Of a stretch of DNA of 32,985 nucleotides, positions 1 to 32,985 are shown piece after piece. The first letter of the stretch is position 1. The number at the start of each line of letters is the position of its first letter. Both the position numbers and the translations under genes were made by a program. Below the pieces are notes generated by a model. That model was not told the DNA's origin. It worked only from the letters and a program-made list of their open reading frames with translations, and did not search any database. This stretch comes from a virus, in IMG/VR virus record IMGVR_UViG_3300043427_003388, positions 1-32,985 of that record; one strand, 5' to 3'.

Positions 1-735
1 ACTGGTTGCAGCAGCAGAAGTAACTAGTTCACCAAACCCCTTGCCTCCGGCGACCCCGGTTGAAGCGGTATTGACGCTTGTTATTCCAGCTCCGGGCGCA
101 CCGCCTCCAGGGCCAAAATTGCTGGCTTGCCCAGTAGCACCACTGCCGCCATTTCCTGCAGATTGAGTGCCAGCAGCTCCGGTGTAGTTGTTTTGAACTC
201 CGTAATAACCGACAGCGCCACCAGCGGCAGATGTTGTACTACCTCCAGTACCAGCGTTGCCTCTCATTGCAACAACAAGGCTGCCAAATGATGATGAACC
301 TCCATTGCTGCCATTGGCTCCGTTTGTGTCATTAGTAGTTATGGCTGCGCCTCCACTCCCACCGGCACCAACAGTGACCGTCACTGTAGATCCTGCCAGT
401 GATGCCGGAAACCAGCGTGAGCTGAATCGAGCGCCAGCGCCGCCGCCACCGCCAGTTCGCACAGCCCCTGCAGCACCACGGCGCCCTGAACCGCCGCCAC
501 CACCACCGCCAACACACTCCACATAAACCATCGTCACACCAGCCGGCTTGGTCCAAGTGCCGCTGCTGGTGAACTCTTGGTAGTTGGCGGCGTTGATCGG
601 CACCATCGTGCCGGCAGTGTCCTTGATGTAGAACTTGTCGTTTGACTTGTCCCACGCCGGTTCGCCTACGTCAAAATCACCAGCACTCGGCGCTGCAGTG
701 CCGTTGCGGATGATGATCTTGGCTATCCGTGGCAT
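1..735 (-). CDS. Glycine-rich tail fibre protein (C-terminus off window)
   Basis: Reading leftward from ATG at 735, this frame stays open to the window edge, so at least 245 residues are present and the C-terminus is missing. The first 50 residues look like the short N-terminal domain of phage fibres (GEPAWDKSNDKFYIKD). Next comes a segment with SGTWTKPAGVTMVYVECVG, followed by long runs of glycine, serine, alanine and asparagine, which is typical of the Gly-rich domain of phage and cyanophage tail fibres. The likely role is host-surface recognition at the virion tail. It starts one base after the stop of the preceding fibre-like gene, so the two are probably co-transcribed. The exact receptor cannot be predicted. 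Confidence 0.75.
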   Translation of the reverse strand, partial: MPRIAKIIIRNGTAAPSAGDFDVGEPAWDKSNDKFYIKDTAGTMVPINAANYQEFTSSGTWTKPAGVTMVYVECVGGGGGGGSGRRGAAGAVRTGGGGGAGARFSSRWFPASLAGSTVTVTVGAGGSGGAAITTNDTNGANGSNGGSSSFGSLVVAMRGNAGTGGSTTSAAGGAVGYYGVQNNYTGAAGTQSAGNGGSGATGQASNFGPGGGAPGAGITSVNTASTGVAGGKGFGELVTSAAATS

Positions 736-736
736 A

Positions 737-1192
737 TCAGAAGGTGCCGCCGTCTACGGTTTCAACCGCAATGGTGACAAAGCCATTGCCAGCATCCTTG
801 GTCCAGCTCAAGCTGCTGTTAAGTCGGATCACGCCATCAGTGCCATCGGTGCCCCAGATGTAACCAGCGGTGCCGCCACTCACCACAGCCACTTTTTCGT
901 CGGTGCTTGTAGCGGGGATGTTCAGCGCGGACTTAAAACTGTTAAAGGTGATCTTCTTTTCTTTCTGCCCGCTGGTCTCGCTGGCATCGTGAATTAGGAT
1001 CAGATCATCGGCACCGCTGACGCTGCCCAGCGTGGTGAGATCATCAATCGCAGGCACCACCGGCAGCTTGGTGGTGGCATCAGTGGCGACGTGAAGCGTG
1101 CCACGGTCTGTAGTGACGTGCGGCTCACCAGCCAGCATCCCAGTGGTAGGTAGGTTGGCCTTCAGGCCACGCTTGAGCTGAAGTCTTGCCAT
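737..1192 (-). CDS. Tail fibre-like / tropism-determinant N-terminal domain protein
   Basis: The protein has 151 residues. The N-terminus (RLQLKRGLKANLPT, then GEPHVTTDRGTLHVATD) matches the module found at the N-terminus of phage fibre and tropism proteins, where a short beta segment anchors the fibre to the baseplate or tail. The C-terminal half ends in VDGGTF. It lies between the gpFII-like gene (2 bp upstream) and the glycine-rich fibre gene (1 bp downstream). The short length suggests a fibre adaptor rather than a full fibre. The gpFII-like protein upstream ends in LDGGTFN, a similar tail that hints at exchange of a fibre-repeat module. Confidence 0.6.
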   Translation of the reverse strand: MARLQLKRGLKANLPTTGMLAGEPHVTTDRGTLHVATDATTKLPVVPAIDDLTTLGSVSGADDLILIHDASETSGQKEKKITFNSFKSALNIPATSTDEKVAVVSGGTAGYIWGTDGTDGVIRLNSSLSWTKDAGNGFVTIAVETVDGGTF

Positions 1193-1194
1193 GG

Positions 1195-1638
1195 CTAGTT
1201 AAACGTCCCTCCGTCTAGGTTACCAGCTTCAGGTGTTGCGTCAGTCCATTTTGTGCCGTCGTAGACCAGGCTTTCTCCAGGCTCTGGATCAATCAGATCA
1301 ATGCCGGACAGATCATCCAGCCCAAACTCACGCGGATCCTGGCCCGGTGCGCTGCTCTCGGGTGCCAGCCTCGTCAGCATCAGATCAGTGAACGCACCAT
1401 CATCGATCTTCATCGCCTCGCGAACTTGATAGTTAACCCCGTCTACCGTGACGCCGTCGCCATACAACAGGCCGCCAAAGTCGGCCGTTCGCACCGTCAG
1501 CTTGTAGTCGGTGGTCAGCACCATGCCGTCAGCTACTACCTGGCTCGGCATGTCGAGGATGCCCTTGGCAGTCACCGCACCAGAAGTGCAGACGACCCCG
1601 AAGTCTTCCAAAAAGAGGCTGAGGTCTTCGGTAATCAC
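1195..1638 (-). CDS. gpFII-like head-tail joining protein with C-terminal extension
   Basis: The protein has 147 residues from a GTG start whose codon overlaps the stop of the upstream gene. Residues 1 to about 95 (FLEDFGV, TAKGILDMPSQ, LTTDYKLTVRTADFGGL, VDGVNYQVRE) follow the pattern of lambda gpFII-type connectors, which bind the completed head and accept the tail. Residues 96-147 are a separate extension containing GESLVYDGTKW and ending LDGGTFN, resembling the short repeats in phage fibre proteins. Its place after the capsid gene fits the lambda order, apart from the inserted propeller gene. A fusion of connector and fibre repeat is my inference. Confidence 0.6.
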   Translation of the reverse strand: MITEDLSLFLEDFGVVCTSGAVTAKGILDMPSQVVADGMVLTTDYKLTVRTADFGGLLYGDGVTVDGVNYQVREAMKIDDGAFTDLMLTRLAPESSAPGQDPREFGLDDLSGIDLIDPEPGESLVYDGTKWTDATPEAGNLDGGTFN

Positions 1639-2651
1639 AACGGCACCGCCTTCTGTCGTGCAATCAGGCTAGCCGCATCGCTCGCCAGCACTGCAACCTC
1701 AGTGCCCGTCCAGGCTGGCTGCCCCTTGATCATCACGTCACCGGTGAGGCGAATGCGCACCTCTCCACGAGCGCTCACTGCCGGCGCAATCTGGCGCAGC
1801 TGCTCTACGCGGATCGCATCAATCGCGCAATCAAGGTCGTTGCGCCCATAGGCAATCAACGCTTTCCGCCCAGACACCTCCAGCCCGCCCGGAAACACGC
1901 ACAGCGGCTGCCAGCCCTGCGTGGTCTCCGGCGCACCCCACTCTTCCTTGGCCGTCAGCACCGGTCCAGTCGACAGCATCATTGGTGCGTGTGGCGCCTT
2001 CGCCCCGAAAGTCAGCCATGCCGCGTGGTATAGCCGACTGCGTCGTGGGTGCTTCTCCCAGCTGTGGAACATCGTCAGCTTCTGCCCCTGCCAGTCGACT
2101 GCCGGCGTGCCGCCACTCATCCGCCCCCAACGCCAGCGCAGCGGCGCACTGCGCCATTCCTGCACCACCTCGTCGCCCTCGAGCTCGAGCACCGTCCAGC
2201 CAGCAGCGCCCATGTCGTAGATGCACCGCAGCGCACCCTCGGCCTCGAAGAACGTCCAGTTCTTTTCCTTGCTGCTCCAGTCGTTGGCGCCGTACTTCGG
2301 TATCCACATTGTGGATACGGTCCAGCTGCGGCCCTTTTTCGCCAGCCGGCCATACGCCTGCACGCACTTCCAGCCTTTCTCCAGCCCATACCGGGCGATG
2401 GAAAAGGCGATGTAGATCTCGCCGTCGAACCAGAACAGTCGCGGATCTTCCAGCGAGCAGCCCTTTTCGACGCTCGGCACCTTCAGCCGTTGATTGCGCA
2501 GTACATTCCGCGCAGCATCCATCTCGGCCAGCACGATCTCGCTGACCTTGAAGTTTTCCGGCTCAGACCGGTATGCCAAGAGAAAGCCCTCCCCGGTGCG
2601 AACCAGGGAGGGGTTGTAGTTTCGCTTGGCCTGAATCAGCCCAGCGATCAT
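1635..2651 (-). CDS. Five-bladed beta-propeller glycosidase-like protein (GH130/GH43-like)
   Basis: I chose the ATG at 2651, two bases after the capsid stop; the frame is open further upstream but that stretch is capsid coding sequence in another frame. The 338-residue protein has propeller landmarks: NPSLVRTGEGFLLAYR near the N-terminus, SLEDPRLFWFDGEIYIAFS, RMSGGTPAVDWQGQKLTMFHSW, then VFPGGLEVSGRKALIAYG. This order (ED-R-L, SGGTP, FPGG, YG-ND) resembles glycoside hydrolase or phosphorylase family 130. Whether catalytic acids are retained is not certain. It sits inside the head operon between capsid and connector genes, so it may be a virion decoration, a tailspike-like enzyme or a late-expressed moron. 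There is no signal peptide. Confidence 0.55.
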   Translation of the reverse strand: MIAGLIQAKRNYNPSLVRTGEGFLLAYRSEPENFKVSEIVLAEMDAARNVLRNQRLKVPSVEKGCSLEDPRLFWFDGEIYIAFSIARYGLEKGWKCVQAYGRLAKKGRSWTVSTMWIPKYGANDWSSKEKNWTFFEAEGALRCIYDMGAAGWTVLELEGDEVVQEWRSAPLRWRWGRMSGGTPAVDWQGQKLTMFHSWEKHPRRSRLYHAAWLTFGAKAPHAPMMLSTGPVLTAKEEWGAPETTQGWQPLCVFPGGLEVSGRKALIAYGRNDLDCAIDAIRVEQLRQIAPAVSARGEVRIRLTGDVMIKGQPAWTGTEVAVLASDAASLIARQKAVPL

Positions 2652-2653
2652 GC

Positions 2654-4906
2654 TCAGGACAGAGCGCCGGTGCCGTAGCAGAAGGCGCCAGCTTGCTTCA
2701 CAGCGAAGTCCACATCCTGCAGAGCAATGATGCGAACGGTGCCGCTGGTGGCGCCGGCATAAGGATCGAGGGTCAGATCCAGACCGGACCACAGGCCCAT
2801 GATCATCTGGTCGAAGGCACCGAAGATGATGTCATCGAAGGCCAGCTGGTTGGAGATCACGGCGGGATAGCCGTTCACTTCATTGTTCTCGTACACGAAG
2901 CCAGCGGCCACGGCAGAGGCAGACTTGGCGGTGGACTTCAGAGCGCCGCGGGCAGCAGCGTTCATCAGGTAGAACAGCGAGCCGGCGTCGGCGTTGTCCT
3001 TGGCCACCTCGGTCTCCATGTCGATCAGCTCGGCAAAGGTGCCGTAGCCGGTCAGAGCCTTGGTGTTGATGCCGACAGTGTTCACCAGGCCGAGGGGCTG
3101 GTTGCTGGAGCCGGAGCCGTAGATGCCAGCGCGGTCGATCTCGAGGGCGATCACGCGAGCCAGGTCGTTGCGCACCATCTGCTCCACGTCGATGGAGCTC
3201 TGGAGCAGCAGGCGACGCGAGTAGTCGACGAAAGCGCCAACGGTTTTTGGCGACATTGTCACCTGTCCGAGGGTCTCTTGGCTCTCGGTAGGAGCATTGC
3301 CTTCACCCACCCAGTAAGCAGTGGCAGCGCCGGTCTGCTTGGGGATAGCGATGTTGCCCTGGAGGCCGTTGAGCACGGTGGCGCCCACGTTGGCCAGAGC
3401 CAGCTTGTTGCGGAGCAGCTCGATGAACGAACCAGCCAGCAGGTCGGTGGCAACTAGGTTGCCGCCAGCAGTGGCAGGGGAGGTGGCGAGGTCACGACGA
3501 AGCACCTCGTTGGGCACCATCAGACCGTTGGCGGGCTTGCCGTAAGCCTTGGCAGCAGCGTCAGAAACCTCGCGCTCGAAAGCGGCGGCTTCAGCAGCCT
3601 GCTTGTCGCCAGGGTTGGCGAGATAGTTCAGAGCACGCAGGAAGGAATAGCTGCGGGTCTCTTTCTCGTTGAGGCCGACCTCGGAGGTCGATTCGATGCG
3701 GTGCTCCACTTTGGTGCTGCGGGTGTCGATTTTTTCGAGGAAGGCAGCACGGGCCTCGTCGAGGCTGCGGCCACCGTCGATGAGCTCACGTGCAAGCTCG
3801 GTCATGCCGTGCTTGTCGCCGAGGGCGGTGATGGAAGCGATACGGCTACGCTCGGCCTCGACGGCCTTGGACCGGATCACCTCCACGTCAGGGGTGGTGT
3901 TCTCCATGTGAACCTCAGGTTCTTGAGGGGTTGGTGATGCGGCGGTGGCCGCAGAGTCGATCGCAAGCGACCGGCCGATTCCGATAGTCGGATCTGCAGG
4001 CACACTAACAACCGAGACTTCGTACGGACTCCAACGAGTGGCTACGAAGTTGTCGCCACGCTCCTCCATCTTGTCGATGGCATAACCAAAGCTGACGCCC
4101 CGAAGAACGCCATCCTTGACATCAGCCATCACTTCCTTGGCGAAGCTGTTGCGGGAGAAGCGGACCTTGACGTAGCCGCGCTTCTTATCGCCGTCGATCC
4201 ATGCCCGCTCAACGACACCCACCACCCGGTCAGGGTTGTGGTTGAAGAGAAGCGGAGCACCGTCATTAAGACGGCTCAGATCAGCGGCGTCACCCTCATG
4301 GCTCAGTACTTCGTTTCCGAAGTACCGGGCCACGGGGTATTCAGAGCTGAAGGGGAATTCAAACGAGCGGTCTTCGACCTCTGCAAATGCAGTGACCTCG
4401 GTCCGCTGGTACTTGCCCTCCATGGAGCGAAGTGCGTCAATCTTGGTCAGGGTGCTGAAGCGGTGACCGACCATTGTCTCAGTCGCTTCCCAGCCCTCGG
4501 TGCTTTCGCGGAAAATTCGAATCAAAGCAGCAGGGTCTTCCTCGCTCGCCTCGATGCTGAATTCGCTGTCCGGCACACCAAGCGTGCCTTCGCGCATGAT
4601 GTGCTCGATTCGGCCACGGGCGCGACCGCCAGAGCTGTTCCAGCTAACAAAATCACCGGTCTTCAGGTCGCCAGGCTTGGCACGCTCGGCTGCCATCGGC
4701 ATTTCCTCAGCGCCTTTCTCGGCGTACTCCTCGGATTCGGTCTCTTCGCCAGCAAGCGTTTCGATCACATCCTCGACCACTTCGGCCATGTGCTCGGCTA
4801 CCACTTCAGCGACAGTTTCGCCGATCGCAGCCACTTGCTCGTCCGTCAGATCGTGCATTGCACGCTCTTCTTCCGATGCCTCGAGTTGTTCTTTGAGTTC
4901 GTCCAT
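2654..4906 (-). CDS. Fused Tudor-like domain, HK97-type prohead protease and major capsid protein
   Basis: The protein has 750 residues in four parts. Residues 1-75 are acidic and helical. Residues about 76-160 resemble the DUF2945/Tudor-like domain (GDFVSWNSSGGRARGRI, EEDPAALIRIFRES, GHRFSTL). Residues about 165-315 are an HK97-family prohead protease, with a likely catalytic histidine at 223 (FNHNPDRVVG) and serine at 272 (LRGVSFGYAI). Residues about 330-400 are a helical delta or scaffold-like region, and about 420-750 are an HK97-fold major capsid protein (AYWVGEGNAP, FVDYSRRLLLQSS, IYGSGSSNQPLGLVN). The ATG shares one base with the portal stop. The protease presumably frees itself and the capsid during head maturation. 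Protease-capsid fusions are known; the added Tudor-like domain is unusual. Confidence 0.88.
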   Translation of the reverse strand: MDELKEQLEASEEERAMHDLTDEQVAAIGETVAEVVAEHMAEVVEDVIETLAGEETESEEYAEKGAEEMPMAAERAKPGDLKTGDFVSWNSSGGRARGRIEHIMREGTLGVPDSEFSIEASEEDPAALIRIFRESTEGWEATETMVGHRFSTLTKIDALRSMEGKYQRTEVTAFAEVEDRSFEFPFSSEYPVARYFGNEVLSHEGDAADLSRLNDGAPLLFNHNPDRVVGVVERAWIDGDKKRGYVKVRFSRNSFAKEVMADVKDGVLRGVSFGYAIDKMEERGDNFVATRWSPYEVSVVSVPADPTIGIGRSLAIDSAATAASPTPQEPEVHMENTTPDVEVIRSKAVEAERSRIASITALGDKHGMTELARELIDGGRSLDEARAAFLEKIDTRSTKVEHRIESTSEVGLNEKETRSYSFLRALNYLANPGDKQAAEAAAFEREVSDAAAKAYGKPANGLMVPNEVLRRDLATSPATAGGNLVATDLLAGSFIELLRNKLALANVGATVLNGLQGNIAIPKQTGAATAYWVGEGNAPTESQETLGQVTMSPKTVGAFVDYSRRLLLQSSIDVEQMVRNDLARVIALEIDRAGIYGSGSSNQPLGLVNTVGINTKALTGYGTFAELIDMETEVAKDNADAGSLFYLMNAAARGALKSTAKSASAVAAGFVYENNEVNGYPAVISNQLAFDDIIFGAFDQMIMGLWSGLDLTLDPYAGATSGTVRIIALQDVDFAVKQAGAFCYGTGALS

Positions 4907-6522
4907 CAGTTAAGCGGTCCCTCTGGACGCTCAGATTGAACTTCATCTACCTTAGACGCTTTCTTGCGACGCGATCTTGCAGGCCGGCGGGGAGGCTCAT
5001 CCGTGGGGCTCGCAGCCTCCCCGCCTACCGGCTGCTCCTGGGGGGCGAGAGCAGCCGGGTTCATGTCGGCATCAAGCTGGACGCCGAGATCGGTAGCAGT
5101 CTTCCGTTCTCGGGCGATCTGCTGAAGGTTCTCATCCAGATCGCCGCCCAGCTGGGCGCAGATCTGAGCCTTGGTCATATAGCCCGCCGCTTCCATCTCG
5201 CGGTAAGCCTTGACTTCCTTCAGCGGGTCGACCCAGCTCCAGCCACGCGCCAGCCATTTCGGGCTGTCATAACGCTCGGGCCGCAGCTCATAGTCGGGCA
5301 GCGCCAGCTCGCCGCTCAGCACCGCCACATCCATCCACTCGCGGAACACCCGCATGTGGAAGTTTTCGATCAGGTACTGCTGCACCACCTTCCAGTGGTC
5401 GCGGTCCTCGAGTAGGCTCAGGCGGCTGCTGGAGTAGTTGGTCTCAGAGAAGTCCCTCGAGAGGGTCTCGTAACTGCAGCCAAAGCCCGAAGCAAAGCGC
5501 CTGGTCTTGGCACGCACGAAGTCCTCATACTGCGCATCCGGTGACTTCAGATCCGGCACGATCACCGACTGGCCCGGATCCAAATACTTGAACACGCCCG
5601 GCTCGAACTCGCTGATTCGTTGGCCGTTCTCAACATCATCAGCCTCAAGCTCACCTTCTGGCGAGGTCACAAAGCCCATCAGCGACGCTGCACTGCGAGC
5701 ACGGACCACCGCAGCCTCTTCGTAGCCGGCCAGCTGGTGCGCATCGGTGATGATCGGCGCGAACCAGGGCACTCCACGGTGCTGGTTTGGGCGTTCAGGC
5801 ACGAAAAGGTGGATGACATCCTTGGCCGGCAGAAAGACGTGCTTCACCGTCGCCTTTTCAGTCGCTCCCTGGAACCAATAGTCGCCTGGGTGGCGGGTCA
5901 GGAACGCATACTGCACCGGGCGGCCATAGCGATCGATCTCGACCCCCATCCGCCATTCATTGCCCTTGGCGCTCACCGCACCGTTGTACTCGTCGTCGAG
6001 CAGGTCGCTTTCGATGATCTCCAGCGCCATCGGAACCTTGCTGCCGCCGAACGGCTTGCGGTGGATCCTGAACAGCACCTCACCGCTCTCAGGCAGCGCG
6101 CCAACAGCTAGCCACTCGAGCATGTGGAAGCTGCTCTTGCCCGCCACATCGCAGTGATCCTTGCGGCACCAACGCTCCCACTTCGCTTCAATCAGGCCAT
6201 TGATCCGGTCATCGCGCTTATTGCCGCGCAGGCTCATCACCTGTGACTGCAGCTTGACGCCCTGGCCGACCACGTTGATCTGCGTCGTCCGCTTGGCCTG
6301 CCGGGCGTACGGGTTGTCCCGCACCATCTGGCGCGAGCGATCTCGCAGCTTGCGCAGGCTGGTCTTGATCTCAGCGTCAGCGCTGGTGCCGTTGCTGATC
6401 CAGTCGCTGGTCAGCCGGTTGATGATCGCACCGGCATAGGTGCGACGCCGGCGTCGCGGCTGCTCCGGCTGCGGCTTTGGCCCGAATCCCAGGGCGGTCA
6501 TTACGCGAGTGCGGAGTCCCAT
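4906..6522 (-). CDS. Lambda gpB-type portal protein
   Basis: This 538-residue protein matches the lambda gpB-like portal family (Phage_portal_2). Visible landmarks are a basic N-terminus, SRQMVRDNPYARQAKRTTQINVVG, the middle ESGEVLFRIHRK followed by LEIIESDLLD, and the stem and crown region with VVRARSAASLMGF, FEPGVFKYLDPGQ and SETNYSSSRLSLLEDRDHW. The C-terminal 60 residues are charged and disordered, ending in a lysine/arginine-rich stretch. The portal forms the dodecameric ring through which terminase pumps DNA and where the connector docks. It overlaps the capsid-fusion start by one base and is preceded by the gpW-like gene, the lambda order. Confidence 0.93.
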   Translation of the reverse strand: MGLRTRVMTALGFGPKPQPEQPRRRRRTYAGAIINRLTSDWISNGTSADAEIKTSLRKLRDRSRQMVRDNPYARQAKRTTQINVVGQGVKLQSQVMSLRGNKRDDRINGLIEAKWERWCRKDHCDVAGKSSFHMLEWLAVGALPESGEVLFRIHRKPFGGSKVPMALEIIESDLLDDEYNGAVSAKGNEWRMGVEIDRYGRPVQYAFLTRHPGDYWFQGATEKATVKHVFLPAKDVIHLFVPERPNQHRGVPWFAPIITDAHQLAGYEEAAVVRARSAASLMGFVTSPEGELEADDVENGQRISEFEPGVFKYLDPGQSVIVPDLKSPDAQYEDFVRAKTRRFASGFGCSYETLSRDFSETNYSSSRLSLLEDRDHWKVVQQYLIENFHMRVFREWMDVAVLSGELALPDYELRPERYDSPKWLARGWSWVDPLKEVKAYREMEAAGYMTKAQICAQLGGDLDENLQQIARERKTATDLGVQLDADMNPAALAPQEQPVGGEAASPTDEPPRRPARSRRKKASKVDEVQSERPEGPLN

Positions 6523-7142
6523 CAGCGGCCACCAAAGCGGACATACATGTTGTGCGGGTTGCCAAGACCATTGGCGATCATTGCCGCCTTGTTCTCACGG
6601 GCAACCACGGCCTTGAGCCGTGACTCAAGCGCCAGCAGCTCGGCTAGGTCATAGCGCTTCAGGTTGCGAGTACCGATCCGGTACTCCTGCACTGCACCGC
6701 CATTCATCAGGCTGCGAATTGCTGCCTGCACTGCATCCAGATCCTTCTGCGCCTGCGACCGGCCATCAAACGCGCTTGGCTGGCCCGCATAAGCAAGGTT
6801 CGCCTCAACTGTCAGCGAACCGCTGCCGATCGTGGTCTTCGCGCCGCCCACGTTGGCGGTCGCCACCGCCTGGAAGTACCAGTCACCGGCGATAAAGCCC
6901 GCAGTGGTCGCCGACGAAATCGTGAACGTCCAGCCGCTGCCGGCCGGCGTGCCCACCACCGTCACACCAGCCACCGTGGCGCCTTGGTGGTTGTGATTCG
7001 TGCGCAGGTAGTAGGTCAGGCCGTGGTTGCTGCCGTCGATCGGCGCTCCAAACACGTCCACAGTGGGCTCGTCGCGCCACACGACCGTGTCACCTGCCCG
7101 GATTTTGGAAGGAATCTTCACGGCCTCACCACTGGCGGACAA
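6522..7142 (-). CDS. gpW-like head-tail connector with N-terminal beta domain
   Basis: The protein is up to 206 residues. The C-terminal 75 residues (DLDAVQAAIRSLMNGGAVQEY, IGTRNLKRYDLAELLALESRLKAVVARE, then NPHNMYVRF) align with the pattern of lambda gpW-type connectors, small helical proteins that plug the portal. Residues about 10-115 are rich in T, G, V and S and look like an immunoglobulin-like beta domain (TPAGSGWTFTISSATTAG). The frame opens at TTG 7142, overlapping the terminase end by 17 bases; GTG at 7121 is an alternative start just past the terminase stop. Neither has a convincing ribosome site. Gene order supports the role; the fused N-terminal domain is unexplained. Confidence 0.65.
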   Translation of the reverse strand: MSASGEAVKIPSKIRAGDTVVWRDEPTVDVFGAPIDGSNHGLTYYLRTNHNHQGATVAGVTVVGTPAGSGWTFTISSATTAGFIAGDWYFQAVATANVGGAKTTIGSGSLTVEANLAYAGQPSAFDGRSQAQKDLDAVQAAIRSLMNGGAVQEYRIGTRNLKRYDLAELLALESRLKAVVARENKAAMIANGLGNPHNMYVRFGGR

Positions 7143-8979
7143 AACTCCGTTTTGGAGCCTTGTTAGATCTTAGCGGGGCCTTTCGCTCCCTTTCTACGGG
7201 CTTTTCGAGCCGTTTCTCCAGTTGATCCCAGATGGTTCTTCGGTCGTACCGCTGGTACAGCCGATTTAATCCTGCGTACGCATAAACAAGCTCGTCCAAT
7301 GCCTCATTGCGCTGGCTCGATTTCTTTACCCAAACTCTCTCGGGGTAACCGCGAACGAATCGGGTGATCTGCTTTTCTGCTGTCAACTCCTCGAAATACT
7401 CCTTGCCGGCTTCTGCGTAGAAGTGCAGGTAGCCCGGCCCAGGTTCGTTGTGCTTCAACCGTCCAAACAGCAGGCTCTTCACGGTGTCGGATCCGACCGG
7501 GTAGACCTCCGCCCCTTTCTTGAGCGCACGGCCCTTGTGGTTCAAATCAACCTTCGATGGCTTGCCGATCGGTGGCTTACCCTTCTGGCTCTGGCCCTTG
7601 ATCGCGATCACGCCCATGTTCTGCCGTTCGCGGGCGTACTGGTACACCTCCATCGTGTGGTGACCGCCAGAGTCGATGCAGACCACGTCCGGCCTGATTT
7701 CAGCGCCCAGCGCATGCTTGAACGGCTGCAGCAAGATCTCATCCAGCTGCTTCCATGGCTCCGGTCGGCTCGGGTCGCCATGGATCACCTGGCGATCGAT
7801 AAGCCAGCCTTCTTCTTCGCGGCCCCACGCCCAGATCGACAGGCTGAGCCTGTTGTCCTGCACGTCGCAGCCGATCGTGATTGCTGATGCTTCAGCCGGC
7901 ACCATCTGGCTTTCGTAGAACTCCGCACGCTCCAGCAGGCTGTCGGCGCCCACCTTCGCCGCGTAATCGTCCTCCCAGGATTCACCTAAGACGGTGTTGA
8001 CGAACGTCTTCAGCGCCTCAGGATCAGACTTCGCCTCAAGAAATTCATCACGCAGGTTGTCCCAGCTCGCGTTTGGTGAATAGCTGTAGGCCGCCCAGAT
8101 GTGGAAGCTCGCGTGCTTGCCGTTGCCCGGTGCCGTCGCTCGCCACTGGCCGCGCTCCACCATCCAGCGCTTCTTGGAATGCGGAATCAGAACGCCGCAA
8201 CTCTCGCAGACGTAATTCACTGGCGACAGCTGATCGTCCCAGCGCATGTTCGCCCACTTCAGATATTGCATGTGCCCGCAGTCGGGGCAGGGCACGAAAT
8301 ACCGACGCTGGTCGCCCTGGCTGAACAGTCGCTCGATCCGACTTGCATCCTTCAGGGTCGGTGTCGACCCAGCCACGATCTTGCGGTTCCAGTAATACTC
8401 CGTCCGTCGGATGCCGAGCTTGATCTGGTCGCCCTCGGGGCCGGCACTCGGTGGGTAGCCGTCCGTCTCGTCGAACATCACGATCCGTCGGCTGACACGG
8501 CGGAAGCCACGCGGGCTGTTGGCGCCCACCAGGCCGAGCGTTCCACCCGGATACTGCTTCTGCAGGATCGTGTTGGCGCCGTCCTTTGCCTTGCTGTCGC
8601 TCACCAACCCCTTGAGCACCGGCACGTCGCGCAGCATCGGCGCAATCTCCTCTTTCGAGTAGCCCTGGGCGTCCTCGATCGTCGGCTGCACCAGCATCAT
8701 CGGGCAGGGATCCTGGTGGATGTGGAACGCGATGCAGGCGTTCAGACACTTGGTGTAGCCGACCCTGGCGCTCTTCATCACCGAGATCTGCTCGATCGAC
8801 GGATCCGTGATCGCGTTCATGATGCCCTTCTGGTAAGGCAGCGTGTGCCAGCGGCCGGCCTCAGCGCTGGACTCAGCCGACAAGTAGAAATACCGGTCAG
8901 CCCACTCGCTCAGCGTCAGCTTCTCCGGTGGCTTCCACGCCTGCAGCGCAGCCTTTGCGATGTCGTTGATGTCAGCCAT
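7126..8979 (-). CDS. Terminase large subunit, lambda gpA type
   Basis: The 617-residue protein carries the packaging ATPase signature: a deviant Walker A at about 70-77 (SARVGYTK), Walker B at 167-171 (VMFDE), the coupling region AGSTPTLKDASRIE, and a zinc-finger-like insert with Cys231/Cys234 and Cys258/Cys261. The C-terminal nuclease region includes GCDVQDNRLSLSIWAWG and VVCIDSGGHHTMEVY. gpA-type terminases cut concatemers at cos sites and pump DNA into proheads through the portal. The start overlaps the end of the small-subunit gene by 8 bases, so the two are translationally coupled. A cos site was not identifiable by eye. Confidence 0.95.
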   Translation of the reverse strand: MADINDIAKAALQAWKPPEKLTLSEWADRYFYLSAESSAEAGRWHTLPYQKGIMNAITDPSIEQISVMKSARVGYTKCLNACIAFHIHQDPCPMMLVQPTIEDAQGYSKEEIAPMLRDVPVLKGLVSDSKAKDGANTILQKQYPGGTLGLVGANSPRGFRRVSRRIVMFDETDGYPPSAGPEGDQIKLGIRRTEYYWNRKIVAGSTPTLKDASRIERLFSQGDQRRYFVPCPDCGHMQYLKWANMRWDDQLSPVNYVCESCGVLIPHSKKRWMVERGQWRATAPGNGKHASFHIWAAYSYSPNASWDNLRDEFLEAKSDPEALKTFVNTVLGESWEDDYAAKVGADSLLERAEFYESQMVPAEASAITIGCDVQDNRLSLSIWAWGREEEGWLIDRQVIHGDPSRPEPWKQLDEILLQPFKHALGAEIRPDVVCIDSGGHHTMEVYQYARERQNMGVIAIKGQSQKGKPPIGKPSKVDLNHKGRALKKGAEVYPVGSDTVKSLLFGRLKHNEPGPGYLHFYAEAGKEYFEELTAEKQITRFVRGYPERVWVKKSSQRNEALDELVYAYAGLNRLYQRYDRRTIWDQLEKRLEKPVERERKAPLRSNKAPKRSFVRQW

Positions 8980-9508
8980 CGCTTGCCAGCTCCTCGAGCG
9001 CCTCGCGCACGATGTCCTCCAAAATCGCGATCTGGTCCTGGGTGAGATCGGGGATCCGCTGCTTCGCCTTGCTGGCTACGCCGAGCACCTTGGTGCGGCT
9101 GATTGTGATCACCTCAACCCACTTGGCTTCCACCTCGGCCGCTCGAACCAGCAGCCCTTCTTTTTCCTTGCGCTCCAGCTCGAGCAGCTCAGCCTTGAGG
9201 TACTCGGTGCGAGCACGGCTTTCGTTGTACTCGGGGACAATGTCCCCAGGTTCGGGTTCGGTGAGTGATCGGTCTCGTTTGGGTCGCTCTGGAGGAAAGG
9301 CGGTCTCGCCCATCGGCGGCTTGGGGCCGACGCCGATTTTGGCCATGGTGTTGGCAAACCAGTCCTCGCGCAGCGTCTCGGACTTGATCAGCTCCTTGCC
9401 ATCAGAGGTCCGCACGACCGGCAGCCGGCCCTGCTTGATCGCCTTGTAGACCGCCGTGCGGGACACGCCCAGCGCGTCGGCCGCCTCTGACTTGGTGATG
9501 AGCGGCAC
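8972..9508 (-). CDS. Terminase small subunit, Nu1-like
   Basis: The protein has 178 residues from a GTG start. Residues 1-35 (ITKSEAADALGVSRTAVYKAIKQGRLPVV) form the winged helix-turn-helix expected of Nu1-like small terminases, which recognise the packaging site. The middle (ESRARTEYLKAELLELERKE) is a coiled coil, and the C-terminus (LTQDQIAILEDIVREALEELA) should contact the large subunit. It is the first gene of the leftward head operon. Its upstream region carries no other gene for 500 bp and holds the Fur-type array from 9708 onward, so any control acting there would act on the whole structural operon. Confidence 0.85.
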   Translation of the reverse strand: MPLITKSEAADALGVSRTAVYKAIKQGRLPVVRTSDGKELIKSETLREDWFANTMAKIGVGPKPPMGETAFPPERPKRDRSLTEPEPGDIVPEYNESRARTEYLKAELLELERKEKEGLLVRAAEVEAKWVEVITISRTKVLGVASKAKQRIPDLTQDQIAILEDIVREALEELASDG

Positions 9509-9707
9509 GGGATGCCGTTGATGTGAACCGATGTTACAGGTTTACAGTCTTGGTTGACACTATCCCCAAAACGCTGTCCTGGAGGGTAGTCTGATCGGTT
9601 GCCTCGTTGGCGGGGAAAGGGGAGTCTTTGCGTGAGACGCGCTGGACTCAAACCAAGTTGCGCGGCTGATGCCTAGATCAATATCGAGATTCGAATTCAC
9701 CCCCGCT
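9509..9707. other. Non-coding leader upstream of the terminase operon
   Basis: No credible gene is visible. The plus strand holds TTGACA near 9553 but no matching -10 hexamer at the right distance, and I could not assign a clear minus-strand promoter. This stretch separates the small-terminase start from the operator array beginning at 9708. A cos or pac site could lie here, as it often does next to the small terminase gene, but no diagnostic repeat was found. Confidence 0.4.
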
Positions 9708-9901
9708 GAGAATCATTATCAAGGACCCATTGAGAATCAATAATGCTTGCAATTGAGAATCAATAAGCCAGGGCGGTGAGAATGAGAATCATTCTCAACA
9801 CCTACGGCAAGGAAAATGAGAATCATTCTCATTAAGCGGCGAGGCCGCCGGAACGATAATCATTCTCACCCTGCGGGGCGGCTTGAATGATAATCATTCT
9901 C
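9708..9901. promoter_or_regulatory. Array of seven Fur-family-box-like sites
   Basis: Seven related sites lie at 9708-9720, 9732-9744, 9755-9767, 9778-9796, 9812-9830, 9849-9867 and 9883-9901. The first three are half or partial boxes (GAGAATCATTATC, then GAGAATCAATAA twice). The next four are near-complete: GAGAATGAGAATCATTCTC at 9778 and the site at 9812 each match 16 of 19 bases of the classical Fur consensus GATAATGATAATCATTATC, and the site at 9883 contains the perfect 7-1-7 palindrome GAATGATAATCATTC. Core positions are 23-37 bp apart. Fur, Zur or PerR cannot be told apart by sequence alone. The array lies between the terminase operon and a divergent small gene. Confidence 0.72.
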
Positions 9902-9909
9902 ACCCTAAA

Positions 9910-9926
9910 AGTAGTACAAAACTACT
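9910..9926. promoter_or_regulatory. Inverted repeat with near-match to cyanobacterial LexA box
   Basis: AGTAGT-ACAAA-ACTACT is a 6-bp inverted repeat. Within it AGTACAAAACTACT (9913-9926) differs at one constrained position from RGTACNNNDGTWCB, the cyanobacterial LexA box. It is followed by CATTAA, as is one of the perfect boxes in the right-hand array at 13340-13353. It could be a decayed or weak LexA site next to the Fur-type array. Confidence 0.4.
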
Positions 9927-9962
9927 CATTAAGAATTGTTACAATCTTGCCCGATCGCGCCG

Positions 9963-10004
9963 AATTCTTTATAGAATTGATGGTGAGCAATTCTGCTCAC
10001 TTTT
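9963..10004 (+). promoter_or_regulatory. Two hairpins in the leader of the 10021 gene, possible attenuator
   Basis: AATTCT (9963-9968) pairs with AGAATT (9973-9978), and GTGAGC (9983-9988) pairs with GCTCAC (9995-10000), the latter followed by TTTT. The second hairpin ends about 17 bases before the ATG at 10021. It could be a weak intrinsic terminator or a protein-binding palindrome. A TTATAG-like -10 overlaps the first hairpin loop. Confidence 0.35.
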
Positions 10005-10020
10005 CATTGCACTTTAATTT

Positions 10021-10170
10021 ATGCAATCAATTGCCGATATGTTCGCCGCCCGATTAGAAGAACTGCGCCGCATCGATGAAGAATCGAACCGCCGGACGCA
10101 AGAACTACTCAACCGGACGCGAGCACTGATTCAAGAGATCGAGGCAATCGATCTCGAAACTGAATACTGA
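10021..10170 (+). CDS. Small coiled-coil protein of 49 residues
   Basis: The frame runs from ATG 10021 to TGA 10170 and is followed after 3 bases by a strong intrinsic terminator. The product is almost entirely helical and highly charged (RLEELRRIDEESNRRTQELLN, with heptad-spaced L and I), so it probably forms a coiled coil. No family is recognised. It is divergent from the terminase operon and downstream of the Fur-type array, so its promoter must lie within or beside that array. No ribosome site is visible. The dedicated terminator is the best argument that it is a real transcription unit; a small RNA with the same boundaries is the alternative. Confidence 0.55.
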   Translation: MQSIADMFAARLEELRRIDEESNRRTQELLNRTRALIQEIEAIDLETEY

Positions 10171-10173
10171 ACA

Positions 10174-10198
10174 GGGGGGCAATCGGCCCCCCTTTTTT
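10174..10198 (+). terminator. Intrinsic terminator after the 10021 gene
   Basis: GGGGGGC, loop AATCG, GCCCCCC, then TTTTTT. This is a perfect 7-bp G-C stem with a strong T tract on the plus strand. Confidence 0.88.
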
Positions 10199-10207
10199 AT
10201 GCAAATT

Positions 10208-10231
10208 AAAAAGCCCGCCGATCAGGCGGGC
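10208..10231 (-). terminator. Intrinsic terminator after the accessory operon
   Basis: On the minus strand GCCCGCC, a 4-5 base loop and GGCGGGC are followed by TTTTT. It lies 25 bases past the stop of the GP88-like gene and back to back with the plus-strand terminator, sealing the operon's end. Confidence 0.85.
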
Positions 10232-10255
10232 CGGTCGACCGATCATGCGGGCCGA

Positions 10256-11323
10256 TCATTCGGGCATCAGCTGAATGATCCCGTCGGCCAGGCGGATCAG
10301 TGGCGCGTCCGGCAGGATGAATCCGGCGAGCTCAGGATCGGCGCCGCGGGATCGTTTCGCCCTCAGGATCACGGCCACGCCCGCGGGATCGGCCCACCGG
10401 TGATCGGTGGTATCACCGTCGACGGTCTGCAGGGCGACGGTCTGGCCGCCGTGGCTGATCAGCACACGGGCCGGGATCGGGGCGCCCTTAGGTAGGTCGA
10501 TCGGCACGGCCAGGCGGAACCCGGCGAGGGCGGCGGCCATCGCGTCGGCGGCGGCCGTCGGGCGATCGCCGGCCAGGCTGGCCGTAACATCCCATCCAGC
10601 GTCGCGCTGAGCGATCAGGCCGAGCGGCCCGGCGGTCGGCGCCTTTGAATACTCATAGAGTCGCACCGATCCGTCGGCCGTGGCCGGCTGCAGCAGTTCG
10701 GCCAGAGTCTTGCCCTCGCCGTCTGCGATCAGCAGACCGAACCGGCGCCGGATCGCGATGGCTTCGGGCACGCTCACGGTGAGCCGCCGAACGTGCCACG
10801 GCTGATCATCAGTGCCACGCAGTCGCACGGCCAGGGGCAGACCGTCGGCCTGAGCCTTGGCCCACTGACGGGCGATCGCCCAAAGCATGGCCCGGCCGTA
10901 TAGGGCGGGGTCGGCGATCATGGCCAGAGTCCGGCGGCCACGGGCGGCGGCGACTGCGGGCGACAATCCGCCGTGGCCGGCCCAGGCAAGGCACGCCGAC
11001 GCGCAACCCTCAGTGGCCCACGGGCAGGCATTGAAGACCGCCGCGGCGGCCGTCATTCCCTCGCGATCAGCGAGGGCGGCGAGGGCGGCGAGATGACCGC
11101 GGGGCGCAACGGCCGCCCGGTTCGCGGGATCGATCGCGGCGGCGAGGGCGCGGCCCGGCAATCCGTGGTGAATGACGGCCCGGGCGATCGCGGCGCCCTT
11201 GCCTAGTTTCGGGTTCGAATCGGTCAGCACGTCGGCCAGGGTCAGGCCGAACCGGGAGAGATGGGCGGCCACGTCGGCGGGAAGGGCGACGCGGGCGTTT
11301 GAACGAATGAGGGCGGCGGGCAT
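10256..11323 (-). CDS. GP88-like protein, last gene of the accessory operon
   Basis: The protein has 355 residues. The central part (FNACPWATEGCASACLAWAGHG, then about 15 residues on RGRRTLAMIADPALYGRAML) resembles the conserved core of the phage gene product 88 family, in which two or three cysteines precede a tyrosine-like position and an arginine-rich helix. Cys residues at about 99, 106 and 110 could bind metal, but this is not established. The C-terminal third (about 220-355) has alternating strands. I know of no proven function for this family. The start follows a variant of the leader shared by the accessory genes. Base composition is very G+C rich, with three HIP1 octamers inside. A link to the Cys-rich gene upstream is only contextual. 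Confidence 0.55.
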   Translation of the reverse strand: MPAALIRSNARVALPADVAAHLSRFGLTLADVLTDSNPKLGKGAAIARAVIHHGLPGRALAAAIDPANRAAVAPRGHLAALAALADREGMTAAAAVFNACPWATEGCASACLAWAGHGGLSPAVAAARGRRTLAMIADPALYGRAMLWAIARQWAKAQADGLPLAVRLRGTDDQPWHVRRLTVSVPEAIAIRRRFGLLIADGEGKTLAELLQPATADGSVRLYEYSKAPTAGPLGLIAQRDAGWDVTASLAGDRPTAAADAMAAALAGFRLAVPIDLPKGAPIPARVLISHGGQTVALQTVDGDTTDHRWADPAGVAVILRAKRSRGADPELAGFILPDAPLIRLADGIIQLMPE

Positions 11324-11325
11324 GG

Positions 11326-11339
11326 TGTTAGCTGCGTGG
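11326..11339 (-). promoter_or_regulatory. Variant copy of the accessory-gene leader
   Basis: CCACGCAGCTAACA, ending two bases before the ATG at 11323, is the most diverged of the five leader copies. The block CTAACACC-ATG is intact. Confidence 0.45.
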
Positions 11340-11342
11340 TGA

Positions 11343-11906
11343 TCAGATCAGGCGGAGAATCGACAGCCAAGAATCGGGCGCGTCCGGTTCAACCGTTCGG
11401 CCGTCGGGCGTTTCACAGCAGGAATCCAGCGCCCAGAGGTCGAGCTCGCCGTCGGTGGGCGCCGGCCAGAATCGGCCACGCCACCAGATGCGGCGGGCGC
11501 CGCCGGCCTGATCGATCGGCAGACCGGCGCGGGCGGCGAGCTCGCAGGCGGTCTCGGTGGAATCATCGGCGCCGAATTGATCAGCGCGCCACGGGCAATT
11601 GATCGACGCCACCAGATCGGCCCATTGGCGGGCGAACGGCCAGGCGCGGGCGTCGGCAGGATCGATCAGCGCGAACCGGTGATCCCATTGGCGGGCAATC
11701 TCAGCGGCGCGCCGCTTGCTGCAGCGTAGGGTTCCGGCGCTCAGGCCGGACGCCCTATGGCTGATCACCCATTGGCCGCGGCAGACCGGGAATTCGCGGG
11801 CGGAATCACAGGGCGGGGTCAGGGCGACCCATTGGCCGACCCAATGGGCGGGCGCCATAGCGTCGCCGGTGTTGGTGGCGACGCGGCAGGTATGAACAGT
11901 GGGCAT
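11343..11906 (-). CDS. Unknown cysteine- and tryptophan-rich protein
   Basis: The protein has 187 residues and I recognise no family. It is rich in Trp (about twelve) and Cys (about eight), with a helical stretch LRCSKRRAAEIARQWDHRFALIDPADARAWPFARQW and a C-terminal half (GGARRIWWRGRFWP) of beta character. There is no signal peptide or membrane segment, so it should be cytoplasmic. The ATG at 11906 comes directly after the shared leader CCCATCGCACCTAGCACG, which decides the start. It is the second-to-last gene of the leftward accessory operon, 19 bp before the GP88-like gene. Confidence 0.6.
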   Translation of the reverse strand: MPTVHTCRVATNTGDAMAPAHWVGQWVALTPPCDSAREFPVCRGQWVISHRASGLSAGTLRCSKRRAAEIARQWDHRFALIDPADARAWPFARQWADLVASINCPWRADQFGADDSTETACELAARAGLPIDQAGGARRIWWRGRFWPAPTDGELDLWALDSCCETPDGRTVEPDAPDSWLSILRLI

Positions 11907-11908
11907 CG

Positions 11909-11924
11909 TGCTAGGTGCGATGGG
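11909..11924 (-). promoter_or_regulatory. Shared accessory leader, copy 2
   Basis: CCCATCGCACCTAGCA ends two bases before the ATG at 11906. It is identical over 16 bases to the copy at 12344-12359. Confidence 0.65.
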
Positions 11925-11936
11925 AAGGGCGGGCGA

Positions 11937-12113
11937 TCAGTCGCGGTCACTGATCGCCCAACGGTCAGGCGACGGCGCGGCATGGTGGCCGGCGGCGACG
12001 CGGGCCGTATAAGCGGCGAGAATCGCGGCGAGCTGATCGGCCATGGCCGGATCGGACGCGGCAACCCAACCGCCGGCGACGCGAAGCAAGGGCGGGCGAT
12101 CGGGGCGGATCAC
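11937..12113 (-). CDS. Unknown small protein of 58 residues
   Basis: A GTG start overlaps the TGA of the upstream gene (GTGA), a common sign of translational coupling, so I prefer it to a longer frame that would overlap that gene by 120 bases. The product has one helical stretch, MADQLAAILAAYTARVAAG, and ends PDRWAISDRD. No family is recognised. It is the only gene of the accessory operon without its own leader copy, which agrees with coupled translation. Confidence is moderate because high G+C content keeps several frames open here. Confidence 0.45.
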   Translation of the reverse strand: MIRPDRPPLLRVAGGWVAASDPAMADQLAAILAAYTARVAAGHHAAPSPDRWAISDRD

Positions 12114-12340
12114 GGCCGAGCGAGGGCGGCGCCGATGGCCAGACCGCTCAGCAGCTGCTGAGCCTCGCCGGGCGTCAAGCATTCGCCGAGCGGCTGAGCG
12201 CCGGCGCCGAACCGGCGCATGACGTGCCAACCGGTGGCCGAGCGTTGACAGAAGACTTCGCTAGGGCGGCTGTCGCCGTAAAGGGCGCAGCTGACACGCT
12301 CGGCGGCCTTATGGAGCTGATTGGGCGTGATACGTGCCAC
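12110..12340 (-). CDS. Unknown small protein of 76 residues
   Basis: The GTG at 12340 follows the shared leader with a 3-base gap, which fixes the start. The product reads MARITPNQLHKAAERVSCALYG and later LTPGEAQQLLSGLAIGAAL: two helices around a short beta region (VFCQRSATGWHVMRRF). No family is recognised. The pattern, a small soluble two-helix protein, would fit a DNA-binding or accessory regulator, but nothing proves this. The end overlaps the start of the 58-residue gene. Confidence 0.55.
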   Translation of the reverse strand: MARITPNQLHKAAERVSCALYGDSRPSEVFCQRSATGWHVMRRFGAGAQPLGECLTPGEAQQLLSGLAIGAALARP

Positions 12341-12343
12341 GGA

Positions 12344-12359
12344 TGCTAGGTGCGATGGG
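12344..12359 (-). promoter_or_regulatory. Shared accessory leader, copy 3
   Basis: CCCATCGCACCTAGCA ends three bases before the GTG at 12340. Confidence 0.65.
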
Positions 12360-12371
12360 ATGGGGCGGCGA

Positions 12372-12581
12372 TCAGCGGCGGCGGGCGGCGGGCGTGGCCG
12401 CGTCGGCGATCGCTGCAGCAGTCAGGGCGGCGGCGGCGGCGGCCATGCCGCCAAACCATACGAAACCGGCCACGGATTGGGTGCGGTTACCGTCGACCGG
12501 GGCCAGAGCGGCGGCGGCGACTGCGCAAGCGGCCGTGGTTGATGCCATGGCGCCGATCAGAAATGCGTGCGGGTTCTTCAT
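12372..12581 (-). CDS. Small protein with two predicted membrane segments
   Basis: The protein has 69 residues. Hydrophobic segments at about 6-27 (AFLIGAMASTTAACAVAAAALA) and 39-61 (GFVWFGGMAAAAAALTAAAIA) are separated by a short polar loop, and it ends in RRR. This would form a hairpin in the inner membrane. The size and shape recall phage holins, but the alanine-rich composition is poor evidence and no endolysin gene is nearby. The start directly follows the shared leader. It is the second gene of the accessory operon. Confidence 0.55.
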   Translation of the reverse strand: MKNPHAFLIGAMASTTAACAVAAAALAPVDGNRTQSVAGFVWFGGMAAAAAALTAAAIADAATPAARRR

Positions 12582-12583
12582 GG

Positions 12584-12599
12584 TGTTAGGTGCGATGGG
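12584..12599 (-). promoter_or_regulatory. Shared accessory leader, copy 4
   Basis: CCCATCGCACCTAACA ends two bases before the ATG at 12581 and is identical to the copy at 13015-13030. Confidence 0.65.
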
Positions 12600-12677
12600 G
12601 ACGACCGTTCGGCCGTTGACGGAATTCTGCCGACGCGCCCGACCCGATCAATGGGCGGGCGGGCGGTTCGGCGATTG

Positions 12678-13010
12678 TCACACGGCGAGGGCGGCGATCA
12701 GCTCGGCCCGGCGGCCGTAGGTATAAAGGCGGCGCGGCAGACCGGCGACGCGGGCGGCCGTGCGCAGTTCGACCACGGTCAGGCGATCGACGGGCGCGGG
12801 CCGGTCGACCCGATCGGCGAGGGCACGTAATCCGGCGGCGGCGATCGGGGCCAGCCGAACGGCGAGGGCGTGGCACACGGCGGCCACGGTCAGGGCGACC
12901 ATAAGGGCGCGGGCGGCGGCCGCTTGCCAATCGATCGCGCTAAGGGCGGCGATCGCATCATCAATGGGCGGAAACGCGGGCGCGGGCGCCCGGCTGACTG
13001 TAAGGGTCAT
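12678..13010 (-). CDS. Membrane-anchored SAP-like domain protein
   Basis: The protein has 110 residues. A hydrophobic segment at about 33-60 (ARALMVALTVAAVCHALAVRLAPIAAAGL) could span the membrane. The C-terminal 35 residues (LTVVELRTAARVAGLPRRLYTYGRRAELIAAL) have the spacing of a SAP or Rho N-terminal-like helix-extension-helix domain, which binds DNA in many proteins. A membrane-tethered DNA-binding protein is therefore plausible. This is the first gene of the accessory operon and lies downstream of the operator region 13251-13496. The ATG is fixed by the shared leader, here with a 4-base gap. Confidence 0.6.
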   Translation of the reverse strand: MTLTVSRAPAPAFPPIDDAIAALSAIDWQAAAARALMVALTVAAVCHALAVRLAPIAAAGLRALADRVDRPAPVDRLTVVELRTAARVAGLPRRLYTYGRRAELIAALAV

Positions 13011-13014
13011 TTGG

Positions 13015-13030
13015 TGTTAGGTGCGATGGG
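13015..13030 (-). promoter_or_regulatory. Shared accessory leader, copy 5
   Basis: CCCATCGCACCTAACA ends four bases before the ATG at 13010. On its upstream side it abuts the 17-bp palindrome at 13031-13047. Confidence 0.65.
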
Positions 13031-13047
13031 GAACGCGATTCGCGTTC
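13031..13047. repeat. Perfect 17-bp palindrome upstream of the accessory operon
   Basis: GAACGCGATTCGCGTTC has 8-bp arms around one central T. There is no T tract, so it is more likely an operator than a terminator. Confidence 0.55.
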
Positions 13048-13108
13048 ACGATCCATCCTGCCGACGGATCGGCCCGGATCCCATAGCGTGGAGCCGGTTC
13101 GCGGATTG

Positions 13109-13161
13109 GCCTAGTTGCCATCGTCGCGGGCGCCCTTGAGACCGTGCCAGAGCAACTAGGC
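13109..13161. repeat. 10-bp inverted repeat with 33-base loop
   Basis: GCCTAGTTGC (13109-13118) is the reverse complement of GCAACTAGGC (13152-13161). In a transcript from the operator region it would form a large hairpin in the accessory-operon leader. The rest of 13048-13250 shows no gene; a TATATATG at about 13183-13190 (minus strand) could be a -10 element. Confidence 0.5.
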
Positions 13162-13250
13162 AACGGGTCGGCCTGGCCGCCCCATATATAAGGTCGCCGC
13201 CGATCGGAAACGCGGCGCGTCGGATGCAGGAATTCTGCCGGCGTGGCCGT

Positions 13251-13269
13251 GAGAATGATTATCATTCCT
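13251..13269. promoter_or_regulatory. Fur-family-box-like site
   Basis: GAGAATGATTATCATTCCT contains the perfect 7-1-7 palindrome GAATGATTATCATTC (13253-13267). It matches about 15 of 19 bases of the Fur consensus and lies 14 bp from the LexA-type array. Confidence 0.65.
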
Positions 13270-13282
13270 GGTCGAGTTTAAT

Positions 13283-13416
13283 AGTACAAATGTACTAGCG
13301 TACAAATGTACTGAAATACCGATAGTACAAATGTACTAGCGTACAAATGTACTCATTAACTAGTACAAATGTACTGAAATACCGATAGTACAAATGTACT
13401 AGCGAACGGATGTACC
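13283..13416. promoter_or_regulatory. Array of LexA-box-like palindromes (AGTACAAATGTACT)
   Basis: Copies start at 13283, 13299, 13324, 13340, 13362 and 13387, with a degenerate seventh (CGAACGGATGTACC) at 13403. Four are AGTACAAATGTACT and match the cyanobacterial LexA box RGTACNNNDGTWCB at every position; two begin with C in place of A. Spacings are 16, 25, 16, 22, 25 and 16 bp, so pairs are repeated as larger units with linkers such as GAAATACCGAT. The core TACAAATGTA also fits the CopY/BlaI operator TACANNTGTA, but no such regulator gene is visible. The array is upstream of the accessory operon. Confidence 0.75.
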
Positions 13417-13477
13417 AGCCGCCGCGTGTGTGGGATCGCTGACACGGGCCTTATTGAGAATGAGTCGCAATTGCAGT

Positions 13478-13496
13478 GAGAACGATTATCATTCTC
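13478..13496. promoter_or_regulatory. Fur-family-box-like site
   Basis: GAGAACGATTATCATTCTC matches 16 of 19 bases of GATAATGATTATCATTATC. A half site, GAGAATGAG, precedes it at 13456. Confidence 0.65.
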
Positions 13497-13524
13497 GGCC
13501 AAAACACAAAAACAGGAGGGTGTC

Positions 13525-13610
13525 CACAAGCCCCTATTAAACCGACCCCCAGCAAGTCCCTAATTTTTTCAATCCCAGGACGGTCAGCACAAGCCCCTAT
13601 TAAACCGACC
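13525..13610. repeat. Two copies of a 23-bp direct repeat
   Basis: CACAAGCCCCTATTAAACCG plus ACC occurs at 13525-13547 and 13588-13610. Each copy is followed, after eight non-matching bases, by GTCCCTA, so the conserved unit is bipartite (23 + 8 variable + 7). The period is 63 bp. No gene is credible here. Read on the minus strand, the unit could contain a promoter-like or protein-binding element upstream of the accessory operon. Confidence 0.65.
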
Positions 13611-13630
13611 GCTCGCGGGTCCCTAGCCAC

Positions 13631-13661
13631 AAAAAAAGCGGCTCACTTCTCAGCGAACCGC
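13631..13661 (-). terminator. Intrinsic terminator after the 13689 gene
   Basis: On the minus strand GCGGTTCGCT, loop GAGA and AGTGAGCCGC (10 bp with two or three G-U pairs) are followed by seven T. It ends the leftward cluster that starts near 15833 and separates it from the accessory operon. Confidence 0.85.
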
Positions 13662-13688
13662 CCGTCGTCCGTCTGATCCGCACGCAGC

Positions 13689-13925
13689 TTAGCCCGCTGG
13701 TGTCAGATAGCAGTCCAGGGCAATGCGGATCGCATCCAACAGCTCTACCTCGGGGTGACGGGTGCGCAGGACCATGGCCGCTGCATCGCGCATCGCAAGC
13801 CGCTCCTCAAAGCTGAAGTCGTTGCTCAGTGCCAGCTCAACGGCGATGTCCTGGCACAGCTCACGGCTGTCGCCATCAATGGCGCCGAGCACCAGCGCCA
13901 TCACGTAGCTTTCAACTGCCGTCAT
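13689..13925 (-). CDS. Unknown acidic helical protein of 78 residues
   Basis: I chose the ATG at 13925, which overlaps the upstream TGA (ATGA), over an earlier in-frame start inside that gene. The product (MTAVESYVMALVLGAIDGDSREL, then AMRDAAAMVLRTRHPEVELLDAIRIALDCYL) is helical and acidic. No family is recognised. It is the last gene before a strong terminator. Confidence 0.6.
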   Translation of the reverse strand: MTAVESYVMALVLGAIDGDSRELCQDIAVELALSNDFSFEERLAMRDAAAMVLRTRHPEVELLDAIRIALDCYLTPAG

Positions 13926-14113
13926 TGCGCTGCCCTCGCTTCGATCAAAACGGACTGCAGCCACTCGGGCTCGCTGAATGCTTCGATCACTTCGAGGTCA
14001 GTGTCGGCATCGAAGAACTGATTGCGGATCTGCTCAAGGGTGTAGCCGCGGCTCAGCTGGTTGCTGACCAAGCCGTGCAGGGCAACAGCACTGCGAGCGT
14101 TGATGGTGTCCAT
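13922..14113 (-). CDS. Unknown small protein of 63 residues
   Basis: The product reads MDTINARSAVALHGLVSNQLSRGYTLEQIRNQFFDADTDLEV and is mostly helical. It is coupled to the downstream gene by an ATGA overlap. An 80-bp gap with no gene separates it from the membrane protein upstream. No family is recognised; the order in the cluster is the only context. Confidence 0.6.
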   Translation of the reverse strand: MDTINARSAVALHGLVSNQLSRGYTLEQIRNQFFDADTDLEVIEAFSEPEWLQSVLIEARAAQ

Positions 14114-14193
14114 GAGATAAATGGCGTCTTGCCTGAAGGAACAGTAAGCGGCCGCCGGAGCCCAGCAGCCGCATTTGTTACAAACCGAAACAA

Positions 14194-14331
14194 TCAGCGC
14201 CTAAATGGCACGAACCTCCGGGTGATCCGCATCGACACGATCTCGAGCTGGCGGATCCGACCTGCTAGGCGCAGGCTGTAGACAAGGTGGGCGGCCACGC
14301 AGGCCACGAGCGCAGTGGCAAGCATGATCAT
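14194..14331 (-). CDS. Small single-pass membrane protein of 45 residues
   Basis: The ATG at 14331 overlaps the stop of the upstream gene (ATGA). One hydrophobic segment, MLATALVACVAAHLVYSLRLAG, is followed by a strongly basic cytoplasmic tail (RIRQLEI, RITRRFVPFRR). The coupling and clear topology support a real gene. Small membrane proteins of this type are common in phages, with roles from lysis to superinfection exclusion, and none can be chosen here. Confidence 0.5.
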   Translation of the reverse strand: MIMLATALVACVAAHLVYSLRLAGRIRQLEIVSMRITRRFVPFRR

Positions 14332-14678
14332 GCTTTGGCGCTCAAGCTGATGTAAGCCTTGGGCTTATCCTGGGCGACACCCAGCACTTGTTCGTCGAGC
14401 TGCAACTGGCGGAGCTGCAGGGCGAGGTTGTCGCAGACTGCGCTGTAGCTCCAGTTGTGACGGTGCTTGCGCACGGCGGTGAAGCCGGTGAGCTCGAGGC
14501 GGTCGAGGTCGTGGCGCTGCATGTGGGACAACAGCGCTTCACGGTGTTGCGACAGCTCAGCTTCCAATGCTTGGATCTGGAGCTGCAAAGCTTTGGCGCG
14601 AGCCATGCGGCGGCCGATCCAGCCCTTGGGGCTGTAGGCACGCTCGCGGCGAAGCTCGGTGACAGGTGTGACGGTCAT
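14328..14678 (-). CDS. Unknown coiled-coil phage protein of 116 residues
   Basis: I chose the ATG at 14678 (MTVTPVTELRRERAYSPKGW). Residues about 28-62 form a coiled coil (ALQLQIQALEAELSQHREALLSHMQ). The second half (LELTGFTAVRKHRHNWSYSAVCDNLALQLRQLQLDEQVLGVAQ) has a pattern I associate with small proteins of cyanobacterial prophages, where an RK/W-YS segment precedes a long helix, but no function is known to me. It lies just downstream of the Z-like gene. Confidence 0.6.
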   Translation of the reverse strand: MTVTPVTELRRERAYSPKGWIGRRMARAKALQLQIQALEAELSQHREALLSHMQRHDLDRLELTGFTAVRKHRHNWSYSAVCDNLALQLRQLQLDEQVLGVAQDKPKAYISLSAKA

Positions 14679-14756
14679 GGTGCGCAGGTGAATTGCTGAA
14701 CGCCCACCAAGCATGCACGCCGGCTGCCCCCAATCGGTCACCGCTGCAACAAACCG

Positions 14757-15512
14757 TTACACATTCGGCTTGCGCATCACCTCGCGGAACACCTCGTCGA
14801 ATGCCTTTGGCAGTTTCCGCTCTGCGCTCTTCTGCGCGATGCCATAGAAGTCCCACTTCTTCTGCACCCGTGGCGTGCGGCGCAGCTGCTTGAACAGCAT
14901 GACCAGATCCGACCCCTGTACCCGGTAGATGCCCGGCGCCAGCGGCCTATTGCTGTTGCGCCCGAACACCAGCTGCCCCGGCCTGATGTAGGTGTAGGTG
15001 CCGAGCGTTTTGTAGTCGAATTTGCCATACCGCCCCGAGCCGCGGATGTCTTCCATCGCTCGAATTCCGTACAACGCCGCGGTGTACTGACCCGCGATGA
15101 TCCGGCCGCTTGGTCCCAGCTGCGCAGCGTCACTGCCGTGCAGCGGAAGCATATAACCAGACCCCAGCCCCACCTGACGTTCAAGACGCCGCTGGAATCG
15201 CGTCCGATATACCGGACCACCGAAAATCTGCGGCCGCAGGTAATCAGCAGCTGCGTTGCCCTTGGAGCCAAATTCCTTGATGCCAACGTCGGCGTAAAGC
15301 TTCTGCTTTGTGCTGACGCGGATGAACAGCGAGTCCTGCGTGTACGGCGTCAGGTAGGTGAAGGTCCCACGCATCGAGCCGCGCAGTGAATCGCGCACGT
15401 GGGTGGCGGTGCGGTTGATCGCCAGCGACGACATGAACGGCAGCTGGACCTTGGCAAACACATCGAGGTTCCGCACCAGCTTGTTGCCGTCGAACTGGAT
15501 CTCACCGGCCAT
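14757..15512 (-). CDS. Lambda Z-like minor tail / head-tail completion protein
   Basis: I chose the ATG at 15512, preceded by GAGGG at a suitable distance; an upstream in-frame ATG runs into the terminator. The 251-residue protein (LVRNLDVFAKVQLPFMSSLAINRTATHVRDSLR, then FTYLTPYTQDSLF and ADYLRPQIFGG) has the look of the lambda minor tail protein Z family, which completes the tail-to-head joint. In lambda this gene follows FII; here it is more than 13 kb away, upstream of the terminase operon and across the accessory block. That placement is odd and suggests rearrangement or independent regulation. Confidence 0.65.
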   Translation of the reverse strand: MAGEIQFDGNKLVRNLDVFAKVQLPFMSSLAINRTATHVRDSLRGSMRGTFTYLTPYTQDSLFIRVSTKQKLYADVGIKEFGSKGNAAADYLRPQIFGGPVYRTRFQRRLERQVGLGSGYMLPLHGSDAAQLGPSGRIIAGQYTAALYGIRAMEDIRGSGRYGKFDYKTLGTYTYIRPGQLVFGRNSNRPLAPGIYRVQGSDLVMLFKQLRRTPRVQKKWDFYGIAQKSAERKLPKAFDEVFREVMRKPNV

Positions 15513-15524
15513 GACGCCCTCGCA

Positions 15525-15567
15525 AAGAAAAAGCCCTCGGAGCCAGCACAATGCTGGCAGGTCCGAG
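15525..15567 (-). terminator. Intrinsic terminator after the 15600 gene
   Basis: On the minus strand CTCGGA, CCT bulge, GCCAGCA, loop TTG, TGCTGGC and TCCGAG form a long stem followed by GGCTTTTTCTTT. It precedes the Z-like gene, whose ribosome site begins right after the T tract, so read-through or antitermination would control that gene. Confidence 0.8.
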
Positions 15568-15599
15568 AGCTCCCATCGCGCCGCAACACTAGCAGGCCG

Positions 15600-15833
15600 T
15601 CAAGAGCCGAAGCAGACATTGCGTGAATCGCCGCAGAAGACCATCCGCTGCTCCCTGGCCAGCCAGACAGCCCCACGGCCGCCCTGGAGGCCCTCCCAGG
15701 TGCCTGATGCCCAATGGGAGCCCATATAGACCTTGCAGGCCGTTCCACGGGGCTTGGCGGGCCAGCGAGAGGGGTCGCCTGCCAGGCGCTGGTGGTCGGG
15801 GAGGGACTTGGGCATGGCTGGGACCGTTTTCAT
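15600..15833 (-). CDS. Unknown small basic protein (up to 77 residues)
   Basis: Candidate starts are ATG 15833 (MKTVPAMPKSLPDHQRLAG) and ATG 15815 (MPKSLPDH). The product contains WPAKPRGTACKVYMGSHWASGTWEGLQGG and ends NVCFGS, with many Trp, Gly and Cys. No family is recognised. It is followed by a strong terminator, which supports it. The first start codon lies inside a copy of the ACCGTATGA repeat (15830-15838), so a protein binding the repeat could block its translation or transcription. Confidence 0.5.
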   Translation of the reverse strand: MKTVPAMPKSLPDHQRLAGDPSRWPAKPRGTACKVYMGSHWASGTWEGLQGGRGAVWLAREQRMVFCGDSRNVCFGS

Positions 15834-16093
15834 ACGGTCTGGCAAAAACCGTATGAAGACCGTATGACGAAAACCCTTGGTATGACTGCCTTCATACATA
15901 TCATACGGTTAATACGAGAAATATATATATAAGGGGCTCGGTCAGAGAGGGTGTCTGTGCCTCTGGGTCTCTCATTGTCTATGGGTGTTTCTCCGGAAAA
16001 AACCGTATGAACCGTAGCAACCGCTGAGATCCCTTGCAGCGCAAGGGTTTTGAGGCATACGGAAGGCTTGTATGGCACCGTATGACCGTATGA
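15830..16093. repeat. Array of ACCGTATGA repeats; candidate replication origin or operator
   Basis: Seven perfect copies of the 9-mer: 15848-15856, 15859-15867, 16002-16010, 16077-16085 and 16085-16093 on the plus strand, and 15830-15838 and 15901-15909 inverted. Diverged copies lie near 15877, 16011 and 16055. Two pairs sit 11 bp or less apart. The array occupies the gap between the primase-helicase gene and the next leftward gene and encloses an AT-rich stretch, the arrangement of iteron origins. An operator cluster for a phage regulator is the alternative. Confidence 0.6.
15911..15935. other. AT-rich stretch within the repeat array
   Basis: This stretch includes ATATATATATAA in a G+C-rich genome, flanked by ACCGTATGA repeats. 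It could be the unwinding element of an origin, or a -10 element for the leftward 15833 gene. Confidence 0.45.
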
Positions 16094-16095
16094 AA

Positions 16096-18735
16096 TCAAG
16101 TCTTATTGATCTCAAATGGGACCAGCGTTGCGCGTTGCATGCCGACGCCGGTGAAATACACCGGATCCTTGGTCACCTCCGCCCCGGTGAGCCGCTTGAG
16201 CGATGAGCGGTGGGCGTTGTTGGCCCACTGGGTATCGCGGAAGATCGTGGCCAGCTGCCGGTTGTTGTGGGCGACAGCAACGAAGTGCATCTGGCAGGGC
16301 TGCTCACCGCCTGGCATCAGGTCGAGACCCTTGCGATACACCTTGAGACCCCATCGGCCGAGGATCTTGGCCAGCTCCGGCGCCGTCGTGGCCTGCAGCG
16401 GTGCTCCAGTGGCCACGCACAGCACCAGCTCGCCGAGCTGCGCCTTCTGGCCCATGGAGAAGTCCACGAGGTGCTGGAGGATCGTGTCACGGCACTTGAC
16501 CTCATCAGCGTCGCTCTCGTCGCTGTCGCGGGTCTCCCAGTCCATCTGGTCGATCCACTGCTTGGCCATGTCGAGCGACAGCTCGCCGCCACCGCCGGGC
16601 TCGAGGCTCCATGCACCGGCTAGGAGCGTGCCGTGCTGATCGCCAAAGCGCTGCCCGAAACGATGGGCAAGTGCCCGGCCGAGCACCTTGGCATTGGCCT
16701 TGATGGTTGGGATCTGCTGCAACGTGCGAGCGATCAATCGCCGACCGTTTTCAACAGTGGCTAAGTCGATGATTTCGGCTTCAAAGCGCGTCCAGTCGTC
16801 CTTGGGAACGGGATCCTTGCGCAGCGGCAAAACGCAAAATCGATCGAGGTCAGCTTTCTGAAACAGCGCAACTGTGATCGAGGACACGCAGAACATCGAG
16901 CGAATTTCAAATGAATTTGCGCCGCCAGATGTGGTGCCTTTGATGATGCGACCGCCCTCCGATGATGCGATGCGAGCGAGTGATAGGACGTTTTGGACGA
17001 TGCCTTTGTCGCGTGCTTCGTTCTGCTCGAATTCATCGAAGACGACAGGCACAGCATCGGACTTGAGGGTGCCGCGCAGGCCGGCCTCGGTCGTTCCACC
17101 GGTGGCTGCTTGGTAGATGCCACCGAGCAGTGGCTTCATGAAAGACTTCAGGATGGTGGTCTTGCCGGTGCCAGCGCCACCAGTAACCCAGATGTGCGGC
17201 CGCCAATCGAGGGCGCCGCAGACGGGTGCGAGAACGATCCAGCCGAGGAGCATGTTGGCGCTGGCGGGCGTTTCCCAGCGGAAGCGCTCAGCGATGCAGC
17301 GGAGCTTAAAAGCGGCGTCGTCGGGCAGGGCGTCAGGGGCAGGGCCGAGCAGCTCCTTGGCATTTTCGTAGAAGTAGTAGCTCTCGAAATCAGACGGCAG
17401 CTTGGTGATCGGGTAGGAGCGACCGTCGACGATGAGGCGATTGCCGAGGTGGAAGATCACGCGATCGGCGTCGGTCCATGCGCCGCGGCCACGCACGCGA
17501 TCTGGGTTGTAGACGCCTTGCGCGATGCAGGCGCCCATGATGGCGTTCTGGGCTGAGTCCCAGTCGATGCGGTTGCCCTGCTCGTTGCTGAAACCTTGTG
17601 CCCACCACTCAAGGGGCGCGAGCATGAGGAAGTGCGACTTGTTGTGTTGAGCAGCAGTGAGCTCAACGACTTGGCCACCGGCCTGAGGCAAGTAGTAGAA
17701 AGTGCCGTGGTCGAAGCCAAGCGGCCTGAATGGCATGCGATCGACTGGGCCAAGGTCGCGAGCACTGTCGCTGAGATCCGGCTGCGTGACAGGGTTTTCG
17801 GCCGACTCATCAGCAACTTCTGCAGGCCGCTCCATCGGCCGGTGATTGGCCTTGACGTAAGCAAGCGCTTCGGCTGGCGACCAGTCGGCATCGGCGATGT
17901 CCCACTTCTCGGGTGCATCGGGCGGTGCGTCGATGGTGAGCAGCTTGGCGGGCTCACGGATGAGGCCAGCGATCTTGGCCATGGCGTCGCGGCCTTGATC
18001 GTCGTTGTCAGGCCAAAGGAGGATGCTGCGACCGGCGAGGGGCGACCAGTCGACCTTGGCGACGGATTGAGCGCCGTTGGGCCAGGCGACAGCTACAAGC
18101 TGCGGGAACAGCTCCTGGGCACGGTCGGCAGCCTTCTCGCCTTCGCAGACGATGACCTGAGCGGTGGGCCGAGCTGCTAGGGCGGCGAGGTTGTAGAGCG
18201 GGCGAGGCGTGGGCCAAGAGGTGCCTGAAGCACCCTGCCAGCCGGTGCCGTCGACCCAGGTGCGATGGCGAAAGATCTTGTCGCCGTTGGGGCGGGTGAT
18301 GCGCTGAATCCAGAACAGCTGCTCGCCGGCGGCATCGGTGTAGCACCACTGATGAGAGGCACCATCGAGGGCCGGGGGTGCGGCGTCGATGGGTGGCTTG
18401 ATGGGCGCAGGTGTTGCTGGCTTGGATGCGGAGGGGCGGGGCACGCCGAGATAGTCCTCAACAGCGCGAGCAGCTTCTTTGAATTCCCAGCCCTTGACGC
18501 GCATGAGGAGCGACATGCCGTTGCCGCCACCGCCCATGCCGTCTTTGCCTCCGCAGTGGGAGCAGAACCATGTGCCGTTGCCGTCCTGGTCGTCGAAGCG
18601 AAAGCGGTCTTCGCCGTCTCTGCAGGAAGGGCAGGGCTTGTGCTTGTTGTCGAGATAGGAGACTGGGACGCCACCGACTGAGGAGAGGATTTCAACCCAG
18701 CGGCCTTGGGCGAGATCAACGACGCTGGTTTTCAT
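16096..18735 (-). CDS. Phage primase-helicase
   Basis: The protein has 879 residues. A zinc-binding primase domain is at the N-terminus with Cys35, Cys38, Cys58 and Cys61 (KPCPSC, WFCSHCGG), followed by a Toprim-like region at about 185-260 (VIVCEGEKAADRA, ILLWPDNDDQGRDAM). The C-terminal half is an ATPase/helicase, with Walker A GGAGTGKTT at about 520 and a Walker B-like VVFDEFEQNEA near 560. Such fusions lay primers and unwind DNA at the phage fork, often loading at an adjacent origin. The ACCGTATGA array begins directly after its stop codon. Its start overlaps the small RHH-like gene by 20 bases. Confidence 0.85.
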   Translation of the reverse strand: MKTSVVDLAQGRWVEILSSVGGVPVSYLDNKHKPCPSCRDGEDRFRFDDQDGNGTWFCSHCGGKDGMGGGGNGMSLLMRVKGWEFKEAARAVEDYLGVPRPSASKPATPAPIKPPIDAAPPALDGASHQWCYTDAAGEQLFWIQRITRPNGDKIFRHRTWVDGTGWQGASGTSWPTPRPLYNLAALAARPTAQVIVCEGEKAADRAQELFPQLVAVAWPNGAQSVAKVDWSPLAGRSILLWPDNDDQGRDAMAKIAGLIREPAKLLTIDAPPDAPEKWDIADADWSPAEALAYVKANHRPMERPAEVADESAENPVTQPDLSDSARDLGPVDRMPFRPLGFDHGTFYYLPQAGGQVVELTAAQHNKSHFLMLAPLEWWAQGFSNEQGNRIDWDSAQNAIMGACIAQGVYNPDRVRGRGAWTDADRVIFHLGNRLIVDGRSYPITKLPSDFESYYFYENAKELLGPAPDALPDDAAFKLRCIAERFRWETPASANMLLGWIVLAPVCGALDWRPHIWVTGGAGTGKTTILKSFMKPLLGGIYQAATGGTTEAGLRGTLKSDAVPVVFDEFEQNEARDKGIVQNVLSLARIASSEGGRIIKGTTSGGANSFEIRSMFCVSSITVALFQKADLDRFCVLPLRKDPVPKDDWTRFEAEIIDLATVENGRRLIARTLQQIPTIKANAKVLGRALAHRFGQRFGDQHGTLLAGAWSLEPGGGGELSLDMAKQWIDQMDWETRDSDESDADEVKCRDTILQHLVDFSMGQKAQLGELVLCVATGAPLQATTAPELAKILGRWGLKVYRKGLDLMPGGEQPCQMHFVAVAHNNRQLATIFRDTQWANNAHRSSLKRLTGAEVTKDPVYFTGVGMQRATLVPFEINKT

Positions 18736-18868
18736 TGGCGATGGCTTGATCGAGGATGTCGCGAACTACGTCGGCGAGAGAGCGGAGAGGCGTGACCTTG
18801 GACTTGAGCCAGGCTTTTTGATCAGAACGGATCAGCGCGACGAGGCGCTCTTGCTGTGTGGTGGTCAT
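18716..18868 (-). CDS. Small ribbon-helix-helix-like protein of 50 residues
   Basis: ATG 18868 to TGA 18716 encodes MTTTQQERLVALIRSDQKAW and continues SLADVVRDILDQAIANE. A short N-terminal strand, an amphipathic helix and a second helix starting S-L-A-D-V-V-R fit the ribbon-helix-helix pattern of CopG/Arc-type DNA-binding proteins. It overlaps both neighbours (the nuclease end and the primase start) and so is co-expressed with the replication genes. It is a candidate for the protein that binds the ACCGTATGA repeats, an idea based only on proximity. Confidence 0.55.
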   Translation of the reverse strand: MTTTQQERLVALIRSDQKAWLKSKVTPLRSLADVVRDILDQAIANENQRR

Positions 18869-19500
18869 GGGGTTTCGCCGTGCTCGAAGCGGGCAGACAT
18901 GGCGGCCTCGGCTGCGTAGCGCACCTGGTCTCCTAAGGACTCAAATTCAGATCGAGATGTCATCACCCAACCCTTGTGCGGGCGATAGGCGATGCCCTGA
19001 ACCCCGTCACATTCAGGCAGATGTCCGCCGCCGCTTGGGGTTTCCATGTCGCACTCAAAACAGCTGAAGCCGATCTCTGCGCCGCACTCGTAGACAGAGT
19101 CAGCAGAGAGCAAGATCCCGCATCTTGGGCAAATGTCATGGTGCTGCAGGTAGTCACGAGGCGAGCCGCTGAGCAGGCCGACTCTGACGGCACCAAACTC
19201 TGGATCTAAAGCTCGGGCAAAGTTCTCAAGCTTTTGATCAGCGGTGATGTGCGCCGGCTTGACCTCGTACCAGATGGGCTTGCCCTGAGGTGTCCAGACC
19301 CTGAAATCTGGCAGGTACGCCTCGCCATCAATGTCGAACCCCTCGGGCTCGTACTCCCACCGCAGACCAAGGTTGTCGAAAAACACGGCCCAGCGGGCTT
19401 CAAGCCTGCTTCGAAAGCGGCAGCCGTAGGCCCGCGTCTCGATCGCTTTAATTGTCACAGTCTTGTCACTGTGTGGGTGCGGTGAAAGCATAGCAGTCAT
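18865..19500 (-). CDS. PD-(D/E)XK-type endonuclease with zinc motif
   Basis: The protein has 211 residues. ETRAYGCRFRSRLEARWAVFFDNLGLRWEYEPEGF, then YLPDFRV and WYEVKP, give the PD-(D/E)XK order with Glu34, Asp65, Glu79 and Lys81. This resembles phage endonucleases and resolvase-like proteins. A second part has CPRCG at about 124, and CFEC near 147, likely a zinc-binding module. It would cut or resolve DNA branches during replication. It sits in a tight run with a VRR-type nuclease and the primase. Confidence 0.7.
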   Translation of the reverse strand: MTAMLSPHPHSDKTVTIKAIETRAYGCRFRSRLEARWAVFFDNLGLRWEYEPEGFDIDGEAYLPDFRVWTPQGKPIWYEVKPAHITADQKLENFARALDPEFGAVRVGLLSGSPRDYLQHHDICPRCGILLSADSVYECGAEIGFSCFECDMETPSGGGHLPECDGVQGIAYRPHKGWVMTSRSEFESLGDQVRYAAEAAMSARFEHGETP

Positions 19501-19583
19501 CGGCAGCGTTGCATTTCTTGGTCGGTCGGCTCGGGGAACAAGGCGGCGAGCTTGCGGAAGAAGCGAAGCAGGTCTTCAGGCAC
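19497..19583 (-). CDS. Possible tiny protein of 28 residues
   Basis: A GTG start at 19583 overlaps the end of the VRR-NUC gene, and the stop overlaps the next ATG (ATGA). The peptide is MPEDLLRFFRKLAALFPEPT plus eight residues. Perfect tiling between two genes is the only support; it may simply be a spacer read in frame. Confidence 0.35.
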   Translation of the reverse strand: MPEDLLRFFRKLAALFPEPTDQEMQRCR

Positions 19584-19959
19584 CCCGGAAGGGTTCTGTT
19601 GCAATTCGCAATGCTTCCTGGGTGGAGCGGACGATGGCGGAGATGCCACCGGCGCGCCGGATGTGATCGATGAAGTGCCGCTGAGCTGGTGTAGCTCGGC
19701 CTGTGGGTGTCTTGACTTCGATGGCGGTGAAGACGGCAACGGTACGGCCGACCATATCGGGTGTGATGGTGATGGACCGGTAACCAATGAGATCGGATCC
19801 ACCGGGCGAGGCGACGCCGAACTGCACCCACCGACCGGTGCGTGGGTCTGGGAGCTTGCCGGAGTTGTTACGCCAAAGCCGGATGTGCGGGAGCGTGCCG
19901 ATCGCCAGACGGATTCGCTGTTGCAGATCGGTTTCAGCATTGCTCACGGCGCCTTGCAA
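19576..19959 (-). CDS. VRR-NUC domain nuclease
   Basis: The 127-residue protein is the size of a single-domain phage VRR-NUC enzyme. The conserved order is visible: RLWRNNSG, GVASPGGSDLIG (Asp56), FTAIEVKTPTGRATPAQRHFIDHI (Glu81, Lys83, Gln93). VRR-NUC enzymes are PD-(D/E)XK-fold nucleases that act on branched DNA or Holliday junctions. Alternative starts exist within the first ten residues. It is part of the leftward replication cluster, so a role in resolving replication intermediates before packaging is likely. Confidence 0.82.
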   Translation of the reverse strand: MQGAVSNAETDLQQRIRLAIGTLPHIRLWRNNSGKLPDPRTGRWVQFGVASPGGSDLIGYRSITITPDMVGRTVAVFTAIEVKTPTGRATPAQRHFIDHIRRAGGISAIVRSTQEALRIATEPFRGA

Positions 19960-19971
19960 TCGCTCGCACCA

Positions 19972-20214
19972 TCATGTTCGCCGCATGAAGTATTTGCAGG
20001 CCATCGCACTGGCCGGAATCGGCTTGAGCCACTGGCCGGTCATGGCCTTGGCCTTAGAGCAGCAGAACCGCTTGATTTGGACGTAGGGCCGAGGAACAAA
20101 GTAGAGGCAGTCGCCGCAGTTGGCGCCGACGGATGGATCAGCGAAATGCGCCTGGCCAGGCTTTGTCAGGCTTTGTTCCCAGCTGTCAGTGAGGTTGGAA
20201 TCTCCGACGGTCAT
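19972..20214 (-). CDS. Cysteine-rich small phage protein
   Basis: The protein has 80 residues with NCGDCLYFVPRPYVQIKRFCCSKAKAM and later ACKYF. The pattern C-x2-C-x(14)-CC-x(n)-C suggests a small zinc-binding protein of the kind often found beside phage helicase and nuclease genes. No family name is certain. The ATG overlaps the helicase stop (ATGA). Confidence 0.6.
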   Translation of the reverse strand: MTVGDSNLTDSWEQSLTKPGQAHFADPSVGANCGDCLYFVPRPYVQIKRFCCSKAKAMTGQWLKPIPASAMACKYFMRRT

Positions 20215-21584
20215 GCAGCCCTCTTTCGTTGCCGGGCCGCAAGGACGTGCTTCGCCCAGCCATAGGGCGATTTCATTCCGCGCTTGCGGCCGATTTCGAT
20301 CAGTTGCTCAAGCGTTTGCGCGGCAGCCTGCTCGCGACTCCGCTCACGGCGTATAGCTGCTTCGTCCACCTCAACGAGCTCGCCAGCCAGTTGTTGAGGG
20401 CCTTGCGGCACCGTCTCCCGGACATAAACGTGGCCACAGCAGGGGCAAACAGGAGCTGGAGCATGGCAGGCAAAACAAGACGGACATTCGCGAACAGCAG
20501 GAGCGTTGGCATTGGCTCGCTTGGGTTTGGCATCAAGCGTCCATTCGCGTGGATCCTGCGGTAAGCCATGGGTAAAGACGCAACTTGCGTGATCTAAGAC
20601 GATCAAATCCGGCTTGCCAGCACATGTGCGCAGACCACGACCAACCGACTGCAGGTACATGGTCAAGCTCTTGGTGGGCCTGAGCAGGATGACGCAGCCG
20701 ATCTCTGGGCAGTCGACACCGGCCACCCAGAGAGCGCAGTTGCAGACGATGTCGATGGCGCCCTGGCGCAGGCCGGTTAGCGCTTGCCGCCGCTCTTCGC
20801 GGGTGGAGTTGCCGGAGATGGCAACAGCGCGGTAGCCGGCCTCAGTAAAGGCAGCAGCTGTGTGTTCTGCGTGCTTGATGTTGACGCAGAAGGCGACTGC
20901 ACGGCGACCGTGGGCGTATTTGCGGTAGTGAGCAACTGCGTCTCCGATGATGGACGGCCGATCAACGGCTTCTGCAAGCTGGTCTAGCGCGTAGTCACCC
21001 GCACGGGAGCGGATGCCATCCAAGTCTGGCTTGGTGGGTGCGTAGTAGCGGATGGGCGCGAGCAGGCCCTCGGCGATCAGATCACCGGTGGAGCAGGTGG
21101 TTACAAGGCAGTCCGCAACCTCATTGAGGCCACGCTGGTCCAGTCTTTGCGGAGTTGCTGTTAAGAGCAGAAGGCGAGGGTGACCTGCCTCAGCGACGAC
21201 CTTCTTGTAGGTGTCGGCGACGCACAGGTGCGCCTCATCAATGATGATCAGGCTCGGCTTCTTGCGAACGGGCCGCCGCACAGCGGTCTGCACCGAGACA
21301 ATCTGCACCGGCTTGAACGGGTTTTGCGGCATCCCCGCCATGACAAAACCATGCGGGATGTCGGCTGCAGCGAGCCGCCGGGCAGTGTCGTCGAGGATCT
21401 CGCGCAGGTGGGCAAGGAACCAGACCGTTCCGCCTTTGCTGATAGCAGAACGAATAATCTCTGCTGCAATAGTTGTTTTGCCCATACCAGTGGGAGCAAC
21501 CATGCAAGGAGCTCTGTGTCCAGCGGCATAAGCAGCTCGCAAATCAGCAAGTGCTTTTACTTGTCGAGGGCGAAGCTCAAGCAC
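20211..21584 (-). CDS. Superfamily 2 DEAH-box helicase
   Basis: The protein has 457 residues. Walker A APTGMGKTT lies at 30-38, motif II DEAH at 116-119, motif III TATP near 147, and motif VI SVGRGLR near 310. After the second RecA-like domain comes a zinc ribbon (CPSCFACHAPAPVCPCCG), then a helical tail. This is the single-chain DEAD/DEAH helicase type common in phages and prophages, thought to act in replication or origin opening. It overlaps the HNH gene upstream by 8 bases and precedes the Cys-rich gene. Confidence 0.88.
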   Translation of the reverse strand: MLELRPRQVKALADLRAAYAAGHRAPCMVAPTGMGKTTIAAEIIRSAISKGGTVWFLAHLREILDDTARRLAAADIPHGFVMAGMPQNPFKPVQIVSVQTAVRRPVRKKPSLIIIDEAHLCVADTYKKVVAEAGHPRLLLLTATPQRLDQRGLNEVADCLVTTCSTGDLIAEGLLAPIRYYAPTKPDLDGIRSRAGDYALDQLAEAVDRPSIIGDAVAHYRKYAHGRRAVAFCVNIKHAEHTAAAFTEAGYRAVAISGNSTREERRQALTGLRQGAIDIVCNCALWVAGVDCPEIGCVILLRPTKSLTMYLQSVGRGLRTCAGKPDLIVLDHASCVFTHGLPQDPREWTLDAKPKRANANAPAVRECPSCFACHAPAPVCPCCGHVYVRETVPQGPQQLAGELVEVDEAAIRRERSREQAAAQTLEQLIEIGRKRGMKSPYGWAKHVLAARQRKRAA

Positions 21585-22242
21585 GGGGTGACCTCCGTAC
21601 TGGCTGGTTCATAATCCGCTCAACGTCCCATCCGCGATCAACGCGGTGCTTAAGGACGCCGTAAGCCATCCCAGTAGAGCGAGCCCACTCGGCCAAGGTT
21701 TTAGTTTCACCTCGGTAGGTCAGCCACCTGTTCCGGGTGGTGTTGTTCATCTGCGTGATTGCGTCGACGAAGCGGCAGTTGTCCGGGCAGTAGCTCCCAT
21801 TGACATCAATGCGGTCGATCTGCAGGTCGCGCTCGGCTCCATTTTCAATGCACCAGCGATAAAAGCGCAGCCTGCCAGAGCCCGGATCAAGCCACTCGTC
21901 GCATACTCGAACGCCCCGGCCGCCGTAATTCTCGTATCGATCGTTGCCGGGGTCATAGCAACGGGACAGCATGTTCTTGTAGGCGTCTTTGAGCTTTCTG
22001 CGCAGCTGCTCAGGAATCCAATGATTTCTGTTGCGATGCTTGGCGCAGTTGGAGCGGGCCTGAGCTTTAGACCCGCAGCCACAGCTCTTTGTCGAGCCGT
22101 AGCGGAGCACCGCGCCACGTACGACAGATTCTCCACCGCAGTCGCAGCGGCACCTCCACCAAGCTCCGTTGCTTTGATGAGAAAGCTCGACGACGACCAG
22201 CTTCCCAAAGCGCTGACCGGCGAGGTCGATGGTTTGTCCCAT
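21577..22242 (-). CDS. HNH homing-type endonuclease
   Basis: I chose the ATG at 22242 (MGQTIDLAGQRFGKLVVVE). The 221-residue protein has an N-terminal zinc module (WRCRCDCG at 29-36 and SCGCGSKA at 53-60), an NUMOD/HNH-like core (NMLSRCYDPGNDRYENYGGRG, then IDRIDVNGSYCPDNCRF with the catalytic region around 142-160), and a C-terminal DNA-binding module (LTYRGETKTLAEWARSTGM, RGWDVERIM). These are hallmarks of free-standing homing endonucleases of phages. It is the first gene of the leftward replication operon, overlapping the helicase, so it may have inserted there. Confidence 0.82.
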   Translation of the reverse strand: MGQTIDLAGQRFGKLVVVELSHQSNGAWWRCRCDCGGESVVRGAVLRYGSTKSCGCGSKAQARSNCAKHRNRNHWIPEQLRRKLKDAYKNMLSRCYDPGNDRYENYGGRGVRVCDEWLDPGSGRLRFYRWCIENGAERDLQIDRIDVNGSYCPDNCRFVDAITQMNNTTRNRWLTYRGETKTLAEWARSTGMAYGVLKHRVDRGWDVERIMNQPVRRSPRA

Positions 22243-22460
22243 AAAGTCGTGAACGCGACTTGATGGTAGCAGAGCTGTCGAGCTGTGGGCGGCTTGAAGC
22301 ATGGTCTTGACCTAAGTGGTCCGCAAGGGATAAATCAAAAAACACAGCAATAATAAGCACTTAGCCGGGAATTCCCGTGAAGTGTGAAGAAACGCAACAG
22401 GGAGTCGTGAAGGTGCGGGAAACAGCGGTAAGCTTCTGTCCACAGACACAGCATCAGCCT
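22243..22460. promoter_or_regulatory. Divergent early control region
   Basis: This gap lies between the leftward replication operon and the rightward recombination operon and should hold both promoters. TTGACC at 22307-22312 could be a plus-strand -35, but the matching -10 is weak. A perfect 12-bp palindrome CGGGAATTCCCG lies at 22366-22377 and may be an operator. No repressor gene is adjacent. Confidence 0.45.
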
Positions 22461-22649
22461 ATGAAGGACGTAGACCGAGACGCAGCACTGCTGATGGCAG
22501 GCATGCTGCTGCTCGCTGCTTTGATCGTGCTGCCGGTCGTCTATGTGCAGGCGTCCAGCGAGGCGGCGGCCTTTAATCGCCTGACCACCGGCCCCAAGGT
22601 CACCGCCTGGGACGCCGTCTGGCTGGATCTGCGCGTGGAGGCTCGCTGA
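22461..22649 (+). CDS. Small single-pass membrane protein of 62 residues
   Basis: I chose ATG 22461; an upstream in-frame GTG at 22377 would add 28 unlikely residues. One transmembrane segment (ALLMAGMLLLAALIVLPVVYVQ) is followed by FNRLTTGPKVTAWDAVWLDLRVEAR. The pattern N-x-L-T-x-W-D-A is seen in small phage membrane proteins, with no proven role that I know. It is the first gene of the rightward operon, and its stop overlaps the exonuclease start. Confidence 0.65.
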   Translation: MKDVDRDAALLMAGMLLLAALIVLPVVYVQASSEAAAFNRLTTGPKVTAWDAVWLDLRVEAR

Positions 22650-23470
22650 TGGGCCTGACCAACGCGGAGTACCACGCGAGACCCGAGGTCTCGAAAAGCG
22701 GGCTGGACCTGATCCGGCGTTCACCGCTGCACTACTGGAACCGCTACCTCAATCCGAACCGGATCGTGGAGCCACCGACACCGGCCATGGTGATCGGCTC
22801 GGCGCTGCATGCGCGGGTGCTGGAGCCGCATCTGTACGACGACGAGTATGTGGTCGCACCGGAGGGCATCGATCGCCGCACCAAGGAGGGCAAGCTGCGG
22901 TGGGCTGATTTTGAGGCTGAGGCCGACGGCAAGACGGTGCTCAAAGCTGAGGATGCTGCGCAGATCGAGGCGATGGCTGCGGCAGTGCATAAGCATCCTG
23001 CGGCGAGCACGATCCTGCGGCTACCTGGCAAATGCGAGCAGTCTTACTTCTGGACGGATGAGACCAGCGGCGAGGCATGCAAGTGCCGGCCGGATTGGCA
23101 CAGTGACGACCGTCGCCTGATCGCTGATGTAAAGACCACCGACGACGCGAGTCCCCGTGGATTCATCAGATCAGTGATCAAGTATCGCTACCACGTGCAG
23201 GCAGCGTTTTACAGTCAAGGCATTGGCGCAGAACAATTTCTGTTCATTGCAGTCGAAAAGAAGCCGCCCTTTGCTGTGGCCGTGTATGCCACACCGCCAG
23301 AGTTACTTGAGAAAGGGCTAATATACGCCGTTCAAGACCTGAGACAACTTGCCACATGCCGGGCCGAAAATCGATGGCCCGGCTACGGCGACGAAATACA
23401 GTCGCTAGTCATTCCCGACTGGCTTCAAGACAACACTGACCAAAACATTCAAGAAATCGAAGGCTTCTAA
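22649..23470 (+). CDS. RecE/ExoVIII-like PD-(D/E)XK exonuclease
   Basis: The protein has 273 residues. It has the conserved core of phage exonucleases of the RecE C-terminal type: YHARPEVSKSGLDLIRRSPLHYW, GSALHARVLEP (His54), CEQSYFW (Glu130), CKCRPDW (Asp149), LIADVKTT (Asp160, Lys162) and QAAFYSQG (Gln184, Tyr188). It would chew 5' ends of double-stranded DNA to leave single strands for RecT annealing. The next gene encodes RecT and starts at its stop codon (TAATG), a classical pairing. Confidence 0.88.
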   Translation: MGLTNAEYHARPEVSKSGLDLIRRSPLHYWNRYLNPNRIVEPPTPAMVIGSALHARVLEPHLYDDEYVVAPEGIDRRTKEGKLRWADFEAEADGKTVLKAEDAAQIEAMAAAVHKHPAASTILRLPGKCEQSYFWTDETSGEACKCRPDWHSDDRRLIADVKTTDDASPRGFIRSVIKYRYHVQAAFYSQGIGAEQFLFIAVEKKPPFAVAVYATPPELLEKGLIYAVQDLRQLATCRAENRWPGYGDEIQSLVIPDWLQDNTDQNIQEIEGF

Positions 23471-24135
23471 TGACTACTGAAAGCACAGCACTTGCCGTTA
23501 CTTCAACGGCTGACGGTGTATTCACCGGGATTCAACAGTTTGAGAACGCCCAGCGCATCGCGAAAGCCTTGGCTTCGTCTGCTCTCGTACCAAAGGAATA
23601 CCAAGGGCAGACCGGTCTGGCCAACACGCTGGTGGCGATGGAGATCGCCGGCCGCATGGGACTCTCGCCCCTGCAGGTGATGCAGAACCTTCACATCATT
23701 CACGGCCGGCCTAGTTGGTCGTCGCAGTTCATCATTGCGATGATCAATGGGTGCGGGCGTTTCACGCCGCTGGACTACAACGTCAGCGGTGAGGGGGATT
23801 CCTTAAGCTGCTTTGCCTACGCGACCGAGATCGCAACAGGGAAGGAGCTGCGCGGTCCTGTTGTGACCATGGCCATGGCCAAGCGTGAAGGGTGGGCTAC
23901 GAAATCAGGGTCTAAGTGGCAGACAATGCCGGATCTGATGATCCGGTATCGAGCAGCTGCGTTCTGGGGGCGTCTTTATGTTCCTGAGTTCCTGGTTGGC
24001 ATGAAAACACAAGAAGAAGTCGTTGATATACAAGAAGTTGAAGTAACCGAGCAGCCGTCGATCGTGGATGATCTGAACGGCAAGATCCAGGAACAAAAGG
24101 CATCTGAGGAGGCAGGAGATGATGCAGTCTGGTGA
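23470..24135 (+). CDS. recT: RecT-family single-strand annealing protein
   Basis: The 221-residue protein includes the family core: QFENAQRIAKALASSALVPKEYQGQ, NTLVAMEIAGRMGLSPLQVMQNLHIIHGRPSWSSQFIIAMIN, and WQTMPDLMIRYRAAAFWGRLYVPE. RecT-type proteins anneal complementary single strands made by the partner exonuclease, directly upstream. The C-terminal 35 residues are acidic and poorly conserved. The module is completed by the SSB gene 450 bp downstream. Phage recombination of this kind often supports concatemer formation. Confidence 0.87.
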   Translation: MTTESTALAVTSTADGVFTGIQQFENAQRIAKALASSALVPKEYQGQTGLANTLVAMEIAGRMGLSPLQVMQNLHIIHGRPSWSSQFIIAMINGCGRFTPLDYNVSGEGDSLSCFAYATEIATGKELRGPVVTMAMAKREGWATKSGSKWQTMPDLMIRYRAAAFWGRLYVPEFLVGMKTQEEVVDIQEVEVTEQPSIVDDLNGKIQEQKASEEAGDDAVW

Positions 24136-24337
24136 GACGTACTTGACCCCACGTGAGCTGGCTGAGCGCTGGCGTAATGTCGTCAGTCTGAGCACGCTAG
24201 ATAACTGGCGATCTCAGCAACGTGGTCCGCGCTGGTTTAAGGCCGGCGGTCGAGTGCTCTATCCAATCCACGAGATCGTTCAATTTGAGCAGCGCAACAT
24301 GCGCGGCTTCCCCAACAACCCACGACCGGAAAAATGA
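24119..24337 (+). CDS. Small helix-turn-helix protein (excisionase/AlpA-like)
   Basis: The protein has 72 residues from ATG 24119 (or 24122), with GAGGAGG just upstream. YLTPRELAERWRNVVSLSTLDNWRSQQRGPRWFKAGGRVLYPIHEIVQFE is a MerR-type winged helix-turn-helix of the excisionase or AlpA class. It may regulate phage genes or assist excision, although excisionase genes are usually next to the integrase. Its start overlaps the recT end. Confidence 0.78.
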   Translation: MMQSGETYLTPRELAERWRNVVSLSTLDNWRSQQRGPRWFKAGGRVLYPIHEIVQFEQRNMRGFPNNPRPEK

Positions 24338-24585
24338 ACCGCATCACTGCTGAACAGGCGCTCGCTCAGGTTGGTCGTCGATCGATGACCGCGCCCCTGC
24401 GTGCCGAGATCCTTGATCTCGAGCCTGGCGAAGCCATTGAAGTCGGGTTTGACGAGTACAAGCCCGGCACCATCACCCAAGTGGTGGGCAACCTAAGCCG
24501 CCGCGAGCTGAGCCGCCGTTATTCGGTGCGCAAGCGTCGCGACGGCCTGGGCTGCTTCATCATCTGCAAACCCAACGAAAACTGA
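24334..24585 (+). CDS. Unknown small basic protein of 83 residues
   Basis: ATGA overlap with the upstream gene. The sequence MTAPLRAEILDLEPGEAIEVGF, then LSRRELSRRYSVRKRRDGLGCFIICKPNEN, has a beta start and an RR-rich helix suggestive of nucleic-acid binding. No family is recognised. It lies between the HTH gene and SSB. Confidence 0.65.
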   Translation: MNRITAEQALAQVGRRSMTAPLRAEILDLEPGEAIEVGFDEYKPGTITQVVGNLSRRELSRRYSVRKRRDGLGCFIICKPNEN

Positions 24586-24591
24586 TCGATC

Positions 24592-25020
24592 ATGTTTAAC
24601 GGAACACTCACCGGCAATCTCGGCCGCGACCCTGACTTCCAGACCACGCAGTCTGGCCAGATGGTCGCCAAATTCTCCCTGGCTGTCCGCCAACCCAAGA
24701 AGGATGCTCCGGCGTTCTGGGTGAAGGTAGAGGTCTGGGGCAAGCAGGCCGAGTATGTGGCCAACTACCTGAAAAAGGGCGCCAGCGTCTGCGTCACCGG
24801 CCAGGTGGCGGAGGAGAGCTGGAACGACAAGAACACCGGCGAGCTGAAGAAGGCCGTGGTGATTCGGAACGCTTCGGTGGAGAGCTGGCAGGCTCGTTCT
24901 GAGGAGGCTGCTCCGGCGCCGCTGCCGATGCAGCAGCAGGTGGCCTACACCCCTGCGCCGGCACCTGTGCCCCAGCAGGCGCCTCCGGCTCCGGTGTACG
25001 ACGACAGTATTCCCTTCTAA
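24592..25020 (+). CDS. ssb: Single-stranded DNA-binding protein
   Basis: The 142-residue protein has the OB-fold signature MFNGTLTGNLGRDPDFQTTQSG, FWVKVEVWGKQAEYV and LKKGASVCVTGQV, a proline/glutamine-rich linker from about 102, and the acidic tip DDSIPF that recruits partners. It protects single strands exposed by the exonuclease and primase-helicase. Its TAA overlaps the next ATG. Confidence 0.92.
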   Translation: MFNGTLTGNLGRDPDFQTTQSGQMVAKFSLAVRQPKKDAPAFWVKVEVWGKQAEYVANYLKKGASVCVTGQVAEESWNDKNTGELKKAVVIRNASVESWQARSEEAAPAPLPMQQQVAYTPAPAPVPQQAPPAPVYDDSIPF

Positions 25021-25487
25021 TGGACCAGCGGCTGGCATGGATCGCTGATCTACGCCGGCAGCACCGGCCTGAGACTGTCCTGACGCTGCTCCAGCTGCAG
25101 GCACTCGGGCCGGGGCTCTACACCAGCGAAGAGCTGACAAGGCTGCTGGGCATCACCGCAAGTGTGATCCAGGCTTCGCTTGCCCGGCTGCAATGCACCG
25201 GACTGCTGCGCTACCAGGGCTGGCCGAAAAAAGGCCGGCTGATCTGGTGGGTAGCTGACTGGAACAATCTGCAGCCGGATCCTGCGACGCAATTTCCACG
25301 CTGGGTGCTGCGTGCCAATGCGGTGCGTCAGGTAGAGGTGCTGCTGGGCAAAGAGAGCGAGGCGGCCGAAAGGCTGGGTATCGACGGGAATTCACTACGC
25401 AACTTCCTGAGCCGGCGGTCGGGCTGTTACCGACTGCTGAGCGAATGGAGCATCGAAATCGACCCTGTGCAATTCGTAACGCAATGA
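25020..25487 (+). CDS. Winged helix-turn-helix protein, unknown role
   Basis: The protein has 155 residues. LYTSEELTRLLGITASVIQASLARLQCTGLLRYQGWPKKGRLIWWV is a winged helix-turn-helix, and a second possible HTH (SEAAERLGIDGNSLRNFLSRR) is near residue 115. It could be a transcription or replication regulator. It starts on the ssb stop codon and ends in an ATGA overlap with the next gene. Confidence 0.65.
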   Translation: MDQRLAWIADLRRQHRPETVLTLLQLQALGPGLYTSEELTRLLGITASVIQASLARLQCTGLLRYQGWPKKGRLIWWVADWNNLQPDPATQFPRWVLRANAVRQVEVLLGKESEAAERLGIDGNSLRNFLSRRSGCYRLLSEWSIEIDPVQFVTQ

Positions 25488-25969
25488 CTTTGATTTTCCC
25501 GAGCCGTGAGCTCGACCGGCAGATCAAGCTGGCTGATGTGTGGGACATGGAGCTGGATGAGGCTCGGCAGTTTCATGTCGAGCTGACGCTGGCCGTCCAG
25601 AGCCTGGATGACGCGATCCGCGAGGCGCAACGCCTCGAGAACGAGGCCGGCATCCCGTTCGATCGGGACTGGATGCACCGGATTCGTCAGAAACGCCGGA
25701 TCACGATCATGTTTGCCAGTGAGACGAAGCGCCGGCTGCTGAAGCTGGAGGGGCTAGAGGGCGCTGACGTGCGCCGCAAGCGTTCGGCCTATGAGATGCA
25801 GCGCGACAAGTTTTCGGTCATCCGCAACGATCGTTTGCGGGAACTGCTGAAGGAGGAGCTGGGGCCTGGTGTGCTCGAGGAGATCGAGTGCGAGGCGCAT
25901 GAGGATGCTGAGAAGCTGTTTCAGGCATGGCTGGAGAAGGAAGGGCACCAGCCGGTTTATGTGACGTGA
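25484..25969 (+). CDS. Unknown helical phage protein of 161 residues
   Basis: ATG 25484 overlaps the upstream stop (ATGA) and is preferred to an earlier in-frame ATG at 25445. The product is nearly all helical: ELDEARQFHVELTLAVQSLDDAIREAQRLE, RRKRSAYEMQRDKFSVIRNDRLRELLKEELG. I know no family. It is the last gene of the compact recombination block, before the hairpin at 25983. Confidence 0.65.
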   Translation: MTLIFPSRELDRQIKLADVWDMELDEARQFHVELTLAVQSLDDAIREAQRLENEAGIPFDRDWMHRIRQKRRITIMFASETKRRLLKLEGLEGADVRRKRSAYEMQRDKFSVIRNDRLRELLKEELGPGVLEEIECEAHEDAEKLFQAWLEKEGHQPVYVT

Positions 25970-25982
25970 AGTTTTGCAACAG

Positions 25983-26007
25983 AGCCCGGCCGCTTGGGTG
26001 CCGGGCT
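25983..26007 (+). terminator. Possible terminator after the recombination block
   Basis: AGCCCGGC, a 9-base loop and GCCGGGCT (8 bp) followed by TGCTTTG. The stem is strong but the T tract is short, so partial termination is more likely. Confidence 0.5.
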
Positions 26008-26042
26008 TGCTTTGATAGGCGCGTCCCACACAGGAGGACTTG

Positions 26043-26279
26043 ATGACACCCCTTGAAATCGTCGGCGCCGTGGCGCTCGGCACTGTTGCTGGCCAGCTAA
26101 TCACATGGCTGTTCAGTCGTCCAACACGCAACGTTGAACACGAGCAGCGCATGGTGCGCGGTGCCTTTGAGGCCGGCATCCTTGCTGCTGCTGACATGGC
26201 AACCATCGAAGGACATGAAGAACTCGCCGGAAACATGCGCAAGGCCATTGCAAGCGTGCGGAGCAGCCGTGACAGTTGA
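26043..26279 (+). CDS. Small membrane protein of 78 residues
   Basis: ATG 26043 lies 5 bases after AGGAGG (26032-26037), a clear ribosome site; the TTG at 26040 is too close to it. The N-terminus MTPLEIVGAVALGTVAGQLITWLF is a membrane anchor, and the remainder (RNVEHEQRMVRGAFEAGILAAADMATIEGHEELAGNM) is helical and charged. No function is known to me. It overlaps the next GTG start. Confidence 0.65.
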   Translation: MTPLEIVGAVALGTVAGQLITWLFSRPTRNVEHEQRMVRGAFEAGILAAADMATIEGHEELAGNMRKAIASVRSSRDS

Positions 26280-26406
26280 TCAGCAGCTGGCCACCGTGCG
26301 CCAGATCAAGGAGGTGCGGCGAATGCTGCGCCGGCATGAACTGATGCTGATGGCGATCATCGCGATTCAGCTCATCAATCTCATCGTTGGACTCTCGAAA
26401 CTATGA
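26269..26406 (+). CDS. Small membrane protein of 45 residues
   Basis: GTG start within the end of the upstream gene. A charged helix (QQLATVRQIKEVRRMLRRHELM) is followed by a C-terminal hydrophobic segment (LMAIIAIQLINLIVGLSKL). With the preceding N-terminally anchored protein it forms a pair reminiscent of small interacting membrane proteins; a holin-like or regulatory role is only a guess. Confidence 0.5.
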   Translation: MTVDQQLATVRQIKEVRRMLRRHELMLMAIIAIQLINLIVGLSKL

Positions 26407-26630
26407 AAGGCGAACCGATCACATTCCAGTGGCATGAACACCCCACTGGCAGCTTCGGGCCTGGTGTCAGCCGGCCAGCTGAACCAAAGCGGGCTAAGCC
26501 ATTTGTGCTTCATGTGAAACACGGCAAGGCACGACCGATGAAGGTCACGCTGATGGCCGAGAACGACAAGCTGGCAGTGCGCTATGCCGAAGCCCGCTGG
26601 CCTGGTGCTGCGGTGGAGGTGGCGGCGTGA
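26403..26630 (+). CDS. Unknown small protein of 75 residues
   Basis: ATGA overlap at the start and GTGA at the end. MKGEPITFQWHEHPTGSFGPG, then FVLHVKHGKARPMKVTLMAENDKLAVRYAEARWPGA, predicts a small beta/alpha fold. No family is recognised. Confidence 0.6.
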   Translation: MKGEPITFQWHEHPTGSFGPGVSRPAEPKRAKPFVLHVKHGKARPMKVTLMAENDKLAVRYAEARWPGAAVEVAA

Positions 26631-27037
26631 CTAACCACCGAGCGACGCCTGAGCAGTGGGAAATCCAAGAGAAATGGGCTCCTGAAAGCGAAGATGCTGC
26701 TTGCCTCCTTGAGCTCCGCGCCAGGGTCGAGGCGCTGGAAGCCGAACTGGAGGACGAGGTGGACTGCAACAACATCTGCACCCTCAACATTGCAGAACGC
26801 CTTAGGAAGCTGGAGGCCAACTCCAGGCCAACTCCTAATCCAGGCCAAATTAGGAGTTCGCTGGTGGAGCGGGTGGCTGATGCCATCGCCAAGGCGGATG
26901 ACGACGGACTCACCAACATGACGTGGAGCTACCACGCCCACGCCGCCATCCGTGAGGTGGCGGCGTGGATGAAAGAGCAGGGCGGATATCCAGCCAGCCG
27001 GATGGCGGAATCGCTCAATCTGGAGACCGCCCAATGA
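26627..27037 (+). CDS. Picocyanobacterial-type RATPEQW protein
   Basis: The 136-residue product starts TNHRATPEQWEIQEKW and has LLELRARVEALEAELEDEV (coiled coil) and SLVERVADAIAKADDDG, with AAIREVAAWMKEQGG at the C-terminus. This order, RATPEQW then ELRARVEALE then LVERV, is one I recall from hypothetical proteins of picocyanobacteria and their mobile elements; function unknown. A GTG start overlaps the upstream stop. A hairpin-forming repeat lies inside the gene (26830-26858). Confidence 0.7.
   Translation: MTNHRATPEQWEIQEKWAPESEDAACLLELRARVEALEAELEDEVDCNNICTLNIAERLRKLEANSRPTPNPGQIRSSLVERVADAIAKADDDGLTNMTWSYHAHAAIREVAAWMKEQGGYPASRMAESLNLETAQ
26830..26858. repeat. Inverted repeat inside the RATPEQW gene
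   Basis: AACTCCTAAT (26830-26839) is the reverse complement of ATTAGGAGTT (26849-26858) across a 9-base loop. It is AT-richer than the surrounding gene and falls between the coiled coil and the LVERV segment, in the proline/asparagine-rich linker (SRPTPNPGQIRS). Confidence 0.6.
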
Positions 27038-27180
27038 CCGAACCACCCCTCGAACTCGTCGAGCACTGGGTCGAAGATGCCATCGACATGGTGCATGAAG
27101 GCGTAATCTCTGCCGAGACAATCCCCTTCCACGTCGCTTATCTTGCGGCTGAGTGGGGGCTCAACCAACCAAAGCAATGA
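27034..27180 (+). CDS. Unknown small acidic protein of 48 residues
   Basis: ATGA overlap at both ends sets the frame. MTEPPLELVEHWVEDAIDMV, continuing TIPFHVAYLAAEWGLNQPKQ, forms two helices. It resembles the N-terminal PPPELV-type proteins of the same operon in its first residues. No function is known. Confidence 0.55.
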   Translation: MTEPPLELVEHWVEDAIDMVHEGVISAETIPFHVAYLAAEWGLNQPKQ

Positions 27181-27383
27181 AAACACCCGAAAAACTTTGT
27201 CAACCCTGCGGCCGCAAACTTGGCGGCTTCTACATCGACGAACGCTTCGTCGGCCCAGCGACGCACATTGCCACCTACACGCTGCGCTGCTGTGATGTGT
27301 GCGGCAAGAAGACCGCCGTGGGCGACATCAACGAATTCGGCGGCCTTAAGAAAGACTGGGCCTATTACCTGGGCCGGCGATGA
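27177..27383 (+). CDS. Small zinc-ribbon protein of 68 residues
   Basis: ATGA overlap at the start. KLCQPCGRKLGG and RCCDVCGKKTAVGDI provide two CxxC knuckles about 30 residues apart, typical of a zinc ribbon. Its target, nucleic acid or protein, is unknown. Confidence 0.65.
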   Translation: MKTPEKLCQPCGRKLGGFYIDERFVGPATHIATYTLRCCDVCGKKTAVGDINEFGGLKKDWAYYLGRR

Positions 27384-27688
27384 CTTATCCACTCAATCGC
27401 CTGCGCGAGATCTACAAGGAGCAGATGTCACCACCGGTGGCGCCGGATGCCGTGACGCTGATCCGCTGGTGTGATCGCATCGAGACGCTGGCGCAGTTCA
27501 ATGTCGCTCGCCGCAGCTGGACCTACGAACAGGCCGGCACGCTGGTGGATGAGGTGAACGAGCTGATGCGGCTGTGGCGCGACGAGCTGCCGACGTTCGT
27601 GGTCGAGATGCCGCAGCCTGATGGCACGGTGCTCAGCCGGCACGTCCAGGCACCGACCTACGAGCAGGCAATTCAGCTGTTTGAGTGA
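27380..27688 (+). CDS. Unknown protein of 102 residues
   Basis: ATGA overlap with the zinc-ribbon gene. MTYPLNRLREIYKEQM, WCDRIETLAQFNVARRSWTYEQAGTLVDEVNELMRLW is helical; the C-terminus (TFVVEMPQPDGTVLSRHVQAPTYEQAIQLFE) is beta/alpha. No family is recognised. It converges with a possible minus-strand gene, overlapping its last 16 bases. Confidence 0.65.
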   Translation: MTYPLNRLREIYKEQMSPPVAPDAVTLIRWCDRIETLAQFNVARRSWTYEQAGTLVDEVNELMRLWRDELPTFVVEMPQPDGTVLSRHVQAPTYEQAIQLFE

Positions 27689-27837
27689 TCCATCAGCAGG
27701 AGCTCCAGCCGGGCGATCTCGTTGACGGCCTGCTGGAGCTGGAACTGCTGCTGACAGCACAACCTGTACAGCATCGCTGTACGCGGTTCTTCCTTGCGGG
27801 CGATCTTTTCGATCGTCCACTTTTCTTCTGTACTCAT
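27673..27837 (-). CDS. Possible antisense-strand coiled-coil protein of 54 residues
   Basis: ATG 27837 gives MSTEEKWTIEKIARKEEPRT, then LYRLCCQQQFQLQQAVNEIARLELLLMDHSNS. It fills the only sizeable gap (about 180 bp) in the rightward operon and has the composition of a real helical protein (Q, E, L rich). If expressed it would oppose the whole operon. A longer in-frame extension upstream overlaps the zinc-ribbon HTH gene and is unlikely. Confidence 0.5.
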   Translation of the reverse strand: MSTEEKWTIEKIARKEEPRTAMLYRLCCQQQFQLQQAVNEIARLELLLMDHSNS

Positions 27838-27865
27838 TTCCGCTTGAAGCCAGCTACCAAATTGC

Positions 27866-28342
27866 ATGGATTCCAACAGCAGCGATTCTTCAACGGTAGG
27901 CACGCCTGTCTGTGAGCACAACAACCGATTTGTTCGTGAAAGCAGACCACGTCTTGATGGGCTGGTGCGCCGCCGGTGGGAGTGCAGCGACTGCGGCGAG
28001 CGCTGGACAACGATCGGCCCTGATCGCAAGCCGCCGCGGAAGCGCAAGCCGCGCCGTCCAGTCCCGAAGAAGCTGACCCGTGAGCAGGTGAGGCGTGCGC
28101 TGACCGACCGGCAGATCTCGGATGTAAAGCTGTCGCGGGAGCTTGGCGTGAGCCGTCAGGCGATCAGCCAGGTGCGGCGTGGCATCAGCTGGGCGAAGGC
28201 GTTTCCGAGGCTGAAGCGGCGGCCTTGGAAAGACTGCAGCGAGTGCCGCCACTGGTGCGGCGGAAGCTGTGGGCTGGGCTTCCCGGATCCACTGGAGGAG
28301 GGCACCAGTTTCGCCGGCGACTGCGATCTTTACGAAGTGTGA
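27866..28342 (+). CDS. Zinc-ribbon / helix-turn-helix protein with C-terminal Cys motif
   Basis: The protein has 158 residues. VCEHNNRFVRESR, then RRWECSDCGERWTT, resembles an NrdR-type zinc ribbon. Residues about 75-110 (KLTREQVRRALTDRQISDVKLSRELGVSRQAISQVRRGI) are a helix-turn-helix. The C-terminus (CSECRHWCGGSCGLGFPDP, ending FAGDCDLYEV) has a Cys-rich motif that recurs in the product of 31004-31336. A DNA-binding regulator is likely. The first gene after the gap, it may have its own promoter. Confidence 0.72.
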   Translation: MDSNSSDSSTVGTPVCEHNNRFVRESRPRLDGLVRRRWECSDCGERWTTIGPDRKPPRKRKPRRPVPKKLTREQVRRALTDRQISDVKLSRELGVSRQAISQVRRGISWAKAFPRLKRRPWKDCSECRHWCGGSCGLGFPDPLEEGTSFAGDCDLYEV

Positions 28343-28401
28343 CAACTCGCGCCCACCGCTCGGTGGCGCCCGGCATCATTGACTCGTCCACCACATCAGA
28401 C

Positions 28402-28524
28402 ATGAAACGCCTGCTGATTTTCTTGATCCCCGTGGCCACGATCGCGCTGATCGTCCACGAACACGCGGTCAGCTGCCGCGTCGCTCACCATCCTGCTGCT
28501 GGGTCTTTCCCTGTTTGCGAATGA
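28402..28524 (+). CDS. Small membrane or secreted peptide of 40 residues
   Basis: MKRLLIFLIPVATIALIVHE forms a signal- or anchor-like segment, followed by a Cys/His-containing tail (SCRVAHHPAAGSFPVCE). It is coupled to the next gene by ATGA. A 59-bp gap precedes it. Confidence 0.45.
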   Translation: MKRLLIFLIPVATIALIVHEHAVSCRVAHHPAAGSFPVCE

Positions 28525-28709
28525 CCGAACGCCACTACCACTTCACCATTCCCCAGTCGAACGTCTTCGACTTCGTTACCGCTGCAAGCTTCGCTGATGC
28601 CAAATCCAAAGCCTTCGCTGAATACGGCCCCTGGTGGAACCAAATCCAGTGGCTCGACGCGGATGATGACGCTCCAGCAGGCACTGCAGCCGTGGATGAC
28701 CGTGCGTGA
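28521..28709 (+). CDS. Unknown small protein of 62 residues
   Basis: ATGA overlap fixes the start. MTERHYHFTIPQSNVFDFVT, then ADAKSKAFAEYGPWWNQIQWLDADDD, is a small alpha/beta protein with the layout seen in small phage proteins; no family is recognised. Confidence 0.55.
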   Translation: MTERHYHFTIPQSNVFDFVTAASFADAKSKAFAEYGPWWNQIQWLDADDDAPAGTAAVDDRA

Positions 28710-28917
28710 TGACATCGACTGGGACGGCTGCCCCGACAAGATCTGGGACCAACTGCTGGAGCAAGCGCCCAAGGTCGCTGCGATCAGCCGGTTTTGGTAT
28801 CTGAAGGGCCTGCATCGCGCCATCACCGAGATGGAGCGCCAGATCGACGGCCGCCCGATGTGGCAGTCGCGACAGGAACTGATTGACCATCTGAACTCGA
28901 TCAATGCACCCAACTGA
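28663..28917 (+). CDS. Unknown helical protein of 84 residues
   Basis: ATG 28663 (or 28666) gives MMTLQQALQPWMTVRDDIDW and then WDQLLEQAPKVAAISRFWYLKGLHRAITEMERQIDG, overlapping the upstream gene by 47 bases. A GTG at 28702 would shorten the overlap. No family is recognised. Its end overlaps the alpha-CTD-like gene by 14 bases. Confidence 0.55.
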   Translation: MMTLQQALQPWMTVRDDIDWDGCPDKIWDQLLEQAPKVAAISRFWYLKGLHRAITEMERQIDGRPMWQSRQELIDHLNSINAPN

Positions 28918-29293
28918 AGACGATTTCCGGCTGATCCCGGAAACCATGCGCTACATGCAAACCCGCACGATCAACAGCCTGCTGCGGGGCGGCTATTTCA
29001 CCGCTGAGCAGATCATGATGGCCACCACGGCTGACCTGATGAAGCTCAAGAACTTTGGTGTGCAGTCGCTTGGTGAGGTCGCTGCATGGCGTGACGCTCT
29101 AATGGAGCCTGACCCAGAGCTTTACAAAGAGACCCACCAGGCCGTGACCAAGGCGCTGGATGAATGCGGCAGCTGCATGGCTGATCAAGAGGCCGTGGTG
29201 GCGATGCGCGTGATCTGGGGGCGGATTGCCCGCGGGCCGTTCACGGCTGCCCGAATCCGGCAGATGTTGATGCCGGCGGAGGTGGAGGCATGA
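28904..29293 (+). CDS. RNA polymerase alpha-CTD-like protein
   Basis: The protein has 129 residues. Residues 18-65 (MQTRTINSLLRGGYFTAEQ, then ATTADLMKLKNFGVQSLGEVAAWR) follow the helix-hairpin fold of the bacterial RNA polymerase alpha C-terminal domain. By position, Arg21, Asn24, Gly52 and Ser55 match E. coli R265, N268, G296 and S299, which contact UP elements; Lys298 is Gln54 here. The C-terminal half (LYKETHQAVTKALDECGSC) is unique. The protein lacks the polymerase-assembly domain, so it may compete for DNA or activators, or bind polymerase. This is inference. Confidence 0.7.
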   Translation: MHPTEDDFRLIPETMRYMQTRTINSLLRGGYFTAEQIMMATTADLMKLKNFGVQSLGEVAAWRDALMEPDPELYKETHQAVTKALDECGSCMADQEAVVAMRVIWGRIARGPFTAARIRQMLMPAEVEA

Positions 29294-29631
29294 CGCACCC
29301 CATCACCCCACCGCCGGAGCTGGTGCAGCAGCTCTGCGATAAAGCCATCTTGCACGCTGTCGATGGCGCCAAAAGAGGAGAAGTCGAGGTATGGCTCATT
29401 CAGGAGGCTTTTCGCGCTGGCGCAGACCAAGAGTTAGAAGCGTGCCTTGGTGAAGTTAGCTTTTTTGAAGGTCGAGCTTTGGCGGATCGTGTTCGCGCCG
29501 CCCGCCGCCCCAAGCCGCCGAGCTTGAAGGAGCTGGCGCTTGACGATTTGCGCATTGCTTTTGATAGGGGCTGTTTAAGCGGAATACAGGCTGACACCAT
29601 CCGCCGCGCACTGGAGCAGCTGCCCGAATGA
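29290..29631 (+). CDS. Picocyanobacterial-type PPPELV / RRPKPPSLKE protein
   Basis: The 113-residue product starts MTHPITPPPELVQQLCDKAI and carries GADQELEACLGEV and ARRPKPPSLKELALDDL. This combination is familiar to me from hypothetical proteins of marine and freshwater picocyanobacteria and their phages; the function is unknown. The middle section (AGADQELEA) is the most conserved. It starts with an ATGA overlap with the alpha-CTD-like gene. Confidence 0.68.
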   Translation: MTHPITPPPELVQQLCDKAILHAVDGAKRGEVEVWLIQEAFRAGADQELEACLGEVSFFEGRALADRVRAARRPKPPSLKELALDDLRIAFDRGCLSGIQADTIRRALEQLPE

Positions 29632-29717
29632 CCCTCTCCACCGCTCTCTACCTCGCAGGCGCCTACTGGTTGATCTGCATCGCCTTTATCTGCCTCTGCA
29701 AGAAAATCCTGCCATGA
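29628..29717 (+). CDS. Tiny membrane peptide of 29 residues
   Basis: MTLSTALYLAGAYWLICIAF and a KKILP end: one transmembrane segment. ATGA overlaps at both ends are the main support. Confidence 0.5.
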   Translation: MTLSTALYLAGAYWLICIAFICLCKKILP

Positions 29718-29893
29718 CCGACCCGCTGATCGAGCACCGCTGGTACTGGGTGCGCAACAGCCCTGACGACGAATGGTTCCCCGCGTGCCGCATGAGCCAA
29801 ATGTGCGGTGGCTGGTGCAGCCAAGACAGTTGGGAAGACTGGAACAGAGAGGTCACCGAGTGGCGCCTAATTCCCCTGCCTGACGAATCATGA
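29714..29893 (+). CDS. Unknown Trp-rich protein of 59 residues
   Basis: MTDPLIEHRWYWVRNSPDDE, then GGWCSQDSWEDWNREVTEWRLIPLP; seven Trp in 59 residues and ATGA overlaps at both ends. The pattern YWVR-(x)n-W-PA recalls small phage proteins with beta structure. Confidence 0.55.
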   Translation: MTDPLIEHRWYWVRNSPDDEWFPACRMSQMCGGWCSQDSWEDWNREVTEWRLIPLPDES

Positions 29894-30048
29894 CTCCCGG
29901 CTTCTACCGCATCCGCCTGACCCGACCCGATGGCGACAGCTGGGTCTGGCTGGCTTGGGCCGTCACCGCCACCAATGCCCACTGGATGGCCGCCGAACTG
30001 CATCCCGACTGCCATGTCGAGGTGCTTGGCTTGGAGGATCAATGGTGA
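29890..30048 (+). CDS. Unknown small protein of 52 residues
   Basis: MTPGFYRIRLTRPDGDSWVW, then ATNAHWMAAELHPDCHVEVLG, predicts a beta-beta-alpha-beta unit. It has an ATGA overlap at the start. Confidence 0.5.
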   Translation: MTPGFYRIRLTRPDGDSWVWLAWAVTATNAHWMAAELHPDCHVEVLGLEDQW

Positions 30049-30239
30049 TTCACTCCGAACAGGGCGTCTGGAAAGGCCAGAACCACCCCTGCTACGGCGT
30101 CCACCCTGTTGACCGCGGGCTGGGGTTAGCGTTCCAACCGTGGTGCTTTGATGGCGCCATTGTCACCTGGGGCCCGTCCTTCGACACACACTCGAAGGCG
30201 ATGGCCCATGCACGTTTGCTTGCTGGACACGATGTTTGA
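30042..30239 (+). CDS. Unknown small protein of 65 residues
   Basis: ATG 30042 (GTG at 30045 possible) gives MVIHSEQGVWKGQNHPCYGV and FQPWCFDGAIVTWGPSFDTH, ending in a helix. The gene is in the compact string and overlaps both neighbours slightly. Confidence 0.5.
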   Translation: MVIHSEQGVWKGQNHPCYGVHPVDRGLGLAFQPWCFDGAIVTWGPSFDTHSKAMAHARLLAGHDV

Positions 30240-30444
30240 CTGCCACCCCAAGATCGAACAGATGAAGGCCGAATTCATCGATCACCTCTACGAACAATCC
30301 GGCCGCGACAGCCTGCCCAATGGTCACCCACTGCGTGCCACCTACACCGGCCTGTGGCAGGAATTCTGCCAGCGCGGTGCCGAGGAGGCGCGGCAAGCTT
30401 GGTGGGATGTGCAGAGCATCGACCCGGAGGCGTTCGATCGATGA
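30232..30444 (+). CDS. Unknown helical protein of 70 residues
   Basis: ATG 30232 overlaps the upstream stop by 8 bases (ATG 30208 would add eight residues). MFDCHPKIEQMKAEFIDHLY, then TYTGLWQEFCQRGAEEARQAWWDVQSI is helical; TYTGLWQEF recurs in phage proteins I have seen, but no function is known. It precedes the kinase gene by ATGA. Confidence 0.55.
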   Translation: MFDCHPKIEQMKAEFIDHLYEQSGRDSLPNGHPLRATYTGLWQEFCQRGAEEARQAWWDVQSIDPEAFDR

Positions 30445-31007
30445 ACAACGACTACGACCGCGATCGGCCGCAGCAGGTGATCGGCATTTACAGCCCGGCG
30501 CCACAGTCGGGCAAGACGTTCACTGCAACGGTGCTCGTCCATAGTGGCTTCCAGCCAGTGTCGTTTGCTGAGCCGCTCAAGCGCATGGCGGTGACCTTCT
30601 TGGAGGGCTTCGGCTACCGCGAGGACGAAGCGCTCAAGCTGGTTTGGGTCGATAAGCACAAGTACATCCCGGAGATCGGCTGCACGGCCCGCTGGCTACT
30701 GCAAACGATTGGCACCGAGTTCGGCCGCCAGGCGATCGCTGAAGACATCTGGATCCGCTGCTGGGAGGCACGGGTTCGGCGTTATGACACTGTCGTGACA
30801 GACGACGTGCGATTCACCAACGAAGCAGAAGCGGTCAAGGCGATTGGCGGGCAGATGTGGAAGATCATCCGCCCATCAGCGCAGCGCAACACCGACCATC
30901 CATCAGAAGGTGCCCTCGACGACTGGGACGGATTCGATGTTGTCATTCAAAATGATGGCAGCCTTGAACAATTCCGTCGCAAGATCGACGCGGCCTTATG
31001 GGGATGA
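30441..31007 (+). CDS. Deoxynucleoside monophosphate kinase-like protein
   Basis: The protein has 188 residues with a P-loop-like GIYSPAPQSGKTFTATVL at about 14-31, FAEPLKRMAVTFLEG, and TVVTDDVRFTNEAEAVKAIGGQMWKIIRP. This order is that of phage dNMP kinases, which phosphorylate dNMPs to supply DNA synthesis. The phosphate-binding loop is slightly non-canonical. No other nucleotide-metabolism gene is visible. ATGA overlaps both ends. Confidence 0.75.
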   Translation: MNNDYDRDRPQQVIGIYSPAPQSGKTFTATVLVHSGFQPVSFAEPLKRMAVTFLEGFGYREDEALKLVWVDKHKYIPEIGCTARWLLQTIGTEFGRQAIAEDIWIRCWEARVRRYDTVVTDDVRFTNEAEAVKAIGGQMWKIIRPSAQRNTDHPSEGALDDWDGFDVVIQNDGSLEQFRRKIDAALWG

Positions 31008-31336
31008 TGCGATTTCATGCCGGGCGGATGGTCCTGCATCAGCAGGGCACCGTCTGGCATGTGCGCATCAAGCTTGGTGCTAGCCCTGAGCACCAGACAA
31101 AGGCCAGTCTTGAGACAAGCACCGCCGAAGAGGCAATCTTCAGGGCTGAGCGGATCTACGCTGACCTTAAGCGCAAGCTAAGCAAGCGCGTCGACGACAA
31201 GCCGCTTTGCTGGCAGTGCATCCACTGGGAGGGGGTCAACGCACAATGCGGATTCGGCTGGCCCGAGGCTCGGCAGACTGGTGGGAGATTCGCCGCGCAA
31301 TGCTCGGTATTCAAGGCATGTCCGAACCGGAAGTGA
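31004..31336 (+). CDS. Small protein with C-terminal Cys motif
   Basis: ATG 31004 (ATGA) is preferred to ATG 30998. The 110-residue product begins MMRFHAGRMVLHQQGTVWHV with a beta-rich N-terminus and helix (TSTAEEAIFRAERIYADLKRKL). Its C-terminus (CWQCIHWEG, NAQCGFGWPEA, FAAQCSVF) has the same C-x2-C-x-HW-Cys-GxG-P-Cys order as the product of 27866-28342, suggesting a shared zinc-binding module. Confidence 0.65.
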   Translation: MMRFHAGRMVLHQQGTVWHVRIKLGASPEHQTKASLETSTAEEAIFRAERIYADLKRKLSKRVDDKPLCWQCIHWEGVNAQCGFGWPEARQTGGRFAAQCSVFKACPNRK

Positions 31337-31488
31337 TCAGCCGCACCGAACGCGACGGCGGGTACATCGAAACGCTGGATCGGCCAGGGTTCGAGATTTA
31401 CTACCGCAGCTGCGCCCATGGCTACTGCCGCTACTCCAGCGACATGTGGCAAGCGGAGTTGTATCTGGACCACCTGCTGGCGCGATGA
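31318..31488 (+). CDS. Unknown small protein of 56 residues
   Basis: ATG 31318 gives MSEPEVISRTERDGGYIETL and YYRSCAHGYCRYSSDMWQAELYLDHLL; an earlier ATG would overlap the upstream gene by 90 bases. No family is recognised. Confidence 0.5.
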   Translation: MSEPEVISRTERDGGYIETLDRPGFEIYYRSCAHGYCRYSSDMWQAELYLDHLLAR

Positions 31489-31583
31489 ATCGTCGTGAGC
31501 GCTGGCTGCTTGAGGTGGCCTACCTGGTGACGAATGCTTTCATCGTGGCCGGCGTGATCCGGCACTGGGGCGACGTAGGCTGA
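31485..31583 (+). CDS. Small membrane-associated protein of 32 residues
   Basis: ATGA overlap. MNRRERWLLEVAYLVTNAFI, then VAGVIRHWGDVG: one hydrophobic segment after a basic start. It is the last gene of the rightward operon. Confidence 0.45.
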   Translation: MNRRERWLLEVAYLVTNAFIVAGVIRHWGDVG

Positions 31584-31816
31584 GGACTGGAAGCGTAGCC
31601 CAAGCAGAGGCAGCCAGGACAACTGGAGCTCAGTGCTGGTTCAAGCCCAGCCGCTTCCCTTCAAACCACAAAGCCCCGGCGTGAACCGGGGCCATGCTGG
31701 GCTTCATACCGGCCGACGCCGGCAGATGCGGTAGCCGGTGGTGGGTCCTCACGCGGTGTCCACCTTTTTTCCCGCAGCCGGCTGCTACTGGACCGCCTAG
31801 ATCCCTCAAAAAAGGT
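31584..31816. other. Intergenic region between convergent operons
   Basis: No gene is visible. The minus-strand hairpin at 31673-31692 (below), a 12-bp palindrome GCAGCCGGCTGC at 31774-31785, and a T tract at 31765-31770 after a weak stem could terminate the rightward operon. Confidence 0.45.
31673..31692 (-). terminator. Possible terminator for the leftward HNH operon
   Basis: GCCCCGG, loop TTCACG, CCGGGGC on the minus strand, followed by only TTTG. The stem is strong but the tail is short. Confidence 0.45.
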
Positions 31817-32143
31817 CTAGGCCGACAAATTAGCACCTCCGGCGAGCCACTGGGCGATCGCCCACTCATTGGTGGCAGACCAGAAAGGTTGCTTGCGATA
31901 CCAGGCAATCCAAGGGGACTGGCCCTTGGAAATGTTGCAGTGCCAGCAGGAGCTGACGAGGTTTTCCCTGACGGTTAGGCCACCGTGCGCCTTAGGGATG
32001 ACGTGATCAAGCGTCGGGCTGCGACCCAGCGGGTCGGAGCAATATGCGCAGCGGTGATCCCAGGCTAGGTGGATCTGATCACGAAACCGGAGCTTCGCCT
32101 CCTTCCTCGTGATCAGCTCCGTCTCCGAGATCTGATGATCCAC
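31817..32143 (-). CDS. HNH endonuclease
   Basis: The 108-residue product begins at GTG 32143, preceded by AGGAG at 4 bases. Residues 32-70 carry an HNH fold: CAYCSDPLGRSPTLDHVIPKAHGGLTVRENLVSSCWHCNISK, with Cys32/Cys35 and Cys66/Cys69 likely holding zinc and His47, Asn61 and Asn70 as HNH positions. The size fits free-standing prophage HNH enzymes that help terminase cut DNA, although this copy is far from the terminase in the linear window. It would be near the left end if the genome circularises. Confidence 0.8.
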   Translation of the reverse strand: MDHQISETELITRKEAKLRFRDQIHLAWDHRCAYCSDPLGRSPTLDHVIPKAHGGLTVRENLVSSCWHCNISKGQSPWIAWYRKQPFWSATNEWAIAQWLAGGANLSA

Positions 32144-32384
32144 CTGGCTCCTGGGGTAGGGGAAAGGCATCCAGCTCGATATTGACGATGTGCTCGTCGC
32201 TGGGGACGAACTCGGCAATGCGTGCATAGGTGTTCTCAAGGAACTCCTCGATGGAGTCCTCGTCGCTATGCACAACGACCTTGGCCACGACTTCAAGCAG
32301 GTAGGTCGCCATCGGCGCCACCGGGACAAGGTCTCGCACCACGGTAGCGACCGTGACGGGATGCAACGATTTCTTTGGGATCAC
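32079..32384 (-). CDS. Unknown protein of 101 residues beside tRNA-Lys
   Basis: GTG 32384 gives a product containing TVVRDLVPVAPMATYLLEVV, then SDEDSIEEFLENTYARIAEF and an acidic end. No family is recognised. It begins only 16 bases from the tRNA 3' end, too close for its own promoter, and overlaps the HNH gene at its end. A later start (ATG 32309) is possible. Expression may depend on processing of a tRNA-mRNA transcript. Confidence 0.6.
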   Translation of the reverse strand: MIPKKSLHPVTVATVVRDLVPVAPMATYLLEVVAKVVVHSDEDSIEEFLENTYARIAEFVPSDEHIVNIELDAFPLPQEPGGSSDLGDGADHEEGGEAPVS

Positions 32385-32400
32385 TGCGGGTTTGGATTGG

Positions 32401-32471
32401 TAGGCCCATTCAGAATTGAACTGAAATCCGTCGATTAAAAGTCGACTGCTCTACCGTTGAGCTATGGGCCC
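32401..32471 (-). tRNA. tRNA-Lys(TTT)
   Basis: A full cloverleaf folds on the minus strand: acceptor GGGCCCA/TGGGCCT (first pair G-U), D arm GCTC/GAGC with a 7-base loop, anticodon stem GTCGA/TCGAC with loop CTTTTAA (anticodon TTT), a 4-base variable loop and T arm TTCAG/CTGAA with loop TTCAATT. Discriminator A; CCA not encoded. The AT-rich T stem and short D and variable loops are less like a typical host tRNA-Lys, suggesting a phage-encoded copy or an attachment-site copy. Confidence 0.88.
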
Positions 32472-32479
32472 TAAAAGCT

Positions 32480-32707
32480 TGCGCGAATACTGCGCGAACG
32501 CCATTTCTGCTACTGCTTAACCCCTTGTTTTCATTCACAAAAATCAGCCCGATCAACTGATTAAAAGTCTCTTTCGCACGCCTCACGCAACTTCACGCAA
32601 ACTCATTAAAGCTCTGATTCATCAACAGAATCCGCTATTGCGTTTTTCGGCTGATTCGCGCAAGTTACCGCAAATTCGCGCAGATTTGCGCGAATAGTGC
32701 GCGAACG
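32480..32707. repeat. TGCGCGAA repeats flanking the integrase promoter region
   Basis: Six octamers: TGCGCGAA at 32480, 32491, 32687 and 32698, and its complement TTCGCGCA at 32655 and 32675. The copies at 32480/32491 and 32687/32698 form near-identical 21-bp direct repeats (20 of 21 bases), with 11-bp spacing. TTCGCGCA-GATT-TGCGCGAA at 32675-32694 is a perfect inverted repeat. These could be arm-type integrase sites or regulator sites. Confidence 0.65.
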
Positions 32708-32716
32708 GAGGGACGC

Positions 32717-32985
32717 ATGAAACGTGAGTGGAAGCCCGATTCAAAAGTCACCGGATTGGGCCTGCTGGTGCTGCCGAGCGGGGTCGAGACGTGGTATCTG
32801 CGCTACCGCGAACCGAGCGGGAAACAGCAGCATCACAAGATCGGTCGGGCTGACGTCCTGAACCGCACCCTGGCCCGCGAAGAGGCGCACAAGATCCTTG
32901 CCGCCGTGGCGCGTGGGCACGCACCCACCAGCGCCCGCCAGGAGCTCCGCCGCGGCCCCGAGATGGCCGATCTGTACCAGCGCCT
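32717..32985 (+). CDS. Tyrosine integrase, N-terminal part (runs off window)
   Basis: ATG 32717 follows GGAGGG by four bases, a good ribosome site. The visible 89 residues (MKREWKPDSKVTGLGLLVLP, WYLRYREPSGKQQHHKIGRADVLNRTLAREEAHKILAAVARG, then ELRRGPEMADLYQR) have the layout of the N-terminal arm-binding domain of phage-type tyrosine integrases, with the core-binding domain starting near the edge. The catalytic domain is not in the window. Its start is beside the tRNA-Lys gene and the TGCGCGAA repeats, fitting site-specific integration. Confidence 0.8.
   Translation, partial: MKREWKPDSKVTGLGLLVLPSGVETWYLRYREPSGKQQHHKIGRADVLNRTLAREEAHKILAAVARGHAPTSARQELRRGPEMADLYQR

Follow-up and report, generated by a model that had tools for sequence, protein, structure and literature searches.

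A repeated leader that lacks a Shine-Dalgarno sequence precedes the starts of an accessory gene cassette in a phage genome

The accessory cassette and its leader copies

We analysed a 33-kb virus record (IMGVR_UViG_3300043427_003388; "the window" is this whole stretch of 32,985 nucleotides). Genes for lambda-type terminase, portal and capsid proteins lie on its minus strand, and it also has helicase, HNH and primase genes. Its accessory operon is a compact run of the genes A, B, C, C', D and E (Table 1). Gene C', missing from the original prediction, is the sixth cassette gene and begins without a leader at a GTGA/ATGA overlap. Weak similarity to a SAP domain, below the Pfam cut-off (E 0.009-0.02), is seen at the C-terminus of the gene A product (12678-12770), behind a variable N-terminal part. 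The -10-like box upstream of gene A is a possible candidate for the cassette promoter.

Table 1. Positions of the cassette genes, leader copies and neighbouring features in the window.
Feature	Position	Strand	Remarks
-10-like box TTATATAT	13184..13191	-	equivalent place: TTATATAT in G001, TTATGTAT in G002
Array of AGTACAAATGTACT palindromes	13283..13400	.	upstream of cassette; cyanobacterial LexA-box-like
Hairpin GAACGCGAATCGCGTTC	13031..13047	-	directly 5' of leader A
Leader copy A, CCCATCGCACCTAACA	13015..13030	-	4 nt before start 13010
Gene A	12678..13010	-	110 aa
Hairpin ACGGCCGAACGGTCGT	12601..12616	-	directly 5' of leader B
Leader copy B, CCCATCGCACCTAACA	12584..12599	-	2 nt before start 12581
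Gene B	12372..12581	-	69 aa, small hydrophobic protein
Leader copy C, CCCATCGCACCTAGCA	12344..12359	-	3 nt before GTG start 12340
Gene C	12110..12340	-	76 aa
Gene C'	11937..12113	-	58 aa; GTG start overlaps stop of C; no leader
12-bp hairpin	11930..11960	-	directly 5' of leader D, overlaps end of previous ORF
Leader copy D, CCCATCGCACCTAGCA	11909..11924	-	2 nt before start 11906
Gene D	11343..11906	-	187 aa; conserved, no assigned function
Diverged leader copy E, CACCACGCAGCTAACA	11326..11341	-	2 nt before start 11323
Gene E	10256..11323	-	355 aa, GP88-like (PF17338)
Hairpin GGTGAGCAATTCTGCTCACT	9982..10001	+	5' of the leader of the 49-aa gene
Related leader TTTCATTGCACTTTAATTT	10002..10020	+	before the 49-aa gene; CTTTCTCATCGCACCTTGAAAC in G001
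49-aa ORF	10021..10170	+	convergent; followed by intrinsic terminator (10173-10193)

The consensus leader, CCCATCGCACCTARCA, has four exact copies in the window, all on the minus strand and all 2-4 nt before the starts of A, B, C and D, as originally predicted. The diverged copy foreseen before E is also present; it reads CACCACGCAGCTAACACC in the window and CACCCCGCACCTAACACC in both near relatives, where it is closer to the consensus. Searching the window with the 16-mer at up to three mismatches gave no match beyond the four exact copies (mean of 0.63 matches in shuffled controls). For ORFs of 60 aa or longer, a random position falls within the window of 1-5 nt ahead of a start codon with probability 0.066, so that four of four copies would lie at starts by chance with a probability of about 2e-5. 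The 10-nt core CATCGCACCT occurs once within the primase ORF (18258-18267), where the full 16-mer is lacking. The motif columns hold 1.68 bits and the preceding 30 nt hold 0.44 bits.

An element related to the leader, TCATTGCACTT, was overlooked in the original prediction and precedes the plus-strand 49-aa gene. There the order of hairpin, leader and start is the same as in the cassette, downstream of a TATAAT/TATACT-like box, and the G001 counterpart has CTCATCGCACCTTGAAACATG downstream of a TATACT box. Among the loci compared, the 49-aa gene with its promoter-like site, hairpin and terminator was found only in the three closest phages.

Further repeats flank the cassette. The AGTACAAATGTACT palindromes match the cyanobacterial LexA-box pattern AGWA-N6-TWCT (PMC13416735). 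Many relatives have similar arrays upstream of the cassette; G001 has none, and Fur-like palindromes are expanded there. Fur-box-like palindromes (GAATGATAATCATTC) lie on both sides of the cassette (9780-9899, 13253-13267 and 13480-13494), with 13 strand matches where 0.15 were expected, which is surprising for a phage. Two 50-nt direct repeats beginning with CACAAGCCCCTATTAAACCGACC occupy 13513-13625 and are possibly an origin or iteron; repeats of a similar kind (CGGTTTAATAGGGG/CGGTTTTTAAGGG) are found at the equivalent place in relatives.

Leaders in near and distant relatives

The closest contigs are 047095_000877 (G001) and 042987_002196 (G002), in which D and E are 90-94% identical to those of the window. 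Seeking the 16-mer in related genomes, as had been suggested, we found that both carry the leader at each of the five equivalent starts. Across the full 56-kb records of these phages, the only addition to the five copies is a variant that precedes the 49-aa gene of G001. The genes behind the leader are less constant: slot B encodes three different, unrelated proteins in the three near phages and slot C an unrelated protein in G001, with the leader retained in each case. In a fourth phage, 044609_000868, the leaders of C, D and E are of the ATCGCAC/ATTGCAC type, and leaders of the CTTTATCTGTTACCTGCC and CCCGTTACCTGTTGCCTGCC types stand at other starts.

Some ten phages at greater distance, also carrying this cassette, have another leader sequence, which is common within each genome. 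The leader repeated before cassette starts is CCTTTATCCTTTCCTGCC in L231, AACCTTTACCACTTACCTGCC in L234, CCCATCGCATCCATTCC in L230, ACCCCTTACCCCCTATTTCAAA in L257 and CCTTTCCTTTCCTGAAACC in L094, and looser shared-leader sets occur in L232, L246, L254 and L278. CCCATCGCACCTARCACC represents the leader of the window's own group, and CCTTTATCCTTTCCTGCC that of another. Leader matches in these distant genomes exceed random-position controls. Many relatives have no shared leader pair, and two (G004 and G014) show only looser pyrimidine-rich leaders. Leader identity is 0.82 within a genome and 0.55 when one slot is compared across more distant genomes, a contrast that is an upper estimate because the distant leaders were partly picked by similarity. 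Orthologues of B and E bear the leader of their own genome. Since the same cassette in distant phages uses another leader shared within each genome, the leader follows the genome and not the gene. The replacement leaders also lack CACCT, and the likeness of CACCT to the 16S tail that had been pointed out is thus probably a coincidence.

The concern that the motif might also occur at random positions does not hold in phages, where it is tied to starts. Its 73 matches in bacterial genomes are single copies unlinked to starts; a general bacterial motif was therefore rejected, and the leader is private to phages rather than a general host signal. A relaxed motif pattern run across viral contigs returned mostly unrelated chance matches.

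Start context, hairpins and probable host

The leaders are rich in pyrimidines (48% C, 26% T, 18% A and 9% G in 39 leaders). None of the 39 has a Shine-Dalgarno (SD) sequence, and 29 have CC at -2/-1, mostly as CC-ATG. Duplexes with the 16S tail reach only -2.0 to -4.2 kcal/mol, compared with -9 to -12 at the phage's own SD-bearing genes (all computed with the general 16S tail), in agreement with the earlier statement that the leader is not an SD sequence. Real SD pairing is found at the terminase, portal, helicase and further genes. A 66% GC Cyanobium-type cyanobacterial genome has SD sequences in only 13% of its intergenic ATG genes, with C the dominant base at -1/-2 (54-56%). Cyanobacterial genes without SD are known to carry C immediately ahead of the start codon and to have a relaxed structure (PMC5397173). 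The leaders are unpaired at 0.54-0.83, against about 0.5 in shuffled sequences, a modest excess only.

Hairpins lie 5' of the leaders of A, B, D and the 49-aa gene, finishing about 17-23 nt before the start; C and E have weak hairpins or none. Hairpins are not rare in this GC-rich genome. The helix at D has a z-score of about -4.3 and two compensatory pair changes in G001, in a comparison of three sequences only. At B the arms are identical in G001, G002 and L230 and keep five of six pairs in L231; we saw no covariation in this helix, the arms being nearly constant in five phages, while a sixth (L245) pairs in another register. We also considered intrinsic terminators and rejected them, as no T-run follows the cassette hairpins.

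The host is probably a picocyanobacterium. This is suggested by the best cultured match of the terminase (Synechococcus phage S-LBS1, 45%, with Roseobacter and Serratia phages nearly equal in score) together with the LexA-like boxes and the CC-ATG context. A GP88 profile found no match in 390 cyanobacterial genomes, and a portal search gave only 30-35% matches, in three of 251 genomes of one family. A tRNA-Lys (TTT) gene at 32398-32471 partially matches many cyanobacterial tRNAs and is not diagnostic for the host.

Possible roles of the leader

We give slightly better than an even chance to the reading that this 16-18 nt leader is a phage-specific, SD-independent element of translation initiation or translation control. 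The original prediction of a shared translational or transcriptional control element is partly supported: such an element fits the leader's restriction to starts, the unrelated genes behind it and its retention in relatives; as to level, translation is favoured over transcription because the leader is locked to starts, missing at the coupled start of C', mostly unpaired and in a host-like CC-ATG context, and the function itself we infer. The leader is repeated before each independently initiated cistron of the operon, with a weaker version ahead of the 49-aa gene. As part of the mRNA it would form a G-poor, C/U-rich and mostly unpaired tract at the position of ribosome binding, often 3' of a hairpin and ending in CC-AUG, and such an SD-free leader would suit a host that rarely uses SD pairing. 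Ribosomes might load on the single-stranded tract, with protein S1 or a shared RNA-binding factor perhaps taking part; the C/U-rich composition fits an S1-dependent leader, with unpairedness modestly above shuffles. As a single genome-specific version stands before all cassette genes, these could be switched or balanced jointly, and genes newly inserted behind the leader could be expressed at once. Concerted evolution or a shared factor may keep the copies alike. Being start-locked, oriented, independent of the gene, specific to the genome and missing where coupling is possible, the leader is best explained as an element acting at the level of translation, with a common reader or common evolutionary upkeep. 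Several points run counter to this: the near-perfect identity within a genome is more than a generic unstructured leader needs, copy numbers are small, the excess of unpairedness is modest, hairpins fail to appear at C and E and are not unusual in this genome, and a picocyanobacterial host is only probable. A more specific version, which we regard as unlikely, is a private translation code in which a phage-encoded or phage-modified RNA-binding factor recognises the leader of its genome and selectively promotes or prevents translation of the operon, leader and factor co-evolving as operator and repressor do, on mRNA.

The dependence of the sequence on the phage group would equally suit a repressor and its operator, and a DNA-level role, with a phage repressor or polymerase acting at each copy on the transcription of single genes as at cluster A stoperators or promoter-bearing ESAS (extended sites of cluster K phages, below), could also draw on the single orientation of the copies, the LexA-like and Fur-like operator-type arrays flanking the cassette and the putative SigA-type promoters in the ESAS of Adephagia (PMC11373665). 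We think it improbable: the copies are fixed 2-5 nt before starts and occur nowhere else, no copy has a -35/-10 pair, the genes are closely packed behind a single conserved -10-like box upstream of A, and copy E sits in a 19-nt gap. In slots B and C unrelated genes are exchanged precisely behind the leader, which raises the doubtful prospect that the repeats are mainly recombination boundaries for gene swaps, kept alike by gene conversion, with no regulatory role beyond ordinary start context. That the leader tracks the genome, and that copies C and D are 87% alike over 38 nt, would accord with this; conservation nevertheless ends at the start codon, and in all relatives with shared leaders the sequence remains poor in G, with position and composition unchanged. 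Moreover, among the three near phages the D start keeps TAGCAC and the E start TAACACC, so the copies are not simply homogenised.

It is quite improbable that the leaders are just an ordinary host-type non-SD context made alike by recent duplication. Their composition and CC-ATG match the Cyanobium-like genome, but an exact 16-mer stands before unrelated genes and is conserved in relatives, and the phage's other genes lack it, several having SD instead. A site over the initiation region is typical of small RNA control, and the leaders are so placed; a common pairing target of a host or phage small RNA is nonetheless very unlikely, as neither the full 16-mer nor its complement is found in the window outside the leader sites, no candidate small RNA was identified, and the leader sequence differs wholly between related phages.

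The nearest precedent is the Start-Associated Sequences (SAS) of cluster K mycobacteriophages, of which the leader is not a member. Both are short asymmetric repeats in one orientation, a few nucleotides before the starts of unrelated non-structural genes (typically 3-7 nt for SAS; 2-4 nt for the four exact copies here, with unrelated genes in slots B and C). Part of the SAS are also preceded by an inverted repeat, with a consensus that varies between subclusters, to which the hairpins 5' of some leader copies may correspond. For SAS, as for the leader, a role in translation is proposed and unproven. Unlike the SAS consensus GGGATAGGAGCCC, which contains AGGAG, CCCATCGCACCTARCA lacks an SD core and is nearly free of G, and it does not fall within the two mismatches of GGGATAGGAGCCC that define SAS. 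SAS number 11-19 copies per genome versus 5-6 here (five and one variant in the 56-kb G001/G002 records), and are constant across cluster K, whereas the leader changes completely between related phages. The ESAS of cluster K, a 17-bp imperfect inverted repeat just upstream of about half of the sites, has arms unsuited to RNA pairing; the present hairpins differ from it in sequence, have arms of 6-12 bp and vary among themselves, and one covaries.

Two other systems share single features. Cluster A stoperators, contrasted with SAS in PMC3203893, are likewise repeated asymmetric sites of the 13-bp class, but they act in transcription and are not linked to start codons. The C-rich non-SD starts of cyanobacteria (PMC5397173) also lack SD, have C before the start and little structure; they are a composition bias over many genes, while here a fixed 16-mer is common to one operon.

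Start-associated repeats are already known from actinobacterial phages, where their role is unsolved. An SD-free system that varies between related phages and is yet shared within each genome provides a natural experiment for separating roles in translation, transcription and recombination, and it may be a source of compact, tunable SD-independent translation leaders for cyanobacteria.

Follow-up and report, generated by a model that had tools for sequence, protein, structure and literature searches.

An iteron array behind a phage primase-helicase gene as a probable replication origin of PICI/SaPI style, with an apparently exchangeable reader domain

The window considered here, meaning the whole stretch of DNA that was analysed, is the 32,985-nucleotide IMG/VR virus record IMGVR_UViG_3300043427_003388. 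Its genes include those for terminase, portal, major head and tail proteins, together with RecT-like, exonuclease, SSB and helicase proteins; the virion genes identify the record as that of a tailed phage, and the virus is cyanophage-like. A 280-bp intergenic gap (15816-16095) separates the stop codon of a primase-helicase gene from the next minus-strand ORF, whose ATG is at 15815, and is occupied by an array of short repeats (Table 1). A preliminary description had reported seven perfect copies of a 9-mer in 264 bp, in both orientations, directly behind the replication gene and surrounding an AT-rich stretch, and each of these points was recovered. All seven copies of ACCGTATGA were found again, five on the plus and two on the minus strand, with the first copy 3 bp past the primase-helicase stop, and the AT-rich stretch has iteron sets on either side (16002-16093 and 15830-15909). 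Two opposed iteron sets flanking an AT-rich region are a feature of the PICI-type origin layout.

Table 1. Coordinates of the primase-helicase gene, its domains and the elements of the adjacent array in the window
Feature	Position	Strand	Basis
Primase-helicase, 879 aa, initiator candidate	16096..18735	-	PHROG primase 35358 (E 2e-112), Pfam Zn_Ribbon_Prim
TOPRIM primase domain, residues 112-302	17830..18402	-	structure match to DnaG, T7 gp4
AAA+ helicase region, residues 323-738	16522..17769	-	best structure match SCCmec Cch 5dgk
C-terminal winged-helix-like domain, residues 744-879, proposed origin-binding	16099..16506	-	AF2; covariation with iteron type
Reader segment, residues 858-871, beta strands of wing	16123..16164	-	differ/same contrast, residue table
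Tyr860 codon	16156-16158	-	within reader segment
Iteron ACCGTATGA	16085..16093	+	exact match
Iteron ACCGTATGA	16077..16085	+	exact match
Iteron ACCGTATGA	16002..16010	+	exact match
Iteron ACCGTATGA	15901..15909	-	exact match
Iteron ACCGTATGA	15859..15867	+	exact match
Iteron ACCGTATGA	15848..15856	+	exact match
Iteron ACCGTATGA	15830..15838	-	exact match
AT-rich stretch, proposed unwinding element	15910..15932		same position AT-rich in relatives
Palindrome CCCTTGCGCTGCAAGGG, element E1	16031..16047		recurs in relatives; weak hairpin signal
Element E2, AGTCATACCAAGGGTTTTCG on minus strand	15868..15887		recurs in relatives
CCGGAGAAACACCCATAGA box, between iterons and AT-rich stretch	15978..15996	-	by eye in many relatives

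About 0.0013 exact copies of ACCGTATGA would be expected in 264 bp, both strands, from base composition, and the 32,985-bp record contains none outside the array, even when one mismatch is allowed. The array is also the top 8-mer cluster among all 280-bp segments of the record (7 copies), the runner-up containing 6 copies of unrelated repeats. Two further copies with two mismatches lie inside it (at 16011 and 16055), and the iterons at 16077 and 16085 share one base. Read on the primase strand, the array begins with two overlapping TCATACGGT words, the palindrome CCCTTGCGCTGCAAGGG and one further copy, continues through a pyrimidine- and AT-rich middle that contains the AT core to an inverted copy and a AGTCATACCAAGGG element, and ends with two direct copies and a last, inverted one. 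CCCTTG...CAAGGG elements of the E1/E2 kind occupy fixed places, with varying arms, in most relatives' arrays (L008-L197); in a comparison with the ssi of RSF1010-type oriV, their hairpin arms were weakly above shuffled sequences (3.9 vs 3.4 and 3.6 vs 3.3). GC skew, which had been suggested as a check, makes no clear turn at the array, and an Rfam search returned nothing above threshold, the best match being PsrR1 (E 0.069, below the gathering score).

A scan of IMG/VR with three primase-helicases yielded about 180 loci, from which removal of proteins more than 95% alike left a non-redundant set of 91 relatives. At least four copies of a single 7-mer are present within 350 bp past the stop in 73 of the 91 (about 80%), as compared with 2-6% under the same criterion in three control windows; the other 20% or so are without a clean array of identical words. 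The words take the form [T/C]NNN-ACG(G/C), with the first four bases dependent on lineage, and 16 iteron types were distinguished in 124 loci, among them TGTAACG, TGTTACG, CCTAACG, TCTTACG, TCTCACG, TCTGACG, CATTACG, TGTCACG and TCATACG. Further array types besides that of the window are TGTTACGG, CCTAACGG and TCTCACGG. Although the word changes, the opposed sets around an AT-rich middle are retained across relatives, and the array is kept where the downstream gene is another one. The layout extends to Bdellovibrio phage phi1422, in which a protein of 30% identity with Arg at position 860 is followed by eleven copies of TGTTACC around a long AT-rich stretch; used as a query, the phi1422 protein matched only phi1422 itself. 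No array was found past the genes of more distant phage primases (L051-L056), and a generic paired-iteron pattern gave no useful matches in 8 virus records.

Several cyanobacterial genomes contain three to four copies each of the primase-helicase and array, including Synechococcus HJ21-Hayes (L203, L205, L227, L232) and Cyanobium Cruz-8D1 (L199, L200, L224); these may be prophages or satellites. The copies within one genome often share an iteron type, so avoidance of incompatibility finds no support as a driver of iteron diversity.

The AlphaFold2 model of the primase-helicase has a pLDDT of 87.5 over the full length and 89.3 over the C-terminal part, with values mostly above 90 in the winged-helix-like domain (residues 744-879). 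Residues 112-302 match the polymerase domain of Staphylococcus aureus DnaG and the T7 gp4 primase with Z of about 14 (VIA-align). The best structural match for residues 323-879 is SCCmec Cch (5dgk; Z 14.6, 416 residues aligned), with the SaPI5 primase-helicase PriRep at Z 13.5 and MCM helicases also near. Matches of the C-terminal domain alone are weak, SaPIBov1 Rep and Cch having Z of about 4 (best initiator 4.0). Sequence searches gave no significant Pfam match to the SaPI Rep or Cch families and no clear helicase relative in the PDB. In four relatives (L010, L037, L049, L202), another N-terminal primase region is joined to the same helicase, C-terminal domain and array.

For the association between protein and iteron, pairs of primase-helicases were binned by overall identity, and residues were sought that differ when the iteron differs and agree when it is the same. 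Residues 810-879 are singled out, above all 860, 871, 864, 858 and 867, and the C-terminal domain is the sole region with residues tracking iteron type. The contrast between pairs with differing and with identical iterons is 68% vs 4% at residue 860, 48% vs 3% at 867 and 74% vs 17% at 871. Arg860 accompanies iterons starting with TG or CG in 60 of 61 loci, Trp860 those starting with CC in 20 of 21, and Tyr or His860 those starting with TC or CA in all 42. Across residues 330-879, column 860 is the most discriminating for G as the second base (R in 98% vs 0%). The difference between the window itself (Tyr860 with TCATACGG) and L010, a near relative (Trp860 with CCATACGG), is the one that this table predicts. 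One exception, L122, has TCTCACG in the first half of its array, which fits its Tyr, and TGTAACG in the second; this array is either a natural hybrid or an assembly chimera.

When a tree is built from the helicase core, six of seven independent pairs change the second base and Arg860 together and none in the opposite way (p 0.031). The tree built from the C-terminal domain (residues 745-855) offers only three well-supported independent pairs, two concordant and none opposite, a number that makes the phylogenetic control there thin, and the covariation could in part reflect the physical linkage of C-terminus and array. A later set was drawn from a scan of bacterial genomes made after the table, with 49 loci having a readable C-terminus; scoring was restricted to [T/C]NNN-ACG words present in three or more copies by family, and loci lacking such words were for that reason left unscored. 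All 36 scorable loci fit the table, among them a Paraburkholderia rhynchosiae locus that combines Tyr with TCTTACG and one from a cyanobacterial MAG that combines Trp with CCAAACG, although the fair count is the 15 distinct reader tails, since many of these loci are close kin. On these correspondences, the C-terminal domain is most likely the reader of the iterons.

Reader and array have also changed together. The DNA of L168 and L185 is about 90% identical until some 300 bp before the stop, falls to 38-71% across the final 100 codons and the 300 bp that follow the stop, and returns to 80-98% further on; between the two, the iteron changes from TGTTACG to TCTGACG and residue 860 from Arg to Tyr. 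An independent case with the same block boundaries is that of L078/L081 vs L080/L082, in which the helicase cores are 94-97% and the C-termini 42-45% identical. Thus, the last 100 or so codons and the array of about 300 bp were changed jointly at least twice within otherwise roughly 90% identical DNA. The sharp rise to high identity on both flanks, seen in comparisons of two sequences each, favours recombination rather than fast divergence as the origin of these blocks.

The closest known arrangement is the pri-rep-ori module of SaPIs and PICIs. PICI origins consist of two iteron sets around an AT-rich region 3' of rep, a layout that has been called unique to PICIs (PMC6092414), and SaPI/PICI initiators are self-loading AAA+ helicases whose C-terminal domain recognises the iterons, with a primase sometimes fused (PMC7581432, PMC6092414). 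In SaPIBov1 (Rep), SaPI5 (PriRep) and the E. coli PICIs, the origin lies directly 3' of the initiator gene, as it does in the window. However, the SaPI/PICI primase is of the AEP type whereas that of the window is of the DnaG/T7 TOPRIM type, and the iteron sequences are unrelated. No description of a recognition code or of cassette exchange was found for SaPI/PICI modules in the literature consulted. A PICI depends on a helper for its virion; the window, in contrast, belongs to a tailed phage that is autonomous and has terminase, portal, major head and tail genes of its own, and because of these it is not a PICI and resembles one in its replication module only. SCCmec Cch2 likewise binds, through its C-terminal domain, repeats just 3' of its gene (PMC7581432). 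Cch, the best fold match above, is related to SaPI Rep, the origin of which is directly behind rep, but Cch is only about 13% identical to the window protein, carries no fused primase and belongs to an SCCmec element. A similar comparative approach matched initiator residues to changing iterons in the iteron-related domain of geminivirus Rep (Arguello-Astorga and Ruiz-Medrano 2001, as cited in PMC12548392), which is a rolling-circle initiator of ssDNA plant viruses with unrelated fold and mechanism.

The alpha protein of satellite phage P4 is a primase and a helicase that also recognises the origin, all in a single chain, and acts with ori and crr iterons. The zinc-ribbon family Zn_Ribbon_Prim is common to alpha and the window primase-helicase; P4 has ori and a distant crr, each with type I iterons, and the record has a single iteron array.

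Taken together, the conserved position and architecture of the array, the covariation of the C-terminus and the predicted fold similarity to self-loading initiators lend strong comparative support to the earlier suggestion of a phage replication origin. With a probability of roughly 0.85, the phage replicates from the array as its origin and has the adjacent primase-helicase as initiator, the C-terminal wing reading the iterons and residue 860 their first two bases. The system is best read as an autonomous tailed phage's self-loading initiator of PICI/SaPI type, with an origin of its own, a naturally varied code and an exchangeable specificity cassette. By analogy, the simplest mechanism for the primase-helicase would be that of the SaPI/PICI initiators. 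The winged-helix-like domain would bind the iterons via its beta-wing (residues ~858-871), with residue 860 contacting bases 1 and 2; binding at both opposed sets would load a pair of AAA+ helicase rings, one set of iterons for each, about the AT-rich stretch, and these rings would open it and travel outward, while the fused primase domains would make the first primers. The wider proposition is judged probable: that tailed phages carry origins of this style, read by the C-terminal domain through a simple code, that reader and array are exchanged as a cassette of about 600 bp with the rest of the replication gene unchanged, and that one residue predicts the class of origin.

Among the alternatives, the primase-helicase might bind the array for autoregulation, partition or recombination-dependent loading alone rather than for initiation. 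The covariation speaks for binding as such, the step to initiation drawing on fold and on the SaPI/PICI analogy, and the phage does encode RecT-like, exonuclease-like and SSB proteins. However, a helicase/primase fusion suits an initiator, as do opposed iteron sets with an AT-rich stretch in the middle, and PICI origins of this layout sustain plasmid replication (PMC6092414), so that this alternative is considered unlikely. It is more improbable still that the match between residue 860 and the iteron arises from hitchhiking of the array with the 3' end of the neighbouring gene and has no meaning for recognition. The two are indeed adjacent and changed together in at least two cassette changes, but the Trp-CC combination recurs in distant backgrounds (L010, the S-H1 group and L241), as do Tyr-TC (the window, the L118 group and L235) and Arg-TG, the last down to 30% identity in phi1422; moreover, hitchhiking predicts covariation of the whole C-terminus and not the singling out of residue 860. 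The least probable reading, raised in part by the preliminary description, is that the iterons serve as operator sites for a small regulator (its 50-aa ribbon-helix-helix-like protein or another) that controls the gene at 15600-15815 and, past it, the late genes: the array does lie upstream of a same-strand gene and short opposed repeats are common in regulator sites, but arrays are intact in relatives with another downstream gene or without the 50-aa protein, the covarying residues sit in the primase-helicase, and that protein is rejected as the reader, being detectable in only about 10 relatives out of some 190, where homologues about 70% identical adjoin different iterons.

For most environmental phages, replication origins are unknown. 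Here, the initiator protein by itself would allow the origin to be found and its class to be predicted in more than 100 uncultured viruses; if the proposed code is true, a single residue would suffice for the class of sequence. The PICI-type layout would be extended to autonomous phages, and a natural series of protein-DNA specificity variants is provided. The cassette changes suggest that origin specificity is a module swapped among phages, and why phages diversify their origins becomes a testable question.

Elsewhere in the record, six palindromes of the AGTACAAATGTACT kind lie within 118 bp at 13283-13400 (10 strand matches vs 0.13 expected) and fit the cyanobacterial LexA box consensus RGTACNNNDGTWCB. 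Palindromes resembling Fur boxes (TGAGAATCATTCTCA) occur at 9707-9902, 13250-13264 and 13455-13491 (17 strand matches with at most three mismatches vs 0.64 expected). Together, the two kinds of boxes flank a block at 10.2-13.1 kb, in which 10256-13000 has a GC content of about 70% vs 60% elsewhere, reversed GC skew and mostly unassigned ORFs. Finally, several TGCGCGAA / TTCGCGCA repeats at 32480-32705 adjoin a tRNA-Lys(ttt) gene at 32398-32471.
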